From positions 1-64,000 of the forward strand of contig NZ_RCZH01000024.1 in assembly GCF_006438875.1 (NCBI RefSeq): a stretch of 64,000 nucleotides of DNA. Direction: 5' to 3'. Positions 1-64,000 of the stretch are shown here, piece after piece. Made by a program: the position numbers and the translations under genes. The notes beneath the pieces were generated by a model. That model was given only the letters and a program-made list of their open reading frames with translations. It made no database searches and was not told where the DNA came from. Source of the stretch: Flavobacterium pectinovorum (GTDB taxonomy: Bacteria > Bacteroidota > Bacteroidia > Flavobacteriales > Flavobacteriaceae). Each line of letters opens with the position of its first letter. The stretch's first letter is position 1.

Positions 1-232
1 TGATATGCAAATAAACTTGATGTCCACGAATAGGAAAATCCTGAACCGTTATCTCCTCAAAGAATCCTTTTGAACTTAATTTAGATTCTCTGTATTCTTT
101 AGGTATTGAATTAATCTCTTTTAGATAAAGATGAAGTGTTTCACCTTCTTTTTTATAAGACGTGAGTTCAAAGTAGTCTACTATTATTTCAGGTAATAAT
201 AACTTAAGAAGGTCGATAAAAGAATCTTGCAT
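1..232 (-). CDS. ISAon1-type transposase, N-terminal protein (partial at the left edge)
   Basis: The reading frame begins with ATG at 230-232 on the minus strand and runs off the left edge after about 77 residues, with no stop. It starts MQDSFIDLLKLLLPE and later contains ITVQDFPIRGHQVYLHI. I recognise this as the small N-terminal protein of two-gene ISAon1-like transposases, common in Flavobacterium. In that family a second gene encoding the catalytic part follows, which would lie beyond the left edge. The short region before the start should hold one end of the element, but I could not define its terminal inverted repeat. tRNA-Asp lies about 340 bp away. The family name is from memory of similar proteins; that it is a transposase part is fairly secure. 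Confidence 0.7.
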   Translation of the reverse strand, partial: MQDSFIDLLKLLLPEIIVDYFELTSYKKEGETLHLYLKEINSIPKEYRESKLSSKGFFEEITVQDFPIRGHQVYLHI

Positions 233-293
233 TGGGGGTAATTTTAAAATACAAATATCTATATTTTAATATTTCTCCACAACAATATGTTTT

Positions 294-366
294 GACCCAA
301 GATTTCAACCTTGGGAGATAGATTTTGATGGATGTATTGTGACCCAATGATGGAAACCATTGGCAA
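294..366. repeat. Two adjacent REP-like hairpins
   Basis: Two similar units, each beginning TGACCCAA, lie side by side. The first forms CCCAAG(296-301)/CTTGGG(310-315). The second forms CCAATG(344-349)/CATTGG(358-363). Each loop contains a TTTCAA- or GGAAA-type sequence. The units look like dispersed REP-type repeats. Together with the hairpin at 403-433 they fill the space between the insertion-sequence fragment and tRNA-Asp; I see no gene there. Confidence 0.6.
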
Positions 367-402
367 TGTTTTAAAAGAGTATGTATATATTTATACGAAA
401 AA

Positions 403-433
403 CCTTTGTAAAAGTTCTAAGCTTTGACAAAGG
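403..433. repeat. CTTTG-family hairpin repeat
   Basis: An imperfect palindrome CCTTTGTAAAAG...CTTTGACAAAGG. Related copies lie at 7460-7490, 11943-11970 and 51798-51830, so this is one member of a dispersed family with arms of about 12-15 bp around a TTTAAA-like centre. This copy has no T-run and is probably not a terminator. Confidence 0.65.
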
Positions 434-518
434 GCGATGGATTCAGTTGGAATTTGGATTTTTAAAAGATTGGAATTTAGCTTTTTAAAAATATTTCAAA
501 TTTTATTCGCAAAAAACC

Positions 519-548
519 TTGCAGAACCCAGTTTCTATTGTATTTTTG
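519..548 (+). promoter_or_regulatory. Promoter of tRNA-Asp
   Basis: TTG at 519-521, a spacer of exactly 19 bases, then TATTTTTG at 541-548. This matches the Bacteroidota sigma consensus TTG-N19-TAnnTTTG. The mature tRNA begins 20 bases after the -7 element, which leaves a short 5' leader. Confidence 0.75.
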
Positions 549-567
549 CACTCACAATAACGCAGTT

Positions 568-641
568 GGTTTGGTAGTTCAGTTGGTTAGAATACATGCC
601 TGTCACGCATGGGGTCGCGGGTTCGAGTCCCGTCCAGACCG
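568..641 (+). tRNA. tRNA-Asp (GTC)
   Basis: A cloverleaf of 74 bases. The acceptor arms GGTTTGG (568-574) and CCAGACC (634-640) pair with one G-U. The anticodon stem is CATGC/GCATG around loop CTGTCAC, giving anticodon GTC at 602-604. The T arm contains GGTTCGAGTCC. The discriminator base is G. CCA is not fully encoded, since GCAAT follows. A consensus promoter precedes it and an intrinsic terminator follows. Confidence 0.97.
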
Positions 642-653
642 CAATATTGGAAG

Positions 654-687
654 AAGCCTTTCTTAACGGAAAGGCTTTTTTGTTTTT
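654..687 (+). terminator. Intrinsic terminator of tRNA-Asp
   Basis: Hairpin AAGCCTTT (654-661) / AAAGGCTT (670-677) followed by a T-rich tail, 13 bases after the tRNA. Confidence 0.85.
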
Positions 688-701
688 AAAGCAATTTGGA
701 A

Positions 702-853
702 TTTACCGCAAAGATCGCTAAGATTTTTTAAAGGTATGGTTTTATAAAAAAAACACACAAAGTTCGCAAAGCTTTGTGTCGATCTAGCTTTGCGAACTTT
801 GTGTTTTTCTATGCATAAAGTAAAATTAAATCTTAGCGATCTTTGCGGTTAAA
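702..853. repeat. Nested palindromic repeat (GCAAAG family)
   Basis: Outer arms at 702-728 and 828-853 (TTTACCGCAAAGATCGC... and its complement) enclose inner arms at 754-775 and 786-805 (ACACAAAGTTCGCAAAGCT and its complement). The whole could fold into a long branched hairpin. A related element lies at 52534-52705, with a different sequence at the tip of the inner hairpin. Confidence 0.75.
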
Positions 854-913
854 TTTTTACAATCCAGTTTTGGAATTTATTTCTTCTTATATTTATATAT
901 CATTATTACTTAA

Positions 914-1735
914 ATGGAAGAATTCAATAATAAAATTGAGCAGTATTACGTCAAAAAAGTAGATGCCGATAAAAAAAGTATTTATTGTCATCACGATTTG
1001 ATGGGCGAATTGTTTACTACAACTCATAAACACGATAAAGCACAACTGCTCTATGCCGAAGGCGATGTTGTTTTTGTAACAACCGAAACTAAAACCTATT
1101 TTTTACCAGCAAGACATCTTATTTGGATTCCAAATGGGGTTGTGCACAGTATTCATCCAAAATCTGAAAGTGTGATGATGCGAAATCTGTATTTCCCTGT
1201 CGAAAAAGGCGAAGATGCTTTTTATCAGAACGAAGGTATTTATCCCGTGAATAATTTATTGCTCCAAATGATGCTTTTTACCAATCAGTGGAATGGTGAT
1301 TTAAAGAAAGGTTCTCCAAATTATGTGATTGCAAAAGCCATCAAAGCAATATTACCGCAAATATGTCTGACCAATTTACCTTTAGAATTGCCTTTGCCAA
1401 AAGATGTGCGATTAAATAAAATCCTGCGTCATATTGAAAATAATCTGGGAGAAACGATTCTGTTTTCTGATGTGGCACATCAATTTGGTTATAGCGAACG
1501 CTCTTTGTATCGCTTGTTTCAAAAAGACCTTAATATGTCATTCATTCAATATTATACCATCAGAAGAATTTTGAAAGCTATCGAACTTCTGCTTGACAGA
1601 AAACTTTCCGTTAAAGAAGTTGCACAGGAAGTAGGTTATAGTAGTGTGCCGACATTCAGTAATACTTTCTTTAAAATCCTCGGACAACGACCTTCTGATT
1701 ACCTAAATGGTGAGAATATTTTAAAAAGCAGATAA
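914..1735 (+). CDS. AraC-family transcriptional regulator
   Basis: A cytoplasmic DNA-binding regulator of 273 residues. Residues 1-120 look like an AraC-type cupin sensor (HHDLMGELFTTTHKHDKAQL, then a WIPNGVVHS turn typical of the barrel). Residues about 170-265 form the double helix-turn-helix domain, with a first helix pair around LGETILFSDVAHQFGYSERS and a C-terminal signature ending GQRPSDYL. It is the nearest gene upstream of the TolC-HlyD-MFS operon and on the same strand, separated from it by a repeat array. Control of that efflux operon is a plausible inference but is not shown. No ligand can be predicted. The start was chosen because upstream sequence is AT-rich and non-coding. Confidence 0.88.
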   Translation: MEEFNNKIEQYYVKKVDADKKSIYCHHDLMGELFTTTHKHDKAQLLYAEGDVVFVTTETKTYFLPARHLIWIPNGVVHSIHPKSESVMMRNLYFPVEKGEDAFYQNEGIYPVNNLLLQMMLFTNQWNGDLKKGSPNYVIAKAIKAILPQICLTNLPLELPLPKDVRLNKILRHIENNLGETILFSDVAHQFGYSERSLYRLFQKDLNMSFIQYYTIRRILKAIELLLDRKLSVKEVAQEVGYSSVPTFSNTFFKILGQRPSDYLNGENILKSR

Positions 1736-1743
1736 AATTATTT

Positions 1744-2230
1744 CTCTCGCAGATTTTGCAGATTCGGCAGATTTTTTTTTATGTATTTTATGTGCTTGAT
1801 CTGCTAAATCTGCGAGAGAAAAAAATATTTCACGCAGATTTTGCTGATTTAAGCAGATTCGCGCCAATTTATTTTTTATAATTATCTGCAATATCTGCTT
1901 AAATCTTTTTTAAATCTGCGTGAAAAAATAAAAATATAATTGCCCACGGATTTTACTGATATAGACAGGTTTTTTTTAAAATTCTACACGATCTGTTTTA
2001 ATAGTTTTGAAACTGCTTAATAAAAAAAATATTTCACGAAGATCTGGCAGATTTAAGCAGATTTACGCCGATTTATTTTTATAATTATCTGCAATATCTG
2101 CTTTAATCTTTTTAAATCTGCGAGAGAAAAAAAATATTTCACGCAGATTTTGCAGATTTAAGCAGATTCGCGCCGATTTTATTTTATAATTATCTGCTAG
2201 ACTCTGCTTAAATCCTTTTAAATCTGCGTG
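1744..2230. repeat. Array of four CTGC-type palindromic repeats
   Basis: Four imperfect palindromes of 75-95 bp lie in a row: 1744-1818, 1831-1922, 2035-2123 and 2140-2230. Each begins near CACGCAGATTTTGCAGATTT and ends with the complement, AAATCTGCGTG or AAATCTGCGAG. The central part of the last three is nearly the same (GCGCCGATTT...TATAATTATCTGC). A fifth copy lies at 6575-6665, beyond the efflux operon, so that operon is bracketed by the family. The array fills the space between the AraC gene and the TolC gene. The only open frame within it (2063-2269, minus) is repeat translation. Confidence 0.8.
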
Positions 2231-2405
2231 AAACCTTTGAATCATGCTGTATTTTTTAATGCACTGCATTCCAGTATTTTAATATAACGTTTTCGGAAAA
2301 TATAATTTTAACATTTGTCCGAAATGAATATGTTATTGACTTTTTAGAATTATCAGTCACCAAAAAAATGCAGGAACTTTGCACTATTAAAATATTCATA
2401 TATTC

Positions 2406-3764
2406 ATGTTCCTTAAAATAACAAATTCTACAGAAGATTGTTTTCTCAAAATCGTGTTGATATTCTTAATCATATTGACATTTAATGGGTTACAAGCTCA
2501 GGAAATTCATTCGGTTTCTTTGAATGAAGCGGTGAAACTGGCTAAAGAAAACAATAAAAAAATCCTTAGATCTCAATTAGAGACGGCGCTCTCTGAGCAA
2601 AACATCAAAGAAAGAAAAGAACTCCGTTTGCCGGATATCGAATTAAACGGCGAATATTCCAGAATTACCAATATTACGGAATTCAAAGGAAATGGTTTTC
2701 TAAATGGTAAAGAAGTAACGAAGGCGATTCCGGAGATTTATCAGGTGAATTCTACTTTTAAAATGCCAATTTATGCCGGTAATAAAATCAATAACGCCAT
2801 CAAAATTGCCAATCAGGAAAATGAAATCGCCAAAATAAAAACTGAAAAGACCGAAAATGATATTGAGCTCGAAGTCGTGGCAAATTATCTGGCGATTTAT
2901 AAAATGTTGGAACTTCAGAAGATTTTTGAAGAAAACATCAAAGAAGAAAAAAGCCGATTAAAAGAAGTTCAATCACTTCAAAAACACGGAACGGTAACTA
3001 AAAATGAAGTTATTAGAGCCGAATTACAGCTTTCGGACCGTGAATTAAACTCGCTGACAAATTCTAAAAATATAAAAATCGCATTACATGATTTAAAAAC
3101 TTTGATTCAGATTCCTGAAAACGAAGAAGTGGCAATTGATACTATCGCGACTATTGATAAAATGAACAATTTGGATCCTTATAATTTTTATTTGGAAAAA
3201 GCTTTTCAGAACGAAGAAATGCGAATCGCAAGTCAGGAATTAAACATCAAAAAAACGGAATTAAAATTGGTTAAAGCAAATTATCTGCCAACGGTAAACT
3301 TCTTTGGGAATTATGGTTTTTATTATCCTAACTATAAATTTTTTCCGCCAAATCCGTATTTGTACACTTTAGGGCAAATTGGTATCGAAGCACATTTTGA
3401 TATTTCGGCTTTGTATAAAAACAAGACCAAAGTGCAACAAGCTACCACACAAATCGAATGGCAAAAAATGCAGTCTGAAATTACAAAAGATGAAATTCAG
3501 GATAAGCTGTTTAAAGAACATACGCAATATCAGGAAATCCTTGAAAAATTTGTGGTTGTGGATAAAGCTTTGGATTTAGCCAATGAAAATTACCGAATCG
3601 TAAAACTAAAATACCTCAATCAATTGGTTTTGATAACCGAAATGGTCGATGCGGATAATGCTTTATTACAGGCGAAATACAATAAGATTTCTACCCGATT
3701 GGATGCTGTTCTTAAACATTATGAATTGTTGCATACCGCGGGGATTATGCCGAATGAGATTTAG
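2406..3764 (+). CDS. TolC-family outer membrane efflux protein
   Basis: The outer membrane channel of a tripartite export system, 452 residues. The N-terminus carries a hydrophobic export signal (FLKIVLIFLIILTFNG, cleavage likely after LQAQ near residue 32). The remainder shows the long helical, Gln/Glu/Lys-rich pattern and the two internal repeats typical of TolC proteins, with SLNEAVKLAKENNKKI opening the first and RLDAVLKHYELLHTAGI near the end. The HlyD-type adaptor and the EmrB-type pump follow on the same strand, 100 and 1 bases apart, so the three genes form one export operon. The substrate is unknown; pumps with this pairing usually expel toxic organic compounds. The first ATG gives 12 residues before the hydrophobic core. 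Confidence 0.92.
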   Translation: MFLKITNSTEDCFLKIVLIFLIILTFNGLQAQEIHSVSLNEAVKLAKENNKKILRSQLETALSEQNIKERKELRLPDIELNGEYSRITNITEFKGNGFLNGKEVTKAIPEIYQVNSTFKMPIYAGNKINNAIKIANQENEIAKIKTEKTENDIELEVVANYLAIYKMLELQKIFEENIKEEKSRLKEVQSLQKHGTVTKNEVIRAELQLSDRELNSLTNSKNIKIALHDLKTLIQIPENEEVAIDTIATIDKMNNLDPYNFYLEKAFQNEEMRIASQELNIKKTELKLVKANYLPTVNFFGNYGFYYPNYKFFPPNPYLYTLGQIGIEAHFDISALYKNKTKVQQATTQIEWQKMQSEITKDEIQDKLFKEHTQYQEILEKFVVVDKALDLANENYRIVKLKYLNQLVLITEMVDADNALLQAKYNKISTRLDAVLKHYELLHTAGIMPNEI

Positions 3765-3864
3765 AGGTTTTAGAAGAAAGAGGCAAGAAGAAAGATGTTG
3801 CGGAAAAGATGTTGGAATCTAGAAAATAGAGTAAAGAAAATAGAAATAAAGAATATAAAATAAT

Positions 3865-4917
3865 ATGGTTAAGATAAAAAATGAAACTCGAAGAAACAGA
3901 ACGTTTCATGTATTAATAACAATTATTGCTTGCGTATTGGTTGCAAGCGGAATCATTTTAGGGATTTGGTTTTATGTGTTCAATAGCAATCACGAAGAAA
4001 CTAATGATGCACAGGTAGAACAATACGTAACGCCTATTATGTCCAGAATTACAGGATATGTTCAGGAAGTTCGTTTTGATGAAAATCAGTTTGTGCACAA
4101 AGGAGATACTTTGGTAATTATTGATAATAGAGAATACAAATCAAAACTGAATGTGGCTCTTGCCGATGTTCAAAGTGCGGAACAAAGCAGCGTTGTTGCC
4201 CAGAGAAATGTGGCGACAACAGCAAGTACAACTACAATTGGCGAATCGCAATTGGCGGCGGCAAAAACCAATCTTTGGAAAACGAAATTAGAATACGAAC
4301 GTTATCAGGCTTTGGTGAAAGACGAAGCGGCAACATCGCAACAATTAGAGAAAGTGCGAGCAGATTACGAATCGGCGCAGGCACATTTTCAGGAAATGCG
4401 AGATCGAATTCAGTCTTCAAACTTAAGTACATCTCAGGCGCAGGCAAATGTTCCTACAACGCAAACCAATATCGCGTCAAAACAAGCTGTGGCAGACAAT
4501 GCGGCATTGTTTCTTTCATACACCATAATTACGGCGCCTTATGACGGTTGGGTTGGTAAAAGAACTTTGCAGCCGGGACAAATGGTCAAAGAAGGACAAT
4601 CGTTACTTTCTATAGTAAGTAAAGAAAAATGGATTACAGCCAATTTTAAAGAAACGCAATTACAATATTTAACCGTTGGACAGGAAGTTCGCATTCAGGC
4701 AGATGCTTTGAGCGGTAAAGAATTTACAGGAATTATTACTTCGTTATCTCCTGCAAGTGGTGCACGATTTTCGTTATTGCCACCGGATAATGCAACAGGA
4801 AACTTTGTGAAAATTGAACAAAGAATTCCAGTTAGAATTCAATTGAAAGAAACCAATAAACAAGCTGACTTTTTAAGAGCCGGAATGAATATCACGGTTA
4901 TTGCAGAGCATAATTAA
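3865..4917 (+). CDS. HlyD/EmrA-family periplasmic adaptor of an efflux pump
   Basis: A membrane fusion protein of 350 residues that links the inner membrane pump to the TolC channel. One transmembrane helix lies at about residues 14-36. The biotinyl-lipoyl half-motif follows (ITGYVQEVRFDENQFVHKGD, about 55-75), then a coiled-coil hairpin rich in Ala, Gln and Glu (about 80-190), the second lipoyl half (APYDGWVGKRTLQPGQMVKE, about 222-241) and a beta-barrel domain to the end. The NDAQVEQYV segment after the membrane helix is typical of EmrA-like adaptors. The stop codon lies one base before the start of the pump gene, indicating translational coupling. Confidence 0.93.
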   Translation: MVKIKNETRRNRTFHVLITIIACVLVASGIILGIWFYVFNSNHEETNDAQVEQYVTPIMSRITGYVQEVRFDENQFVHKGDTLVIIDNREYKSKLNVALADVQSAEQSSVVAQRNVATTASTTTIGESQLAAAKTNLWKTKLEYERYQALVKDEAATSQQLEKVRADYESAQAHFQEMRDRIQSSNLSTSQAQANVPTTQTNIASKQAVADNAALFLSYTIITAPYDGWVGKRTLQPGQMVKEGQSLLSIVSKEKWITANFKETQLQYLTVGQEVRIQADALSGKEFTGIITSLSPASGARFSLLPPDNATGNFVKIEQRIPVRIQLKETNKQADFLRAGMNITVIAEHN

Positions 4918-4918
4918 A

Positions 4919-6502
4919 ATGGAAGATAAAAGTATTTTTAAATCCTGGGTTCCAAAATGGGCAATCATTATTATTTTGTTTGTCTGTCTCTTGCATTCCA
5001 TGATTTTATTGGGAGTTTATACTTCAAACGTAACATATGCAGCAAGTTTTCTTGACATTGAGCCCGAAGATTTACAGTTTGCGATGTGCGTAACGTATGG
5101 AACTTTGTTGGCAACGATTTTGATCGAAAGTAGATTTTCGAGTTTTTTTCCCGCAAAGAATTATCTGATGGCGGTTTATTCCGTAATCGGAATTACGATA
5201 ATTTCATCGGCATATATTACCAATTTTTATGTCTTTTTATTGCTTAGAGTTGCCGAAGGAATTTTAATGGCGCTTCCGGTAATTACGATCAGACAATTAT
5301 TGATTGAGCAGTTTAATTCTAAAAATGCCATCATAATAGGTTTCTCCTTTTATTACGGATCATTGTTATTGTCAACGCCTTTTATCATGAATATTGCCGT
5401 TTGGTTTCTGGATCATTACGATTGGAAATACATGCTGTATGTTTCGGGCGGACTTCAGGTTTTGAATGTCTTTTTGATATTGGTGACTTTTCGCGGACAT
5501 AGAATCACAAAGAAAATTCCGTTGTATCAAATCGACTGGATAAGTTATATTTTGGTTCTAACGGCGATTCTCTGCGGCGCATACTTTTTTGTTTATGCCG
5601 AAAAAAAATATTGGTTTGAGTCTTCTCATATGGTTTTAATATTGATGACTGCGTTAATTACGGGAGGTTTATTCATATTTAAAGAACTTTTGGTAAAAAG
5701 ACCAACCTTTAATTTTGAAGTCTTTAAATATGCCAATCTCCGAATTGGGTTTTTATTATTTTTTCTTTTTTATATTAGTAGAGCAACGCTAAGTCTTTGT
5801 CATTCGGCGATGTTTTCAATCTGGAATTGGGATCCATCCCGAGTTGCGGGTGTGCAATACATTAACGGATTAGGAAATGTAATAGGATTAATTTTAGCTG
5901 CTTATTTCCTGATGAAATCTGTTTCGACCAAGATTATTTTCATGATCGGATTTTCGCTAATTGCGTTATTTCACTTTTGGTTTACGTTTCTTTTTGTTCC
6001 TGATGTCGCTTTATCAGATATTATAATTCCGTATGTTTTACAAGGTATTGGCGTTGGATTTTTGTTTGTTCCGTTAATTTTGTTTACTACATCTTCGGTT
6101 CCGGCAAAAATGGCGGTTTCTTCTGGTATTGTTGGGGTTTCTGGACGTTTCTGGGGAAGTACAATTGGATTTTGTGTCATGCAGAATGCAATGGTATTTC
6201 TGAATAAAAAACACTTCTTGAAGTTAAGTCAGTTCGTAACCGGAGATAATCCGCAAGCTCAGGAAACAATCGCTAAAACCGCCCAAAGTTTCGCAGCAAA
6301 AGGATATTCGCTTGACGAATCAAATACATTGGCACTCAAAAAAGTTTTTAGCACCGTTGCAAAACAATCAACTTTACTTGCAGATATGGAAATTTATACC
6401 ATCGTAGGGTATAGTCTTGTCGTTTTAATTATTCTGATTGCGTGTAATCAGCATTTAAAACAAACGATGACATTGGTTAAAAGTAAGATTTGGATAGGCT
6501 GA
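4919..6502 (+). CDS. MFS transporter, EmrB/DHA2-type efflux pump
   Basis: An inner membrane proton-coupled exporter of 527 residues with about 14 hydrophobic segments, as expected for the 14-helix DHA2 group. I placed the start at ATG 4919 (MEDKSIFKSWVPKW), directly behind the stop of the adaptor gene; an ATG at 4901 lies inside that gene and is less likely. A loop of about 70 residues before the last helix (NPQAQETIAKTAQSFAAKGY) is characteristic of EmrB-like proteins. It is the last gene of the TolC-HlyD-MFS operon. A repeat of the 1744-2230 family follows the stop codon. The substrate is unknown. Confidence 0.9.
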   Translation: MEDKSIFKSWVPKWAIIIILFVCLLHSMILLGVYTSNVTYAASFLDIEPEDLQFAMCVTYGTLLATILIESRFSSFFPAKNYLMAVYSVIGITIISSAYITNFYVFLLLRVAEGILMALPVITIRQLLIEQFNSKNAIIIGFSFYYGSLLLSTPFIMNIAVWFLDHYDWKYMLYVSGGLQVLNVFLILVTFRGHRITKKIPLYQIDWISYILVLTAILCGAYFFVYAEKKYWFESSHMVLILMTALITGGLFIFKELLVKRPTFNFEVFKYANLRIGFLLFFLFYISRATLSLCHSAMFSIWNWDPSRVAGVQYINGLGNVIGLILAAYFLMKSVSTKIIFMIGFSLIALFHFWFTFLFVPDVALSDIIIPYVLQGIGVGFLFVPLILFTTSSVPAKMAVSSGIVGVSGRFWGSTIGFCVMQNAMVFLNKKHFLKLSQFVTGDNPQAQETIAKTAQSFAAKGYSLDESNTLALKKVFSTVAKQSTLLADMEIYTIVGYSLVVLIILIACNQHLKQTMTLVKSKIWIG

Positions 6503-6574
6503 TTTAATCTCGCAAAGACGCGAAGTCGCAAAGTTTTTTTAAGCCACAAATTAGAAGATTAAAAAAGATTTTTT

Positions 6575-6665
6575 CACGCAGATTTTGCAGATTTAAGCAG
6601 ATTTATTTTTAATTAATTATAATATTATCTGCGCATATCTGCTTAAATCTTTTTAAATCTGCGTG
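6575..6665. repeat. CTGC-type palindromic repeat, fifth copy
   Basis: The same 90 bp palindrome as the array at 1744-2230: it begins CACGCAGATTTTGCAGATTT and ends AAATCTGCGTG. It lies in the 250-base gap between the MFS gene and the HAD gene, directly behind the efflux operon, where it could also act as a transcript-end hairpin. Confidence 0.8.
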
Positions 6666-6753
6666 AAACAAAAAACTTAGCGATTCTCTGTGAAAAACCT
6701 CTGTGCAACTCTGCGGAAAAACTTATCTTGCAACCGTTAAAAAATAAAATATA

Positions 6754-7413
6754 ATGAAGCAGCAATGTGTTATTTTTGATATGGATGGCGTGATTTCTCA
6801 CACAAATCCGCATCATGTAAAGGCTTTCGAGGCATTTTTTGATAAATACCAAGTTCCGTATACAAACGAAGAGTTTGAAGAACATATGTACGGAAAACAT
6901 AATAGTTATATTATGACGCATTTCTTCAAGCGCCCAATTGCGGGAGAAGAGCTTATAAAACTCGAAGACGAAAAAGAAGCCATGTTCCGTGAGATTTATA
7001 AAGACAAAGTCGATACGATTCCGCATTATTTGGAGTTTTTAGGCGAATTGAAATCTCGAGGTTTTAAAACTGCTGTTGCAACATCGGCTCCGCGCGCCAA
7101 TCTTGATTTGATTATAAGCGCCTTAAATATCGCTGACAAAATGGATTCTATGATGTCAAGCGAAGACGTAACGTTTCATAAACCAAATCCCGAAGTATAT
7201 CTGGAATCTGCTAGACGTGTTGGAGTTTCTCCGTCTGATTGTGTGGTTTTCGAAGATTCATTTTCGGGAGTTACAGCGGGATTAAATGCGGGAATGAAAG
7301 TTGTTGGCGTTTTGAGTACACATACAAAAGAATATTTGCCGCCCTGTAGCTTTTATATCAATGATTACAGCGAAATTAATGTCGATAAGATTTTAGAATT
7401 ATTAAACAGCTAA
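6754..7413 (+). CDS. HAD-superfamily phosphatase, beta-phosphoglucomutase-like
   Basis: A cytoplasmic hydrolase of 219 residues. HAD motif I is FDMDGV with the nucleophile Asp9 and the acid/base Asp11. Motif II is the Ser/Thr in VATSAP (about residue 108). Motif III is the Lys in FHKPNPEVY (about 145). Motif IV is VVFEDSFSG (about 165). The helical cap between motifs I and II is the subclass I type found in phosphoglycolate phosphatases and beta-phosphoglucomutases. The exact substrate cannot be read from sequence. It stands alone: the efflux operon precedes it across a repeat and a hairpin with a T-run follows at 7460-7497. Two other HAD proteins in the window (49842 and 61379) are only distantly similar. 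Confidence 0.85.
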   Translation: MKQQCVIFDMDGVISHTNPHHVKAFEAFFDKYQVPYTNEEFEEHMYGKHNSYIMTHFFKRPIAGEELIKLEDEKEAMFREIYKDKVDTIPHYLEFLGELKSRGFKTAVATSAPRANLDLIISALNIADKMDSMMSSEDVTFHKPNPEVYLESARRVGVSPSDCVVFEDSFSGVTAGLNAGMKVVGVLSTHTKEYLPPCSFYINDYSEINVDKILELLNS

Positions 7414-7420
7414 AATTTTA

Positions 7421-7448
7421 AACCATTTAAGAAATATAAGTTCATTTA
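7421..7448. repeat. ATGAACTT-family short palindrome
   Basis: ACCATTTAAGAAATATAAGT followed by TCATTTAAG. Related sequences in the opposite sense lie at 27108-27134 and 35131-35156. It is a short dispersed intergenic repeat with imperfect inverted arms. Confidence 0.5.
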
Positions 7449-7459
7449 AGTACGATAGA

Positions 7460-7497
7460 CCTTTGTCAAAGTTTAAAACTTTTACAAAGGTTTTTTT
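7460..7497 (+). terminator. Hairpin terminator of the HAD gene (CTTTG-family repeat)
   Basis: CCTTTGTCAAAG...CTTTTACAAAGG followed by seven T, 46 bases behind the HAD stop codon. The hairpin belongs to the dispersed family also seen at 403, 11943 and 51798, so a mobile or spreading repeat appears to serve as terminator here. Confidence 0.7.
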
Positions 7498-7521
7498 GTG
7501 AAATTTTGTGACCACAAAGTT

Positions 7522-7623
7522 TGTCATTTCGAGGAACGAGAAATCCTCGCAAGTAACTCCGCAACGAGATTCCAATTTTTGTCGAGCTTCTCGCGAGGAT
7601 TTCTCCCTTCGCTCGAAATGACA
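7522..7623. repeat. REP-type inverted repeat (TCATTTCGAG family)
   Basis: The left arm TGTCATTTCGAGGAACGAG plus AAATCCTCGC pairs with the right arm GCGAGGATTTCTCCCTTCGC plus TCGAAATGACA, leaving a loop of about 40 bases. This is the GTCATTTCGA-type intergenic repeat seen in many Bacteroidota genomes. A frame translated across it (7466-7660, minus) is not a gene. Confidence 0.75.
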
Positions 7624-7670
7624 AGCTTGGCGGATTTAGCTTATTAAAGTAAATGTGCATAATTTGAATA

Positions 7671-7699
7671 GCCTTCAGTTTTAACTGGAGGTTTTTTTA
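7671..7699 (+). terminator. Hairpin with T-run between convergent genes
   Basis: GCCTTCAGTTTTAACTGGAGG folds into a short hairpin and is followed by T7. It lies just before the 3' end of the minus-strand gene 7747-8079 and reads best as a plus-strand terminator. Confidence 0.6.
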
Positions 7700-7746
7700 T
7701 GTTTTGAAAGAAAGGCTTTAGGCGAAATTTATTCTAATAACAAGTG

Positions 7747-8079
7747 TTATAGAACCCCTAATGTGATTAATAATCCCATAATTAAAAAGAAAACGGATGA
7801 GCTTAACAGAAACCATAGAATTTTTGGAAGAAGCTTTATTTTTAAACCCCCAATTATTGAAATAGAATTGATAAAAGAAAAAACGACAAGTAATAAACAC
7901 AAAATTAAAGCACCAAAACTTCCATATTCATATATCCATCGAAATTCCTGAGAAAATCTAAATCTCTCAATATAACGTTTTGTTAAACAGCTCAAAAGAA
8001 ACAAAACAGGAATTGCAATAGCAAATTTCTGTGTTAGATCAAGATTATAATATTTTTTTAATCTACTGTTTTGCATCAC
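7747..8079 (-). CDS. Small membrane protein of unknown function
   Basis: A protein of 110 residues with three hydrophobic segments (about residues 18-34, 51-70 and 86-108) and a basic N-terminus, MMQNSRLKKYYNLDLTQKF. I do not recognise a family. It lies 17 bases behind the repaired end of the YcxB-like gene and on the same strand as the XRE regulator, so the three probably share a transcript: regulator, YcxB-like protein, this protein. The composition resembles the neighbouring accessory genes. The first two ATG codons are adjacent and either could be used. Confidence 0.6.
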   Translation of the reverse strand: MMQNSRLKKYYNLDLTQKFAIAIPVLFLLSCLTKRYIERFRFSQEFRWIYEYGSFGALILCLLLVVFSFINSISIIGGLKIKLLPKILWFLLSSSVFFLIMGLLITLGVL

Positions 8080-8096
8080 TTTATTATATAGAGAAT

Positions 8097-8569
8097 TTAT
8101 CTGTTTTTAACTTTCAAAAACACTTCGTTCCTAAACCAATTTTCATCTTCCCGAGTTTCAAAAATTCGTTTTGGAAAAAATAAAGATTGACTTTTTGAAA
8201 TATATAAAAGATAAAGATCTTTAGTTCGGATGCTTTTATAAAATTCTGTATACCATATGTACTCTCAGATGTTTCTCCTGAATGTGAAATAATTTTATCT
8301 GTGAAAATTTCATGTTGTGTTTCACTGAAAAAGATCTCGTTTTCTTTTGAATTTGCAAATCTCCAATATTGAAATAATGTAAGTAGTGGATATATAAAAC
8401 CAAATATAATTACAAAAATATCAGAAGAATCGTTGTTGTCCTTAAAAAGAATTGCAACAGAAAGCATAAGCATAAATGCATAAAGCCACCATTTCTTTTT
8501 TAATAAAATTCTAATAATGAATGACAAGTATTCTTTTTTGGTAAGTTGAAATTTTTTGGTTTTAATCAT
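8097..8569 (-). pseudogene. YcxB-like membrane protein, broken by a one-base frameshift
   Basis: The frame from ATG 8569 reads 151 residues to a stop at 8114. The last 40 residues (from KIFIFYIFQK) do not fit the family. Adding one A near 8226 (GAACTAAAG read as GAAACTAAAG) gives ETKDLYLLYISKSQ, then FFPKRIFETREDENWFR, and a stop at 8097-8099. That ending is the typical YcxB-like C-terminus, in which a residue pattern of xFxxPKxxF precedes a short helix. Two transmembrane segments lie at about residues 28-45 and 50-68. It follows the XRE regulator. Either the gene is newly broken or the assembly lacks one base. Confidence 0.75.
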
Positions 8570-8599
8570 TGAAGGTTGGTAAAATTGAATTTAAGTTTT

Positions 8600-8830
8600 T
8601 TATTTTAAAGGAAAATCAAGCAATTCTTTAGGTTGAATATCTAAAGCATTTGCAATTTTCACAAGCGTTTTTACGCCAGTATTTATTTTAGCAACTTCTA
8701 TTCGTGCTATTTGAGATTTTGTAATATTACAGTCATCAGCTAAACCTTGTTGGGATAAGCCTTTCTTTTCACGTAATTGTCGAATGTGAATTCCAAGATT
8801 TATAATAAAAGTTTCTTCTGAAATATTCAT
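8600..8830 (-). CDS. XRE-family helix-turn-helix regulator
   Basis: A 76-residue DNA-binding protein made almost entirely of one HTH_3 (Cro/C1) domain: IRQLREKKGLSQQGLADDCN at about 16-35 provides the first helices, and ITKSQIARIEVAKINTGVKT at about 36-55 the recognition helix and turn. It starts at ATG 8828-8830. It is divergent from the small gene at 8917, and the 86-base gap between them holds an 18 bp palindrome at 8863-8880. It therefore probably binds there and controls itself and/or the small proteins. The genes downstream are a broken YcxB-like protein and a small membrane protein. Confidence 0.9.
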   Translation of the reverse strand: MNISEETFIINLGIHIRQLREKKGLSQQGLADDCNITKSQIARIEVAKINTGVKTLVKIANALDIQPKELLDFPLK

Positions 8831-8862
8831 ATTTCAAAAGTCACAAGATTTAATTTGTTCAT

Positions 8863-8880
8863 GTAGGTAAATTTGCCTAC
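8863..8880. promoter_or_regulatory. 18 bp palindromic operator candidate
   Basis: GTAGGTAAATTTGCCTAC is a palindrome with a single mismatched pair. It lies in the divergent region between the XRE regulator and the small gene at 8917. It covers the place where the -33 element of the plus-strand promoter should sit (19 bases before the TATATTTG at 8888). Binding there would block transcription of the small genes. That the XRE protein is the ligand is inferred from adjacency. Confidence 0.6.
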
Positions 8881-8887
8881 AATTTAT

Positions 8888-8895
8888 TATATTTG
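8888..8895 (+). promoter_or_regulatory. -7 promoter element of the small paralogue pair
   Basis: TATATTTG matches TAnnTTTG and lies 21 bases before the ATG at 8917. No clear TTG is present 19 bases upstream; that position falls inside the palindrome. Confidence 0.5.
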
Positions 8896-8916
8896 GCGGA
8901 TCTAAAAAATAAGACA

Positions 8917-9150
8917 ATGGCTACAGAAGGTTTTTCTAAAGAGATTGAAATCAGAATAAAAGATTTTTTAATTGATGTTATGGATCCTCAAGATCTGGCA
9001 AAGTCAATACGAAAAGTAAATTATGTACTCACTTTAGCTGTAATGAGAGAATGTGAAACGGTCGAATCTGAAATAAAAAACATTGAAGATGATTTTTATT
9101 GGCTCAACAAATTTGCCGAAGCTTTAGATCCTTATTTGGATGTTGATTAA
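8917..9150 (+). CDS. Small hypothetical protein, first of a related pair
   Basis: A 77-residue acidic, helical protein that I do not recognise. I chose ATG 8917 (MATEGFSKEIEIRI) rather than the upstream TTG at 8893, because the TTG overlaps the -7 promoter element. Its parts DPQDLAKSIRKVNYVLTLAV and DFYWLNKFAEALDPYLDVD match DPESLAKAIKQLNIVIALSK and GLHWLNELAEILDPYLEYKK in the next gene. The two are therefore tandem duplicates that have diverged, 27 bases apart. No signal peptide or membrane segment is visible. The divergent XRE gene and the operator candidate suggest tight regulation. Confidence 0.75.
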   Translation: MATEGFSKEIEIRIKDFLIDVMDPQDLAKSIRKVNYVLTLAVMRECETVESEIKNIEDDFYWLNKFAEALDPYLDVD

Positions 9151-9177
9151 GATCTTCGGGAATATTATATTTAAATT

Positions 9178-9417
9178 ATGAGCCAGAATAACCTTCCGGA
9201 ACAAACAGAAAAAAAGCTGCTTTATTTTTTTAATAACGACATAGATCCAGAAAGTTTGGCAAAAGCAATAAAACAATTAAATATCGTAATTGCTTTAAGC
9301 AAGGTAATTGAAGATGAAGCGAAATATTCCCAAAAAGAGAATTTAAAACAAGGTTTACATTGGCTAAACGAATTGGCCGAAATTTTAGATCCTTATTTAG
9401 AATATAAAAAAGATTAA
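9178..9417 (+). CDS. Small hypothetical protein, second of a related pair
   Basis: A 79-residue acidic helical protein, paralogous to the gene just upstream. The aligned core begins DPESLAKAIKQLNIVIAL and ends LHWLNELAEILDPYL; both proteins keep the spacing between these blocks. The N-terminal 18 residues differ. It is probably co-transcribed with its neighbour. The function is unknown. The conserved Trp-Leu-Asn and Leu-Asp-Pro-Tyr-Leu motifs would be the best handle for a family search. Confidence 0.75.
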   Translation: MSQNNLPEQTEKKLLYFFNNDIDPESLAKAIKQLNIVIALSKVIEDEAKYSQKENLKQGLHWLNELAEILDPYLEYKKD

Positions 9418-9463
9418 GATTTGTTTCTTTTGGCGTTTTATTATAGAAATGGCAAATATTGGG

Positions 9464-9516
9464 TTTATAAAGAGTTCCGGAAGAACGGATCATATTGTAG
9501 GGATGGATTTTAATCC
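9464..9516. repeat. GAGTTCC-type direct repeat, copy 1
   Basis: A 53-base unit TTTATAAAGAGTTCCGGAAG...GATGGATTTTAATCC. It returns at 9621-9673 with a few changes. A short inner palindrome, GTTCCGGAAGAAC, is visible. Such units are found in many Flavobacterium intergenic regions. The 296-base gap 9418-9713 is filled by the two copies and a palindrome between them; no gene is seen. Confidence 0.7.
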
Positions 9517-9572
9517 ATCATTCGCAAAGAATTTTACAAAGATTGGGTTTACGTTGCGTTTCAAGGGATTGA

Positions 9573-9588
9573 TCCCGAAGCTTCGGGA
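9573..9588. repeat. TCCCGAAGCTTCGGGA palindrome
   Basis: A perfect 16 bp palindrome, also present exactly at 52617-52632 and 54583-54598. A variant, TCCCGATAGCTATCGGGA, lies at 12056-12073. It tends to sit at the tip or inside of larger palindromic elements. Confidence 0.8.
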
Positions 9589-9620
9589 CCTAGCTACAAA
9601 ATAAATCATTCCTTCGGGAT

Positions 9621-9673
9621 TTTATAAAGAGTTCCAGAGGAACGGATCATATTGTAGAGATGGATTTTAATCC
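9621..9673. repeat. GAGTTCC-type direct repeat, copy 2
   Basis: Second copy of the unit at 9464-9516: TTTATAAAGAGTTCCAGAGG...GATGGATTTTAATCC. The palindrome GTTCCAGAGGAAC is kept although individual bases differ between the copies, which suggests that the hairpin is what is maintained. Confidence 0.7.
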
Positions 9674-9713
9674 GTCCATCGCAAGAAATTCGACAAAGAT
9701 TGACGATATTGGG

Positions 9714-10025
9714 CTATTTTGTAGATTTTAGCAACTCGCGCGGAACGTCTAAAAATTCCTGATAGCAAAAACTATTCGGGCAATTCTCATTTAGTTTTGA
9801 ATGTTCGGCAATTCTAATTCTTATTGTTTTTTCTCCTTTGTCAATTCCTTTGTAGGTATCTCCAACTTTAAAAGTCTTTTCTGTAATGCCAACAGCGCCG
9901 CCAACCATTATAGTAGCGGAATATTCTGTGGTAAATTCAAAATTTGCAGGTGAATTTGTGCTCTGTTCAGAGCTGCAAGAGATTATTCCTAAAGCCAGAA
10001 TAAAAAAACAAATAAATTTTTTCAT
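9714..10025 (-). CDS. Small lipoprotein of unknown function
   Basis: A 103-residue protein with a lipoprotein signal: MKKFICFFILALGIISCSSE, with Cys17 as the lipidated residue. The mature part is short, with a predicted beta pattern and two further Cys residues in NENCPNSFCYQEF. No family is recognised. It stands alone between a repeat region and tRNA-Leu. It is probably anchored to a membrane with the protein part in the periplasm or at the surface. Confidence 0.7.
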   Translation of the reverse strand: MKKFICFFILALGIISCSSEQSTNSPANFEFTTEYSATIMVGGAVGITEKTFKVGDTYKGIDKGEKTIRIRIAEHSKLNENCPNSFCYQEFLDVPRELLKSTK

Positions 10026-10163
10026 AAATATCTTTTTTTATTAGATGCCTAATTTTTAAATAAGTTGCGTCAAATTAAGTGATTTTTTAAACAATAAAAA
10101 AAGTTGCTTTTGGATAGATTAAACCGCAAAGGCCCCAAGGAATTTATTAAAAATTGTATAGCC

Positions 10164-10220
10164 ATGAATTCACGAATTATTTTTTGATAATCTTTGCAAA
10201 TAAAAATTCGTGAATTCGTC
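10164..10220. repeat. GAATTCACGAATTA hairpin repeat
   Basis: The left arm GAATTCACGAATTAT and the right arm AAATTCGTGAATTCG enclose TTTTTTGATAATCTTTG. The same element, with nearly the same loop, lies at 54431-54494, and related arms occur at 20121-20210. The 290-base gap 10026-10315 holds only this repeat and AT-rich sequence. Confidence 0.7.
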
Positions 10221-10282
10221 GCTAAAGAAAGTTTTTTTTGGTTAATTTTTCTTAGTTCAAAAATCCAGAAATATATAAAACA

Positions 10283-10312
10283 AAAAAGCTTCTGATTTCT
10301 CAGAAGCTTTTT
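10283..10312 (-). terminator. Intrinsic terminator of tRNA-Leu
   Basis: A symmetric hairpin, AAAAGCTTCTGA...TCAGAAGCTTTT, immediately behind the tRNA-Leu 3' end. T-runs lie on both sides, so it could work in both directions. Confidence 0.85.
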
Positions 10313-10315
10313 CAG

Positions 10316-10397
10316 TGCGGATAATAGGACTCGAACCTACACGCCTTGCGGCACCAGATCCTAAGTCTGGCATGTCTACCAATTTCACCATATCCGC
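10316..10397 (-). tRNA. tRNA-Leu (TAG)
   Basis: An 82-base class II tRNA on the minus strand. The acceptor arms GCGGATA/TATCCGC pair fully. The anticodon loop CTTAGGA gives anticodon TAG. A variable arm GGTGCCGCAAGGCGT of the long leucine type and the T arm GGTTCGAGTCC are visible. The discriminator base is A and CCA is not encoded. Confidence 0.97.
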
Positions 10398-10410
10398 TCA
10401 ATTGTGGGTG

Positions 10411-10439
10411 CAAAGATAAACATAACTTCTAGATTTCAA
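10411..10439 (-). promoter_or_regulatory. Promoter of tRNA-Leu
   Basis: On the minus strand, TTG (10437-10439), an 18-base spacer and TATCTTTG (10411-10418) match the Bacteroidota promoter form. The tRNA begins 13 bases later. Confidence 0.7.
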
Positions 10440-10506
10440 AACATTTTTTGCAAAAAAATATTAATTCTCTTTTTTGTATTTTTGAATTTCTATAAAAATA
10501 ATTTAA

Positions 10507-11895
10507 ATGGAAAATATTAAGTCATACGTTCAACAACATAAAGATCGGTTTATCAACGAATTGATCGAATTATTAAAAATTCCGTCGGTAAGTGCTGACA
10601 CTGCATATTCGCAAGATGTTATCGATACTGCAGAGGCTGTTAAGGAAAGTTTAACAAAAGCAGGCTGCGATTTAGTCGAAATTTGCGACACTCCGGGCTA
10701 TCCAATCATTTATGGAGAGAAAATAATCGACCCAAATTTACCTACAGTTCTTGTTTACGGACATTATGATGTTCAACCACCAGATCCTATCGAATTATGG
10801 ACATCGCCACCATTCGAACCCGTAATTAAAAAAACCGAAATTCATCCAGAAGGCGCAATTTTCGCTCGTGGAGCTTGCGACGACAAAGGACAGATGTACA
10901 TGCACGTAAAAGCGTTGGAGCTTATGGTGCAAACGAATACTTTGCCTTGTAACGTAAAATTCATGATCGAAGGCGAAGAAGAAGTAGGTTCGGCAAGTTT
11001 GGCTTGGTTTGTAGAACGCAATCAGGAAAAACTCAAAAACGACGTAATTCTAATTTCAGATACCGGAATGATCTCTAACCAACAACCGTCGATCACGACA
11101 GGTTTACGTGGTTTGAGTTATGTAGAAGTTGAGGTTACTGGTCCAAATCGCGATTTGCACTCCGGTTTATACGGAGGAGCAGTGGCGAACCCAATCAATG
11201 TTTTGGCAAAAATGATCGCTTCGATGCATGACGAAGACAATCATATTACGATTCCTGGTTTCTACGATAACGTACAGGAATTATCTCTTGAAGAAAGAGC
11301 CGAAATGGCAAAAGCGCCTTTCAGCTTAGAAAAATATAAAAAAGCCTTAGACCTAAACGATGTTTATGGCGAAAAAGGATATGTAACCAACGAACGCAAC
11401 TCGATTCGTCCAACATTAGACGTAAACGGAATTTGGGGCGGATATCAAGGAGAAGGAGCAAAAACGGTTATTGCCAGCAAAGCATTTGCCAAAATCTCAA
11501 TGCGTTTGGTTCCTAATCAGGATTGGCATGAAATCACAGAACTTTTCACTAAACATTTCATAAGTATTGCACCGGCCGGAGTTACCGTAAAAGTAACGCC
11601 ACATCACGGAGGGCAAGGTTATGTTACGCCAATTGACAGTATTGGATATCAGGCGGCAAACAAAGCATATACAGAAACTTTTGGCGTTCCTGCAATTCCG
11701 GTTCGCTCAGGCGGAAGTATCCCAATTGTGGCTTTGTTCGAAAAAGAACTAAAAAGCAAAACCATTTTGATGGGCTTTGGTTTGGATTCTGATGCAATTC
11801 ACTCGCCAAACGAACATTTTGGAATCTTCAATTACCTTAAAGGAATCGAAACTATTCCGTTGTTTTACAAATATTTTGTGGAATTAAGTAAGTAA
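10507..11895 (+). CDS. M20-family metallodipeptidase
   Basis: A cytoplasmic zinc dipeptidase of 462 residues, in the ArgE/DapE/carnosinase-2 group. Metal and catalytic motifs are in order: GHYDVQPPDP (His about 88, Asp about 90), RGACDDKGQMYMH (Asp about 123), GEEEVGSASL (Glu about 157-158) and DAIHSPNEHFG near the end (His about 432). The dimerisation domain lies between about 200 and 370 and includes DLHSGLYGGAVANP. The length is usual for this subgroup. A possible -7 element TATTTTTG lies 22 bases before the ATG. It stands alone and probably hydrolyses dipeptides in general protein turnover. Confidence 0.92.
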   Translation: MENIKSYVQQHKDRFINELIELLKIPSVSADTAYSQDVIDTAEAVKESLTKAGCDLVEICDTPGYPIIYGEKIIDPNLPTVLVYGHYDVQPPDPIELWTSPPFEPVIKKTEIHPEGAIFARGACDDKGQMYMHVKALELMVQTNTLPCNVKFMIEGEEEVGSASLAWFVERNQEKLKNDVILISDTGMISNQQPSITTGLRGLSYVEVEVTGPNRDLHSGLYGGAVANPINVLAKMIASMHDEDNHITIPGFYDNVQELSLEERAEMAKAPFSLEKYKKALDLNDVYGEKGYVTNERNSIRPTLDVNGIWGGYQGEGAKTVIASKAFAKISMRLVPNQDWHEITELFTKHFISIAPAGVTVKVTPHHGGQGYVTPIDSIGYQAANKAYTETFGVPAIPVRSGGSIPIVALFEKELKSKTILMGFGLDSDAIHSPNEHFGIFNYLKGIETIPLFYKYFVELSK

Positions 11896-11942
11896 GGTTT
11901 TGCCGCGAAGGCACTAAGACACAAGTTATTTAAGGTTTAGAT

Positions 11943-11970
11943 CTTTTTCAAAGTTTAAAACTTTGACAAA
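11943..11970. repeat. CTTTG-family hairpin repeat
   Basis: CTTTTTCAAAGTTTAAAACT followed by TTGACAAAG, a member of the family at 403, 7460 and 51798. It lies 47 bases behind the dipeptidase gene. Confidence 0.6.
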
Positions 11971-11997
11971 GATGAATCTAATAAATATACAAATTCA

Positions 11998-12035
11998 AAA
12001 TCCGTTTATTCTTTAAGAGTAAACGGATTTTTTTA
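11998..12035 (+). terminator. Intrinsic terminator behind the dipeptidase gene
   Basis: Hairpin AATCCGTTTA / TAAACGGATT followed by T5-6. It is the probable end of the dipeptidase transcript. Confidence 0.75.
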
Positions 12036-12037
12036 TG

Positions 12038-12402
12038 GGCGTTCCCTTCGGGTCGTCCCGATAGCTATCGGGATTCGGCTATATTCCCGATTAACAAAAA
12101 CTACGGCAAAAATGCCTTGTTTTTCTAAATCGGGAGATACCGCCTCTATCCCTAACGCTTAAAGAAGGTTCAGAGGTGCAGAGGTTCAAAGCGACAAAGG
12201 TTTTAGCACCGAAATTAAATAGCCCCTAGCTTTAGCTAGGGGATTTTAGGGAAAAGAAATTGGCTTTAGCCGAATAAATACATTCTAAGAGATTAAAAAA
12301 ATTTCGGCTAAAGCCAATTCATTCTCATTTATTGTGAACTCCAGCTAAAGCTGGAGCCTGTTTAAAACCTTTGTCGCTTTGAACCTCTGCACCTTTGAAC
12401 CT
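12038..12402. repeat. Compound nested palindromic element
   Basis: This stretch fills most of the 552-base gap 11896-12447. It begins with the GGGCGTTCCCTTCGGGTCG-type unit containing TCCCGATAGCTATCGGGA, and that unit ends at CCCTAACGC near 12162. Then come outer arms (GGTTCAGAGGTGCAGAGG at about 12169 and CCTCTGCACCTTTGAACC at about 12385). They enclose the hairpins CCCCTAGC...GCTAGGGG, TTGGCTTTAGCCGAA...TTCGGCTAAAGCCAA and CTCCAGCTAAAGCTGGAG. It looks like several repeat families inserted into one another. I see no gene in it. Confidence 0.75.
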
Positions 12403-12424
12403 AAAAGAAAAAATCCTACGTTTG
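12395..12424 (+). promoter_or_regulatory. Promoter of the MORN-type lipoprotein gene
   Basis: TTG at 12395-12397, exactly 19 bases, then TACGTTTG at 12417-12424: a full match to TTG-N19-TAnnTTTG, 23 bases before the ATG. The TTG lies in the right arm of the compound repeat ending at 12402, so a repeat provides half of this promoter. Confidence 0.7.
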
Positions 12425-12447
12425 TAAATCACTTCTAGATAGTACTT

Positions 12448-12867
12448 ATGAAAAAACTTTTTTTATTATTATTTTGTGGAATATTGCTTTTGGGCTGTAA
12501 AAGCAAATTGGTTAATCAAAAAATTGATCATAAGAGAGAAGGCGTTTGGATTGACGATTATACTGAAGATGGTATGAATATTAAATCATATGAATATTAT
12601 AAACACGACAAACCTGTCAAAAAATGGAAAACCTACAATCAGGGAAAAATTTATAAAACAGAAAAATATAAAAACGGAATTTGCATTGTAAAATATTATT
12701 ATGAAAACGGAAAATTACAATCAAAGGGAAAAACCAGAGTTGAAGTTGATTCAGTTGAAACACATTGGTTTTATTTTGGACAATGGAAATTTTATTCGGA
12801 TAAAGGAAAATTAACCGAAATCAAGCAGTACGACAATGGTAAATTGATTTCGGAACAAGAAATTTGA
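12448..12867 (+). CDS. MORN-type repeat lipoprotein
   Basis: A 139-residue lipoprotein: MKKLFLLLFCGILLLGCKSK gives a lipobox LLGC with Cys17. The mature part carries MORN-variant repeats of the form GxWxxYxxxGxxxxxxxYxxG (for example EGVWIDDYTEDG, NGICIVKYYYENGKLQSKG, FGQWKFYSDKGKLTEIKQYD), as in YwqK-like proteins. The YwqK name includes antitoxin in databases, but nothing here supports a toxin partner: no paired gene is adjacent. It is likely membrane-anchored and of unknown function. A consensus promoter precedes it. Confidence 0.82.
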   Translation: MKKLFLLLFCGILLLGCKSKLVNQKIDHKREGVWIDDYTEDGMNIKSYEYYKHDKPVKKWKTYNQGKIYKTEKYKNGICIVKYYYENGKLQSKGKTRVEVDSVETHWFYFGQWKFYSDKGKLTEIKQYDNGKLISEQEI

Positions 12868-12902
12868 AAAAAAAATCCGCTTCTGGATTAAAGAAGCGGA
12901 TA
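12866..12902 (-). terminator. Intrinsic terminator between convergent genes
   Basis: Hairpin ATCCGCTTC / GAAGCGGAT. On the minus strand it is followed by T9, so it ends the transcript of the saccharopine dehydrogenase-like gene. It overlaps the stop codon of the plus-strand lipoprotein gene. Confidence 0.75.
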
Positions 12903-12949
12903 AATAAAAAACTAAAAAAAAAAATTCTAAAAAACAAACAATCCAAATC

Positions 12950-14314
12950 TTAGAACAAATCTGGATTGTAACCAAAATAGGGCATAACCTGTTCGTTAAA
13001 AACCACCCCATATTCTTCTAACTCCTTCAAAATTGGTTGATACACTTCTTCTTTTATCGGAAGCTGTACACCAGGAGTTGTAATTTTTTTATTCAAAATC
13101 AATAATGTCGCCATTGCAACCGGTAATCCAACCGTTTTTGCCATTGCTGTATACGTTTGATCGTCGCCAATACAAACCATTTTTGAGTCTATTTGTTTTT
13201 TCTCGCCGTTGAGTTCATAACCAAACTTATGATACATTACAATCATATCTTTATCGTTTGGTTCCAGAGTCCAACTGTCCGAAAGTATTTTTTCTAATAT
13301 CTGAGCTGGAGTTGCATTAGGCAAATTCACTTTTTTGTCAGGATTAAACAAATCCAGTTCAAGAAGTTTATCCCACATAATATCGTCCTGATCGATTTTT
13401 AAAAGCAATCTCATTTTAATTTCTACAGAATCTGTTGGGTGATACGGCAGGAAAGAGTTCACAAACTCGCGATAACTCATTTTTTCTGAACCTTCCATGA
13501 TATAACTATCATCCGTCATACCCAATTGTACAAACATATTCCAGGCTTTCGAATATCCAACTCTTCTGATAGTTCCTCTATATAAAGTCAGAATATCGTC
13601 TAAGCCATAAATCGATCTGTATTTAAGAGAATCGCGATTCGAATAAGCTTCAAACTTGCCATAATCTTCTACTTCTAGAAATTCGGTTCTGCGGAAGACA
13701 GTTCCGTATGGAATGTATTTATAAGTTCCTTCCTGAATAAATTTTGCTGCACCGCCCTGACCGGCCAAAACAACGTTTCTAGGCGCCCAGGTAAATTTGT
13801 AATTCCATAAATTATTGTCAGATTCCGGAGCGACTAAACCACCACAAAACGATTCAAAAAGTAACATTTTACCGCCTTTTGCTCTAATTTCGTCAATAAC
13901 TTTCATGGCACTCATATGGTCGATACCTGGATCAAGACCAATTTCGTTCATAAAAATCAAATTGTTTTTCTTCGCTTCTTCATCAAGAGCTTGCATTGCA
14001 TCACTTATATAAGAGGCAGTAACAAGATGTTTTTTAAATTCAAGACAATCTTTGGCAATTTCAATATGCAAATGTGCCGGCAGCATCGAGATAACTATAG
14101 AAGCTTTTTCGATGACAGCCTTTCTTTGGGGAGCATTAAAAATATCTAAAGCTATTGGAGTTGCATTGGGATGTTTCTGAGTCTTTTTTTCGGCTAGGGC
14201 CAAAGATAGATCCGCTACAATAAGATGTAGATTTTCAGTCTCAGATTTTGATAACAAATATCGTATTAACGACGATGCAGATCTCCCTGCTCCAATAATT
14301 AAAATGCTTCTCAT
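12950..14314 (-). CDS. Saccharopine dehydrogenase-family protein
   Basis: A cytoplasmic oxidoreductase of 454 residues. The N-terminal Rossmann fold has the glycine motif ILIIGAGRSASS (residues 4-15) and a following acidic strand end VADLS. The C-terminal catalytic domain contains NEIGLDPGIDHMSAMKVIDE (about 122-141), typical of saccharopine dehydrogenase and related reductases. Known family members act in lysine metabolism via the saccharopine route. Here no other lysine genes are adjacent, so the reaction is uncertain. It is monocistronic, with a terminator at 12866-12902. A start at ATG 14314 puts the glycine motif at the usual distance from the N-terminus. Confidence 0.88.
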   Translation of the reverse strand: MRSILIIGAGRSASSLIRYLLSKSETENLHLIVADLSLALAEKKTQKHPNATPIALDIFNAPQRKAVIEKASIVISMLPAHLHIEIAKDCLEFKKHLVTASYISDAMQALDEEAKKNNLIFMNEIGLDPGIDHMSAMKVIDEIRAKGGKMLLFESFCGGLVAPESDNNLWNYKFTWAPRNVVLAGQGGAAKFIQEGTYKYIPYGTVFRRTEFLEVEDYGKFEAYSNRDSLKYRSIYGLDDILTLYRGTIRRVGYSKAWNMFVQLGMTDDSYIMEGSEKMSYREFVNSFLPYHPTDSVEIKMRLLLKIDQDDIMWDKLLELDLFNPDKKVNLPNATPAQILEKILSDSWTLEPNDKDMIVMYHKFGYELNGEKKQIDSKMVCIGDDQTYTAMAKTVGLPVAMATLLILNKKITTPGVQLPIKEEVYQPILKELEEYGVVFNEQVMPYFGYNPDLF

Positions 14315-14507
14315 GTTTTAAATTTATAACACAAATATATTAAAATGTTATATATGTAACAATTTTAATTTACTAAAAATACATTATTTTTTATTTTACT
14401 ATTAAAATGTGGCGGATTTCCTTTTAATGAAAGATTTTTAAAAAGAGAAAAGCTTTTTCAATTCTATTGAAGTATTTTTGTTTGAAAAATAGAAAAGTAT
14501 AGAAACT

Positions 14508-14894
14508 ATGAAAAGAAGAATTGTTTTAACAGGAGCTTTTATCGGAATGGTAGCTATTATTTTGGGTGCTTTTGGAGCGCATTTATTAAAAAAATATTTA
14601 TCGTTCGAAGAGTTAAATACTTTTGAAGTTGGAGTTCGTTATCAAATGTATCATGCTTTCTTTTTATTCTTTTTGTCTACCAGAAAAGACATTGCCGAAA
14701 AAACCTTAAAAACAATCTATAATTTAGTTGTTGCCGGTGTCGTTCTGTTTAGCGGTTCAATCTATTTATTGGCTACAAAAAACTTCACTTTGTTCGATTT
14801 TAAAATTATCGTATTCGCAACACCTTTAGGCGGTTTCTTATTAATTATTGCTTGGGCGTTATTATTTGTTACGATTTTGAGGAGAAAATCATAA
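14508..14894 (+). CDS. DUF423 family inner membrane protein
   Basis: A 128-residue protein with four hydrophobic segments (about 6-26, 42-58, 69-87 and 98-122). It has the DUF423 signature GAFGAHLLKK (residues 22-31) and VRYQMYHAFFLF (about 43-54), as in YgdD/YwdK. The role of the family is not established. A -7-like TATTTTTG lies at 14473-14480, 27 bases before the start. It stands alone between the divergent saccharopine dehydrogenase-like gene and pckA. Confidence 0.85.
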   Translation: MKRRIVLTGAFIGMVAIILGAFGAHLLKKYLSFEELNTFEVGVRYQMYHAFFLFFLSTRKDIAEKTLKTIYNLVVAGVVLFSGSIYLLATKNFTLFDFKIIVFATPLGGFLLIIAWALLFVTILRRKS

Positions 14895-15194
14895 AATCCC
14901 GAATAAAAAATTCTATCTAAAAATTAATCTTTAATTTTGTCACATAAATAACATATAATCTTGTTTATGTGAATTTATTTTGTTTTTTACTTTAAAAAGA
15001 AAAAAATGTAACAAATTCATTTATAAGGTTATAAGAAAACAAATTAAAAGCGGTTATTTTTTTGTTTTATTAATTTTAAAGATCAAATTTTACTTTATTG
15101 ATATAAATCAAAGTGAAATTGAAATATTTTTAAAGGTTTAATAATAAATTCTATAATTTTGCTTTTTACTAATATCACACACAACTAAAAATTT
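14895..15194. other. Upstream region of pckA
   Basis: 300 AT-rich bases without a gene. A -7-like TAATTTTG lies at 15154-15161, 33 bases before the pckA start. I see no good TTG 19 bases upstream of it and no palindromic operator or riboswitch-like fold. Confidence 0.4.
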
Positions 15195-16799
15195 ATGGAC
15201 AGTCACACAGTTTTCACGCAATCGATTTCGCTAAAGGATTTAGGAATTGAAAATGCAAAAGTTCGCTACCAATTATCTGCAGATGAATTGCATGCGATTA
15301 CTTTGCAATCAGGCCAAGGTGTTGAGAACTCTACTGGAGCTTTGGCAATTAATACAGGCGAATTTACAGGACGTTCTCCACAAGATCGTTTTATTGTAAA
15401 AGACAGTATTACTGAAGACAAAGTTTGGTGGGGAAATGTCAATATTCCGTTTTCAACAGAAGCATTCGAAAAATTATACAATAAAGTAACACAGTTTTTA
15501 TCAGACAAAGAAGTTTTTGTACGTGATTCTTATGTTTGTTCAGATGCAAACTATAGATTAAATGTTCGCGTTGTTACAGAAACAGCCTGGTCAAACTTGT
15601 TTTGCTATAACATGTTTTTAAGACCTGAAGAGTCTGAACTTGCAAACTTTACTCCGGAATGGACCGTGATTTGTGCTCCAAGTTTTATGGCAGATCCTGC
15701 TGTAGACGGAACACGTCAGTCTAATTTTGCTATTTTGAATTTTACTAAAAAAGTAGCACTTATTGGTGGAACTGGTTATACCGGAGAAATGAAAAAAGGA
15801 ATTTTCTCTGCTTTAAATTTCATTCTGCCGGTTTTCGAAAATACTTTACCAATGCATTGTAGTGCAAATGTTGGAGAAGCTGGAGATACTGCAATTTTCT
15901 TTGGATTATCAGGAACAGGAAAAACAACTTTATCAGCAGATCCTGCACGTAAGTTAATTGGAGATGATGAACACGGTTGGACTGCCGAAAATACTGTTTT
16001 CAACTTTGAAGGTGGTTGTTATGCAAAGGTGATTAACCTGACAGAAGAAAATGAACCGGACATTTTTAGAGCAATCAAAAAAGGAGCGCTTTTAGAAAAT
16101 GTGGTTTTCAAACCGGGAACAAACGAAGTGGATTATGATGATGTTTCGATCACTCAAAATACTCGTGTAAGTTACCCAATCACACATATTGATAATATTC
16201 AGCCGGGATCTATTGGACATAATCCTAAAAATATATTTTTCTTAACGGCAGATTCTTTCGGAATTTTGCCTCCAATTTCAAAATTAACGCCAGGGCAGGC
16301 TGCTTACCATTTTATCTCTGGATATACAGCAAAAGTTGCCGGAACAGAAGCGGGAGTTACAGAACCACAACCTAATTTTTCTGCTTGTTTTGGAGCACCA
16401 TTTATGCCTTTGCATCCAACACGTTACGCTGAAATGCTGACTAAAAAAATGAAAGATGCAGACGTAAAAGTTTGGTTAATCAACACTGGTTGGACAAGTG
16501 GAGCATACGGAACAGGAACTCGTATGAAACTAAAATATACTCGTGCGATGATTACTGCTGCATTAAACGGAGAATTGGATAATGTAGAATTCAAAAATCA
16601 TAAAGTGTTTGGAATCGCAAAACCACAATCTTGCCCGAACGTTCCTAGCGAAATTTTAAATCCTAGAAATACTTGGGAAGATCCTGAATTGTACGATAAA
16701 AAAGCAATCGAATTAGCTCAGAAATTCAAAGCTAATTTTGCCAAATTTGAAGAATTTGCTAATGCCGAAATTTTGGCTGGTGCACCGATTATAGAATAA
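15195..16799 (+). CDS. pckA: Phosphoenolpyruvate carboxykinase (ATP)
   Basis: Cytoplasmic gluconeogenic enzyme of 534 residues, converting oxaloacetate and ATP to phosphoenolpyruvate, ADP and CO2. Visible motifs are the oxaloacetate-binding GEFTGRSPQDRF (about 57-68), the kinase P-loop GLSGTGKTTLSAD (about 235-247) and the metal-binding LIGDDEHGW (about 253-261). The substrate-binding INTGWTSGAYGTG lies at about 436-448. The length is normal for ATP-dependent enzymes. It is monocistronic with a strong hairpin terminator behind it. In organisms growing on amino acids or organic acids it feeds hexose synthesis. Confidence 0.98.
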   Translation: MDSHTVFTQSISLKDLGIENAKVRYQLSADELHAITLQSGQGVENSTGALAINTGEFTGRSPQDRFIVKDSITEDKVWWGNVNIPFSTEAFEKLYNKVTQFLSDKEVFVRDSYVCSDANYRLNVRVVTETAWSNLFCYNMFLRPEESELANFTPEWTVICAPSFMADPAVDGTRQSNFAILNFTKKVALIGGTGYTGEMKKGIFSALNFILPVFENTLPMHCSANVGEAGDTAIFFGLSGTGKTTLSADPARKLIGDDEHGWTAENTVFNFEGGCYAKVINLTEENEPDIFRAIKKGALLENVVFKPGTNEVDYDDVSITQNTRVSYPITHIDNIQPGSIGHNPKNIFFLTADSFGILPPISKLTPGQAAYHFISGYTAKVAGTEAGVTEPQPNFSACFGAPFMPLHPTRYAEMLTKKMKDADVKVWLINTGWTSGAYGTGTRMKLKYTRAMITAALNGELDNVEFKNHKVFGIAKPQSCPNVPSEILNPRNTWEDPELYDKKAIELAQKFKANFAKFEEFANAEILAGAPIIE

Positions 16800-16821
16800 G
16801 GAAAGTTACTAATTCAAATTT

Positions 16822-16857
16822 AAAAAAGCTGTTCAGTGATGAACAGCTTTTTTGTTT
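16822..16857 (+). terminator. Intrinsic terminator of pckA
   Basis: Hairpin AAAAAGCTGTTCA / TGAACAGCTTTTT with a T-rich tail, 22 bases behind the stop codon. Confidence 0.88.
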
Positions 16858-16989
16858 TTATGATGTTAGAATAATTAGCATGATGGTTAAATAATATAGA
16901 CGCAAGTAAAAACAAATCAACTATTTACCTCAGAATTAAATTTTTGGCGCTAAATTTGCCCTATCAATCACAATCAAAAATCATCAATC

Positions 16990-18090
16990 ATGTTAAAACA
17001 ATTTTTTATCCTATGTTCCGGGACCGATCGAGACCTGCTCGAAGGCTGCTCAGAAGGCGAACAAACCAAATATGTTGGTATTGGCGCCACCGTTTTTTTT
17101 ACCGCAGTTATGGCTTTTCTTGCCAGTGCTTATGCGCTTTTTACTGTTTTTGACTCTATTTATCCAGCCATAATTTTTGGATTTGTATGGAGTTTACTAA
17201 TCTTCAATTTAGACCGATTTATTGTTTCGACTATCAAAAAGAGAGATCGTTTTATGGATGAATTTCTGCAAGCGACACCTCGAATAATGTTGGCGATTAT
17301 AATTGCAATTGTCATTTCGAAACCATTAGAAATTAAAATTTTCGAAAAAGAAATCAATACCGTTTTGTTGAAAGAAAAAAACGAAATGGAATTGGCAAAC
17401 AAAAAGCAAGTTGGTAATTATTTCAAATCAGATTTAGATAAAAACAAAGCCGAGATTGCAGCTTTGAAAAGCGATATTCAGAAAAAAGAAAAAGAAGTAA
17501 ACGCCTTATATTCTACTTATATCACAGAAGCGGAAGGAACAACAGGAACTAAAAAACTTGGAAAAGGTCCCGTTTATAAAGAGAAACGCGAAAAACACGA
17601 TGCCACTTTAAAGGAATTTGAAACTTTAAAAACGACTAACGAAGCTAAGATTGCCGAGAAAGAAAAAACAGGGAAACAACTACAAGCCGATTTAGATAAA
17701 AAAGTATCGCAAACGCAACCAATTATCGAAGGCTTTGATGGTTTAATGGCACGTATTAATGCATTGGATAAATTGCCTTGGCTGCCATCATTTTTTATAA
17801 TGCTGTTGTTTTTGGCGATCGAAACCTCTCCAATTATTGCTAAATTATTAGCTCCAAAAGGCGAATTTGATTTTAAACAAGAAGAAGCCGAAACCGCAAT
17901 GAAAGCAACTTTGTCACAAAACAAATACCAGCGTGATTTGTTAATTAAAACTAGTGCAGAAATGCACGATAAAGTGTATGCGGATATTGCCGAAGATAAA
18001 AGTCTATACGATTTGCAGCGCAAAAACGCAAAAGAGTTATTAGAACTGCAATCCAATAGTTTTGTAGAAAAACAGAAAGCTACATTATAG
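16990..18090 (+). CDS. DUF4407 domain membrane protein
   Basis: A 366-residue membrane protein that fits DUF4407. It begins MLKQFFILCSGTDRDLLEGC and has hydrophobic segments at about 30-50, 57-75 and 95-112. A long charged coiled-coil (about 125-245, rich in Lys, Glu and Ala) follows, then a fourth membrane segment, WLPSFFIMLLFLAIETSPII (about 257-276), and a charged tail. The function of the family is unknown; the layout suggests a membrane-anchored coiled-coil sensor or scaffold. A -7-like TAAATTTG lies at 16951. It is followed by a bidirectional terminator. Confidence 0.85.
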   Translation: MLKQFFILCSGTDRDLLEGCSEGEQTKYVGIGATVFFTAVMAFLASAYALFTVFDSIYPAIIFGFVWSLLIFNLDRFIVSTIKKRDRFMDEFLQATPRIMLAIIIAIVISKPLEIKIFEKEINTVLLKEKNEMELANKKQVGNYFKSDLDKNKAEIAALKSDIQKKEKEVNALYSTYITEAEGTTGTKKLGKGPVYKEKREKHDATLKEFETLKTTNEAKIAEKEKTGKQLQADLDKKVSQTQPIIEGFDGLMARINALDKLPWLPSFFIMLLFLAIETSPIIAKLLAPKGEFDFKQEEAETAMKATLSQNKYQRDLLIKTSAEMHDKVYADIAEDKSLYDLQRKNAKELLELQSNSFVEKQKATL

Positions 18091-18128
18091 TCTGAAAGTT
18101 TGAAAACCCTTTGAGATTAAATAAAAGT

Positions 18129-18165
18129 AAAAGCCAGAAATAGAATTCTATTTCTGGCTTTTTTA
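18129..18165. terminator. Bidirectional terminator between convergent genes
   Basis: A near-perfect hairpin AAAGCCAGAAATAG / CTATTTCTGGCTTT flanked by A-rich and T-rich tails. It lies between the DUF4407 gene and the minus-strand gene ending at 18203. Confidence 0.88.
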
Positions 18166-18202
18166 CGTTAAAAACTTTATGACTTTAGACTTTCAGACTA
18201 AA

Positions 18203-18907
18203 TTACATATAGCTCAATATTTCTTTTTTATAAGCATCATATTCACCTTGCATGATTAGACCATTGTCAAGTAATTTTTTGTAATTCTGTAACTTATCAA
18301 AAAGTTCTTCTTTAGACAATTCACTTAATTTACGATCTCCTGTTGAAGGTTGCGTTTGTTGAATTGGCTCATAAGTTTCGTAAGGAGTTGTTGCAGGCAA
18401 AATTTCGGCATAATTTGTTACCTCTTCCGTTTCAACTTCTTCGATTTCAAGATCATCATCTTCTTCAACAGCTTGCGCAGTTTCCACAATTGGCGTTTCA
18501 GCAACAACTGGATTTTTAATTAAATCTAACTGTTCTTTAGCGTACGTATAGATTTTTCTAGCCTGAGTTTTCGGAATATAATCTATCGAAATAGTCAAGT
18601 CAGTTGTAGTTCCAAAAGAAAATTCAGAACCCAAAATGTTTTCTTTTACAAAAGTGCTTGCAATATCATCCCAAGTATAATCTGTAAAATCCATAGAAAG
18701 ACCTAAATTCTTAGGTTTGCAAATAATGATACGTTTGTTGGTTAAGATTATGCTATCTGGAAAAACAGTAATTGCCGGTTTTTTTTGAACCGCGATATAA
18801 CCAATTTCTTCGTTTTTCATCAATAAATCGTTGAGTTTCGAAGTGATTTTTTCAATCGCTTTTGGATCTTGTTCTTCGTTCAGAAATTTTTTAAATTGTT
18901 CTTTCAT
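18203..18907 (-). CDS. PH-like domain protein with C-terminal SHOCT motif
   Basis: A 234-residue soluble protein. Residues about 35-125 resemble a bacterial PH domain (YdjM/YvbH type): SIILTNKRIIICKPKNLG followed by a DFTDYTWDDIAS segment. A Glu-rich, Pro/Thr-containing linker (about 135-190) separates it from a short C-terminal SHOCT motif, LQNYKKLLDNGLIMQGEYDA then YKKEILSYM (about 208-234). SHOCT motifs often mediate oligomer formation. The function is unknown. It stands alone, convergent with DUF4407. The ATG at 18907 follows a non-coding gap. Confidence 0.78.
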   Translation of the reverse strand: MKEQFKKFLNEEQDPKAIEKITSKLNDLLMKNEEIGYIAVQKKPAITVFPDSIILTNKRIIICKPKNLGLSMDFTDYTWDDIASTFVKENILGSEFSFGTTTDLTISIDYIPKTQARKIYTYAKEQLDLIKNPVVAETPIVETAQAVEEDDDLEIEEVETEEVTNYAEILPATTPYETYEPIQQTQPSTGDRKLSELSKEELFDKLQNYKKLLDNGLIMQGEYDAYKKEILSYM

Positions 18908-18977
18908 ATTCTATAAGTTGCTAAGTTGCAAATTAATTGAGTGGTTAAGTTTATATCTTACGTTGCAAATGTAATGC

Positions 18978-19349
18978 CTAATTTTCTAATTCGATAATTT
19001 CATTCTGAATTTTCTTTGTCAAACTTTTGAAAACCAATTCATACGAGTGATCAATCAATTCTTTGACAAAAGCAGTCGACAAATTTCCGTTTAAAGCAAT
19101 CGTGTTCCAGTGTACTTTGCTCATATGAAAGCCCGGTTTTATCTCATCATACTCTGCTCGTAATTCCTGAGCGCGTTCCGGATCACATTTTAAATTGACC
19201 GAAGGTGCACTTTTTTCCCATTGAGATAAGGAAGATAAAGCAAACATTTTTCCGCCAACTTTAAAAACCAAAGTATCTTCATCAAAAGGAAAATGTTCGC
19301 TAACGCCTTTTTTAGAAAGACAATATTCGTAATACGTTTCTAGATTCAT
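18978..19349 (-). CDS. MmcQ/YjbR family protein
   Basis: A 123-residue small protein of the YjbR fold. Signatures are YCLSKKGVSEHFPFDEDTLV (about 9-28), KVGGKMFALSS (about 30-40), VNLKCDPERAQELR (about 51-64) and GFHMSKVHWNTIAL (about 72-85), which match the MmcQ/YjbR family. The fold resembles a DNA-binding CyaY-like shape, but no activity is proven. It is the last of three consecutive minus-strand genes (GNAT, DUF4260, YjbR), with 8 bases between it and its upstream neighbour, so it is probably in the same transcript. Confidence 0.9.
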   Translation of the reverse strand: MNLETYYEYCLSKKGVSEHFPFDEDTLVFKVGGKMFALSSLSQWEKSAPSVNLKCDPERAQELRAEYDEIKPGFHMSKVHWNTIALNGNLSTAFVKELIDHSYELVFKSLTKKIQNEIIELEN

Positions 19350-19357
19350 ATCAATTT

Positions 19358-19711
19358 TTATTTACCAATTTCACCTAAATGTGTGTATTTAAAACCCTTT
19401 TCATATTTCAAACCATAACCAAAAATTCGATCCATTGCTGAATGCGAAAATAAAATAATACCAATAAGCTCAACAATTTCAATTTCTAAGTAGCAGCCAA
19501 TTATATAAAGCAAAACGGCAATTCCTTTATGATGAAATAAATTGTAGAAAAAAGCACCAGATTTATTACCAAAAGCATAACCAAGCATAGAAAGATCCGG
19601 AGCTAAAATCAAAACCAAAAACCACCACCATTGGTAATGTAAAAGGCTGAATAAATAGATTCCGAGAACAAATAAACCTAATTCTTCGAGTTTAATAACT
19701 GTTTTCATCAT
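19358..19711 (-). CDS. DUF4260 family membrane protein
   Basis: A 117-residue membrane protein with hydrophobic segments at about 11-38 and 62-88. The family pattern APDLSMLGYAFGNKSGAFFY (about 37-56) and FSHSAMDRIFGYGLKY (about 88-103) marks it as DUF4260. The His-His pair in NLFHHKGIA may bind a metal or substrate, but this is inference. Its start overlaps the stop of the GNAT gene (ATGA at 19708-19711), showing translational coupling. Confidence 0.87.
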   Translation of the reverse strand: MMKTVIKLEELGLFVLGIYLFSLLHYQWWWFLVLILAPDLSMLGYAFGNKSGAFFYNLFHHKGIAVLLYIIGCYLEIEIVELIGIILFSHSAMDRIFGYGLKYEKGFKYTHLGEIGK

Positions 19712-20106
19712 AGTTTTTTTTCCATTAATTTTTCAGGATGTTCCAATTGGGTAAAACCAAATTTACGATATAAAAAGTGAGCATCAGTCGTTGCCAATCT
19801 CCAAATTTTAATGTCTTTCAAAATAGGTTCATTCATCATATTTTCAATTAAAATAGAGGAATATCCTTTGCCTCGATGTTCTTCTGTGATAAAAACATCC
19901 ATTACATATCCAAAAACAACATAATCAGTAATCACTCTGGCAAAGCCAATTTGTTGGTCGTTTAAGTAAATTCCGAAACAAACCGAAGCATCAATTGTAG
20001 TTTGAACTTCTTCGATCGTTCGTCCGGCGGCCCAATAAATATCCTTTAAAAAGTGCTGAATAAATGGAACATCAAGTTTAGTTTTATCAGTAGAAACAGT
20101 TATCAT
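19708..20106 (-). CDS. GNAT-family N-acetyltransferase
   Basis: A 132-residue cytoplasmic acetyltransferase. The acetyl-CoA binding motif A is visible as VFITEEHRGKGYSSILIENM (about 71-90), preceded by the strand FGYVMDV. The C-terminal part, LATTDAHFLYRKFGFTQLEH, is the usual motif B with Tyr. The substrate is unknown. It leads a three-gene minus-strand set with DUF4260 and the YjbR protein. A repeat at 20121-20210 separates it from the cyclase gene. Confidence 0.9.
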   Translation of the reverse strand: MITVSTDKTKLDVPFIQHFLKDIYWAAGRTIEEVQTTIDASVCFGIYLNDQQIGFARVITDYVVFGYVMDVFITEEHRGKGYSSILIENMMNEPILKDIKIWRLATTDAHFLYRKFGFTQLEHPEKLMEKKL

Positions 20107-20120
20107 AGGTTGTTTGTTTT

Positions 20121-20210
20121 TTCGCCACGAATTTCACGAATTTGCACTAATTTTTTTATAACTGGCTTGCAAAATATTAATTCGCGAAAATTTGTGAAAT
20201 TCGTGGCGAA
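20121..20210. repeat. CGCCACGAATTTC inverted repeat
   Basis: The left arm TTCGCCACGAATTTCACGAA and the right arm, ending TTTGTGAAATTCGTGGCGAA, pair almost fully across about 45 bases. Related arms occur at 10164-10220 and 54431-54494, and a half copy lies near 51741-51780. Confidence 0.78.
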
Positions 20211-20212
20211 CT

Positions 20213-20992
20213 TTAAATTTTATATAGAATTGGTTTTGATGGACTTGCGTCGTTTTCAAACGAAGTAATTTGTAAATTTAGTATATAATTGCCATCCTGA
20301 ATTTCATCAGAAACAAAAATCATTTCCGTAATTGTTGCATTCAATCTCGCATCAGAATTTAAGTTTAAAGTATCTTTTACATTCCAAAAGGCTTTGTGTG
20401 CCAATAGTTTTCCTTCATCATGTTCTTTGTCGACACTTGGTAAATCGATTAATAAATGCTGAATTTCGCTTTCACGGATGAAAATCGCAGCTTCTTCAGA
20501 CAAATAAGGCGGATTTGTATTGGAGTATTTTCGGGACTTTTTGTCTTTTTGATTTGGAAGCGTTCTTATAATTAAAGCTTCGGTTGTCACATTGAGCGAT
20601 CCCGAGACTTTGGGAGAAGTGCGCATTGCTTTTTCAACTTGACTTTTCGTAATCACCAAATCATCACCAACTTTTTCAGGCTCAATCGTAATCAGTTTTG
20701 CAAAAAAGAAAAACTGTTTTAAACATTGATTGATGCTGTAAAAATCATTCGTAATATGTCCCAAACATTCTGTATGAGTTCCGTGTCCATGCGGATTGAA
20801 GAAAATATTATTGAAATTAGTCGAGGATTTCCCTTCAGAAACTTTGCCGATCCATTCTCCAAAAACTACAGGTTCAATTACAGGTTTTTCAATATACCAG
20901 GCAATCGGGTTTTCGTCTGTATTCGTTAAAGGAATTGAAATATCAATGGGTATTGATAAGTCAATTTCGAAGTTGTTGATTTTTGCTAACAC
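20213..20992 (-). CDS. Cyclase-family (kynurenine formamidase-like) hydrolase
   Basis: A 259-residue metal-dependent hydrolase. The family signature HGHGTHTECLGHI (about 89-101) supplies the metal-binding His residues, as in bacterial kynurenine formamidase KynB and related cyclases. The C-terminal half holds LLIDLPSVDKEHDEGKLLAH (about 181-200), where the Asp and His/Glu complete the site. Proteins of this group hydrolyse amides such as N-formylkynurenine; here no tryptophan pathway genes are nearby, so the substrate is open. It is longer than typical KynB (about 210). It is single, with repeats on both sides. Confidence 0.85.
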   Translation of the reverse strand: MLAKINNFEIDLSIPIDISIPLTNTDENPIAWYIEKPVIEPVVFGEWIGKVSEGKSSTNFNNIFFNPHGHGTHTECLGHITNDFYSINQCLKQFFFFAKLITIEPEKVGDDLVITKSQVEKAMRTSPKVSGSLNVTTEALIIRTLPNQKDKKSRKYSNTNPPYLSEEAAIFIRESEIQHLLIDLPSVDKEHDEGKLLAHKAFWNVKDTLNLNSDARLNATITEMIFVSDEIQDGNYILNLQITSFENDASPSKPILYKI

Positions 20993-21070
20993 AAATTAGG
21001 TTTTTATGCCGCAAAGTCGCTAAGTCACAAAGTTTAGATAATTTGCGCCTTCGTGCCTTCGTGGCTAATT

Positions 21071-22207
21071 TTATTCTTCCAAATTTAAATAAAATAAATC
21101 TGAAGCAATTCCATCCGTTAAAAATTTTCCTTTTGTGGTTGGTTTTAATATATTGTTTTCAATTGAAAGTAAATCATCATCTAAAAATTTCTGGATTTGT
21201 TTTTTTAGATAATTCAAATATTCCAAACCAAACTCGGTTTCTATTCTTTCTAGCGAAACACCCCAAATTGTTCTCAAACCCGTCATAATATATTCATTAT
21301 AACGATCCGACTTTGAGAGAATTTCGGTTTCCATAGGAAGAATATTATCTTGAATTGATTTGAGGTAAAGAGAATTATTGGCGATATTCCAGCCTCTTTT
21401 TTCGCCATCATAACTATGTGCCGAAGGGCCAATTCCGATGTATTTTTTACCTAACCAATACGCCGAATTGTTTTTGGAGAAATAGTTCTCTTTCCCGAAA
21501 TTGGATAATTCGTAATGTATAAAACCATTTTTTTGAAGTGTATCAACCAAAATCATAAAATGGTTCGAAGCGACTTCGTCTTGCGGTTCGGCAATTTTTC
21601 CCGTATCGATTAATTTTCTTAAAGTTGTTTTAGGTTCAACAGTCAAAGCATAACTGGAAATATGCGGAATACCAAATGACAACGCTGTTTCAATATTTTT
21701 CTTCCACATCTCATCCGTCAATCCCGGGATTCCGTAAATCAAATCAAGCGAAATATTATCAAAATATTTAGTGGCTTCTGTCAAACAATTTATGGCTTCC
21801 GCCGAATTATGAGCACGATTCATCATCTTTAAATGTTCTTCATAAAAAGACTGAATTCCAATGCTTAAACGGTTTATTGGACTTTTTGATAATTCAATAA
21901 TTCGTTCTGTAGATAAATCATCAGGATTTGCTTCGAGCGTAATTTCAGGGTTTTCTACAACTTTATAATTTTTATAAACTTCTGAAATTAAAAAGTTTAT
22001 TTCTTTATTTGACAATACAGAAGGAGTTCCGCCGCCAAAGTATATTGTTTCTACAACATCATCTTTAAACTCACTTTTGCGCATGATAATTTCTTTGGCT
22101 AAAGCCAAAACCATAACGTCTTTCTTTTTCATTGAAGTAGAAAAATGAAAGTCGCAATAATGGCAAGCTTGCTTGCAGAATGGTATGTGAATGTATATTC
22201 CGGACAT
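21071..22207 (-). CDS. hemW: HemW-like radical SAM protein
   Basis: A 378-residue radical SAM protein of the HemW group (often labelled oxygen-independent coproporphyrinogen III oxidase-like), thought to handle heme insertion. I placed the start at ATG 22207, giving MSGIYIHIPFCKQACHYCDF with the 4Fe-4S ligands Cys11, Cys15 and Cys18. The SAM-binding glycine motif YFGGGTPS follows at about 57-64 and the substrate-side ELSNFGKENYFSKNN at about 226-240. True HemN enzymes have an extra N-terminal segment and a further Cys, not visible here. The neighbours are unrelated: a cyclase gene downstream and ruvC upstream across a repeat. Confidence 0.9.
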   Translation of the reverse strand: MSGIYIHIPFCKQACHYCDFHFSTSMKKKDVMVLALAKEIIMRKSEFKDDVVETIYFGGGTPSVLSNKEINFLISEVYKNYKVVENPEITLEANPDDLSTERIIELSKSPINRLSIGIQSFYEEHLKMMNRAHNSAEAINCLTEATKYFDNISLDLIYGIPGLTDEMWKKNIETALSFGIPHISSYALTVEPKTTLRKLIDTGKIAEPQDEVASNHFMILVDTLQKNGFIHYELSNFGKENYFSKNNSAYWLGKKYIGIGPSAHSYDGEKRGWNIANNSLYLKSIQDNILPMETEILSKSDRYNEYIMTGLRTIWGVSLERIETEFGLEYLNYLKKQIQKFLDDDLLSIENNILKPTTKGKFLTDGIASDLFYLNLEE

Positions 22208-22210
22208 TTT

Positions 22211-22400
22211 TTTAATTAGATAATTTGTCAATTAGAAAATTAGATAATGTTATCGTTGACTAAATAAGAGAATAGAGAAATTAGAAAAAAATATGCGCAA
22301 TACGAGAATTATCTAATTGACTAATTATCTCATTGCCTCATTTTTTTAGTATTCAGTCTCAGTTTTTCAGTCTCAGTTTTACTGTAAACTGCCACTGCGA
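22211..22400. repeat. ATTAGATAATTTG and CAGTCTCAG repeats
   Basis: Two simple families are joined here. At 22211-22345 AATTAGATAATTTGTCAATT-type units read outward and inward, so the ends are partly inverted. At 22350-22405 CAGTCTCAGTTTT and its complement recur. Similar ATTAGATAAT units fill 61145-61386, and CAGTC units lie at 48041-48152 and 49763-49843. No gene is seen. Confidence 0.65.
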
Positions 22401-22407
22401 CTGAAAA

Positions 22408-22962
22408 CTATTTTTTTACGCGTTCCTCATTTTGTTTCACAAAAGCATCCCAGCCGGTATAACTTTTTCCGGCAACGATTTTTCCAGAGTTGAAAAAGTG
22501 GCAAACTGCCGCTGCCAAACCATCTGTTGAATCGAGGTTTTTAGGTAATTCTTTTAAGCCTAAAAGCTGTTGAAGCATTTTGGCAACTTGTTCTTTGCTG
22601 GCATTTCCGTTTCCGGTAATCGCCATTTTTATCTTTTTTGGTTCATATTCTGTAATGGGAATATCTCTGGAAAGTCCCGCTGCCATTGCAACGCCTTGCG
22701 CGCGACCTAATTTCAGCATCGATTGTACATTTTTACCAAAGAAAGGCGCTTCAATCGCAATTTCGTCTGGATGATGTGTTTCGATTAACTCGATCGTACG
22801 TTCAAAAATGATCTTTAGTTTTTGGTAATGATTGTCGTATTTGGAAAGTTGCAATTCGTTCAATTGCAAAAATTCCATTTTTTTATTGATGACCTTAATC
22901 AATCCAAAACCCATAATCGTCGTTCCGGGGTCAATACCTAATATGATGCGTTCTTTTGTCAA
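22408..22962 (-). CDS. ruvC: Crossover junction endodeoxyribonuclease RuvC
   Basis: Holliday junction resolvase of 184 residues. Catalytic acids are Asp11 in GIDPGTTIMGFG, Glu71 in AIEAPFFGKN, and Asp144 and Asp147 in NLDSTDGLAAAVCH. Residues 77-95 (KNVQSMLKLGRAQGVAMAA) form the usual conserved helix. The start codon is TTG at 22960-22962, directly after the WG-repeat gene (five bases behind its stop). The first 23 bases, counted on this strand from TTG, also form the start of that neighbour, which indicates a duplication (see findings). It probably depends on the upstream gene's transcript. Confidence 0.95.
   Translation of the reverse strand: MTKERIILGIDPGTTIMGFGLIKVINKKMEFLQLNELQLSKYDNHYQKLKIIFERTIELIETHHPDEIAIEAPFFGKNVQSMLKLGRAQGVAMAAGLSRDIPITEYEPKKIKMAITGNGNASKEQVAKMLQQLLGLKELPKNLDSTDGLAAAVCHFFNSGKIVAGKSYTGWDAFVKQNEERVKK
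22940..22962 (-). repeat. 23 bp direct repeat, copy at the ruvC start
   Basis: On the minus strand this copy starts TTGACAAAAGAACGCATCAT and covers the first 23 bases of ruvC, start codon included. An exact second copy lies at 24712-24734, at the start of the WG-repeat gene. The two copies bracket a unit of 1772 bases. Confidence 0.9.
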
Positions 22963-22967
22963 TTTCT

Positions 22968-24734
22968 TTAATTTAAATAAGAGAATTTATCTTCCACTTC
23001 TTTCTTAGAGAGATTCGCTTTAATTATTTTGTTTTTATTGTCTACAATGAAATACTTTCCGTTTTTTAAAACATAAAATTCATTTGCGTTCCTATCTGGT
23101 ACAAAGGCTAAATCGCTGTATATTTTTTCATATTCAAAAGGAATTACATTTTTATTATGAATGGTTACGACGCCATATTTGCCATTTTTAGAGAGAATAA
23201 TTGTGTTGTCATCGTTGTAAAATAAAGAATCGTAGATAGCCGGAATGACAATTTTCCCTTCTTTAGTTATCAAGCCATTTTTATTGTTTTTGATTACAAA
23301 GTGATAATTCGAACCAGGACCATATTCTACCCAATTTGACATTTCACTATACTCAAAAGGAATAATTGTTCGTCCTAATCTGTCTATAACACCATATTTA
23401 TTATCTTTTTTTGCAATAAAACGATTTTTATCATAAAAACAAGGTGACAAATCCTGATAGTCAAATTTTAGAATTGATTTTAGATTTTTATCAATAATTC
23501 CAACAGTGTTATTCTTATTTATAATATAATAGTCTAAATCCTTCCATGTCGTTATTGATTCACATTCAATAGGATAAACAATTTTATTATCAGAGTTGAC
23601 TAAGCCAAATTTCTTTTTGAGTTTAACTATTGTATTTACTGTTCCGTTAAAATCCTGAATTTCATCATAAATAAAAGGAATTATTACTTTTCCTTCACCA
23701 TCAACTACACCGCATTGGTTTTTTAAATTCCGAATGATATAAACCCTTTTAACTGTATTTCCCAGACGACTAAAATCAAAAGTATAACCTTTTATTTTAT
23801 CGTAAATTTTGTTTCCATGTTTATCCAGTAAAGTGATATAATTTTTATTCTTTCCTTCAAAGATTTCAGATTCATGATAATCTTCTTCGGGATGTTCCAA
23901 AGTGTCATATTCAGGTTTAAGGATTTCTTTTCCAAATTCATTTATGATCCCATATTTATGATTTTTAGAAATAATTGCAATTCTATTTTGATTGAATTTT
24001 TCTCCTGAGTCATATTTTCCAAAAGGAATTGCTTCTTTTAAATTTTTATCTAAATATCCGGTTTGATCATTTTTTCGAACTAAAATTAATCCATTTTTCC
24101 AAAAAGTATCTCCCTCTATTCCTTTTAAATTAATATCGGTTAAAGCAATTTCATCGTATATAAAATCTGTTTTTTGTTTTCCAAAAGAATCATAGAAAGC
24201 CCATTTTTGATTTTTACACAAAATGACCAGACTGTCAAAAGTGGTATTGTGTGCATTTTGATAAATTATCGGAATTATTTCTTTCCCTTTTTTATTAATA
24301 AAACCTTGGAGATTTCTCTTTTTAACTAGTGCCAATCCTGTTTTTTGAAAATAACTCTCGTTGTCAAATTGAGTTGGAATTATAATTTCGCCATTTCTGT
24401 TAATATATCCGTATTTGTTGTTTTTCTTTGCAAAAGCTAGTTCTTCAGAAAAAATACCTAAAGCATCATACTCAAAAGGGATAACTATATTTTCATGAAT
24501 GTCAATATAACCATATTTAGTGCCTTTTTGTGCATAAATCATTCCTTTCTCATCAATTAGATTTAGAAATTTATATTTTCCTAAAGGGATAATAGAATTC
24601 CCTTTCTCATCATTATATCCCCAGGAATTTTCCCCCATGATTCTGATGTACAGTTTTGGTGAGTCAGTGTTAATCTTATTGCAAGCAGCCATCAGCAAAA
24701 GTAGAAAGTACAATATGATGCGTTCTTTTGTCAA
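22968..24734 (-). CDS. WG-repeat lipoprotein
   Basis: A 588-residue protein with about 13 WG repeats of the form KYGYIDxxGxxxIPxxYD; examples are NKYGYINRNGEIIIPTQF, NKYGVIDRLGRTIIPFEY and GKYGVVTIHNKNVIPFEY. The N-terminus MTKERIILYFLLLLMAACNK is a lipoprotein signal with Cys18. Its first eight residues are those of RuvC, coded by the same 23 bases. WG repeats are thought to form beta structures for binding, and no enzyme activity is known. The start is TTG; an in-frame stop lies 10 codons upstream, so no ATG alternative exists before the signal. It probably faces the periplasm or surface and is read together with ruvC. Confidence 0.85.
   Translation of the reverse strand: MTKERIILYFLLLLMAACNKINTDSPKLYIRIMGENSWGYNDEKGNSIIPLGKYKFLNLIDEKGMIYAQKGTKYGYIDIHENIVIPFEYDALGIFSEELAFAKKNNKYGYINRNGEIIIPTQFDNESYFQKTGLALVKKRNLQGFINKKGKEIIPIIYQNAHNTTFDSLVILCKNQKWAFYDSFGKQKTDFIYDEIALTDINLKGIEGDTFWKNGLILVRKNDQTGYLDKNLKEAIPFGKYDSGEKFNQNRIAIISKNHKYGIINEFGKEILKPEYDTLEHPEEDYHESEIFEGKNKNYITLLDKHGNKIYDKIKGYTFDFSRLGNTVKRVYIIRNLKNQCGVVDGEGKVIIPFIYDEIQDFNGTVNTIVKLKKKFGLVNSDNKIVYPIECESITTWKDLDYYIINKNNTVGIIDKNLKSILKFDYQDLSPCFYDKNRFIAKKDNKYGVIDRLGRTIIPFEYSEMSNWVEYGPGSNYHFVIKNNKNGLITKEGKIVIPAIYDSLFYNDDNTIILSKNGKYGVVTIHNKNVIPFEYEKIYSDLAFVPDRNANEFYVLKNGKYFIVDNKNKIIKANLSKKEVEDKFSYLN
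24712..24734 (-). repeat. 23 bp direct repeat, copy at the WG-repeat gene start
   Basis: Identical to 22940-22962 over 23 bases, including the TTG start codon. The sequences flanking the two copies differ apart from short chance matches, so the repeat is sharply bounded. Confidence 0.9.
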
Positions 24735-24810
24735 AGTTTTTGTTTCAAGTTTGAGGTTTCAAGTTTAGAAAATTAACTCATTTTCTAATTTTCTAATTGG
24801 CACATTTTCA

Positions 24811-24839
24811 TTGCCACATTTTGAAATTGATTACTTTTG
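24811..24839 (+). promoter_or_regulatory. Promoter of the LPG_synthase_TM gene, possibly leaderless
   Basis: TTG (24811-24813), 18 bases and TACTTTTG (24832-24839) fit the Bacteroidota promoter. The ATG at 24844 begins only five bases after the -7 element. Transcription would start at or near the A of the start codon, so the mRNA may have almost no leader. Confidence 0.55.
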
Positions 24840-24843
24840 CGGC

Positions 24844-25788
24844 ATGATTTCAATTCCTCACAAAGCTAAACAATTCCTAGTTCTTCTGGTCAAACTTTTG
24901 ATTGTAGGTGGTGCATTTTATTTTATTTATGATCAATTGGCGCACAACGACAAACTTGATTGGCAAAAGTTCCTCACATTGTTTCGTAAAAATCAATCGG
25001 TTTTAGGGATTGGGTTTATATTGCTTTTGAGTGTTTTGAACCGTTATTTTGAGATTTTGAAATGGCAGAATCTGGCTAAAGTTATTCATGAAATTTCTTT
25101 AGGCGAAGCTACAAAACAAGTTCTGGCAGCACTTACAGCGGGAATCTTCACGCCAAACGGAGTAGGCGAGTATGCTGGAAAAGCATTGTATTATCCCAAA
25201 TCTGAAGCTAAAAAAGTGGTTTTCCTAAACTTAATCTGCAACGGAATCCAGATGATTCTAACAGTGATTTTCGGAATTTTCGGATTGTTGTATTTCAATG
25301 CGCAACATGAAGTAATAACGGCACAAACGGTTACAATTTTATTCGGAGTTTTTGTGTTGCTTTTTGTTATTTTATTCTCTTTAAAGAAGATAAAAATCAA
25401 AGGATATTCAATCGAAAAATTGTTGCATAAGATCAATGAGATTTCAAAACCAATTCATCGTAAAAATATTCTTTTAGGGACTTTACGTTATTTGGTTTTC
25501 TCACATCAATATTATTTTTTGTTTTTGGCTTTTGATGTTGATTTACCTTATTTTACTTTGATTGCTACGATTGCAGTAGTTTACTTTTTAGCGTCATCAT
25601 TACCTACTTTCCAGTTTTTGGACTTTGCCGTAAAAGGAAGTGTTGCCATTTATTTCTTCGGAAAGTTAGGCGTAAACGAATGGATTGTGGTTTTTATAAG
25701 CACTTTAATGTGGTTTCTAAATGTGGTTTTACCAGTAATTATAGGGGCTTATTATGTGCTGAATTTTAAAACGAAAACAGTAGAATGA
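24844..25788 (+). CDS. Lysylphosphatidylglycerol synthase TM-region family protein
   Basis: A 314-residue inner membrane protein with about eight hydrophobic segments, in the LPG_synthase_TM (formerly UPF0104) group. I begin at ATG 24844 (MISIPHKAKQFLVLLVKLLI) because the longer frame from TTG 24811 would run through the promoter. Typical blocks are FTPNGVGEYAGKALYYPK (about 104-121) and FWNVVLP-like residues near the end. Relatives flip or transfer lipids, and members beside glycosyltransferases often take part in glycolipid handling. The following GT2 gene overlaps the stop by four bases, so the two act as a pair. Confidence 0.87.
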   Translation: MISIPHKAKQFLVLLVKLLIVGGAFYFIYDQLAHNDKLDWQKFLTLFRKNQSVLGIGFILLLSVLNRYFEILKWQNLAKVIHEISLGEATKQVLAALTAGIFTPNGVGEYAGKALYYPKSEAKKVVFLNLICNGIQMILTVIFGIFGLLYFNAQHEVITAQTVTILFGVFVLLFVILFSLKKIKIKGYSIEKLLHKINEISKPIHRKNILLGTLRYLVFSHQYYFLFLAFDVDLPYFTLIATIAVVYFLASSLPTFQFLDFAVKGSVAIYFFGKLGVNEWIVVFISTLMWFLNVVLPVIIGAYYVLNFKTKTVE

Positions 25789-26888
25789 TTTTGGTTTTAT
25801 TTCTCATATTGATCCTTTATATCTTTAGTATTTCTTTACTTATTTATGGTTTTGCCAAAGTCAAAAAATATCAGATAATAGACTTAAAACCTCAAACAAG
25901 TTTTACCATTATAGTTCCGTTCCGAAATGAAGCGGAGAATTTACCAAACCTTTTGAAGAGTTTCTCACAACTCAATTATCCGGATGATTTGTTCGAAGTG
26001 ATTTTGGTTGATGACAATTCTAGTGAAAAATTCCAAATTTTAAATTCCAAATTCCAAATTTCGATAATAGATAATATTCGGGTTTCGAATTCTCCTAAAA
26101 AAGACGCTATTTCAACAGCAATGCAACAGGTAAAAAACAATTGGGTAATTACAACAGATGCAGATTGTGTTGTGCCTGAAAATTGGCTTTTAGCGTTTGA
26201 TAATTATATTCAGCAAAATGCTGTTTCGATGCTTGCCGGTGCAGTTACTTATGAATGTGAGAATTCTTTTTTGCATCATTTTCAGCAATTAGATTTAACA
26301 AGCTTACAAGGCGCAACAATTGGTAGTTTTGGGCTTAAAAAAGCTTTTATGTGTAATGGAGCCAATTTTGCTTACACAAAATCATTGTTCGAAAAACTAA
26401 ACGGATTTGATGGAAATAATAAAATTGCCAGCGGCGATGATGTTTTTCTATTGCAAAAAGCAGCTAATTTATTTTCTGATGAAGTTCATTATCTAAAATC
26501 TGATGAAGCAATTGTTGTGACAAAACCAACTGAAAACTGGAAATCTTTGTTTTATCAGCGAGTCCGTTGGGCGGCAAAAACAAGTTTGTATCAAAGTGGT
26601 TTCGGAAAAATTTTAGGTATAATTGTCTTCTTTGGGAACCTGAGTTTTGTTGTTGGTTTTTTCTTTTTAGTTTCCAATATTTTACCTTATCCATTTTTCG
26701 TTTTGTTTGCTTTTTTAAAATTTACAGTTGATTTTGTTTTACTTTATATTACAAATCGATTTTTGACTAAAACGAGAATTAAGAGTTTGCTTTTAAGTAG
26801 TTTGCTTTATCCTTTTTTCAGTTCGGCCGTGGCTTTATACAGTTTGTTTGGTTCTTATGAATGGAAGGGGAGAAGGTTTAAGATCTAA
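25785..26888 (+). CDS. Family 2 glycosyltransferase
   Basis: A 367-residue membrane-bound GT2 enzyme. After an N-terminal helix (about 3-24) comes the nucleotide-sugar part: FTIIVPFRNEAENLPNLLKS, the VILVDDNSS acidic motif (about 73-81), TTDADCVVPENW (about 124-135, the DxD-like metal site) and SGDDVFLLQKAAN (about 209-221), followed by the QRVRWAAK acceptor motif (about 248-255, QxxRW). Three helices close the protein. Its start overlaps the upstream lipid-related gene. Residues about 83-96 (KFQILNSKFQISII) are coded by a TTCCAAATT repeat that resembles intergenic repeats (see findings). The sugar and acceptor are unknown. Confidence 0.9.
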   Translation: MILVLFLILILYIFSISLLIYGFAKVKKYQIIDLKPQTSFTIIVPFRNEAENLPNLLKSFSQLNYPDDLFEVILVDDNSSEKFQILNSKFQISIIDNIRVSNSPKKDAISTAMQQVKNNWVITTDADCVVPENWLLAFDNYIQQNAVSMLAGAVTYECENSFLHHFQQLDLTSLQGATIGSFGLKKAFMCNGANFAYTKSLFEKLNGFDGNNKIASGDDVFLLQKAANLFSDEVHYLKSDEAIVVTKPTENWKSLFYQRVRWAAKTSLYQSGFGKILGIIVFFGNLSFVVGFFFLVSNILPYPFFVLFAFLKFTVDFVLLYITNRFLTKTRIKSLLLSSLLYPFFSSAVALYSLFGSYEWKGRRFKI

Positions 26889-26934
26889 ATTCTAAATTTT
26901 TAAGTCCTAAAATATTAGGAACGTTAATATGTTA

Positions 26935-27134
26935 CGCGGATGACGCTGATTTGCCTTGCAAAGACACAGATTTAAGCGAATTTTTTCCATTGTTTTTCTT
27001 TACAATCTACTATTCTCAGGGTGACATAAAATGAGAATAATAATCTGCGTAAATCCGTTAAATCCTTAAAATCTGCGTGCCATAAAAACAACAATTGACA
27101 GGGTAATTTAAATGAACTTATATCACTTAAATGG
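26935..27134. repeat. Degenerate CTGC-type and ATGAACTT-type repeats
   Basis: The 258-base gap 26889-27146 holds ACGCGGATGACGCTGATTTG at the left and AAATCCTTAAAATCTGCGTG at the right, which look like a decayed member of the family at 1744-2230. At 27108-27134 the TTTAAATGAACTTATATCAC-type palindrome also seen at 7421 and 35131 follows. I see no gene. Confidence 0.5.
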
Positions 27135-27146
27135 TAAAAAAAACTA

Positions 27147-27632
27147 CTATTCTTTACCTTTTGCTTTAAGTATAACTGGTAAAATAAATTGCGTTTTTAC
27201 GGGAAGTCCGCGTTTAAGAGCAGGATTTATTTTTGGAAAATCTACCAAACGAGCATGCAAAATACTGTCGATTTTGATCGTGTCATATGCAACAGAATCT
27301 TTAGGAAATTGCGGTTCGAATTTCATGGTTGCATTTGGGAAAACGGTTACTTTTACTTCGATTGTATCCAATTCCGGATATAATATTGAAAGGGTATCAA
27401 TGTCTAATTTCTCCTGAATAAGTTGCGACATTACAGAAAAAAAACATTGCTGACGTTGCTTTTTGTCGGCGATTTTTTCACAATTGGCAACGGATGGATA
27501 TTCATCAACTTCTTTCCAGTTGATTGTTTTTAGTTCTTTTTGAAGTAATTCTTTTTCAGACGGAACCTGCTTATCAATATATTGACAAGAATGAAAGGCC
27601 AAAAAAGCTAAAAAAAGGAAAGACTGCTTCAA
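27147..27632 (-). CDS. Probable lipoprotein with a TonB_C-like end
   Basis: A 161-residue protein. The N-terminal MKQSFLFLAFLAFHSCQYID is a probable lipoprotein signal with Cys16, although the -3 residue is Phe rather than Leu. The C-terminal 60 residues (FEPQFPKDSVAYD, then DFPKINPALKRGLPVKTQFI and LPVILK) resemble the beta hairpin and helix of TonB C-terminal domains. A second Cys pair, ANCEKIADKKQRQQCF, might form a disulphide. The function is unknown. The minus-strand gene at 27682 lies 49 bases upstream and may share a transcript. Confidence 0.7.
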   Translation of the reverse strand: MKQSFLFLAFLAFHSCQYIDKQVPSEKELLQKELKTINWKEVDEYPSVANCEKIADKKQRQQCFFSVMSQLIQEKLDIDTLSILYPELDTIEVKVTVFPNATMKFEPQFPKDSVAYDTIKIDSILHARLVDFPKINPALKRGLPVKTQFILPVILKAKGKE

Positions 27633-27681
27633 GATTATGAATTTGAATTGGGTAAACTAAATTATTGGTATAAAAATACGA

Positions 27682-28005
27682 TTATTTTTTTTGAGAAGCT
27701 TTGAATTCTAAATATTCTTCATAGCTTTCTGAGAGCCATTGCTCTTTATTTTTTGCTGCAACTTCCTTTTGCTCAGGATATAATTTTGCAAGGCGATCAG
27801 AAAAAGTGGCAATTTGAACTGTATAGTTATAAAACTCCGTCTTTGTTAAAACAATATTTGGATCATTTTTGCGCTTAAAATATTCAAAGAAAAGTACATC
27901 AAATTCTTTCATAGAGAAATTTAGTACTTTTTTCTTATTACTTTTATAAATACTGTCTTGTAATAATTGATCGTCGATCGAAAGTTTTTTAGATTGCGCG
28001 TGCAT
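27682..28005 (-). CDS. Secreted hypothetical protein with a probable frameshift in its signal peptide
   Basis: From ATG 28005 the protein has 107 residues, beginning MHAQSKKLSIDDQLLQDS. Reading upstream in the same frame gives the export-signal-like FFKLIFFLFLTFQISDTMHA, but no start codon. An ATG at 28054-28056 would begin that signal (MCSFFKLIFF) if the run of eight T (plus-strand A at 28041-28048) had seven; as written it meets TAA after five codons. I keep the short frame as the gene that can be read, but the real product is likely the longer, exported one. No family is recognised. The mature part is charged, helical and soluble. Confidence 0.6.
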   Translation of the reverse strand: MHAQSKKLSIDDQLLQDSIYKSNKKKVLNFSMKEFDVLFFEYFKRKNDPNIVLTKTEFYNYTVQIATFSDRLAKLYPEQKEVAAKNKEQWLSESYEEYLEFKASQKK

Positions 28006-28086
28006 TGTATCACTGATCTGGAAGGTCAGGAATAAAAAGAATATAAGTTTAAAAAAAACTACACATTTACTAGCTTTACTAAATGA

Positions 28087-28100
28087 TTTGTAGGTACAAA
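28087..28100. promoter_or_regulatory. TTTGTA-GG-TACAAA palindrome between divergent genes
   Basis: TTTGTAGGTACAAA is a perfect 6+2+6 palindrome between the minus-strand secreted-protein gene and the plus-strand DUF456 gene. On the minus strand it overlaps a -7-like TAAATTTG (28097-28104) that would serve the longer start at 28056. It may be an operator; this is inference. Confidence 0.35.
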
Positions 28101-28113
28101 TTTACAAAAATAT

Positions 28114-28614
28114 ATGGATCTATTACTGTTTACGCTTGGTTTTGTATGTATGATTATTGGTGTTTTTGGTAGTTTTCTTCCGGTTTTACCTGGTTTGTCC
28201 AGTTGTTGGGTAGGTTTATTGTTGTTGTATTTAACGAAAGCGGTAGAGAATAATTACTGGATTTTGGGCATCACACTTTTGCTGACTATAATTATTACCG
28301 TTCTTGATTATGTAATTCCAGCCAAAGGAACTAAGAAATTTGGTGGAAGTTCGTACGGAATTTGGGGAACCAATATTGGTTTAATAATTGGTATTTTGGC
28401 ACCTATACCTTTTGGAGTTATAATTGGTCCTTTTCTTGGAGCATTTGTTGGGGAGCTAATTTACGATTCAAAAAATCATAAACGCGCGTTAAAAGCTGCA
28501 ACGGGATCGCTACTTGGTTTTTTGGCTTCAAGTTTTATTAATTTCCTTTTCTGCATCATTTATTTGGGTATTTTTCTGAGTATAACATGGAAATATCGAA
28601 CAATATTATTTTAA
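28114..28614 (+). CDS. DUF456 family membrane protein
   Basis: A 166-residue inner membrane protein with four to five hydrophobic segments. The family pattern is clear: GVFGSFLPVLPGLSSCWVGL (about 17-36), VIPAKGTKKFGGSSYGIWGT (about 67-86) and a glycine-rich GVIIGPFLGAFVGELIYD (about 101-118). DUF456 is of unknown function. It is divergent from the secreted-protein gene 27682, and the gap holds a palindrome. Confidence 0.88.
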   Translation: MDLLLFTLGFVCMIIGVFGSFLPVLPGLSSCWVGLLLLYLTKAVENNYWILGITLLLTIIITVLDYVIPAKGTKKFGGSSYGIWGTNIGLIIGILAPIPFGVIIGPFLGAFVGELIYDSKNHKRALKAATGSLLGFLASSFINFLFCIIYLGIFLSITWKYRTILF

Positions 28615-28885
28615 TTGTGTAACATACATTTAAGCTTTTTCTTATGTTTTTAAAATTTTAGGAAAACAATGAAAATTTTACGAAAAAACTTTTTTGTATC
28701 TTTTGATAACTAAGGGGTTATGTTTACTGGTAATTTTAGATTTTCACCTTTAACAACTGTTAATTTCGTTGTTATTATTTTAACTTCTTTTTTGGAAATG
28801 TTAAAATATTTTATATTTTTATCCTGATAAACGATAAAAAGCCTCACTTTATCGGTTATTTTGAACTAATTTAAATAGTAAATTT
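28615..28885. other. 271-base AT-rich gap with a small hairpin
   Basis: No gene is seen. A short inverted repeat CGATAAA...TTTATCG lies at 28832-28854, about 30 bases before the next gene. It could be a weak terminator or regulatory hairpin. Confidence 0.35.
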
Positions 28886-29491
28886 ATGACTCCAAACCTA
28901 CAAATTGAACTTAGACGTTTTATTTCTTCTAATGTTGTCTCAAAATTGAATAAATTTTATTTTGAAAATGATGCTCTTTTAATCAAGGGAATTGATGTTT
29001 CAATAGGAACAATTTTAATGGGATTGTATAATAGGGCGGAGGAGTCGGGTTTTTACAAAGAAATTACTTCATTAATAACAGACGATTCAACATTTTATCA
29101 GGAAGTTGATTTTACTTCCGGAAGGATTTTATCAGTCGATGACTGTTACAGGTTAGAAGGAAACGCAATACTAAAAGAAATTTTTACCACAAAAAAAGGC
29201 AGAATTTCTGAAATGATTTCTAACGAAGTCGGAATCAAAAGCGAAACGGCAAGAGAAATCCTTAACTTCTCAGCACTACTGGTCGTTTCTTACTTAAAGA
29301 ACAATATCCAATTATTAGACAGTTTAAAATTATTGCTTGAAGAGCAAAAACGAGATATTTTAAACAGCATTCATCCCGGAATCAAAATTATATTAGGTTT
29401 CTCTTGTTATGAATCATCAGTCGAAGATAAAAACCAATCCATCGGAAGATCAATTTTCACACTTTTCGGTCATAACTTTTTCAGTTTTTAG
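28886..29491 (+). CDS. DUF937-like protein
   Basis: A 201-residue soluble protein. Residues about 36-160 resemble DUF937, in which Leu/Gly helices pack around small loops; here KGIDVSIGTILMGLYNRAEE opens the domain and EVGIKSETAREILNFSALLV (about 115-134) is the second conserved block. In OmpA-type proteins of Flavobacteria a similar domain stands before a peptidoglycan-binding part, but this protein ends without one (ending GRSIFTLFGHNFFSF). It might be a shortened relative; no frameshift is visible. The function is unknown. The next gene is convergent. Confidence 0.6.
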   Translation: MTPNLQIELRRFISSNVVSKLNKFYFENDALLIKGIDVSIGTILMGLYNRAEESGFYKEITSLITDDSTFYQEVDFTSGRILSVDDCYRLEGNAILKEIFTTKKGRISEMISNEVGIKSETAREILNFSALLVVSYLKNNIQLLDSLKLLLEEQKRDILNSIHPGIKIILGFSCYESSVEDKNQSIGRSIFTLFGHNFFSF

Positions 29492-29496
29492 ATAAA

Positions 29497-29532
29497 AAAA
29501 ATCCTATCTTACAAAAGTAAAACAGGATTTAT
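29497..29532 (-). terminator. Terminator between convergent genes
   Basis: Arms AAATCCTATCTTA (29499-29511) and TAAAACAGGATTT (29518-29530) pair with one mismatch and one G-T. On the minus strand a T7 run follows, so it best fits the end of the RluB-type gene. Confidence 0.7.
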
Positions 29533-29556
29533 ATTTAAGTCTGATTTGAAGTGTTT

Positions 29557-30465
29557 TTAAACGTTCTTCAAATTGATAATTTCTTGCTCGGTCAAAAAGC
29601 GCCAGTTACCTCTAGGTAAATTCTTTTTGGTCAAACCAGCAAATGATACACGGTCTATACGTAAAACATCGTATTCAAAGTTTTCGAAAATTGCACGAAC
29701 AACTTTTACATTCGATGAGCGTAATTTAAGACCTACCTCGCTTTTTGCTTCTTTTTCAATATAACTTATTTCTTCAACAAAAACGCGGTGTCCGTCAAGA
29801 ACTAAACCTTTACTAATTTTTTCAAGATCCTCAAATTTCAAGTTTTTATCTAACGAAACCTGATAGATTTTTGACGATTTCTGACTTGGTAAAGTAAACT
29901 TACGAATCATATCAGTATCATTCGTAAACAATAATAAACCAGTAGTGTTTTTGTCCATTCTGCCAATCGGAGCAATTTTTGCCGTTGTAGAACCACGAAC
30001 AAGTTCCAGAACGTTACGGTATTCCTGACCTTCGTCAAGAGCAGTCGTAAAGTTTTTTGGTTTGTTCAACAAGATATATTCTTTCTTTTCAGGAGTCAAA
30101 ACAACACCATCAAAGTTCACAACATCATTCAATTTTACTAAATAACCCATTTCAGTTACCGGAACGCCATTTACTTTTACGTTTCCAGACTGAATGTATA
30201 TATCGGCATCACGACGTGAACAAACACCAGAATTAGAGATGTATTTGTTCAAACGAATTTCGTCTGCGGCTTTTTGTCTTTTTGGAGCCTGATTCTGTTT
30301 TTTGATTTTTTCAGCCTTTTCTTCTTCGGCAGCCTTAACAGCAGGTTTCACTTTTTTTGGCCCTTGAGCGCGCTTCGCCATAGGAGGTTTTGGCTTGTTA
30401 GAGTTTGGCCTAGAGCTATTTGGTCTAGATCCGCCTCTTTTATTATTGCCTTCCTTATTGTTCAT
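29557..30465 (-). CDS. RluB/RsuA-type pseudouridine synthase
   Basis: A 302-residue rRNA-modifying enzyme that turns a uridine into pseudouridine. The first 68 residues are a disordered Lys/Arg/Asn/Pro extension (KKVKPAVKAAEEEKAEKIKK), common in Bacteroidota relatives. An S4 RNA-binding domain follows (RLNKYISNSGVCSRRDADIY, 71-90). The catalytic Asp171 lies in APIGRMDKNTTGLLLFTND. The final residues carry the RIDRVSFAGL motif. It is the last gene of the minus-strand run from mvaD, but a 314-base repeat-containing gap separates it from the prenyltransferase gene, whose direction it shares. It lies upstream of that gene in neither order nor transcript. Confidence 0.92.
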   Translation of the reverse strand: MNNKEGNNKRGGSRPNSSRPNSNKPKPPMAKRAQGPKKVKPAVKAAEEEKAEKIKKQNQAPKRQKAADEIRLNKYISNSGVCSRRDADIYIQSGNVKVNGVPVTEMGYLVKLNDVVNFDGVVLTPEKKEYILLNKPKNFTTALDEGQEYRNVLELVRGSTTAKIAPIGRMDKNTTGLLLFTNDTDMIRKFTLPSQKSSKIYQVSLDKNLKFEDLEKISKGLVLDGHRVFVEEISYIEKEAKSEVGLKLRSSNVKVVRAIFENFEYDVLRIDRVSFAGLTKKNLPRGNWRFLTEQEIINLKNV

Positions 30466-30779
30466 AAATTCTGTAATTTGTGCAAAGATAGTTTATTCTT
30501 GCTAAATAATCCTAAGTTCATTGTTCTTAGATTAATAGCTATTAATTTTTGAGGTTATAGAAGCATCATAATTGGCTTTTTTTCAGACATAATTTCCCGC
30601 TTTCGGCTTTATCTTGTTCCGTAAACTACACAAGGATATCACCTCTATCGGGGCTAGATTCAAACAATTGGCTTTTTTTAAATATTTCGAGAAAAAAATA
30701 TTAAATACTGAGATTCACAAAATTTAGAAGTAAAAAATCTGCAAGAATCTGCCTAAATCTTTGTCATCTGCGTGCAATC
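30466..30779. repeat. Repeat-rich gap between the prenyltransferase and RluB-type genes
   Basis: At about 30598-30660, TTCCCGCTTTCGGCTTTATC... CACCTCTATCGGGG resembles the compound element at 12038-12165. At 30733-30779, AATCTGCAAGAATCTGCC... ATCTGCGTGCAATCT is a half member of the family at 1744-2230, and it reaches to the stop codon of the prenyltransferase gene. No gene is seen. Confidence 0.5.
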
Positions 30780-31736
30780 TTAAACCTTTAAAAGTAAATT
30801 TTTGCCGTGCCATAAAACACTTGGATTAATCAGGACGATGCAAAAAACGCCCGAAACAATAAGAAATTTCAAAACATTATGAAGTATTAAATATTGTTCC
30901 TTCGAATTTGATTTCCATAAATAAAGCAAGAAAAACAAAAGAAAAATAAAACAAACATAAAAGTAAATATCCATATAACCCACATCATAAATGTCGATTA
31001 AGATATAAACCGGAATCACCGTTAAGAATGTTAGAATCGTAATTATTTGCTTAGAAACCGTTTCGTTATAACGAATGGGAATTGTTTTGTAATCATTGGC
31101 TAAATCTCCTTTTAAGTTTTCTAAATCCTTTATCATTTCCCGAATCAGCAATAATAAAAACAAGAAAACTGCATGTGCCGAAATAACTGCAAAATGACTC
31201 ATATGATCTTCAATTTCTTCAAACGAAATCTTGTTGTAGAAATACAACAGAATCGCAAAAAAAGGCAAAACTGCCAGAAATGCAGCAGTTAGATTGCCAA
31301 CAATTGGATATTTTTTTATTTTATGAGAGTAAAACCAAATCAGAAAAATATAAGCCGAAAAAAACAAAAATGCACGCCAGGAAACAATCAAGGCCATTAA
31401 TGCTGCAATGAAATTAAGCGTAAAATAAACCGAAAGTTTTGTTTTCTGACTTACCAATCGATCCAGCATCGATTTGTTTGGACGATTTATTAAATCTTTC
31501 TGGCTGTCGTAAAAATTATTAATAATATATCCAGAAGCAATTGTAATAGCCGATGCAAAGACAATCAAAAATAAATTGAAATCGAGTAAAATATCGAGGG
31601 CCCTTTTTTCAGGAGCCAATATAAAAATGGCTGATAAATATTGTGCCAAAACAATAATCGGAATGTTGTAACCTCTTACCACAGAGAACAAACTGACAAT
31701 TTTCATCACTAAAAGTTTGTGCTGTCTGCTTAACAT
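30780..31736 (-). CDS. UbiA-family prenyltransferase
   Basis: A 318-residue membrane enzyme with about eight or nine helices. The first prenyl-diphosphate motif is NNFYDSQKDLINRP (about 77-90, the family's NxxxDxxxD) and the second is DLENLKGDLANDYKTIPIRY (about 204-223). Flavobacterial relatives are labelled geranylgeranylglycerol-phosphate geranylgeranyltransferase; whether it makes ether lipid, quinone or another prenylated product cannot be read here. It lies downstream of mvaD and a mevalonate-kinase-like gene on the same strand, which fits use of isoprenoid substrate. A later ATG (31706) could also be the start. Confidence 0.85.
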   Translation of the reverse strand: MLSRQHKLLVMKIVSLFSVVRGYNIPIIVLAQYLSAIFILAPEKRALDILLDFNLFLIVFASAITIASGYIINNFYDSQKDLINRPNKSMLDRLVSQKTKLSVYFTLNFIAALMALIVSWRAFLFFSAYIFLIWFYSHKIKKYPIVGNLTAAFLAVLPFFAILLYFYNKISFEEIEDHMSHFAVISAHAVFLFLLLLIREMIKDLENLKGDLANDYKTIPIRYNETVSKQIITILTFLTVIPVYILIDIYDVGYMDIYFYVCFIFLLFFLLYLWKSNSKEQYLILHNVLKFLIVSGVFCIVLINPSVLWHGKNLLLKV

Positions 31737-31799
31737 TTTTTAATTATAATTTTTGAAGTTGAGGCGAAATTTAAGGTTTTTTGTTGAAGGAACCTCAAA

Positions 31800-32390
31800 T
31801 TAAAGTTTATTTTTTAGTAATTCCTTAGCGCCAAAGCCTAATTTGCGGATACAAGCCAAAGCTTGTTTTTGAGTCATACCAACTTCTTTGATGTCTTTTT
31901 TCTCTACAAAAACAACAGAACCACTCCAGGGATTTGGAGCATCCGGAATAAAGACAGAAAAATTATTCTCGTTTATTTGTTCTATCAAAAAAGCAAATTG
32001 TAAGCCTGCATCTGTCGGAACCAGAACAACTTTTAAATCTTCATTAGATTCAAAACCCATTATATTTTCATTCGTTTTTTTCATGAATGAATAACCGGGA
32101 ACAAAACTCAAAACTCCGTCTTCTAATTTTTGAACCAGTTTTTGAGCCTTAGCTGTTCTTGCTAATATACCCGCTGTAAGACAAAGGATAATTATAATTA
32201 ATATGCCTATAATATCTTGAAAAGCAAGTCCTAAGATGCTTACACGTGGTAAAATACTAACAATTGGATGTGTGATTTTTTGAACGATAGCCAAGCCTTT
32301 TTCCAGAAGAACCAGTAATAAAATTAAGGGAGCTAAAAAAAATATTCCTCCTAAAAAAGTTGCTTTGATAATCTGTAAAATACTTTTCAT
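31800..32390 (-). CDS. DUF502 family membrane protein
   Basis: A 196-residue protein with two N-terminal membrane helices (about 9-28 and 54-73) and a soluble domain with VVLVPTDAGLQFAFLIEQ (about 127-144) and FIPDAPNPWSGSVVFVEKKD (about 152-171), the DUF502 pattern. I prefer ATG 32390 (MKSILQIIKATFLGG) because the longer frame begins at TTG. In plants, relatives localise with membrane trafficking proteins; in bacteria the function is unknown. It lies between the GHMP kinase and the prenyltransferase in a same-strand run, 73 and 63 bases from them. Confidence 0.88.
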   Translation of the reverse strand: MKSILQIIKATFLGGIFFLAPLILLLVLLEKGLAIVQKITHPIVSILPRVSILGLAFQDIIGILIIIILCLTAGILARTAKAQKLVQKLEDGVLSFVPGYSFMKKTNENIMGFESNEDLKVVLVPTDAGLQFAFLIEQINENNFSVFIPDAPNPWSGSVVFVEKKDIKEVGMTQKQALACIRKLGFGAKELLKNKL

Positions 32391-32463
32391 ATTCAATAAC
32401 TTTTTAGGATTAAGATTTCAGGAAAATGTATTCAAATAACCAATTTTTAGAAAGGTTTTAAAC

Positions 32464-33402
32464 TTAGAACTGATAAACTACTTCTAATTTATAGTCTTTC
32501 AAAGAAGCTTTAGCACGTTCTAAATCCTCAGTAAAACCAAGAATATATCCACCACCGCCAGAACCACAAAGTTTTAAGTAATAATCGTTTGTATCAATTC
32601 CGTTTTGCCAGATTCCATGAAATTGCTCTGGAATCATAGGTTTAAAGTTATTTAAAACGACTTTCGAAAGCTTTTTAGTATTTGTAAACAACGATTTCAT
32701 GTCACCATGTAAAAAGTTCTCGACACAAGCATCCGTATATTTTACAAACTGATTTTTAAGCATTGCACGGAAACCTTTATCTTTTAGGTTTTCCATAAAG
32801 ATGTTTACCATTGGAGCCGTTTCTCCAACAATTCCTGAATCTAATAAAAACACAGCGCCTTTTCCGTCAAAACTTTGAGTGGGAATACCTGTTGCTTCAA
32901 TATTATCTTTAGAATTGATTAGAATCGGAATACTCAAATAACTGTTTAAAGGATCTAAACCAGAACTTTTTCCGTGGAAAAAACTCTCCATTTGAGCAAA
33001 TATATTTTTTAATTGTAACAGTTTCTCGCGAGTTAAATTCTCTAAAACTGTAATTTTATGTGTAGCATATTTGTCATAAATTGCAGCAACAAGAGCGCCA
33101 CTACTACCAACTCCGTATCCTTGCGGAATACTTGAGTCAAAATACATTCCGGTTTCAACATCATTTCTTAAAGCTTTCAAGTCAAAAGCAACCAATTCCG
33201 GTTGTTCTGTTTGTAAAGTTTCAAGGTAAGATGCAAAACGTTTTAAACTTGCATTTGATGCTATTGCTTCTGTCGAAGGATCTTCGATTTTCTTCAACGC
33301 ACCATTGTAAAAATTATAAGGAATAGAAAGTCCCTTAGAGTCGCGGATGATTCCGTATTCTCCAAAGAGTAATATTTTTGAGTAAAATAATGGTCCTTTC
33401 AT
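32464..33402 (-). CDS. GHMP kinase, mevalonate-kinase-like
   Basis: A 312-residue cytoplasmic sugar/isoprenoid kinase. It opens MKGPLFYSKILLFGEYGI (GHMP N-terminal motif with Gly/Glu). The ATP loop is PQGYGVGSSGALVAAI (about 95-110), and the C-terminal motif KLCGSGGGGYILGF lies at about 278-291. Flavobacterial relatives next to diphosphomevalonate decarboxylase are taken to phosphorylate mevalonate. Here mvaD lies just upstream with only the toxin-antitoxin pair between them. The ATG lies two bases behind the stop of the toxin frame, so this essential step would be read together with the toxin-antitoxin pair. Confidence 0.87.
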   Translation of the reverse strand: MKGPLFYSKILLFGEYGIIRDSKGLSIPYNFYNGALKKIEDPSTEAIASNASLKRFASYLETLQTEQPELVAFDLKALRNDVETGMYFDSSIPQGYGVGSSGALVAAIYDKYATHKITVLENLTREKLLQLKNIFAQMESFFHGKSSGLDPLNSYLSIPILINSKDNIEATGIPTQSFDGKGAVFLLDSGIVGETAPMVNIFMENLKDKGFRAMLKNQFVKYTDACVENFLHGDMKSLFTNTKKLSKVVLNNFKPMIPEQFHGIWQNGIDTNDYYLKLCGSGGGGYILGFTEDLERAKASLKDYKLEVVYQF

Positions 33403-33404
33403 AT

Positions 33405-33710
33405 TTATTTAATGTCTTTCTTTATTTTATTTGGGTCTTGTCGTGTGTCAAAAAATGTAATTATTTCGACTCTTTTTGTATTGAATTTATAATATATTGT
33501 TGTTTGTTTTGACACGACGCATTTGTGATAGTTTTTATTTAGTTCCGATTTAGGAAAAATTTCAGGATATATTTGTATTAGATAAATTACTTTGTCCAGA
33601 TTTGATATAAATTTGTTTTTTACTTTTTTTGACCATTTAATTTCTAGGTACTCAAATAATTCAAATAAACTTTTTTCTGCATTTTTTGAAAAGATTATTG
33701 TTCTTTTGAT
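33405..33710 (-). CDS. ParE/RelE-type toxin frame with an ATC start
   Basis: An open frame of 101 residues that has no ATG, GTG or TTG at all. It reads IKRTIIFSKNAEKSLFELFE, YLEIKWSKKVKNKF..., YPEIFPKSELNKNYHKCVV..., KRVEIITFFDTRQDPNKI. This matches ParE-type toxins, including the central Trp, the Lys-rich strand and the C-terminal EIITFFDTRQ. The codon at the expected start is ATC (33708-33710) and overlaps the antitoxin stop as TAATC, where TAATG would be usual. The frame is free of stops. Either it is started weakly from ATC (allowed in the bacterial code but rare) or it has recently lost its start. It follows its antitoxin and precedes the GHMP kinase. Confidence 0.75.
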   Translation of the reverse strand: MKRTIIFSKNAEKSLFELFEYLEIKWSKKVKNKFISNLDKVIYLIQIYPEIFPKSELNKNYHKCVVSKQTTIYYKFNTKRVEIITFFDTRQDPNKIKKDIK

Positions 33711-33928
33711 TAACGATACTTTTTCATCATATCTTCATACAAAACAAATTCACCTCTTTCAATTTGTCTTTCACCTTCTTTAATTTCCTCTTTTTGCGCC
33801 TCAGTTAAATCATCCCACCAATCTTTTTTCTTTTTGGTTAACAATTTTTTGACCGCTAAAATGATTGAAAGGTCATCTGTTCCTTCCAGAATATCTATCA
33901 CTTCACGTTTTTCTAATTGAATGTCCAT
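33710..33928 (-). CDS. Addiction-module antitoxin, ParE partner
   Basis: A 72-residue acidic/basic helical protein, MDIQLEKREVIDILEGTDDL..., with DWWDDLTEAQKEEIKEGERQ (about 37-56) and a C-terminal EDMMKKYR. This pattern is typical of small antitoxins next to ParE/RelE toxins in Bacteroidota: an N-terminal binding part and a C-terminal segment that wraps the toxin. Its stop codon overlaps the ATC at the start of the toxin frame. It lies 30 bases behind mvaD's end region and so stands inside the isoprenoid cluster. It probably also represses the pair. Confidence 0.8.
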   Translation of the reverse strand: MDIQLEKREVIDILEGTDDLSIILAVKKLLTKKKKDWWDDLTEAQKEEIKEGERQIERGEFVLYEDMMKKYR

Positions 33929-33958
33929 AACCTAAAAATTTAATTAAAGATACGAAAA

Positions 33959-35044
33959 TTATCTCTCCATCGCACCATCTCCAATATGGTCACAAATGTA
34001 CTGACCATTCTGACAAAATACAACTAATTCGCTTTGAATAAATTGTAATACTTTTTCGCTAACGTTTTCGGGATATAAAACATGCACATTTGCTCCGGCA
34101 TCAAGGGTAAAACAAACCGGAATTTGCGTTTCATTTCTGAATTTCCAAATAGCATTTATGATCTGTAAAGTATTTGGTTTCATTAAAATAAAATACGGCA
34201 TTGAGGTCATCATCATGGCGTGCAAAGTCAAGGCTTCACTTTCGACCACTTTAATGAATTCGTCTAAATTTCCACTTTCAAAAATGGTAATTAACTGATC
34301 CAGATTTTCATGTGCCTGAGCAAAACGTCTTTCTGCATAGGGATGATTGTGCATTAAATCATGTCCAACAGTACTTGAGACTTGTTTTTCGCCTTTGTCA
34401 ACTAGTAAAATCGTATCCTGATAATTCTTGAAATTTTCATGAATTGTATATGGAAATTCAACTCCAAATAAATCTGAACTTCCTGCAATGTTTGCTTGAC
34501 TTCCCCAAACAACAACATTTCCTTTTACACTTCTACAAGCACTTCCGGAACCTAGACGCGCAAGAAAAGATGCTTTTTGATAAAAATATTCGTCCGTCAT
34601 TTCGGGGTTTAAAACTTTCTCTAAACTCATGAAATTCATTGCCAAAGCTGCCATTCCTGAAGCCGAAGAAGCAATTCCGGAACTGTGTGGAAACGTATTC
34701 TGAGTGTCAATCGTAAAATGATAGTCTTTCAAAAAAGGTAGATAAACTTCAATTCGCTCTAAAAACTTCTGAATTTTTGGTTTAAAATCTTCCTTTGGTT
34801 TTCCTTCAAATAATAAATCAAACGAAAAATTTGTCTCAGAACTGGTTCTTTTCTCAAATCCTAACTTGGTAATCGTTTTGCAATTATTAAGCGTAAAACT
34901 CACCGAAGGATTTGCCGGAATTTGATTGTCTTTTTTCCCCCAATATTTGACTAATGCAATATTGCTGGGAGCGCTCCACTCAAAATTTCCATTTTCGATG
35001 GTTGAAGTATATTTTTTAGGAATAAAATCAGTTGTTGTAAACAT
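33959..35044 (-). CDS. mvaD: Diphosphomevalonate decarboxylase
   Basis: A 361-residue GHMP-type enzyme that makes isopentenyl diphosphate from diphosphomevalonate in the mevalonate route. Motifs: APSNIALVKYWGKKDNQIPA (about 25-44, with the substrate-binding Tyr-Trp-Gly-Lys), PHSSGIASSASGMAALAMNF (about 119-138, the ATP loop), and GSGSACRSVKG (about 165-175). Asp of FTLDAGANVHVLYP lies near residue 314. It is the first gene of the minus-strand run with the antitoxin/toxin pair, GHMP kinase, DUF502 and UbiA prenyltransferase. A start at 35044 leaves a normal N-terminus for the family. Confidence 0.95.
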   Translation of the reverse strand: MFTTTDFIPKKYTSTIENGNFEWSAPSNIALVKYWGKKDNQIPANPSVSFTLNNCKTITKLGFEKRTSSETNFSFDLLFEGKPKEDFKPKIQKFLERIEVYLPFLKDYHFTIDTQNTFPHSSGIASSASGMAALAMNFMSLEKVLNPEMTDEYFYQKASFLARLGSGSACRSVKGNVVVWGSQANIAGSSDLFGVEFPYTIHENFKNYQDTILLVDKGEKQVSSTVGHDLMHNHPYAERRFAQAHENLDQLITIFESGNLDEFIKVVESEALTLHAMMMTSMPYFILMKPNTLQIINAIWKFRNETQIPVCFTLDAGANVHVLYPENVSEKVLQFIQSELVVFCQNGQYICDHIGDGAMER

Positions 35045-35130
35045 GAAATATAAAATTTTGGCAAAGATAGTTTTTAAAATATTTCACCATATAAGTTATA
35101 TAAGAAAATATAAGTTTGGCTCTGACTAAA

Positions 35131-35156
35131 ATGAACTTACATGACTTATATGGTTT
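35131..35156. repeat. ATGAACTT-family short palindrome
   Basis: AATGAACTTACATGACTTAT followed by ATGG, related to 7421-7448 and 27108-27134. It lies in the divergent gap between mvaD and the TspO gene. Confidence 0.5.
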
Positions 35157-35193
35157 AACCTTTCTTTTTGATTATTTTTGAAAAAAAAAGATC

Positions 35194-35676
35194 ATGAAAT
35201 TGAATAAGATAGCCAAAATTGCAATTGCTCTAATCGTTTGTTTAGCAGTAGGATATTCTGCAAGCACTGTTACAAGACCAAGTGTTGAAACGTGGTATCC
35301 AACGATTATAAAACCAAGTTTTAATCCGCCAAATTGGATTTTTATGCCGGTTTGGACCCTACTTTATGTTTTTATGGCTGTTGCGGCAGGATTAGTTTGG
35401 GACAAAATAAAAGAACAAAACGAAGAGGTAAAAAAAGCATTAGGTTTCTTTTTGATTCAATTGACGCTGAATGCGATTTGGTCGTATTTATTCTTCGGAT
35501 TAAAAAACCCGATGTTGGCTCTGGTCGAAATTGCACTTTTATGGTTGATGATTTATGAAACTTATTTCAAATTTAATAAAATCAATAAAATCGCCGGATA
35601 TTTACTGATTCCGTATATGGCTTGGGTTGCTTTTGCCGGGATTTTGAATGCCAGTATTTGGTGGTTGAATAGATAG
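35194..35676 (+). CDS. TspO/MBR family tryptophan-rich protein
   Basis: A 160-residue membrane protein with five hydrophobic segments. Family signatures are WYPTIIKPSFNPPNWIFMPV (about 33-52), VWTLLYVFMAVAAGLVWDK (about 52-70) and NAIWSYLFFGLKNPMLAL (about 92-109), rich in aromatic residues. TspO proteins bind porphyrins and other hydrophobic ligands; the role in Flavobacteria is unclear. It stands alone, divergent from mvaD. A TATTTTTG lies at 35173-35180, about 14 bases before the start. Confidence 0.92.
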   Translation: MKLNKIAKIAIALIVCLAVGYSASTVTRPSVETWYPTIIKPSFNPPNWIFMPVWTLLYVFMAVAAGLVWDKIKEQNEEVKKALGFFLIQLTLNAIWSYLFFGLKNPMLALVEIALLWLMIYETYFKFNKINKIAGYLLIPYMAWVAFAGILNASIWWLNR

Positions 35677-35764
35677 AATTTTTGTTTCAGGTTTGCTTCG
35701 CCAATTCGGCTAAAGCCTCGTGTCAGGTTTTCTTTGTTTCAGGTTAATCAATACGTTTTACTTT

Positions 35765-36733
35765 ATGAATAGATTTAAGGTTTTTTTTGTTGTTGTGTTG
35801 GTTTTGTTTTCGTTTAAGAGTTTTGCTTGTTTGAATGGGGATACAAAGCTTTTGAAAAATGGAGTTGTACTTTATTATGATGAACACAAATCAATTCCTA
35901 TTGGACATACGTTTAATGTAGAAAATTTTCCAAAACTAATTCAAGATCTCGAATATCAATACAAAAAAACGAATGATATTGATTATTTGTCTGATAAAGG
36001 ATATGTATTAATTATAAGCGGAAAATATCAGGAAGCTTTAAAATTATATTTAGAAATTGAAAAATTAAAACCAAACAGATATTCTACAGCTTCAAACCTT
36101 GGAACTCTTTACGAATTAATGGGTGAAAATCAAAAAGCGTATGATTGGATTAAAAAATCTATCAAACTAAATCCAGAATCTCATAAAGGTTCAGAATGGC
36201 TTCATTTGAAAATATTAGAAGCAAAAATTAAGAATCTGAAAGACGTTTCAGGAGCGTTTTTAATAAATACTTCTTTTGGTTCAGAAACAATTCCTAAAAC
36301 AAAATTATCTAAAAAAGAGTTAGAAGAATTAGAACATGCGTTGTATTATCAATTAAACGAACGTGTTACTTTTATAAAACCAAAAGATCAAATAATTTCT
36401 GTTTTACTTTTTGAGCTAGGCAATATAGCATTGCTAAATAAAGATTATCTCTCTACTTCTGATATCTATCAATTTTCAAAGAAATATGGGTTTCAAAATG
36501 AATTGATAAACAATAGAATAGTTCTCTGTTATGAGAATTGGTTGCGATACTACGGAAATGAAAATGAAAAACTTCTTATGGAAAAAGGTGGTTCATTTAG
36601 ATTAGAAGGACATCAAATAGATACTGTTGTTATTAGTTTGATTATTGTTTCAGTTCTTTTTCTGGGCTTATTAATTTATTGCATTTTCCTTTTTAGAAAA
36701 TTAAAAAAGATTGCCTTAGTTTCAAACCCTTAA
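35765..36733 (+). CDS. TPR-repeat protein with C-terminal membrane anchor
   Basis: A 322-residue exported protein. I choose ATG 35765, giving the export signal MNRFKVFFVVVLVLFSFKSF with cleavage after ACL near residue 24. TPR-like helix pairs follow at about 78-165 (GKYQEALKLYLEIEKLKPNR and ENQKAYDWIKKSIKLNPESH). The C-terminus carries one membrane helix, VVISLIIVSVLFLGLLIYCI (about 290-309), and a short basic tail, which would anchor the TPR part on the periplasmic side. No family name is assigned. It ends 10 bases before the convergent XylR-type gene. Confidence 0.72.
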   Translation: MNRFKVFFVVVLVLFSFKSFACLNGDTKLLKNGVVLYYDEHKSIPIGHTFNVENFPKLIQDLEYQYKKTNDIDYLSDKGYVLIISGKYQEALKLYLEIEKLKPNRYSTASNLGTLYELMGENQKAYDWIKKSIKLNPESHKGSEWLHLKILEAKIKNLKDVSGAFLINTSFGSETIPKTKLSKKELEELEHALYYQLNERVTFIKPKDQIISVLLFELGNIALLNKDYLSTSDIYQFSKKYGFQNELINNRIVLCYENWLRYYGNENEKLLMEKGGSFRLEGHQIDTVVISLIIVSVLFLGLLIYCIFLFRKLKKIALVSNP

Positions 36734-36743
36734 TTAGTATTCA

Positions 36744-37907
36744 TTATTTCGATTGCCTTAATTTTCTAAATTCTAAAGGATTAACACCTTCATGTCTGCT
36801 GAAATATCTCGAAAGGTTTTTGATGTCGGTATAGCCGCAAACATCGGAAATTTCGGTAATTGATAAATCTGTTTCGATCAAAAGCTGTTTGACTTGTTTA
36901 ATTCGTAATGTGTTGATTTCGTCGAGAATACTTCGTTTTAGAACCAATTGAAATCTCTTTTCTAAAACCCTTCGTGAAAGTGCCGTTGCATTGACGACAT
37001 CATCTACAGCTATTCTTTCTTTATAATTATAGTAGATAAAATGCAGTGCTTTGCTTATTTCTTTGTCATTTACGGCAAGGAAATCGGTTGATCTTCTGGT
37101 GATTATTTGTAAATGTTCTACATGAATATCGTTATAAATACCTTCCTTGTTTGTCATCATTTTGCTAAGAAGCTGCGCTGTTTCAAAACCGGCTTTTTCA
37201 GTATTCAGAGAAATGCTCGATAAAGGTGGATCTGATAAATTGCAAATACTCAAATCGTTATCGACGCCCAGAACAGACACTTGTTCTGGAACATTAATGC
37301 CAATCGCTTTACAAGCCTCTGTTACATGTTGTCCCTGATTGTCGTCGCATGTCATAATTGCTATGGGTTTGGGTAAAGCCTTAAGCCAATCTGCAAGTTG
37401 AGATTCTTTGTAACTCCATAATGGGGGTGTTTCTTCTTTTTGATGTTGATATATGTGAACATTAAAATTGAATTCTGCTGCTTTTTCACAAAACCCTTCA
37501 CATCTTTCACGTGACCAGACAATATTATCGAAACCATAAAAGCCAAAGTTTTTAAAGCCTTTTTCGATAAAATAGGATGCCGCCATTTGTCCTGTTTCTT
37601 TATAAAGTCCCGTAATATTAGGAATACCGATAAAACGTTCGTTTGTGTCCTGTGCAATGATTGGAATGTTTAACGAAAGTAACTTTTCGAATACCTGATC
37701 ATTTTCAATTTGAGCAATAATACCATTTGCGCCCCAGGTTTTGGCCCACGAAATGGCATTTTTTAATTCCTTCTTATTTCCACTTACAATTGGAATTCGG
37801 CAAAAGTTAAAAGGACCAAATAGTCGCGAGTATTTCGCAATTCCGTTCAAAAGTCCGCGTCCATATTCTTCAGAAAAGTTAACTAATAGCAATACTTTCG
37901 GTGTCAT
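36744..37907 (-). CDS. XylR-type transcriptional regulator (sugar-binding plus AraC DNA-binding domain)
   Basis: A 387-residue cytoplasmic regulator. Residues about 4-270 resemble a periplasmic-binding-protein/LacI sugar sensor: VLLLVNFSEEYGRGLLNGIA, AIMTCDDNQGQHVTEACKAI and SVLGVDNDLSICNLSDPPLS (about 205-235). Residues about 285-384 form the AraC helix-turn-helix with LSITEISDVCGYTDIKNLSR and PLEFRKLR near the end. It is divergent from the GH2 gene and is the obvious regulator of the SusCD cluster that follows. XylR-type proteins usually act as activators that sense a sugar. The ATG at 37907 is followed by a promoter-bearing gap. Confidence 0.9.
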   Translation of the reverse strand: MTPKVLLLVNFSEEYGRGLLNGIAKYSRLFGPFNFCRIPIVSGNKKELKNAISWAKTWGANGIIAQIENDQVFEKLLSLNIPIIAQDTNERFIGIPNITGLYKETGQMAASYFIEKGFKNFGFYGFDNIVWSRERCEGFCEKAAEFNFNVHIYQHQKEETPPLWSYKESQLADWLKALPKPIAIMTCDDNQGQHVTEACKAIGINVPEQVSVLGVDNDLSICNLSDPPLSSISLNTEKAGFETAQLLSKMMTNKEGIYNDIHVEHLQIITRRSTDFLAVNDKEISKALHFIYYNYKERIAVDDVVNATALSRRVLEKRFQLVLKRSILDEINTLRIKQVKQLLIETDLSITEISDVCGYTDIKNLSRYFSRHEGVNPLEFRKLRQSK

Positions 37908-38025
37908 TTTTACTGGATATTAATTGGTATAGAATGTTTTACATTAAAATGGAATAGGGAAATAATAAACTGCATACTTTGAATATCCGACTTATAAATA
38001 TTCGCAAAATGAAGATTAATTATCG

Positions 38026-38054
38026 CAAATATACCATTATCAATTCAATTACAA
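38026..38054 (-). promoter_or_regulatory. Promoter of the XylR-type regulator
   Basis: On the minus strand TTG (38052-38054), 18 bases and TATATTTG (38026-38033) fit the Bacteroidota consensus. The leader would be about 110 bases. Confidence 0.55.
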
Positions 38055-38154
38055 GTCTACTTTTGTTTTGTGGTTTTTAATAAAAAACATAAAAATGCTT
38101 TAATTATTGGTTTTTTTAACTTTTTTTCAAAGCATTTAGTTCTTTTTACTGCAT

Positions 38155-38182
38155 TTGGTAAATTGTGTAATTTGTAGTTTTG
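38155..38182 (+). promoter_or_regulatory. Promoter of the GH2-SusCD cluster
   Basis: TTG (38155-38157), 17 bases and TAGTTTTG (38175-38182). The spacer is two bases shorter than usual, so this may need an activator. The GH2 ATG lies 100 bases downstream. Confidence 0.45.
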
Positions 38183-38282
38183 TAGTAAAAAAATGATGAA
38201 TTTTTAGAATAAACCGGAGAATTTAAAATATAAATTTTGTTAACCAATATATTAATCTCTTTAGAAAGATTAAAAGAAAATT

Positions 38283-40895
38283 ATGAAGAATACAAATTAT
38301 ACTAATGGTACTTTAATTTCATTCCTTTTCTGGGCAATGTGCAGTGTAAGTACTGTTAATGCTCAAAGTGTAAAATTTGAACAACAGTTAAAAGAAGGAT
38401 GGAATATAGAATCATCAGAAAAAATAAGTACTACAGGAGATAAAATTTCTCAAACCAGTTTTGATGTTTCAAAATGGTATAACACTTCGGTTCCGTCGAC
38501 TGTGATGGCATCTTTAATTGCGAACAATGAGTATTCTGATATTTTTATGGGAGAAAATATCAGTAAAGTTGACACAACAAGATTTAGAGTTCCGTGGTGG
38601 TATCGCAATGAATTTGTTATTGCTGATGCTTCGAAAAACACAGAATTGATATTTGAAGGAATCAATTACAGAGCAAATGTTTGGTTAAATGGTAAACAAA
38701 TTGCTTCTGCAGATAGTTTGTTTGGAGGTTTTAGAATATTTGCTTTAAACATTTCGAAAAATATAAAAAAGGGAAAAAATGTTTTGGCTGTCGAAGTTTT
38801 TAATCAAAAAACAAATGAACCTTCAATTGGTTTTGTCGATTGGGCACCTATGGCTCCGGATCGTGAATTGGGACTTTGGAGGCCTGTGAAACTTAAAATT
38901 TCAGATAAAACGAGTCTGAACAACATTTTCGTTACTTCAAAAATTGACAAAAAAGGCTATAAAACTGCTGAGTTAGAAATTTCTGCGGAAGCGGTAAACA
39001 ATACGAATGAAGTTATAGAAGCAGTTGTAAAAGGAAAAATTGAAAACATTATTTTCGAAAAGAAAGTTACGCTTCAACCTTTAGAAAAACGTGTGATTGT
39101 TTTTAACGCTTCGGAATTTAAACAGTTAAAAATTAAGAATCCTCGTTTGTGGTGGACGTATGAATTGGGAAAACCTAATTTGTATGAATTGACAATGTCT
39201 ATTGAAACCAATAATAAAGTTTCGTATTCAAAATCAACTCATTTTGGAATCCGTGAAGTTGAAGATTATTTGACAGCAAAAGGATACAGAGGTTACAAAT
39301 TAAACGGTGTTGAAGTTTTGATTAAAGGTGGCGGTTGGGTAGACGGAATGTTCTTAAATGACACCGAAGAAAAAGTAAAAGCGCAGTTAGAATATGTAAA
39401 ACAAACTAACATGAATACGGTTAGGATGGAAGGTTTTTGGGGAAATAGCGACAGAATCTACGAAATGTGCGACGAAATGGGACTTTTGATGATGGTAGGA
39501 TGGAGCTGTCAATGGGAATGGAAAGGTTATCTAAACAAACCGGAAGATGATTTCATGTCAATCAAAACCCCGGAAGATATGGATCTGATCATAAATTATA
39601 CCCGTGATCATGTGAATTGGCTACGAAATCATCCAAGTATTTTTGTTTGGGTAATGGGAAGCGATAAGTTACCGCGACCGGAATTGGAAGCAAAGTACAA
39701 TGTTCTGTTTAAAGAAGTTGATCCTTCAAGACCTCTTTTAATGTCTTGCAAAGGAATGAATAGCTCTATTTCCGGAAAAACCGGTGTAAAAATGAATGGT
39801 CCTTATGAATATGTTGCTCCAAATTATTGGTTTGAGGATACAGAGAATGGAGGCGCTTTTGGATTTAATACCGAAACAGGTCCTGGTCCACAAGTTCCTT
39901 CGCTTGAAGTTGTAAAAAGTATGATTCCTGAAGATAAATTATGGCCAATAAATTCGACTTGGGATTTTCATTGCGGCAGAAATGAGTTTCAGACATTGGA
40001 ACGTTTTACAAGTGCATTCAATATTAGATACGGAACACAGGATAATGTCGAAGATTTTACTTTTAAAAGTCAGGCATCAAATTTAGAATCTATGCGCTCT
40101 ATGTATGAAGCTTTTGCCATAAACAGAAGCAATACTACAGGAATCGTTCAATGGATGTTTAACTCTCCGTGGCCAAAATTAATCTGGCAGTTTTGGGATT
40201 ATAATTTATTGCCAAATGCTGCTTTTTATGGAGCAAGATTGGGCGCGCGTCCGGTAAATATTGCCTATAATTATGGAGATAATGCAGTTTATGTAAGCAA
40301 TCTAAATCCTGGGAAAACTAAGAATCTCAAGGCTAAATTAGAAATATATGATTTTAATGGAAAAGTAATTTTCGAAAAAGAAGAAACAGTTTCTGTTAAC
40401 GGAAATGCTTCGCTTAAAACAATTGATTTACCTGATAATACAGCCTATTCCAGAATATATTTTCTGAAAATGAATTTATTAGATGAGAAAGGAAAATCAA
40501 TCGCAGACAATTTTTATTGGTTATCGACTAAAAAAGATGTGTTCGATTTTAAAAAATCAGATTGGATACATACGCCATTAATGGAACACGCTGATTTTAC
40601 TGATTTAGACAAATTGCCAAAAGTAAAAATTGAAGCCCAGAATACCATTAAAAAGGAAAATGATAAATATGAAGTTACAGTAAAACTTAAAAATCCATCA
40701 AGTTCTGTTGCATTTTTAATTGAATTAAATATTGTTGGAGATGTTTCAGGAAAATCAATAGTCCCGGTTTTATGGGACGACAACTATATCTCATTAGTGC
40801 CAAAAGAAAGCAGAACAATCAAGGTTACTTTTCCGGCTTCTGCTTTAAAAGGCGAAAAACCTGTTTTTAGATACAAAGGCTGGAATGTAGATTAA
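38283..40895 (+). CDS. GH2 glycoside hydrolase, exo-beta-D-glucosaminidase-like
   Basis: An exported 870-residue enzyme. The signal peptide ends at VNAQ (about residue 28). The order is an N-terminal sugar-binding domain (RNEFVIADASKNTELIFEGI), immunoglobulin-like domains, the TIM barrel and C-terminal beta domains. The motif GFNTETGPGPQVPS (about 523-536) with Glu about 530 as nucleophile, and VMGSDKLPRP with Asp about 460 in place of the NE pair of ordinary GH2 enzymes, match the CsxA-type exo-beta-glucosaminidase branch, which removes glucosamine from chitosan ends. It is the only glycosidase of this cluster. The substrate call is inference; beta-mannosidase is the alternative. Confidence 0.78.
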   Translation: MKNTNYTNGTLISFLFWAMCSVSTVNAQSVKFEQQLKEGWNIESSEKISTTGDKISQTSFDVSKWYNTSVPSTVMASLIANNEYSDIFMGENISKVDTTRFRVPWWYRNEFVIADASKNTELIFEGINYRANVWLNGKQIASADSLFGGFRIFALNISKNIKKGKNVLAVEVFNQKTNEPSIGFVDWAPMAPDRELGLWRPVKLKISDKTSLNNIFVTSKIDKKGYKTAELEISAEAVNNTNEVIEAVVKGKIENIIFEKKVTLQPLEKRVIVFNASEFKQLKIKNPRLWWTYELGKPNLYELTMSIETNNKVSYSKSTHFGIREVEDYLTAKGYRGYKLNGVEVLIKGGGWVDGMFLNDTEEKVKAQLEYVKQTNMNTVRMEGFWGNSDRIYEMCDEMGLLMMVGWSCQWEWKGYLNKPEDDFMSIKTPEDMDLIINYTRDHVNWLRNHPSIFVWVMGSDKLPRPELEAKYNVLFKEVDPSRPLLMSCKGMNSSISGKTGVKMNGPYEYVAPNYWFEDTENGGAFGFNTETGPGPQVPSLEVVKSMIPEDKLWPINSTWDFHCGRNEFQTLERFTSAFNIRYGTQDNVEDFTFKSQASNLESMRSMYEAFAINRSNTTGIVQWMFNSPWPKLIWQFWDYNLLPNAAFYGARLGARPVNIAYNYGDNAVYVSNLNPGKTKNLKAKLEIYDFNGKVIFEKEETVSVNGNASLKTIDLPDNTAYSRIYFLKMNLLDEKGKSIADNFYWLSTKKDVFDFKKSDWIHTPLMEHADFTDLDKLPKVKIEAQNTIKKENDKYEVTVKLKNPSSSVAFLIELNIVGDVSGKSIVPVLWDDNYISLVPKESRTIKVTFPASALKGEKPVFRYKGWNVD

Positions 40896-41035
40896 AAACA
40901 TTAAAGATCATTTATATCAATAGCCACATTAGAGCTATTTAAGAATAAAAGGAATTAGAAGTTCAAAAAATTGGATTTCTAACTCACAAGGAAAACTCAT
41001 GTCTAAATCTAAATTTTTAATACATAAACAAACAA

Positions 41036-42295
41036 ATGAAAACGAGTAAGTTAACAGTGGGATTGGTGTTTTTGACCTTTTTTGTTATTTCTTTTTTGAC
41101 TAACATTATGGGGCCATTAATTCCGGATATTATCAATAGTTACCATTTATCACTTGGGATGGTTGGTTTTCTTCCGTTTTCGTTTTTTGCGGCTTATGGC
41201 GTAATGTCGACCTCAGCGGGAGTTTTGCTCGAAAAATACAGAGAGAAAAAAGTAATGGCATTTTCGTTTCTGATAGCCGCATTAGGTTCGTTGTTATTCG
41301 GCTTGTTTCCGTACTATTCTATGGCGTTGGTTTCACTGTTTTTAATCGGAATTGGGATGGCGGCTTTGCAAGTAGCGATTAATCCGCTGCTAAGAGTTTC
41401 AGGAGGCGAAGAACATTTTGCATTCAATTCTGTGATGGCACAATTGTTTTTTGGATTGGCTTCTTTTTTAAGTCCGCTAGTTTATAGTTATTTGGTAACC
41501 AACATCAAACACGACAAAACAAATTCAAACGAATTTTTGGAAATCTTGTCAAAACTCGTTCCTGCAAATCTAAATTGGGTTTCCCTTTATTGGATTTTTG
41601 CCATAACAGCGCTGGCAATGGTTTTTATTATTCTGCTTTTTAAGTTTCCAAAATTTGAATTAGAAGAAACAGAGAAAGCAGGAACCTGGAGTGTTTACAA
41701 AGATTTGCTTAAAAACAAAACAGTGCTTTTATTCTTCTTCGGAACATTTGCTTATGTCGGAACAGAACAAGGAATTGCCAATTGGATGTCGAAATTTCTA
41801 AGTGATTATCACGGATATGCACCGCAAACTGTTGGTGCCGAAGCTGTAGCATATTTCTGGGGACTTTTGACTGCGGGATGTATTCTCGGTTTGGTTTTGC
41901 TTAAATTTTTGGACAGCCGCAAAGTACTTATTTTGTTTGCAGCCGGAGCTGTTATTCTTCTAACACTTGCCTTATTTGGTTCGGCAGAAATTTCGCTTTA
42001 TGCATTTCCTCTTTCCGGTTTTGCCCTTTCGGTAATGTGGTCTGTTGTTTTTTCATTGGCATTAAACTCCCTTAAAAATAATCATGGCGCTTTCTCCGGA
42101 ATTTTATGTACTGGTATTGTTGGCGGAGCAGTTATGTCGTTAATAATAGGGAAACTAGGCGATGTAATTGGGCTTAAATATGCCATGACCACTTTGTATA
42201 TCACTCTTGGATATATCCTGAGCATTGGTTTTTGGGCAAAACCATTAGTAAATAATGCCACAATAAATTTAAAGAAAACAAAAGAAAATCAATAA
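41036..42295 (+). CDS. FHS/FucP-type MFS sugar permease
   Basis: A 419-residue inner membrane permease with about 12 helices. The GPLIPDIINSYHLS segment after the first helix, VAINPLLRVSGGEEHF (about 113-128) and ANWMSKFLSDYHGY (about 245-258) are typical of the FHS family, whose members import fucose, glucose, galactose or N-acetylglucosamine with protons. It lies between the GH2 gene (140 bases upstream) and the ROK kinase gene (18 bases downstream), so it should import the monosaccharide released by GH2. The exact sugar is unknown. Confidence 0.85.
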   Translation: MKTSKLTVGLVFLTFFVISFLTNIMGPLIPDIINSYHLSLGMVGFLPFSFFAAYGVMSTSAGVLLEKYREKKVMAFSFLIAALGSLLFGLFPYYSMALVSLFLIGIGMAALQVAINPLLRVSGGEEHFAFNSVMAQLFFGLASFLSPLVYSYLVTNIKHDKTNSNEFLEILSKLVPANLNWVSLYWIFAITALAMVFIILLFKFPKFELEETEKAGTWSVYKDLLKNKTVLLFFFGTFAYVGTEQGIANWMSKFLSDYHGYAPQTVGAEAVAYFWGLLTAGCILGLVLLKFLDSRKVLILFAAGAVILLTLALFGSAEISLYAFPLSGFALSVMWSVVFSLALNSLKNNHGAFSGILCTGIVGGAVMSLIIGKLGDVIGLKYAMTTLYITLGYILSIGFWAKPLVNNATINLKKTKENQ

Positions 42296-42313
42296 TTATA
42301 TAAAGTCATAAAA

Positions 42314-43171
42314 ATGTCGGAAAGAAAGATCATAGGCGTTGACATGGGAGGGACAAAAATCCACACTAGCCTTATTTTGGGGAAAGAAATAATTTCCGAA
42401 TGCATAATAGATACACCCGCAAAAGAATCTGAAAAAGTAGTTTTAGACCGATTAATCAGAGCCATAGAACAGGTATATCAACCCGGCTGCGAAGGTATTG
42501 GTATTGGCGTACCAAGCGTAGTAGACTGGAAAGAAGGAATTGTATATGATGTGGTTGCAATACCTTCCTGGAAAGAAGTTCACTTAAAAAAAATACTCGA
42601 GGAACATTTTAAAATACCGGTTTATGTCAATAATGATTCGAACTGTTTTGCCTTGGGCGAAAATTTCTTCGGAAAAGGAATTAACACTAGAAATTTTGTT
42701 GGAGTAACCATAGGAACCGGTCTTGGAAGCGGAATCATTATCGAAAACAAATTATATCAAGGCGTAAATACAGGAGCCGGCGAAATAGGAAGTATCTCTT
42801 ATAAAGAGGGAATTATAGAGCAATATTGTGCCAGCGAATTTTTTATTTCCCGCGGATTAGATGGAGAAGAACTCTATTTGAGAGCCAAAAAAGGAGATCC
42901 CGAAGCCTTAGAAGTTTTTAAGGATTACGGAAAAAATCTCTCAGAGGTTGTAAAAATAGTTTTATACGCATACGATCCTGAAACCATAATTCTGGGAGGA
43001 TCTATTAGCAATGCTTATGAATTTTTTATTGATGCCGTTTGGCAGGGACTTCAGGATTTTATGTTTCCTGTCGAGCTAAAGAAACTCAAAATCGAAAAAT
43101 CAGAACTTAAAAACAGTGCTGTATTAGGTGCAGCAGCATTAGTTTACAATTTTAACCTCGAAACAGCTTAG
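42314..43171 (+). CDS. ROK-family sugar kinase lacking the zinc motif
   Basis: A 285-residue cytoplasmic kinase. The ATP site is IIGVDMGGTKI (about 5-15). The ROK catalytic segment is VNNDSNCFALGENFFGKG (about 106-123), with the catalytic Asp in NNDSN, and the second phosphate loop GVTIGTGLGSG follows at about 130-140. The usual zinc motif CxCGxxGCxE is replaced here by GSISYKEGIIEQYCASEFF (about 158-176), which keeps only one Cys. It may therefore fold without zinc. It likely phosphorylates the sugar imported by the neighbouring permease (glucosamine or glucose by context). A repeat separates it from susC. Confidence 0.85.
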   Translation: MSERKIIGVDMGGTKIHTSLILGKEIISECIIDTPAKESEKVVLDRLIRAIEQVYQPGCEGIGIGVPSVVDWKEGIVYDVVAIPSWKEVHLKKILEEHFKIPVYVNNDSNCFALGENFFGKGINTRNFVGVTIGTGLGSGIIIENKLYQGVNTGAGEIGSISYKEGIIEQYCASEFFISRGLDGEELYLRAKKGDPEALEVFKDYGKNLSEVVKIVLYAYDPETIILGGSISNAYEFFIDAVWQGLQDFMFPVELKKLKIEKSELKNSAVLGAAALVYNFNLETA

Positions 43172-43191
43172 AGTAATTCCTAAATAATCAA

Positions 43192-43333
43192 TTTAACACA
43201 TAGAAACATAGGTTATGGGCGCAAAAAAGAATGCAAAAAGAAACACATTTCTTTCACATAGCCAACTCTGTGTGTTTTAAATAAGTGAAACGCCTTTTTT
43301 GAGAGACTAAAGTCTATGTTTCTATGTGTTAAA
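43192..43333. repeat. 142 bp palindromic element with 20 bp perfect ends
   Basis: Left end 43192-43211 TTTAACACATAGAAACATAG and right end 43314-43333 are exact complements. The interior contains TTTCACATAG and AAGTGAAACGCCTTTTTT. A related element with 25 bp ends lies at 54511-54663. It lies between the ROK and SusC genes and could form a large hairpin in their shared mRNA. It has the outline of a small non-coding mobile element, but no target duplication is evident. Confidence 0.75.
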
Positions 43334-43410
43334 ATTAATTACAACCTGTGGATTTCTATTATAAAAATAACTAAACAAAAACCAAAATTATTAACCAAAA
43401 AAATATTACG

Positions 43411-46400
43411 ATGAAAAATAGTCTACAAAAAGGCTTAATGGTTATTATAACCATGCTATGTACTAGTTTGATGTATTCGCAAGATGTGTCAGGGCTGGTT
43501 TCAGATTCTAATGGCCCGCTGCCAGGCGTTTCAATATTAGTAAAAGGAAGCAAAAATGAGGCTCAAACTGATTTTGACGGAAGATTTACGATTAAAAATG
43601 TAGGCAAAAGTGCCGTTTTAGTTTTTAGCTACATCGGTCTTAAAAATCAGGAAGTAAATGTTGACGGACGAACCAAGATCAATGTAGTAATGTCTCAGGA
43701 TCGCAGTGAACTAAATGAAGTTGTAGTTGTGGGTTACGGAACTTCAAAAAAGAAAGATTTAACGGGAGCCGTAGATGTACTTTCTTCAAAAGATTTTGAC
43801 GGAGTTTCCAATACTTCGCCGGCTTTATTGTTAAGAGGTAAAGTTGCCGGAGTTCAAATTACCCAAACAAGCGGAGAACCAGGATCGGCAGTTACGATTC
43901 GAGTACGTGGTTCGTCTTCTGTTCGTTCAGGAAATGGACCTTTAATTGTGGTAGATGGAGTTCCGTTAAGTGGAGGAGATGTATCTGCAGAAGGAACTGA
44001 TTTGTTGGGATCGTCTTCGGCAAAAAATCCTTTAAATTTTATAAACGAAGCCGATATCGAATCTATTTCGGTATTGAAAGATGCTTCATCAACAGCAATC
44101 TATGGTGCACGTGGAGCAAATGGAGTAATCGTAATTACAACCAAAAAAGGAAAATCTAACGTTCCAGAATTTAACTTTAGTACTTCAACACAATTTAGTA
44201 CAAAAGCAGGAAATTTTAATGTAATGAATCCTGATCAGTTTGTTGCAGCAAGTAAAGCAGCCGGAGTACCTTCTATTCCTGCAGATCCGGTTGCGGGAAC
44301 TCCCCAAATCAATAATCAGGATTTTGGAGGAAGAAATTACAATTGGGAAGATGCTGTTTTACAACAAGGAATCGCTGTAAACAATAATTTATCTTTTAAT
44401 TCGTCAAGCGAAAATTCAAGTACCAGAGTATCTTTTTCTACCAGTAATAATAAGGGAATTGTAAAAAACACAGGATTGGACAAATACACGATTTCGTTTT
44501 TTAACTCAAATAATTTCTTTGATAAAATATTAAAAGTAGATACAAAATTACTTTATGCAAGTATAAACGACCAAACGACTTTAATAACTAATAATGCGAG
44601 TTATATTGGTAATGTTATTGGATCTGCATTATATTGGAATCCGACGCGACCAATTTACACCGCAGATGGACATTATAATGTGGTAAGTGATACCTATTTA
44701 AATCCGGTACAATTGTTAGATTCTTATAAAGATTATACCAATACAAATAAATTATTGGGAAGTATAAATGCGGTACTTAGATTAGGAAATCATTTCAAAT
44801 ATAATTTCTTATTTGGTGTAGAAACTTCAGGATCTACCAGAAAAAGTCAAATTTTGCCAACAATGCAAATTCAAGGAGAAGCATTTTTTGGTACAGTTCC
44901 GGGATCAGATCCTGCCGTTACAAAATACGGTACAGCATCTATTCAAGGACTTAATAACTTCAATAAAACTTTCGAAAATAATTTAAATTACACCAATAAA
45001 TTTAGTGACAATTTTAATGTAAATGCGTTAGTAGGATATTCTTATTACTATTATTTGGCAAGTGGTTTTGTAACTTCGGGAAAAGGATATGATTTGGCTC
45101 AAACCAATTTAATAGATAATATTGAAGGTGGACTTCAAAATGAATTTAGAACCAGTTCTTTTAAAAATGCTTCTGAATTGCAATCTTTTTATGCCAGAGC
45201 CGATGCTACTTTTTTCAAACAATATGTAATTACTGCGACTGTTCGTACAGATGGATCTACAAAATTGGGAGCGAATAACAAATATGGAACGTTTCCGTCT
45301 GTAGGTTTTGCCGATAATTTATTTCAGGATAAAGAAGGAATACTTAATAATTTGAAAATTCGTGCCAACTGGGGGATTACCGGAAATCAGGAATTTGCTC
45401 CAAACTCCGCTATCGGAAGAGCGAGTTACGGCAATAACGGAAATTTAAATATTGACACCAATGCAAATGATAATCTAAAGTGGGAAACTACAGAATCATG
45501 GGGAATTGGAACAGATTTTACATTATTAAAATATAGATTGACGGGTACGGTAGATTATTTTTACAGAAACACAAAGGATTTAATTTTTCCTGTTCCGCAA
45601 GCTTCTACACAACCGGGGCCAAACTCACCACGTAACAAAAACTTACCCGGAAATTTAATCAATCAGGGAGTTGAAGTTAGTTTGGATTATAAAATAATTG
45701 AGACTGAAAATGTTTCCTGGGAAATTGGTGCCAATGCTTCATTCCTTAAAAATGAAATGAAAAACTTTAGCGGAACTGTTGGAACTGGAGGTTTAAACGG
45801 ACAAGGATTAGACGGTGCTTATACACAAGTTATAACGAATAACAAACCGCTTTATTCGTATTATTTATATGATTTTAAAGGATATGATGCCAGCGGAAAT
45901 TCTATTTATACAAATGCTGCAGGACAGCCGGCAGGACTTGGAGACGCTTCAAAACAATTACTGAATAAACAGCCATTGCCAAAAATAAATTATGGTTTTT
46001 CATCAACCTTCAAGTACAAAGGATTTGATGCCGTAGTATCATTCTACGGAGTTGCAGGAAATTATATTTATGATAATACACAAAATGCTTATTTCTTTAA
46101 AGGAGCTTTTTTAGGAGGAAGAAATGTTACTGAAAAAGCCGCCTATTCTGAGCAGGCACAAGGAGATCCAAACTCGCCTTCGACAAAATTTTTGCAAAAA
46201 GGAGACTTCTTAAGAATGGGTGAATTAACCTTTGGATATACGTTTAGAGGAGCTTTGATCGAAAGAATGAAATGCAAAAATGTGCGTGTTTATGCAAACG
46301 GTTCAAACCTGCTATTGTTTACAAATTATACAGGATTTGATCCAGAAGTAGATATTAACAAACAAGTTAATGGAGTTCCGTCTGCAGGTATGGATTATCT

Positions 46401-46452
46401 GGCTTACCCAAGATCAAAAGGTATTGCTTTTGGACTTAACGTAACATTTTAA
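43411..46452 (+). CDS. SusC/RagA-family TonB-dependent outer membrane transporter
   Basis: A 1013-residue outer membrane channel for oligosaccharides. The signal peptide ends at LMYSQ (about 24). A carboxypeptidase-regulatory-like domain follows (SGLVSDSNGPLPGVSILVKG, about 27-46; DFDGRFTIKNV). The plug is opened by ELNEVVVVGYGTSKKKDLTG and contains RVRGSSSVRSGNGPLIVVDG (about 165-185). The beta barrel runs to the end, FGLNVTF. It works with SusD, 11 bases downstream, and is energised by TonB. The order GH2-permease-kinase-SusC-SusD is unusual, since SusC normally leads. Confidence 0.96.
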   Translation: MKNSLQKGLMVIITMLCTSLMYSQDVSGLVSDSNGPLPGVSILVKGSKNEAQTDFDGRFTIKNVGKSAVLVFSYIGLKNQEVNVDGRTKINVVMSQDRSELNEVVVVGYGTSKKKDLTGAVDVLSSKDFDGVSNTSPALLLRGKVAGVQITQTSGEPGSAVTIRVRGSSSVRSGNGPLIVVDGVPLSGGDVSAEGTDLLGSSSAKNPLNFINEADIESISVLKDASSTAIYGARGANGVIVITTKKGKSNVPEFNFSTSTQFSTKAGNFNVMNPDQFVAASKAAGVPSIPADPVAGTPQINNQDFGGRNYNWEDAVLQQGIAVNNNLSFNSSSENSSTRVSFSTSNNKGIVKNTGLDKYTISFFNSNNFFDKILKVDTKLLYASINDQTTLITNNASYIGNVIGSALYWNPTRPIYTADGHYNVVSDTYLNPVQLLDSYKDYTNTNKLLGSINAVLRLGNHFKYNFLFGVETSGSTRKSQILPTMQIQGEAFFGTVPGSDPAVTKYGTASIQGLNNFNKTFENNLNYTNKFSDNFNVNALVGYSYYYYLASGFVTSGKGYDLAQTNLIDNIEGGLQNEFRTSSFKNASELQSFYARADATFFKQYVITATVRTDGSTKLGANNKYGTFPSVGFADNLFQDKEGILNNLKIRANWGITGNQEFAPNSAIGRASYGNNGNLNIDTNANDNLKWETTESWGIGTDFTLLKYRLTGTVDYFYRNTKDLIFPVPQASTQPGPNSPRNKNLPGNLINQGVEVSLDYKIIETENVSWEIGANASFLKNEMKNFSGTVGTGGLNGQGLDGAYTQVITNNKPLYSYYLYDFKGYDASGNSIYTNAAGQPAGLGDASKQLLNKQPLPKINYGFSSTFKYKGFDAVVSFYGVAGNYIYDNTQNAYFFKGAFLGGRNVTEKAAYSEQAQGDPNSPSTKFLQKGDFLRMGELTFGYTFRGALIERMKCKNVRVYANGSNLLLFTNYTGFDPEVDINKQVNGVPSAGMDYLAYPRSKGIAFGLNVTF

Positions 46453-46463
46453 TTTTAAAAACT

Positions 46464-48023
46464 ATGAAAACTATCAATATTATAAAAAGTATCTTTTTCG
46501 TAAGTACACTGATTTTAAGTGTTAGCTGTACGAATTTAAATGAAGAAGTTTTGGACGGAATCCCTACCGGAGGAGGAAATGAGCCTGTAAATACAGCAGC
46601 TTTATTGCGAACTGCTTATCAGGGTTTAAGAAATTTTCAGGTTCAGGAACAAATGCATACACTGAACGAAATGTCTACAGATGCATTAGTTGGTCCAACG
46701 CGTGGAGGAGATTGGGATGATAATGGTACGTGGAGACAATTTCATACCCTTACATGGACTCCGGATAATGTAGAAATTCGAAATGCATGGAATAGTTTGT
46801 TGGCAAGTGTCTACGATTGTAATACAATTGTCGAAAATTCTAAAGATGCCTCAGAGATTGTTCAGGCGCGTTTTCTAAGAGCCTTTTATTATTATAATGT
46901 GCTGGATTTATACGGACAAGTGCCTTATAGAGAAAAAGGAAGTCCATTGACAAATGATCCTAAAGTATGGACAAGAGCTCAGGCAACTGATTTTGTAATT
47001 AGCGAATTGGAAGCTGTTTTACCAAATTTACCGGCGCGTGTTGCAGGAGATGCAAGTATTGTAAATGCAGATGCAGGTCATTTTTTATTGGCTAAAATTT
47101 ATTTGAACCTTGGTGTTTTCAAGGCTGCAAATCCTGCAGGACCATACACTTTTGAAGCCGTAAATATGAATAAAGTTATTGCTCATGTTGAAGCTATACA
47201 TAGTAGTTTAGCCGATTCTTATTGGGATAATTTTGTTCCGGAGAATAATAATTCGCCAGAGATTTTATTCTCTTCAAAAAATGTATTGGGCGATGGTGGA
47301 GCTCTTGGAGATTACTGGAGATACGGAATGCATTACAACCAAACACCTGATGGATACAATGGTTTTTGCACTGTAGGAGAATATTATGATCGTTTTAATG
47401 CATTGGATGAACGTCGTCAGCATTCGACACCTGAAATTATTGCACATTTTGGAAACCCAATCGGATTTCAATACGGACAAATGTATGCGCCTGAAACAAC
47501 AGATGAGGTTACGGGGGTAATTACTCCGGGAGGAACAATTCCGTTAAAAGACAGAAACGGAAACCCGTTATTCTTTACCAAAGAAGTGACACTAATTCTT
47601 TCAGGACCAACAATTGAAACAGCCGGAATTAGAACTCAAAAATACCAACCGGATGTTAATAATCTGGATAATCCTGAAAACGACTTTATCTTAATGCGTT
47701 ATGCTGATGCTTTATTAATGGAAGCCGAAGCAGTTCTTAGAGGCGGAACAGTATCCGGAAACGGATCAGCTCAAAGTATTATGGATAAAGTTGCCGTGAG
47801 AACAGGCGTTCCTGCACCAACTGCAACTTTAGAAAACTTATTGGCAGAAAGAGGTCGGGAATTATGGTGGGAAGGATGGAGAAGAAACGATATGATTCGT
47901 TTTGGAACTTTTCTTGGTCCGAGAGAATTGAAAAAGAACGTTTCACCAGAGAAATATTTATTGTATTGTCTTCCGTCTGATGCTTTATTTAATTTGAACT
48001 TAAAGCAGAATCCGGGATATTAA
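46464..48023 (+). CDS. SusD/RagB-family surface glycan-binding lipoprotein
   Basis: A 519-residue lipoprotein that caps the SusC channel and binds the glycan. The lipobox SVSC (Cys at about 22) follows a hydrophobic signal. Typical blocks are ALLRTAYQGLRNF (about 46-58), ARFLRAFYYYNVLDLYGQVP (about 134-153), AGHFLLAKIYLNLGVF (TPR part) and the C-terminal ELWWEGWRRNDMIRFGTF (about 469-486). No SusE/F-type protein follows; the next genes are convergent and unrelated. With the upstream SusC it forms the recognition unit of the cluster. Confidence 0.96.
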   Translation: MKTINIIKSIFFVSTLILSVSCTNLNEEVLDGIPTGGGNEPVNTAALLRTAYQGLRNFQVQEQMHTLNEMSTDALVGPTRGGDWDDNGTWRQFHTLTWTPDNVEIRNAWNSLLASVYDCNTIVENSKDASEIVQARFLRAFYYYNVLDLYGQVPYREKGSPLTNDPKVWTRAQATDFVISELEAVLPNLPARVAGDASIVNADAGHFLLAKIYLNLGVFKAANPAGPYTFEAVNMNKVIAHVEAIHSSLADSYWDNFVPENNNSPEILFSSKNVLGDGGALGDYWRYGMHYNQTPDGYNGFCTVGEYYDRFNALDERRQHSTPEIIAHFGNPIGFQYGQMYAPETTDEVTGVITPGGTIPLKDRNGNPLFFTKEVTLILSGPTIETAGIRTQKYQPDVNNLDNPENDFILMRYADALLMEAEAVLRGGTVSGNGSAQSIMDKVAVRTGVPAPTATLENLLAERGRELWWEGWRRNDMIRFGTFLGPRELKKNVSPEKYLLYCLPSDALFNLNLKQNPGY

Positions 48024-48040
48024 TTAGAGTATTTTGTTAG

Positions 48041-48152
48041 TTATCAGTCGCAGTTCTCAGTGCCAGTCGCAGTATTTAGTCACAGTTTTCAGTCACAGTT
48101 TGGAAACTGAAAACTGAGACTGCGACTGAATACTGAAAACTGCGGCTGAATA
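48041..48152. repeat. CAGTCGCAG-type simple repeat with inverted halves
   Basis: Several CAGTCGCAGTTCTCAGTGCC-like units in the left half face CTGAAAACTGAGACTGCGAC-like units in the right half, so the whole can form a long hairpin between the convergent SusD and hypothetical genes. A similar arrangement lies at 49763-49843 and partly at 22350-22405. Confidence 0.7.
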
Positions 48153-48161
48153 CTCTATATT

Positions 48162-48899
48162 TTAATTGTTTTTCAGCTTTTTGAATTCTTCGTTTTTAAG
48201 CGTTAGAAATTCCATTGTAGCGAGAATATTGCTGTGATTTAAAAGTGTTATTGATTTTGGATCAGCATCACAGAAATCAAGAAATAGTTCTTTTTCCTCT
48301 TGGTTTAATTTCAAATCCCTTGTAAAAAAGACATTAGGAATCGATTTTGCTACAAGTTTTTTGAAGCCATTATTAGGAGTTTTTGTCTTAGATCCATCTT
48401 TATCTTTTTTAAATAAATTACGAAGTCCGGTTACCATTCTGCCCAAGTCAAGACCGCCTGCAATACTTCCGTCATTAACGCCGGTATATTTTTGCAAAGA
48501 CGCAGCATCTTTTTCCACTTTTACTGCATCTAAATCTTTCTGAGAAATCTTAAACGGATTCATTTTTAGATCAGTAATTATCACTTCATCCAGTTCTTCA
48601 GGTTTTATACTCATGTTTACTTCAAGATTATCAGCGGCAATATATTCTTTGGTAACTCTTAATCTTTTGAAGAAATAATCTTTAGAAAAGAAAATCAAAC
48701 TATCTCTTACATTTACTACAATCGAAAATTCTCCTAAATCATTTGTAGTTGTACTTGTTTTGCCTGTTTTATTAATAACCTCGACATTTTTAAGTGCATT
48801 ATTCTGAAAAATAACTTTTCCGTGGAGAACTTTTCCGGTTTGAGAAATAGAAAGCTGGCAGGTTAAAAAAGAAATTGTGGTGAGTAATTTTATTTTCAT
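48162..48899 (-). CDS. Carboxypeptidase-regulatory-like protein, paralogue 2
   Basis: A 245-residue exported protein. The signal peptide MKIKLLTTISFLTCQLSISQ is followed by a carboxypeptidase-D-regulatory-like beta domain (GKVLHGKVIFQNNALKNVEV, with TTTNDLGEFSI). A LDEVIITDLKMNPFKISQKD segment recalls the link before the plug of TonB transporters, but no barrel follows. The C-terminal half is helical (DLKLNQEEKELFLDFCDADP). It is about half identical in sequence to the gene upstream (48925-49674), so the pair arose by tandem duplication. The function is unknown; a periplasmic or surface adaptor is possible. Confidence 0.75.
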   Translation of the reverse strand: MKIKLLTTISFLTCQLSISQTGKVLHGKVIFQNNALKNVEVINKTGKTSTTTNDLGEFSIVVNVRDSLIFFSKDYFFKRLRVTKEYIAADNLEVNMSIKPEELDEVIITDLKMNPFKISQKDLDAVKVEKDAASLQKYTGVNDGSIAGGLDLGRMVTGLRNLFKKDKDGSKTKTPNNGFKKLVAKSIPNVFFTRDLKLNQEEKELFLDFCDADPKSITLLNHSNILATMEFLTLKNEEFKKLKNN

Positions 48900-48924
48900 T
48901 TGGAAGAATTGGTTAAATCTTTTT

Positions 48925-49674
48925 TTAATTTTTGGATTCCGATTTTATTTGCTTAAACAGCTCATTTTTAGAATATAAAAAATCCATTGTCGTTAATATA
49001 TTATTGTTTTCTAAAAGGTTTTTAGATCTTGGATCAGCGTCGCAAAAATTCAGAAACAGTTCAACGTCTTCAGGAGGTAATTTTAAATCCTTGGTAAAAA
49101 AAGTGGAAGGAATTGATGCCGCTACAAGTTTTCTGAAAACAGTTTGTTCCGTTTTTATTTTTAGTTCTTTGCCTTTATCTTTTTTGAATATACTTATAAG
49201 TCCGGTTCCCATTCGACCGAAGTCCGCACCATTTGTAATCGTTCCGTTATTAACCCCCGTATATTTTTGAAGAGACAAGGCATCTTTTGTGAGCTTTATG
49301 TCATCCAAATCTTGTTGAGAAATCTTATAAGGATTAAGTTTTACAGAAGTTACTATAACTTCATTTAACTCTTCGGCTTTGATAACCATGTTTATTATAA
49401 GATTGTTTTTAGCAATATCTTCAGACGTTATTTTTAATCTTGTAAAAAAGTAATCCTTAGAAAAAAACAGTAAACTATCTTTCGCTTTAACCAAAATTGA
49501 AAAGTCTCCTAAATAATCTGTTGTTGTGCTGGTTTTCGCTGTTTTATTAATAACCTCTACTTTTTTAAGAGGATAGTTGTTAGACAGGACTTTTCCATGA
49601 ATTAATTTTTCAGTCTGAGAAATAGAAAGTTGATACGTCAAAAAAGAAATTGTGGTAAGTAGTTTTACTTTCAT
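48925..49674 (-). CDS. Carboxypeptidase-regulatory-like protein, paralogue 1
   Basis: A 249-residue exported protein. It begins MKVKLLTTISFLTYQLSISQ, followed by a carboxypeptidase-regulatory-like domain (GKVLSNNYPLKKVEVINKTA) and ELNEVIVTSVKLNPYKISQQ. It ends with the helical part DLKLPPEDVELFLNFCDADP. The downstream gene has the same layout and the same signal peptide pattern. The gap of 25 bases indicates a shared transcript. It lies upstream in the pair; an inverted CAGTC repeat stands before it. Confidence 0.75.
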   Translation of the reverse strand: MKVKLLTTISFLTYQLSISQTEKLIHGKVLSNNYPLKKVEVINKTAKTSTTTDYLGDFSILVKAKDSLLFFSKDYFFTRLKITSEDIAKNNLIINMVIKAEELNEVIVTSVKLNPYKISQQDLDDIKLTKDALSLQKYTGVNNGTITNGADFGRMGTGLISIFKKDKGKELKIKTEQTVFRKLVAASIPSTFFTKDLKLPPEDVELFLNFCDADPRSKNLLENNNILTTMDFLYSKNELFKQIKSESKN

Positions 49675-49762
49675 GAAGAATTAATTTGTTGAAAGTAAAA
49701 TTATTAGAATAGTCTTAACTAAAACTTAGCAAATATGTAAATTCTTGTTAATAGATATTTTG

Positions 49763-49843
49763 GTCAGTAATCAGTAATCAGTCTCAGTTTTCAGTTAATT
49801 AGATTGTGCTGATAACTGAAAACTGAGACTGAAAACTAAGACT
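49763..49843. repeat. CAGTCTCAG-type inverted repeat
   Basis: AATCAGTCTCAGTTTTCAGT in the left part and ACTGAAAACTGAGACTGAAA in the right part are complements, leaving a loop of about 20 bases. It is the same family as 48041-48152 and lies next to the end of the HAD gene. Confidence 0.7.
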
Positions 49844-50504
49844 ATAATATAAGAAGCAGATCCGAAGGATTGTTTATGACCACTTTTGCTCCGCTTTCAG
49901 TTAATTCTTTTTCTGTTCGATAGCCCCACGAAACGCCAACAGGAAACATATTAGCATTATTGGCAGTAAGCATATCAATATCAGAATCTCCGATAAAAAT
50001 AATTTCTTCCGGTTTCAAATTCCAGTTTTTGCTTATTTCTATTGCTTCAAACGGATTTGGTTTTTTAAGTGATTCAGTACTTAATCCAATTGCAGCATCA
50101 AAATAATCAGGAAATATTTCGGCTGCTATTTTTTTGGTAAGCTCATCTGCTTTATTCGAAAACACAGCCAATTTAAAATCTTGCGTTGCCAAATGATCTA
50201 GTAATTCGACAATTCCGTTATAAGGTTTTGTTTTAAAAGTGCAAATCTCACGATATTCTTTTATCATGCTTTCAAAACAAGTTTCAATTTGTTGATCAGT
50301 ATTATTAGATGCAGGCAAAGCTTTACTGACCAGATTTCGCAAGCCACTTCCAATAAAATATTGATAAGCATCATAAGAATGAGTAGGGAAGTTCAGGCTT
50401 TGAAGTACTGTATTCATTGCATCTGAAATATCTTCTAATGAATTGACTAAGGTTCCGTCTAAATCAAAAATAATTCCTTTAAATTTCATTCCTTTAAATT
50501 TCAT
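49842..50504 (-). CDS. HAD-family hydrolase, phosphoglycolate-phosphatase-like
   Basis: A 220-residue cytoplasmic phosphatase. Motif I is IIFDLDGTLVNS with the nucleophile Asp about 14 and Asp about 16. Motif II is AVFSNKADEL (about 109-118). Motif III is the Lys in SLKKPNPFEA (about 143-150). Motif IV is IIFIGDSDIDMLTANNAN (about 168-185). The start region is duplicated: ATGAAATTTAAAGGA occurs twice in tandem, so ATG 50504 and ATG 50489 are both possible. I list the first, four bases behind the preceding gene. The substrate may be 2-phosphoglycolate. Confidence 0.87.
   Translation of the reverse strand: MKFKGMKFKGIIFDLDGTLVNSLEDISDAMNTVLQSLNFPTHSYDAYQYFIGSGLRNLVSKALPASNNTDQQIETCFESMIKEYREICTFKTKPYNGIVELLDHLATQDFKLAVFSNKADELTKKIAAEIFPDYFDAAIGLSTESLKKPNPFEAIEISKNWNLKPEEIIFIGDSDIDMLTANNANMFPVGVSWGYRTEKELTESGAKVVINNPSDLLLIL
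50475..50504 (-). repeat. Tandem duplication of the start codon region (2 x 15 bp)
   Basis: On the minus strand ATGAAATTTAAAGGA is present twice in a row, which adds MKFKG once more to the N-terminus of the HAD protein without changing the frame. Each copy carries an ATG, so translation has two adjacent starts. Confidence 0.9.
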
Positions 50505-50508
50505 TCTG

Positions 50509-51717
50509 TTAAATATTATTTGCCAGAATAAACCCGCTTGTCCAGGCATTCTGAAAATTAAATCCTCCTGTAATTGCGTCAATATTTACAATTTCTCCGG
50601 CAAAATAAAGGTTTTGATGTAATTTGCTTTCCATTGTTTTAAAGTTGATTTCTTTTAAATCAATTCCGCCAGCCGTAACAAATTCTTCTTTGAAAGTACT
50701 TTTTCCGTTAACCTGAAATGTTGCTTTTGTCAATTGAGAAGCTAAATTTTGTAACTGAATTTTAGATAAATCTGCCCATTTTGTTTCGGCTTCAATAGCT
50801 GAAGCTAAAACCAGACTTTCCCATAAACGATTTGGGAAATCGAAAGGTGATTTTTTTGAAACTGCTTTTTTAGCATGTTCTTGTTTTAAATCTTTCAGGA
50901 TTTTTTCAGCATCTTCTGTATCCACATCATTTAACCAATTTACAAAAATGGTAAACTGATAATTTTTATCGAATAAAGTACGTGCGCCCCAAGCCGAAAG
51001 TTTCAAAATTGCTGGACCACTCATTCCCCAATGTGTGATTAATAATGGTCCGGTTGATTCTAGTTTAGTATCTTTTACATGTACGGTTACTTGAGCCGCA
51101 ACGCCAGGTAATTCTTTTATACGTGGATCTTTTATATTAAAAGTAAATAGGGAAGGAACAGGGCTTACAATCGCGTGTCCTTGTGTTTGCAGCATTTCCC
51201 AGATTTTAGGATTACTTCCCGTGGCAAGAACTAATTTTTCTGTAGCATAATTGGTATCCTGAGTATCAATTTTCCAATGATTTTCAGCCTTAAAAATCGA
51301 TTGTACGCTTTGTCCTGTCAATACTTTAATGCCTAGTTTTCCTGTTGCTTCAAGGAAACAATCAATTATAGTTTGAGAGGAATTTGAAACAGGAAACATT
51401 CGTCCGTCGTCTTCGATTTTTAATTCAACACCATGTTTTTCGAACCATTCAATAGTGTCACCAGAGCAAAACTGATGAAAAGGTCCACGAAGTTCTTTTT
51501 CGCCACGCGGATAAAATTTGACCAATTCATTCGGTTCAAAACAAGCGTGAGTTACGTTGCATCTTCCGCCACCGGAAACACGAACTTTAGAAAGTACTTC
51601 TTTCCCTCTTTCTAAAATGGCAATTTTCAGTTTCGGATTTTTCTCTGCAATATTAATCGCTGTAAAAAAACCTGCAGCGCCTCCGCCAACAATAATTATG
51701 TCGAAATTTTTAATCAT
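50509..51717 (-). CDS. NAD(P)/FAD-dependent oxidoreductase, BaiN/RdsA (HI0933) family
   Basis: A 402-residue flavoprotein. The FAD-binding Rossmann motif is IIIVGGGAAGFFTA (about 7-20). The family signature VRVSGGGRCNVTHAC (about 46-60) follows. The second FAD block, ATGSNPKIWEM, lies at about 165-175 and the C-terminal FAGEIVNIDAITGGFNFQNA at about 368-387. Relatives reduce conjugated double bonds, for example in bile acid derivatives, but the substrate here is unknown. The HAD gene starts four bases behind the stop, so the two are co-transcribed. Confidence 0.9.
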   Translation of the reverse strand: MIKNFDIIIVGGGAAGFFTAINIAEKNPKLKIAILERGKEVLSKVRVSGGGRCNVTHACFEPNELVKFYPRGEKELRGPFHQFCSGDTIEWFEKHGVELKIEDDGRMFPVSNSSQTIIDCFLEATGKLGIKVLTGQSVQSIFKAENHWKIDTQDTNYATEKLVLATGSNPKIWEMLQTQGHAIVSPVPSLFTFNIKDPRIKELPGVAAQVTVHVKDTKLESTGPLLITHWGMSGPAILKLSAWGARTLFDKNYQFTIFVNWLNDVDTEDAEKILKDLKQEHAKKAVSKKSPFDFPNRLWESLVLASAIEAETKWADLSKIQLQNLASQLTKATFQVNGKSTFKEEFVTAGGIDLKEINFKTMESKLHQNLYFAGEIVNIDAITGGFNFQNAWTSGFILANNI

Positions 51718-51797
51718 ATTATTTTTTTTGCCACGTTTTTTTTGCCACGAATTTCACAAATTAGCACAAATTTTAAATGTGGTAGTTTCTCTAAGTT

Positions 51798-51830
51798 ATC
51801 TTTGTCAAAGTTTTAAACTTTGACAAAGAT
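51798..51830. repeat. CTTTG-family hairpin repeat, best-paired copy
   Basis: ATCTTTGTCAAAG...CTTTGACAAAGAT forms an almost perfect hairpin around TTTTAAA. It belongs to the family at 403, 7460 and 11943. It lies between the oxidoreductase and the phosphodiesterase genes; a half copy of the CGCCACGAATTTC family lies beside it at about 51741-51780. Confidence 0.7.
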
Positions 51831-51844
51831 TCTCAGAAAGGATT

Positions 51845-52522
51845 TTATAGTCTATCCGGAAAATCAGAGATAATTCCGTCTACGTTATAGTTTTTTATTC
51901 TTTGAATATCTTCGGGAGAATCTACTGTCCAAGGCAAAATCTGAAATCCTTTTTCCTGTATTTCTTTAGTGTTTTCGGGATTCAATAATTGATAATCCGG
52001 ATTAATAGCTTTTGCTTTTATGCTTTCACCGAAAGCCAAAGCTTTATCTATATCTTCTTCAGTTAAAACTCCGATCGCAATATTTGAATTTAGATTGTGA
52101 ACTTCCTCAAGCATATTCCATTCAAAACTGGAAATAATGAAATGTTCATAATTCCAGTTTTTATCCGAAATATATTCTTCAATCAAAGCCACAACTTTAC
52201 TTGCTGTTCCAACACCTTTTAATTCGACATTGATCAGACATTTTTTGTCTATCAAATCAAAAACCTCAATTAAAGTTGGAATTTCAAGCTGATCTGCAAT
52301 CAAAAAAGACTTTAATTCAGACAAAGATAAGTTATTTACAAGACCTTTTCCGTTGGTCGTTCTGTCGATGGTTTCGTCATGCATTACAATGATATGTCCA
52401 TCAGAACTCAAGTGAACATCGAGTTCGATTCCGTCTGCGTTTAAGTCTAACGCTTTTTGGAAGGCCTTTAAAGTGTTTTCCGGTTCGTATCCTCTGGCAC
52501 CGCGATGTCCTATTTTTAGCAT
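51845..52522 (-). CDS. Glycerophosphodiester phosphodiesterase family protein
   Basis: A 225-residue hydrolase that would split glycerophosphodiesters to glycerol-3-phosphate and an alcohol. The family's catalytic pattern is visible: KIGHRGARGYEPENTLKAFQ (His5 in HRGA, about 3-22), then DGIELDVHLSSDGHIIVMHD (about 34-53) with the metal acids Glu and Asp and the second His. ELKG lies near 100. No signal peptide is present, so it is cytoplasmic, like UgpQ. It stands alone between repeats. Confidence 0.92.
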   Translation of the reverse strand: MLKIGHRGARGYEPENTLKAFQKALDLNADGIELDVHLSSDGHIIVMHDETIDRTTNGKGLVNNLSLSELKSFLIADQLEIPTLIEVFDLIDKKCLINVELKGVGTASKVVALIEEYISDKNWNYEHFIISSFEWNMLEEVHNLNSNIAIGVLTEEDIDKALAFGESIKAKAINPDYQLLNPENTKEIQEKGFQILPWTVDSPEDIQRIKNYNVDGIISDFPDRL

Positions 52523-52533
52523 TGTTGAGAGTT

Positions 52534-52705
52534 TTACCGCAAAGATCGCAAAGTTTTACGCAAAGTTCACGAAGTTTTTTACATACTTGATTTTATAAAA
52601 AATGCAAAGCTCGCAATCCCGAAGCTTCGGGATGTATTGATTTAGCTTTGCGAACTTTGTGTTTACTAAGATATTACCAGATAAAAAAACTTGCGGGCTT
52701 TGCGG
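52534..52705. repeat. Nested palindromic repeat (GCAAAG family) with exchanged tip
   Basis: Outer arms TTACCGCAAAGATCGCAAAG and CTTGCGGGCTTTGCGGTTAA, and inner arms AATGCAAAGCTCGCAA and TAGCTTTGCGAACTTTGTGT. The tip between the inner arms is TCCCGAAGCTTCGGGATGTA, whereas the related element at 702-853 has a different tip there. It fills the 190-base gap between the phosphodiesterase and amylase genes. Confidence 0.75.
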
Positions 52706-52713
52706 TTAAATTT

Positions 52714-54381
52714 TTATATTTTTTCCAATAGAACAAAATTGAAATCACTATCAATAGAAACTTTCCCATCTATAACTTCAACTTCCTGATTAGAATAAGT
52801 ATCTCTTAATTTTGTTCCGTTTTGAAAAATTGAATTTACAGAAAGTTCTTTTCTGCCTTTTGGTAAATCAAGACCAATAATAACTTTATCAGTAAAAGTT
52901 TCTTTGGTAAATGTTCTCGAAAAAACATAAGGTTCACTGCTAATTTGCGAATGAATTCCAGCACCAACCGCAGGATGATTTCTTCTAAACTGACCTAATT
53001 TCTGCCAGTGTAAAAGGGTATTTTTAGTTTCAGAATTGTTTTGAATATCGTCCCAATTCATGTTCGAACGGAGCGTTGCATCACCTTGTGTTCCTTCAAC
53101 TACTAAAGAACGATTCGATTCATCACCATAATACACTTGCGAGATTCCAGGTGAAAGCAATAGTTTGGTTCCGGCTTCGATACCTTTCACTCTATTGGCA
53201 TCAAAAGGCTGACCATCGTCGTGTGATGACATATAATTAAGAACAGAATAGCCTTTTAATTCATTATGTAAAGCGTTCGAATATTTCGAAAACAAACCTT
53301 CGTAATTGTTTTGAGCAGCATTCCATTTAAATTCAAAATTAATCATGCTGTTAAAACCATTCTGAAAGTAGTTTACTTTTCGATCTCCAAAATCATAATC
53401 TTGTCCACCACTAATTCCATAACCGTAAACTTCGGCAATTGTATAAAAAGGGTTTTGATCTAAAACTTGTAGCGGATGATGCTTCTTCCAGGTTTCAAAA
53501 GCATAATCACATTCTTTTTTAAAATCGGCCCAAACGCTTTCTTCGGTATGTTTTACAGTATCTCCGCGATAACCATCAACCCCAAATTCTGTAATATAAT
53601 CCGTTAGCCATTTTATAATGTAATATTTTGGAGTTCTTGGATAATTTGTTCTTTTGAAAAATTCATCTAGTGAAGCAATTTCTTTTTCATAACGACCTTC
53701 TTTTTTCCATTTTTCGATTAAAAAAGGCGGTAATTCTACTTCCTGAATACTTTCTGTTCTTACATCCGGAAGATTATCTACCAAAGTACACATCGTTGTA
53801 TTTTCGAATGATTTATAATCGCAGACAACGCCGGTTCGAACCCAGTCTGAAGGCCAAACAGGATCTTCGGGAGTTACTGGACCAGTATGATTAATAACGC
53901 CGTCCAACATAATTCGGATGCCTTTTTCGTGTGCTTTTTTGACTAGATTGGCAAGATCTTCCTTAGTTCCAAAGTTTGGATCTAAAGCTGTCCAGTCTCT
54001 TGCCCAATAACCGTGAAAACCATAACTGAGACCTGTTCCTTCGTCAACGCCGTCGTGAATTTGTTCTACAATCGGCGTAAGCCAAATAACGTTTATACCT
54101 AATCTATCAAAATACCCGGATTCAATTTTTTTCGTAATTCCAATGATATCACCGCCTTCAAAACCACGCAATTTTCCGGGAGTTTTAGTTCTGTTGAAGT
54201 TTAAATCGTTAGAAGTATCTCCGTTATAAAAACGATCGGTAAGTAAAAAGTAAACATTTGCTCCTTCCCAAACGAAAGGTGTTTTCGAAGTATTTTCGTG
54301 ATTCATTGATACTGATTTTGAGCCAGAACAACTCATGATTAAGAATACTAAAGATAAAGAAAGGAAAGTGTATTTTTTCAT
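52714..54381 (-). CDS. GH13 alpha-amylase lipoprotein
   Basis: A 555-residue amylase anchored by lipid: the signal ends LIMSC (Cys18). The barrel of GH13 is clear: ANVYFLLTDRFYNGD (about 41-55), DGVINHTGP (region I), GVDGYRGDTVKHT (region II, nucleophile Asp about 273), TIAEVYGYG (region III, acid Glu about 315) and MSSHDDGQ (region IV, Asp about 388). It should cleave alpha-1,4-glucan at the cell surface or in the periplasm. It is the downstream-most gene of the starch set; the upstream GH13 gene lies 290 bases away across two palindromic repeats. Confidence 0.92.
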   Translation of the reverse strand: MKKYTFLSLSLVFLIMSCSGSKSVSMNHENTSKTPFVWEGANVYFLLTDRFYNGDTSNDLNFNRTKTPGKLRGFEGGDIIGITKKIESGYFDRLGINVIWLTPIVEQIHDGVDEGTGLSYGFHGYWARDWTALDPNFGTKEDLANLVKKAHEKGIRIMLDGVINHTGPVTPEDPVWPSDWVRTGVVCDYKSFENTTMCTLVDNLPDVRTESIQEVELPPFLIEKWKKEGRYEKEIASLDEFFKRTNYPRTPKYYIIKWLTDYITEFGVDGYRGDTVKHTEESVWADFKKECDYAFETWKKHHPLQVLDQNPFYTIAEVYGYGISGGQDYDFGDRKVNYFQNGFNSMINFEFKWNAAQNNYEGLFSKYSNALHNELKGYSVLNYMSSHDDGQPFDANRVKGIEAGTKLLLSPGISQVYYGDESNRSLVVEGTQGDATLRSNMNWDDIQNNSETKNTLLHWQKLGQFRRNHPAVGAGIHSQISSEPYVFSRTFTKETFTDKVIIGLDLPKGRKELSVNSIFQNGTKLRDTYSNQEVEVIDGKVSIDSDFNFVLLEKI

Positions 54382-54430
54382 TTATTTTAAATTTAACAAG
54401 CATTTATAATTTGACTAATAAAAAAAAAAT

Positions 54431-54494
54431 CGCCACGAATTCACGAATTATTTTTTGACAATCTTTGATGATAATAATTCGTGAATTCGTGGCG
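54431..54494. repeat. CGCCACGAATTCACGAATTA hairpin repeat
   Basis: Arms of 20 bp at 54431-54450 and 54475-54494 enclose TTTTTTGACAATCTTTGATG. It is the close partner of 10164-10220. Confidence 0.75.
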
Positions 54495-54510
54495 GAAATA
54501 GTTGCCTATA

Positions 54511-54663
54511 TTTAAACACATAGAAACATAGATTTGATTCTCCTGAAAAGATTATAACAAATGACTCGTCATTTTCACATAGTCCCGAAGCTTCGGGATG
54601 TGTTAATGCAAGTGAAACGCCTTTTTTCAACGTTCCAAAAATCTATGTTTCTATGTGTTTAAA
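54511..54663. repeat. 153 bp palindromic element with 25 bp perfect ends
   Basis: Ends 54511-54535 and 54639-54663 are exact complements (TTTAAACACATAGAAACATA...). The interior shares TTTCACATAG and AAGTGAAACGCCTTTTTT with the element at 43192-43333. This copy also holds the palindrome TCCCGAAGCTTCGGGA at 54583-54598, which the other copy lacks. It lies between the two GH13 genes. Confidence 0.75.
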
Positions 54664-54671
54664 AAAAATAT

Positions 54672-56546
54672 TTATTCCAATTCTAAAACCACAGCCGATT
54701 TTGGTTCTAAAGTAATTTCAGTAGCTAAATCGAATGTTTTTCCGGTAAGAATATCTTTTCCGGATTTAAAATTTTTGATGTTTTCTTTAAAACGATTGGT
54801 TTTAATAACTTGTTCTTTTGCGTTGTTATTGAAAACCACCATTACGGTTTTAGCATCTGTATATCTGAAATAAACATAAGTGTTGTTTTCCGGAATATAA
54901 TGTGTCATTTTTCCGAAATGAACGGCTTCATTTGATTTTCTCCAGTTGAATAATTTTGAAGTAAAATCGAAATATTTGGCTTGTTCAGCGGTTCTTCCTG
55001 CTGCGGTTAAAGCGTTGTTTTTGTCGCCATTCCATCCACCAGGGAAATCCTGACGAATATCAGCATCACCTTTGCCTTTGTCACCGCCCATTCCAATCTC
55101 TGAACCATAATACAATTGCGGAATTCCACGAACGGTTGCCAATAAAGTCATTGCCAATTTGTATTTCGTAAAATCGTATTTATAAGTATGATTAATGCGA
55201 TCTGTATCGTGATTTTCGGCAAAAACCAAAATGCTGTTTGGGTTTGGATATAAATAATCCAACGCAAAATTGTTGTAGAATTTAATCATTCCGTTATCCC
55301 AAGTTGCTTCACTTTCATAAAAAGCAGAACCAATTTGGTCTTGCAGCGTAAAATCCATTACACTTGGTAAATTCGAATTGTAGTTTTCGATTGCACCAAC
55401 TTTACTGTCTTTTTGCCAGTAGGCTAAATTCGCCTGATTGTGCATCCAGATTTCACCCACAATATTAAAATTCGGGTATTCATTGGTAATTGATTTTGCC
55501 CAATTTGACATTGCCGTTGGATCCGAATAATTATAAGTATCAACTCTAAATCCATCAAGATTGGCAAATTCTATCCACCAGATTGCGTTTTGAGTTAAGT
55601 ATTTTGCAACTAGAGGATTTTTCAAATTCAAATCTGGCATAGAAGGAACAAACCAGCCATCAATACAAATTTCCTGATCTAATTTTGAGGCGTGAATATC
55701 TGTAATTACTTCACGACGATGATGTGTTTGTGTGAAGTTTTCGAATTGATTGAACCATGTTTTGGTCGGGATATCACTCATCATCCAGTGCGTAATTCCC
55801 CAATGATTGGTCACATAATCCATAACTAATTTCATGTCTTTTTTGTGCATTTCTGCAGAAAGACGAGCATAATCATCATTGGTTCCGTAACGCGGATCTA
55901 TTTTGTAAACATCAGATTGTCCGTAAGTATGATACGAATGTTGTTTGTCGTTGTCTTCGCATAAAGGTGTGCTCCAAATTGTAGTTGCTCCTAAAGACGA
56001 AATGTAATCTAAGTTTTTGATAATTCCTTCGATATCTCCGCCGTGACGTCCGCTTGGATCCTGACGGTTTCCTTTTTCGGTTAAAGCTGCATCACTGTCG
56101 TTTTTCGGATTTCCGTTAGCGAAACGATCCGGCATGATTAAGTAAATCATATCCGATGAATCGTAACTTTTTCTGTCTGCCGAATTTGCTCTTCTTTCTT
56201 TAAGAGAATATTTTTGTGTAAAAGCGACTTTGTTTTTGGTCTTGAAAGAGAAAACCAATTCAGAAGCTTTTAGATTTTGTGTGTCAATTGTAACAAAAAG
56301 GTAGTTTGGATTTTCTGTTTTCTCTACATTTTTAATCACGACATTGTTTGAAACCGAAGCTTCATATTGTGCAATTTTTTTTCCGTAGAACATAATCTGT
56401 AATTCCGGATTTTTCATTCCTGCATACCAGAATGGAGGTTCTACTTTCTGGATTTGCGCTTTCGCGGAAGCGGAAAATAATAAAACAAACAGGATTATTT
56501 TATAGAGAAAATGGGTTGTTTGGATTGTTGTTTTTTTGGTGTTCAT
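54672..56546 (-). CDS. GH13 neopullulanase/cyclomaltodextrinase, SusA-like
   Basis: A 624-residue periplasmic enzyme. A signal peptide (LYKIILFVLLFSASAKAQ, end near residue 31) precedes an N-terminal cyclomaltodextrinase-type domain (KVEPPFWYAGMKNPELQIMF). The catalytic barrel follows: SDMIYLIMPDRFANGN (about 131-146), DYVTNHWG, GFRVDTYNYS (nucleophile Asp about 333), NIVGEIWMHN (acid Glu about 364) and AENHDTDR (Asp about 446). SusA enzymes trim imported malto-oligosaccharides in the periplasm. It follows the SusB-type gene in the same direction; a terminator at 56651-56692 lies between them. Confidence 0.93.
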   Translation of the reverse strand: MNTKKTTIQTTHFLYKIILFVLLFSASAKAQIQKVEPPFWYAGMKNPELQIMFYGKKIAQYEASVSNNVVIKNVEKTENPNYLFVTIDTQNLKASELVFSFKTKNKVAFTQKYSLKERRANSADRKSYDSSDMIYLIMPDRFANGNPKNDSDAALTEKGNRQDPSGRHGGDIEGIIKNLDYISSLGATTIWSTPLCEDNDKQHSYHTYGQSDVYKIDPRYGTNDDYARLSAEMHKKDMKLVMDYVTNHWGITHWMMSDIPTKTWFNQFENFTQTHHRREVITDIHASKLDQEICIDGWFVPSMPDLNLKNPLVAKYLTQNAIWWIEFANLDGFRVDTYNYSDPTAMSNWAKSITNEYPNFNIVGEIWMHNQANLAYWQKDSKVGAIENYNSNLPSVMDFTLQDQIGSAFYESEATWDNGMIKFYNNFALDYLYPNPNSILVFAENHDTDRINHTYKYDFTKYKLAMTLLATVRGIPQLYYGSEIGMGGDKGKGDADIRQDFPGGWNGDKNNALTAAGRTAEQAKYFDFTSKLFNWRKSNEAVHFGKMTHYIPENNTYVYFRYTDAKTVMVVFNNNAKEQVIKTNRFKENIKNFKSGKDILTGKTFDLATEITLEPKSAVVLELE

Positions 56547-56566
56547 AATCTAATGTGTATTAAATA

Positions 56567-56634
56567 CCTAACAGGTTTAAAAAACCTGTTAGGATATTGT
56601 GAGGTTTCCTAACAGGTCTCGAAGACCTGTTAGG
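56567..56634. repeat. Two CCTAACAGGT hairpins
   Basis: CCTAACAGGTTT/AAACCTGTTAGG at 56567-56593 and CCTAACAGGTCTCGAAGACC TGTTAGG at 56608-56634 are two hairpins of one family placed side by side. They lie between the SusA-like and SusB-like genes. Confidence 0.75.
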
Positions 56635-56650
56635 TATTATTTTAAATCTT

Positions 56651-56692
56651 AAAAAAAAAGACAAGTAATTCTGGGGAAAATTACTTGTCTTT
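56651..56692 (-). terminator. Intrinsic terminator behind the SusB-type gene
   Basis: Hairpin AAGACAAGTAATT / AATTACTTGTCTT, followed on the minus strand by T9. It lies 7 bases after the stop of the GH97 gene. Confidence 0.85.
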
Positions 56693-56699
56693 AAAAAAA

Positions 56700-61140
<4,441 letters not shown>

Positions 61141-61144
61141 TTTC

Positions 61145-61386
61145 TTTAATTAGATAATGTGGCAATTCTTCCATTAGATAATGCGTCAATTAGATAATGT
61201 GCCAATTTGATAATTAGATAATTATTTGTTTTGGGTTATTTCTAATTTGATTCTATCCTTTTAATTGCTCGTTGTTTTACTATTTTACTTTTTTAATTAG
61301 ATGATTTATATTTTTAAATTAGCCCAATTAGATAATTCCAATTTGAAACATTATCTCATTTTCTAATTGGCACATTATCTAATTGA
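61145..61386. repeat. ATTAGATAATGTGCCAATT repeats running into pgmB
   Basis: Units such as AATTAGATAATGTGCCAATT recur several times at 61145-61225, and their complements lie at 61345-61386. The right end includes the last codons and the TAG stop of pgmB (CAATTAG). Related units stand at 22211-22345 and 24755-24800. Confidence 0.65.
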
Positions 61387-62035
61387 TAAGTTTCTCAATA
61401 AACGCTGTGTCTATTTCTGTGAAATCTTTAAAAATATAATCAGCTTCATGTAAAATTGTTTCCTCACCAATTCCTACACTTACCATTTCTCCTGTGTTTG
61501 CCGCTTGGATTCCGGCAACTGAATCTTCAAATACGATTGAGTCTTTTGGATCAATTTTTAGTAATTGAGCCGCTTTTAAGAAAACTTCCGGATCCGGTTT
61601 GGCATTGGTAACGTCATTTCCGTCAACAATAACATCAAAATACGAAAGGATTCCTGTTTTTTCAAGGATTGGTCGGGCATTTTTACTCGCTGAACCCAAC
61701 GCAATTCCTTGATTTTTTTCTTTTAATAGTTGCAGCGTTTTAAGTACACCCGGAAGAATCTCGCTTTCGTCCATGTCAACTAAATAAGATAAATAATCTT
61801 CATTTTTTTGAATCAGCCATTTGTTTTTGTCTTCTTGTGAAGCGTGAACATTTCCTAATTCAAGAATTATATCTAACGAACGCACACGGCTTACCCCTTT
61901 AAGTAATTCGTTGTTTTCGTGTGTGAAATTTATATTTAATGCCTGAGCTATTTTTTGCCAGGCTAAAAAGTGGTATTTAGCGGTATCAACGATCACTCCA
62001 TCAAGATCGAAGATGAATGCTTTTTTATTATTCAT
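61379..62035 (-). CDS. pgmB: Beta-phosphoglucomutase
   Basis: A 218-residue HAD enzyme that turns beta-glucose-1-phosphate into glucose-6-phosphate. I start at ATG 62035 (MNNKKAFIFDLDGVIVDTAK), because the longer frame begins with TTG and overlaps more of the permease gene. Nucleophile Asp10 and acid/base Asp12 stand in FDLDGV. The cap contains GVSRVRSLDIIL. Ser/Ala of LGSASKNA (about 113-120) and IVFEDSVAGIQAA (about 164-176) complete the site. It overlaps the permease gene by eight bases. The neighbouring GH65 phosphorylase makes its substrate. The stop codon is part of a repeat. Confidence 0.92.
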   Translation of the reverse strand: MNNKKAFIFDLDGVIVDTAKYHFLAWQKIAQALNINFTHENNELLKGVSRVRSLDIILELGNVHASQEDKNKWLIQKNEDYLSYLVDMDESEILPGVLKTLQLLKEKNQGIALGSASKNARPILEKTGILSYFDVIVDGNDVTNAKPDPEVFLKAAQLLKIDPKDSIVFEDSVAGIQAANTGEMVSVGIGEETILHEADYIFKDFTEIDTAFIEKLIN

Positions 62036-63548
62036 GAATTTCAATTTTAGTTCTGCTATTTACTCTAAGGGTTAATAATCCGGCGAATATCATGGATACA
62101 CCTCCAATAATTAGGGCGTAAATAGGTTCATTGTGAAAGAATTGTTTGATTACAAAACCTAATATCGTGGCGGCTACAATTTGTGGAATTACTACAAAAA
62201 AGTTAAAAACTCCCATATAATACCCCATTTTGGCCGCAGGTAAAGCACCTGATAACATGGCATAAGGCATCGATAAAATACTTGCCCACGCAATACCAAC
62301 TCCCAACATTGGAAGAATTAGCATTTGTTTATCACCAATAAAATAAATCGAAATTAAACCAACACCTCCAGCGCACAAGGCTAATAAATGTGTTGCTCTA
62401 ACGCCTACTTTTTTTGCAATAATTGGTAATAAGAAAGCTACGGCAGCAGCGACTCCGTTATAAACAGTAAACAAAACCGAAACCCAGTCAGCAGCATCAT
62501 TATAGACTTTAGAAGTTGTATCTGTTGTGCCAAAAATGTGTTGTGTAACGGCTTGCGTAGTATAAATCCACATAGAGAAAAGCGCAAACCAGGAGAAAAA
62601 CTGAACCCAGGCCAGTTTTTTCATTGTGACCGGCATATTCAATAAATCAGTCATGATGATTGTAAAGCCATTATGAACTTTAGAACTTCTTAATTGTGAA
62701 GCTAACATAAATAAAACGCCCATGAAAATTAGACCTACAAATAGAATGTAGAGTTCTTTGGCAAGGCTATTTTCGAAAATCAAAAAAGAAACTAAAGCGC
62801 CAATTACGGTCAATAATATCCCTATAGACAATTGTCTCTTAATATTAGTTTTAGATTCTGATTCCGGATTTAGGATAAGATCTTCTTTGTCTTTTTTGCT
62901 TTGAGCTTCAAATGCATGAAGTTCTTCCGGAGTATATTCAGTAGTTTTAAATACAGTCCATAAAACAGAAAGAAGAAAAACGATTCCGCCAATATAAAAC
63001 GACCATTTTACTGAATCAGGGATAATACCTTCCGGAGCTGTATTGCTTACGCCAAAAACATTTGTAAAAAGATAAGGTAAAACCGAGCCAACAACGGCGC
63101 CGGTTCCAATAAAGAAACTTTGCATGGCAAAACCTAAAGTGCGTTGTTTTTCGGGTAAATTATCCCCAACAAAAGCACGAAAAGGTTCCATTGAAACATT
63201 TATCGACGCATCCATTATCCACAAAGTTCCTGCAGCAATCCATAACGTTGGAGAGTTTGGCATGATGAATAATGCAATTGAAGATAAAACGGCTCCAATT
63301 AAAAAATAGGGGCGACGTCTGCCTAAACGAGTCCAGGTTCTATCGCTAAAATAACCAATTACGGGTTGAATTATTAATCCTGAAACGGGAGCAGCAATCC
63401 ATAAAATTGGAATTTCGTCAATTTTAGCGCCCAGTGTTTCAAAAATTCTTGAAGTATTTGCGTTTTGCAGTGCAAAACCAAACTGTATTCCCAAGAAACC
63501 GAAACTCATGTTCCAAATTTCCCAGAAACTTAATTTACGCTTTTCCAT
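62028..63548 (-). CDS. MFS maltose/oligosaccharide permease (SLC45/GPH-like)
   Basis: A 506-residue inner membrane transporter with about 12 helices. The signature PVIGYFSDRTWTRLGRRRPY (about 57-76) is typical of the sucrose/maltose SLC45-like group, and NVSMEPFRAFVGDNLPEKQR (about 116-135) follows. A long loop (about 210-235) separates the halves. It stands first in the starch operon: permease, pgmB, GH65, SusB, SusA, amylase. It probably brings maltose into the cytoplasm for GH65. It is divergent in sequence but not in direction from the LacI gene upstream. Confidence 0.9.
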   Translation of the reverse strand: MEKRKLSFWEIWNMSFGFLGIQFGFALQNANTSRIFETLGAKIDEIPILWIAAPVSGLIIQPVIGYFSDRTWTRLGRRRPYFLIGAVLSSIALFIMPNSPTLWIAAGTLWIMDASINVSMEPFRAFVGDNLPEKQRTLGFAMQSFFIGTGAVVGSVLPYLFTNVFGVSNTAPEGIIPDSVKWSFYIGGIVFLLSVLWTVFKTTEYTPEELHAFEAQSKKDKEDLILNPESESKTNIKRQLSIGILLTVIGALVSFLIFENSLAKELYILFVGLIFMGVLFMLASQLRSSKVHNGFTIIMTDLLNMPVTMKKLAWVQFFSWFALFSMWIYTTQAVTQHIFGTTDTTSKVYNDAADWVSVLFTVYNGVAAAVAFLLPIIAKKVGVRATHLLALCAGGVGLISIYFIGDKQMLILPMLGVGIAWASILSMPYAMLSGALPAAKMGYYMGVFNFFVVIPQIVAATILGFVIKQFFHNEPIYALIIGGVSMIFAGLLTLRVNSRTKIEIHE

Positions 63549-63574
63549 TATCGTAATTAAATAATTAATTAGAC

Positions 63575-63593
63575 GATAAGCGCTTTGCTTATC
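63575..63593. promoter_or_regulatory. Inverted repeat before the starch operon
   Basis: GATAAGC...GCTTATC (63575-63581/63587-63593), with the palindromic core AAGCGCTT, lies 27 bases before the permease start. LacI-family operators often have a CG centre, so it is a candidate operator for the adjacent LacI regulator. This is inference. Confidence 0.35.
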
Positions 63594-63673
63594 AAAACTT
63601 ACTTATGGTTCGAAGTAAAAGTAAAAGCTTTGAGCAGGCGTAAAAGTATTAATTATTTTTTTAATTCAAATCA

Positions 63674-63703
63674 TAAAAAAACCATAAATAACATTTATGG
63701 TCT
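63674..63703 (-). terminator. Intrinsic terminator of the LacI gene
   Basis: Hairpin ACCATAAAT / ATTTATGGT, followed on the minus strand by T7. It separates the regulator from the permease operon, which must then have its own promoter. Confidence 0.82.
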
Positions 63704-63727
63704 TAGAATGTATTGATTTTAAGAATT

Positions 63728-64000
63728 TTAGTCAGTAGATTCTCGTTGTATTAAATGCGTTTCGATAACTTCTGTAGTGTAATTTTCGTTTTCTTCATCG
63801 TCATCGACATGCTCCGCTTCGAGTCTTTCGATCAGCATTTTGGCTGCTTTATTTCCCATTTTTTCACCACTCTGGCTTACTGTTGTAATACTTGGCGTGG
63901 AATATTTAGAGATAATTCCGTCCGTAAAAGCGATTACGGCAAGATCTTCGGGAACTTTAAGTCCCATTTTGCTTGCTGTTTTGATAATTGTTACGGCAAA
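63728..64000 (-). CDS. LacI-family transcriptional regulator (C-terminal part, cut by the window end)
   Basis: Only the last 90 residues are inside the window; the frame is open through 64000. The sequence FAVTIIKTASKMGLKVPEDL (first visible residues), then AVIAFTDGIISKYSTPSITT and a final helix, KMGNKAAKMLIERLEA, is the end of the sugar-binding domain of LacI regulators. The tail is acidic (HVDDDEENENYTT). The DNA-binding N-terminus lies beyond the edge. Its place directly before the starch/maltose operon suggests that it controls it, most likely by sensing maltose or a glucan fragment. Confidence 0.9.
   Translation of the reverse strand, partial: FAVTIIKTASKMGLKVPEDLAVIAFTDGIISKYSTPSITTVSQSGEKMGNKAAKMLIERLEAEHVDDDEENENYTTEVIETHLIQRESTD

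Follow-up and report, generated by a model that had tools for sequence, protein, structure and literature searches.

A WG-repeat lipoprotein gene recurs at the ruvC start in Flavobacterium, where the start sequence is often present twice

In some Flavobacterium species, a gene for a WG-repeat lipoprotein has been inserted at, or exactly lost from, the start of ruvC, and the ruvC start is often present twice where the gene is found. Filled loci carry about 1.77 kb that empty ones lack, located after the resident leader and the first ~23 bases, and those bases recur at the head of ruvC. The comparisons began with a 64,000-nucleotide stretch of Flavobacterium pectinovorum DNA (the window; NZ_RCZH01000024.1, positions 1 to 64,000). 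Judging from sequence comparisons, the WG gene is probably a single-gene insert at the ruvC locus of this genus, gained and lost among species through homologous recombination that has its anchor in ruvC, and settling behind the resident leader and start.

Positions 22940-22962 and 24712-24734 of the window are identical at 23 of 23 bases, with a start-to-start spacing of 1772 bases. Both copies read TTGACAAAAGAACGCATCATATT on the minus strand, and each opens an open reading frame (ORF), one encoding a WG protein of 588 aa and the other RuvC (184 aa). The locus is organized as follows:

24844-25788, plus strand: divergent LPG_synthase_TM gene, the left neighbor and flank marker, with ATG at 24844 and an earlier TTG at 24811 also listed (ORF list, Pfam)
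24735-24843, minus strand: resident ruvC leader, now before the WG gene, filling the gap to LPG_synthase_TM; aligns with the LPG-ruvC gap of the WG-less loci L054, L099, L101 and L105
24712-24734, minus strand: first copy of the 23-base ruvC start, forming WG codons 1-7 and two bases of codon 8 (MTKERIIL) (sequence comparison)
22968-24734, minus strand: WG-repeat lipoprotein gene, 588 aa, with cysteine 18 behind a hydrophobic stretch (ORF, Pfam, alignment, predicted fold)
22963-22967, minus strand: 5-base spacer from the WG stop to the ruvC start (sequence)
22940-22962, minus strand: second copy of the 23-base start, within ruvC (sequence comparison)
22408-22962, minus strand: ruvC, 184 aa, intact (ORF, Pfam)

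Direct comparison confirmed the original prediction on the layout: the identical 23 bases, their shared TTG start and their spacing, the eight residues MTKERIIL with which both proteins begin, and the 5 bases between the WG stop and the ruvC TTG. The WG gene matches the Pfam family WG_beta_rep (PF14903; E 2.3e-66; 219.8 bits against a cut-off of 25.6) and holds 7 WG stretches. The ruvC product matches PF02075 (E 1.4e-40; 139 bits) over profile positions 1-148 of 148, a full-length domain in a gene that is intact after the insert.

The 23-base identity of the two starts is not due to chance. We collected 272 first-start ORFs of at least 150 aa mechanically from both strands of 404 kb of the same genome. 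Two lie at distance 0 from the 23-mer, which we took to be WG and ruvC themselves, the next two lie at 7, and the remainder lie at 9 or more. The 14-mer GAACGCATYATATT occurs exactly twice in this assembly, both times at the WG and ruvC starts. Besides WG and ruvC, the only neighbors in the 404 kb that share at least 16 bases from a possible start are copies in one spot, at 273-274 kb of C12. Here, on the minus strand (273171-274323, counted on the reverse complement of the joined first 319900 bases), repeats spaced 384 and 768 bases apart have 34-55 bases in common from possible starts; these stretches are probably one repetitive gene.

We searched 398 genomes of Flavobacterium (genus by named records) for the WG gene and found matches in 18 at E 1e-40 or better. 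Apart from L040 and L041, the latter at a contig end, all of these loci (16 of 18) include ruvC, and WG-ruvC is therefore a recurring arrangement. A scan with one genome per species returned 52 WG loci, 18 of them with ruvC in the stretch fetched; the remaining loci, including those from Lacinutrix, Algoriphagus, Chryseobacterium and Clostridium and the contig-end-cut L156, have no ruvC in that stretch. The starts were compared in 20 loci where the 5′ end of WG could be read; the 398-genome search supplied 15 of them and the per-species scan 5 more. F. collinsii, whose locus is split over two contigs (L124/L036 and L156) and whose WG gene has an unrelated start, was excluded from the 20. In L037 another ORF lies between WG and ruvC; its WG copy (G167:C1:108104-109762) carries an internal TGA, with the 5′ end in a separate ORF, and is probably a decaying gene. 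Two 14-mers on one strand occur in 15 of the 398 genomes, 9 of them WG-bearing; we rejected the other 6 (G076, G083, G186, G284, G310 and G357) as further cases, since their copies sit on separate contigs or over 1 Mb from each other.

Comparison with WG-less species, a check proposed along with the original prediction, revealed the empty site. The LPG_synthase_TM-ruvC gap of these species contains a leader resembling that found before the WG gene in filled species, and close relatives have a single start copy behind it. Between L006 (HBTb2-11-1) and the empty locus L048 (genome G006), whose flanks differ by a dS of 0.14-0.22, 218 upstream bases and the 23 start bases are identical before the sequences split, and the second start copy of L006 agrees with the empty site over 35 bases. 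The empty-site sequence of the relative is thus present twice in the filled site; gain and exact loss are indistinguishable in any one such pair. G006 encodes other WG proteins, none matching the window WG protein at E 1e-40. Similarly, L121 and the empty locus L084 share a run of 30 identical bases, with a similarity of 0.98-1.0 across the last 200, and three further filled/empty pairs (L034/L082, L035/L100 and L142/L042) have the same leader with more changes. The empty loci nearest to the window are more distant (LPG dS 0.64-0.66), and the leader still aligns. The predicted insertion with duplication of the start holds in outline, with the resident leader and start before WG, a second copy behind it and one copy in relatives without WG. 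It does not hold as a single event in the window genome, since the pair is present in 20 compared loci from different species-level genomes.

Other sequences also vary at this site. The ruvC leaders of WG-less loci are of two very different filler types, a cttgaaac-type and a actttgtgaatctctgtg-type, which switch at the start codon (ATG or TTG). The LPG_synthase_TM-ruvC gap holds a DUF1003 gene (Pfam) in L051 and a similar ORF in L102 and L037, each with its own start. In L108 and L109 it holds an ORF of 193 aa and 190 aa, respectively, again with its own start; the L108 ORF has no Pfam match. Among the loci looked at, including L108, L109, L051 and L102, we saw no other gene with a ruvC-like start at the site.

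Across the 20 loci, 13 WG genes have a ruvC-like start, 5 an unrelated one, 1 an intermediate one, and 1 has only the leader and 8 bases in common. The first 23 bases of WG and ruvC are identical in seven loci (L001, L031, L004, L005, L006, L035 and L115), where the exact repeat spans 23-26 bases, or 30 counting an A run in L006. Six more show 1-4 differences of 23 (L034, L121, L007, L123, L003 and L039), L033 shows 7, and L142 (F. turcicum) shows 12, with the resident leader and first 8 bases common to it and the empty locus L042. The five unrelated starts (L002, L032, L113, L037 and L038) lie at distances of 9-12, within the background range. Aligning 12 ruvC-like WG genes, we found the first 7 codons nearly invariant and a drop in similarity at codons 8-9. 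The original prediction that WG takes over the ruvC translation start fits the 13 ruvC-like loci and fails for the five whose WG gene, in or close to the same position, begins with an unrelated start; the ruvC start is thus dispensable for WG. Those five are also what the original prediction had named as counter-evidence, an old pair with diverged starts; the insertion finding nevertheless stands, since duplication of the start is directly visible in the empty-site pairs.

Exact direct repeats at a fixed place would also be expected if a site-specific recombinase or transposon had placed WG, with the 23-mer as an att core or target duplication. We consider this very improbable: WG is the only ORF of at least 80 aa in the 1772-base unit, which holds no recombinase gene, and there is no constant att core, the exact stretch common to the two starts ranging from 14 to 26 bases among loci starting alike and F. 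turcicum having only 8 in common with its empty locus. Moreover, WG genes with unrelated starts occupy the same place without a repeat.

The five unrelated starts (5/20) would also fit a different history: a WG gene already upstream of ruvC, at first with a start of its own, into which gene conversion or a partial duplication of the ruvC 5′ end later brought the leader and start of ruvC. An uncommon T in both start copies of L004, which simple right-anchored insertion does not predict, likewise suggests homogenization. Against this, the window repeat covers 23 bases only, with the leader not repeated, and a close WG-less relative has the same leader directly before ruvC; we regard later acquisition of the start as improbable. 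Homology of the own-start leaders in L002 and L037, tried as proof of an ancestral own start, lacks significance, its score being reached in 175 of 1000 shuffles; only the L037/L038 comparison stands out, with 9 of 1000. An ATATT microhomology, considered by eye as the fusion point, was rejected, since fusion there would cost the signal one codon and no such loss is observed. Recombination at the site finds support in L007 and L123, where an ATG behind the other leader type opens start copy 1 and a TTG opens start copy 2. Counting against it, their exact starts (ATGAAACAAG and ATGACACAAG) were not seen in WG-less loci, where ATG starts read ATGACAAAAG or ATGGCAAACG.

The similarity of the two copies could also reflect selection. 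Across the 20 loci, codons 4-8 form the most conserved five-codon window of ruvC (0.94; the next separate window reaches 0.86, and the mean of 154 later conserved-residue codons is 0.64), so the start region is probably under constraint, or has a function, at the nucleotide level. In the window these codons correspond to 22939-22953 and are unusually conserved at synonymous positions. Such constraint may help keep two copies alike after one event and could alone keep them similar. It would accommodate one old, mostly vertical insertion, in which selection on the translation-initiation sequence holds the start copies alike and empty relatives have lost WG by exact recombination between the repeats. 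In keeping with this, GAACGCATYATATT is found in 228 of the 398 genomes (matches not all checked as ruvC), several WG pairs diverge like their flanks, and exact excision would yield perfect empty sites. Conversely, 6 of the 13 ruvC-like loci have start copies that are not identical, WG genes with unrelated starts fall within the same WG clade as those with ruvC-like starts, and the divergence of WG is far below that of its flanks in SLB02/bizetiae and, to a smaller degree, in sharifuzzamanii/IB48; start constraint does not explain the low WG divergence in the former pair. We therefore view a single old insertion as rather unlikely, and a mixture of constraint and renewed copying as likely.

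We compared synonymous divergence of WG with that of its flanks. In SLB02/bizetiae, WG has a dS of 0.031, against 0.400 for LPG, 0.257 for ruvC and 0.716 for hemN. WG is also the less diverged in sharifuzzamanii/IB48 (0.122 versus 0.427 and 0.261), in the window and ov086 (0.208 versus 0.378 and 0.461) and in L003/L033 (0.473 versus 0.934, 0.707 and 0.719). The values for L006/L034 (0.620, flanks 0.607 and 0.570), L034/L035 (0.487, flanks 0.386 and 0.498) and L001/L002 lie near those of the flanks, and several WG pairs would fit vertical descent. For quisquiliarum/phragmitis, WG (0.828) disagrees clearly only with LPG (0.369), the other flanks being ruvC (0.711) and hemN (0.593). With WG less diverged than its flanks in some pairs, most clearly SLB02/bizetiae, these values indicate that WG moves between species, in at least one pair. 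Both members of that clearest pair have unrelated WG starts, which counts against the reading preferred here. When mapped on a quickly built tree of the LPG gene (80 rows, of which 19 are filled), WG presence changes at least 14 times, with the direction of change not readable and LPG itself possibly recombining. Of the 77 inner branches of this tree, 26 are strongly supported, and its empty rows are pattern hits that favor large genomes and are not a random sample.

The WG genes are mosaics. We also followed similarity in 60-base bins. Between L034 and L007 the final two bins of the leader score 0.48 and 0.12 and those of WG 0.90-1.0, so that the shared tract begins at the WG start; leader turnover at the start codon in WG-less loci weakens this argument. 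Between L003 and L033 the final nine bins of WG score 0.87-1.0, the first of ruvC 0.95 and those after it 0.82-0.90, which places the end of the shared tract early in ruvC. These two pairs have tract ends close to the start copies, and they do not fix the position of the left crossover.

Taken with the duplicated start, these data are consistent with movement of WG by recombination anchored in ruvC. The right end would form by homology within ruvC, and the left end at or inside the short copy of the ruvC start, either through very short homology or through homology-facilitated illegitimate recombination. Only insertions that capture WG in frame with the ruvC start would survive. The first eight residues of RuvC are basic, then hydrophobic, so they can open a lipoprotein signal, and MTKERIIL would serve as the first part of that of WG. 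WG would use the transcription and translation start of ruvC, and ruvC, 5 bases behind it, would probably be translated by coupling. The start copy at the WG head could act as the left homology arm for the next transfer, and the two copies together as a site for exact excision. A fuller version, in which WG is a landing-pad cassette with a portable ruvC-start arm that spreads without a recombinase, settles behind a resident leader, restores ruvC while using the ruvC start as a signal peptide, and departs tracelessly through the repeats, is possible, and we advance it only tentatively.

The WG protein appears to be maintained: dN is below dS in 9 of 9 WG pairs computed, so the protein is under selection, and Cys18 is invariant in 14 aligned WG rows that include both start types. 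The predicted structure is all-beta (mean pLDDT 89, pTM 0.70). Its best matches in a fold search, with E down to 6e-13 and TM-scores near 0.2, are proteins that we take to be tandem beta-propellers; the search suggests the general fold only. A PDB sequence search gave no match at E 0.01, and a PADLOC search gave none. In four loci from Lacinutrix, Marixanthomonas and Maribacter (L131, 1080-2897; L133, 2037-3854; L134, 3441-5264; L136, 2502-4319), a distant WG gene lies in a ~1.8 kb unit with inverted copies of GTTAGCAACAAGGC at its ends (at most 2 mismatches), as if it were a single-gene cassette. The left GTTAGCAACAAGGC copy also precedes WG in L128, L132 and L140.

Overall, the ruvC locus offers a natural series, across many species, of how a gene that is not part of a mobile element can settle before a conserved housekeeping gene without breaking it. 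In one step the insert would gain a leader together with a start codon and the first part of its signal peptide, and it would stay transferable and removable. Small inserts of this kind at conserved genes, lacking an integrase and lying away from tRNA genes, may be easily overlooked.

Some mobile elements integrate at the 5′ end of a gene and restore it, as SXT does at prfC. The WG unit resembles them in that the beginning of the target gene is regenerated after insertion, and differs in having one gene only and no integrase. With its 7 WG stretches and predicted all-beta fold, the WG protein resembles the WG_beta_rep family (PF14903), whereas its genomic setting differs: the window subfamily mostly adjoins ruvC in Flavobacterium, and the distant relatives fetched do not. 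Among the open-access papers searched, none joined “WG repeat” with Flavobacterium or with ruvC. Insertion with long target duplication, as outlined for restriction-modification genes in Helicobacter (Nobusato et al. 2000; PMC1643837), likewise leaves a gene in one of two relatives with a direct repeat of the empty site at both ends. Relative to that outline, the WG repeat is short (23-26 bases) and not a long duplicated target, it lies exactly at the start codon and supplies the inserted gene with its N-terminus, and the cargo is a WG lipoprotein in place of restriction-modification genes. In homology-facilitated illegitimate recombination, as summarized in PMC3240628 and PMC5361080, one end is anchored by homology and the other is joined with little or no homology, adding new DNA; a conserved end has been proposed as an anchor for inserting new effector genes (PMC5361080). 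The WG case, read from sequence, may share the homologous anchor and the other joint with little or no homology; unlike in those summaries, the end without the anchor would be joined at the same spot time after time, in frame with a start. What sets the WG case apart from target duplication and from homology-facilitated illegitimate recombination is the short repeat, its exact place at the start codon and its reuse as a new N-terminus.
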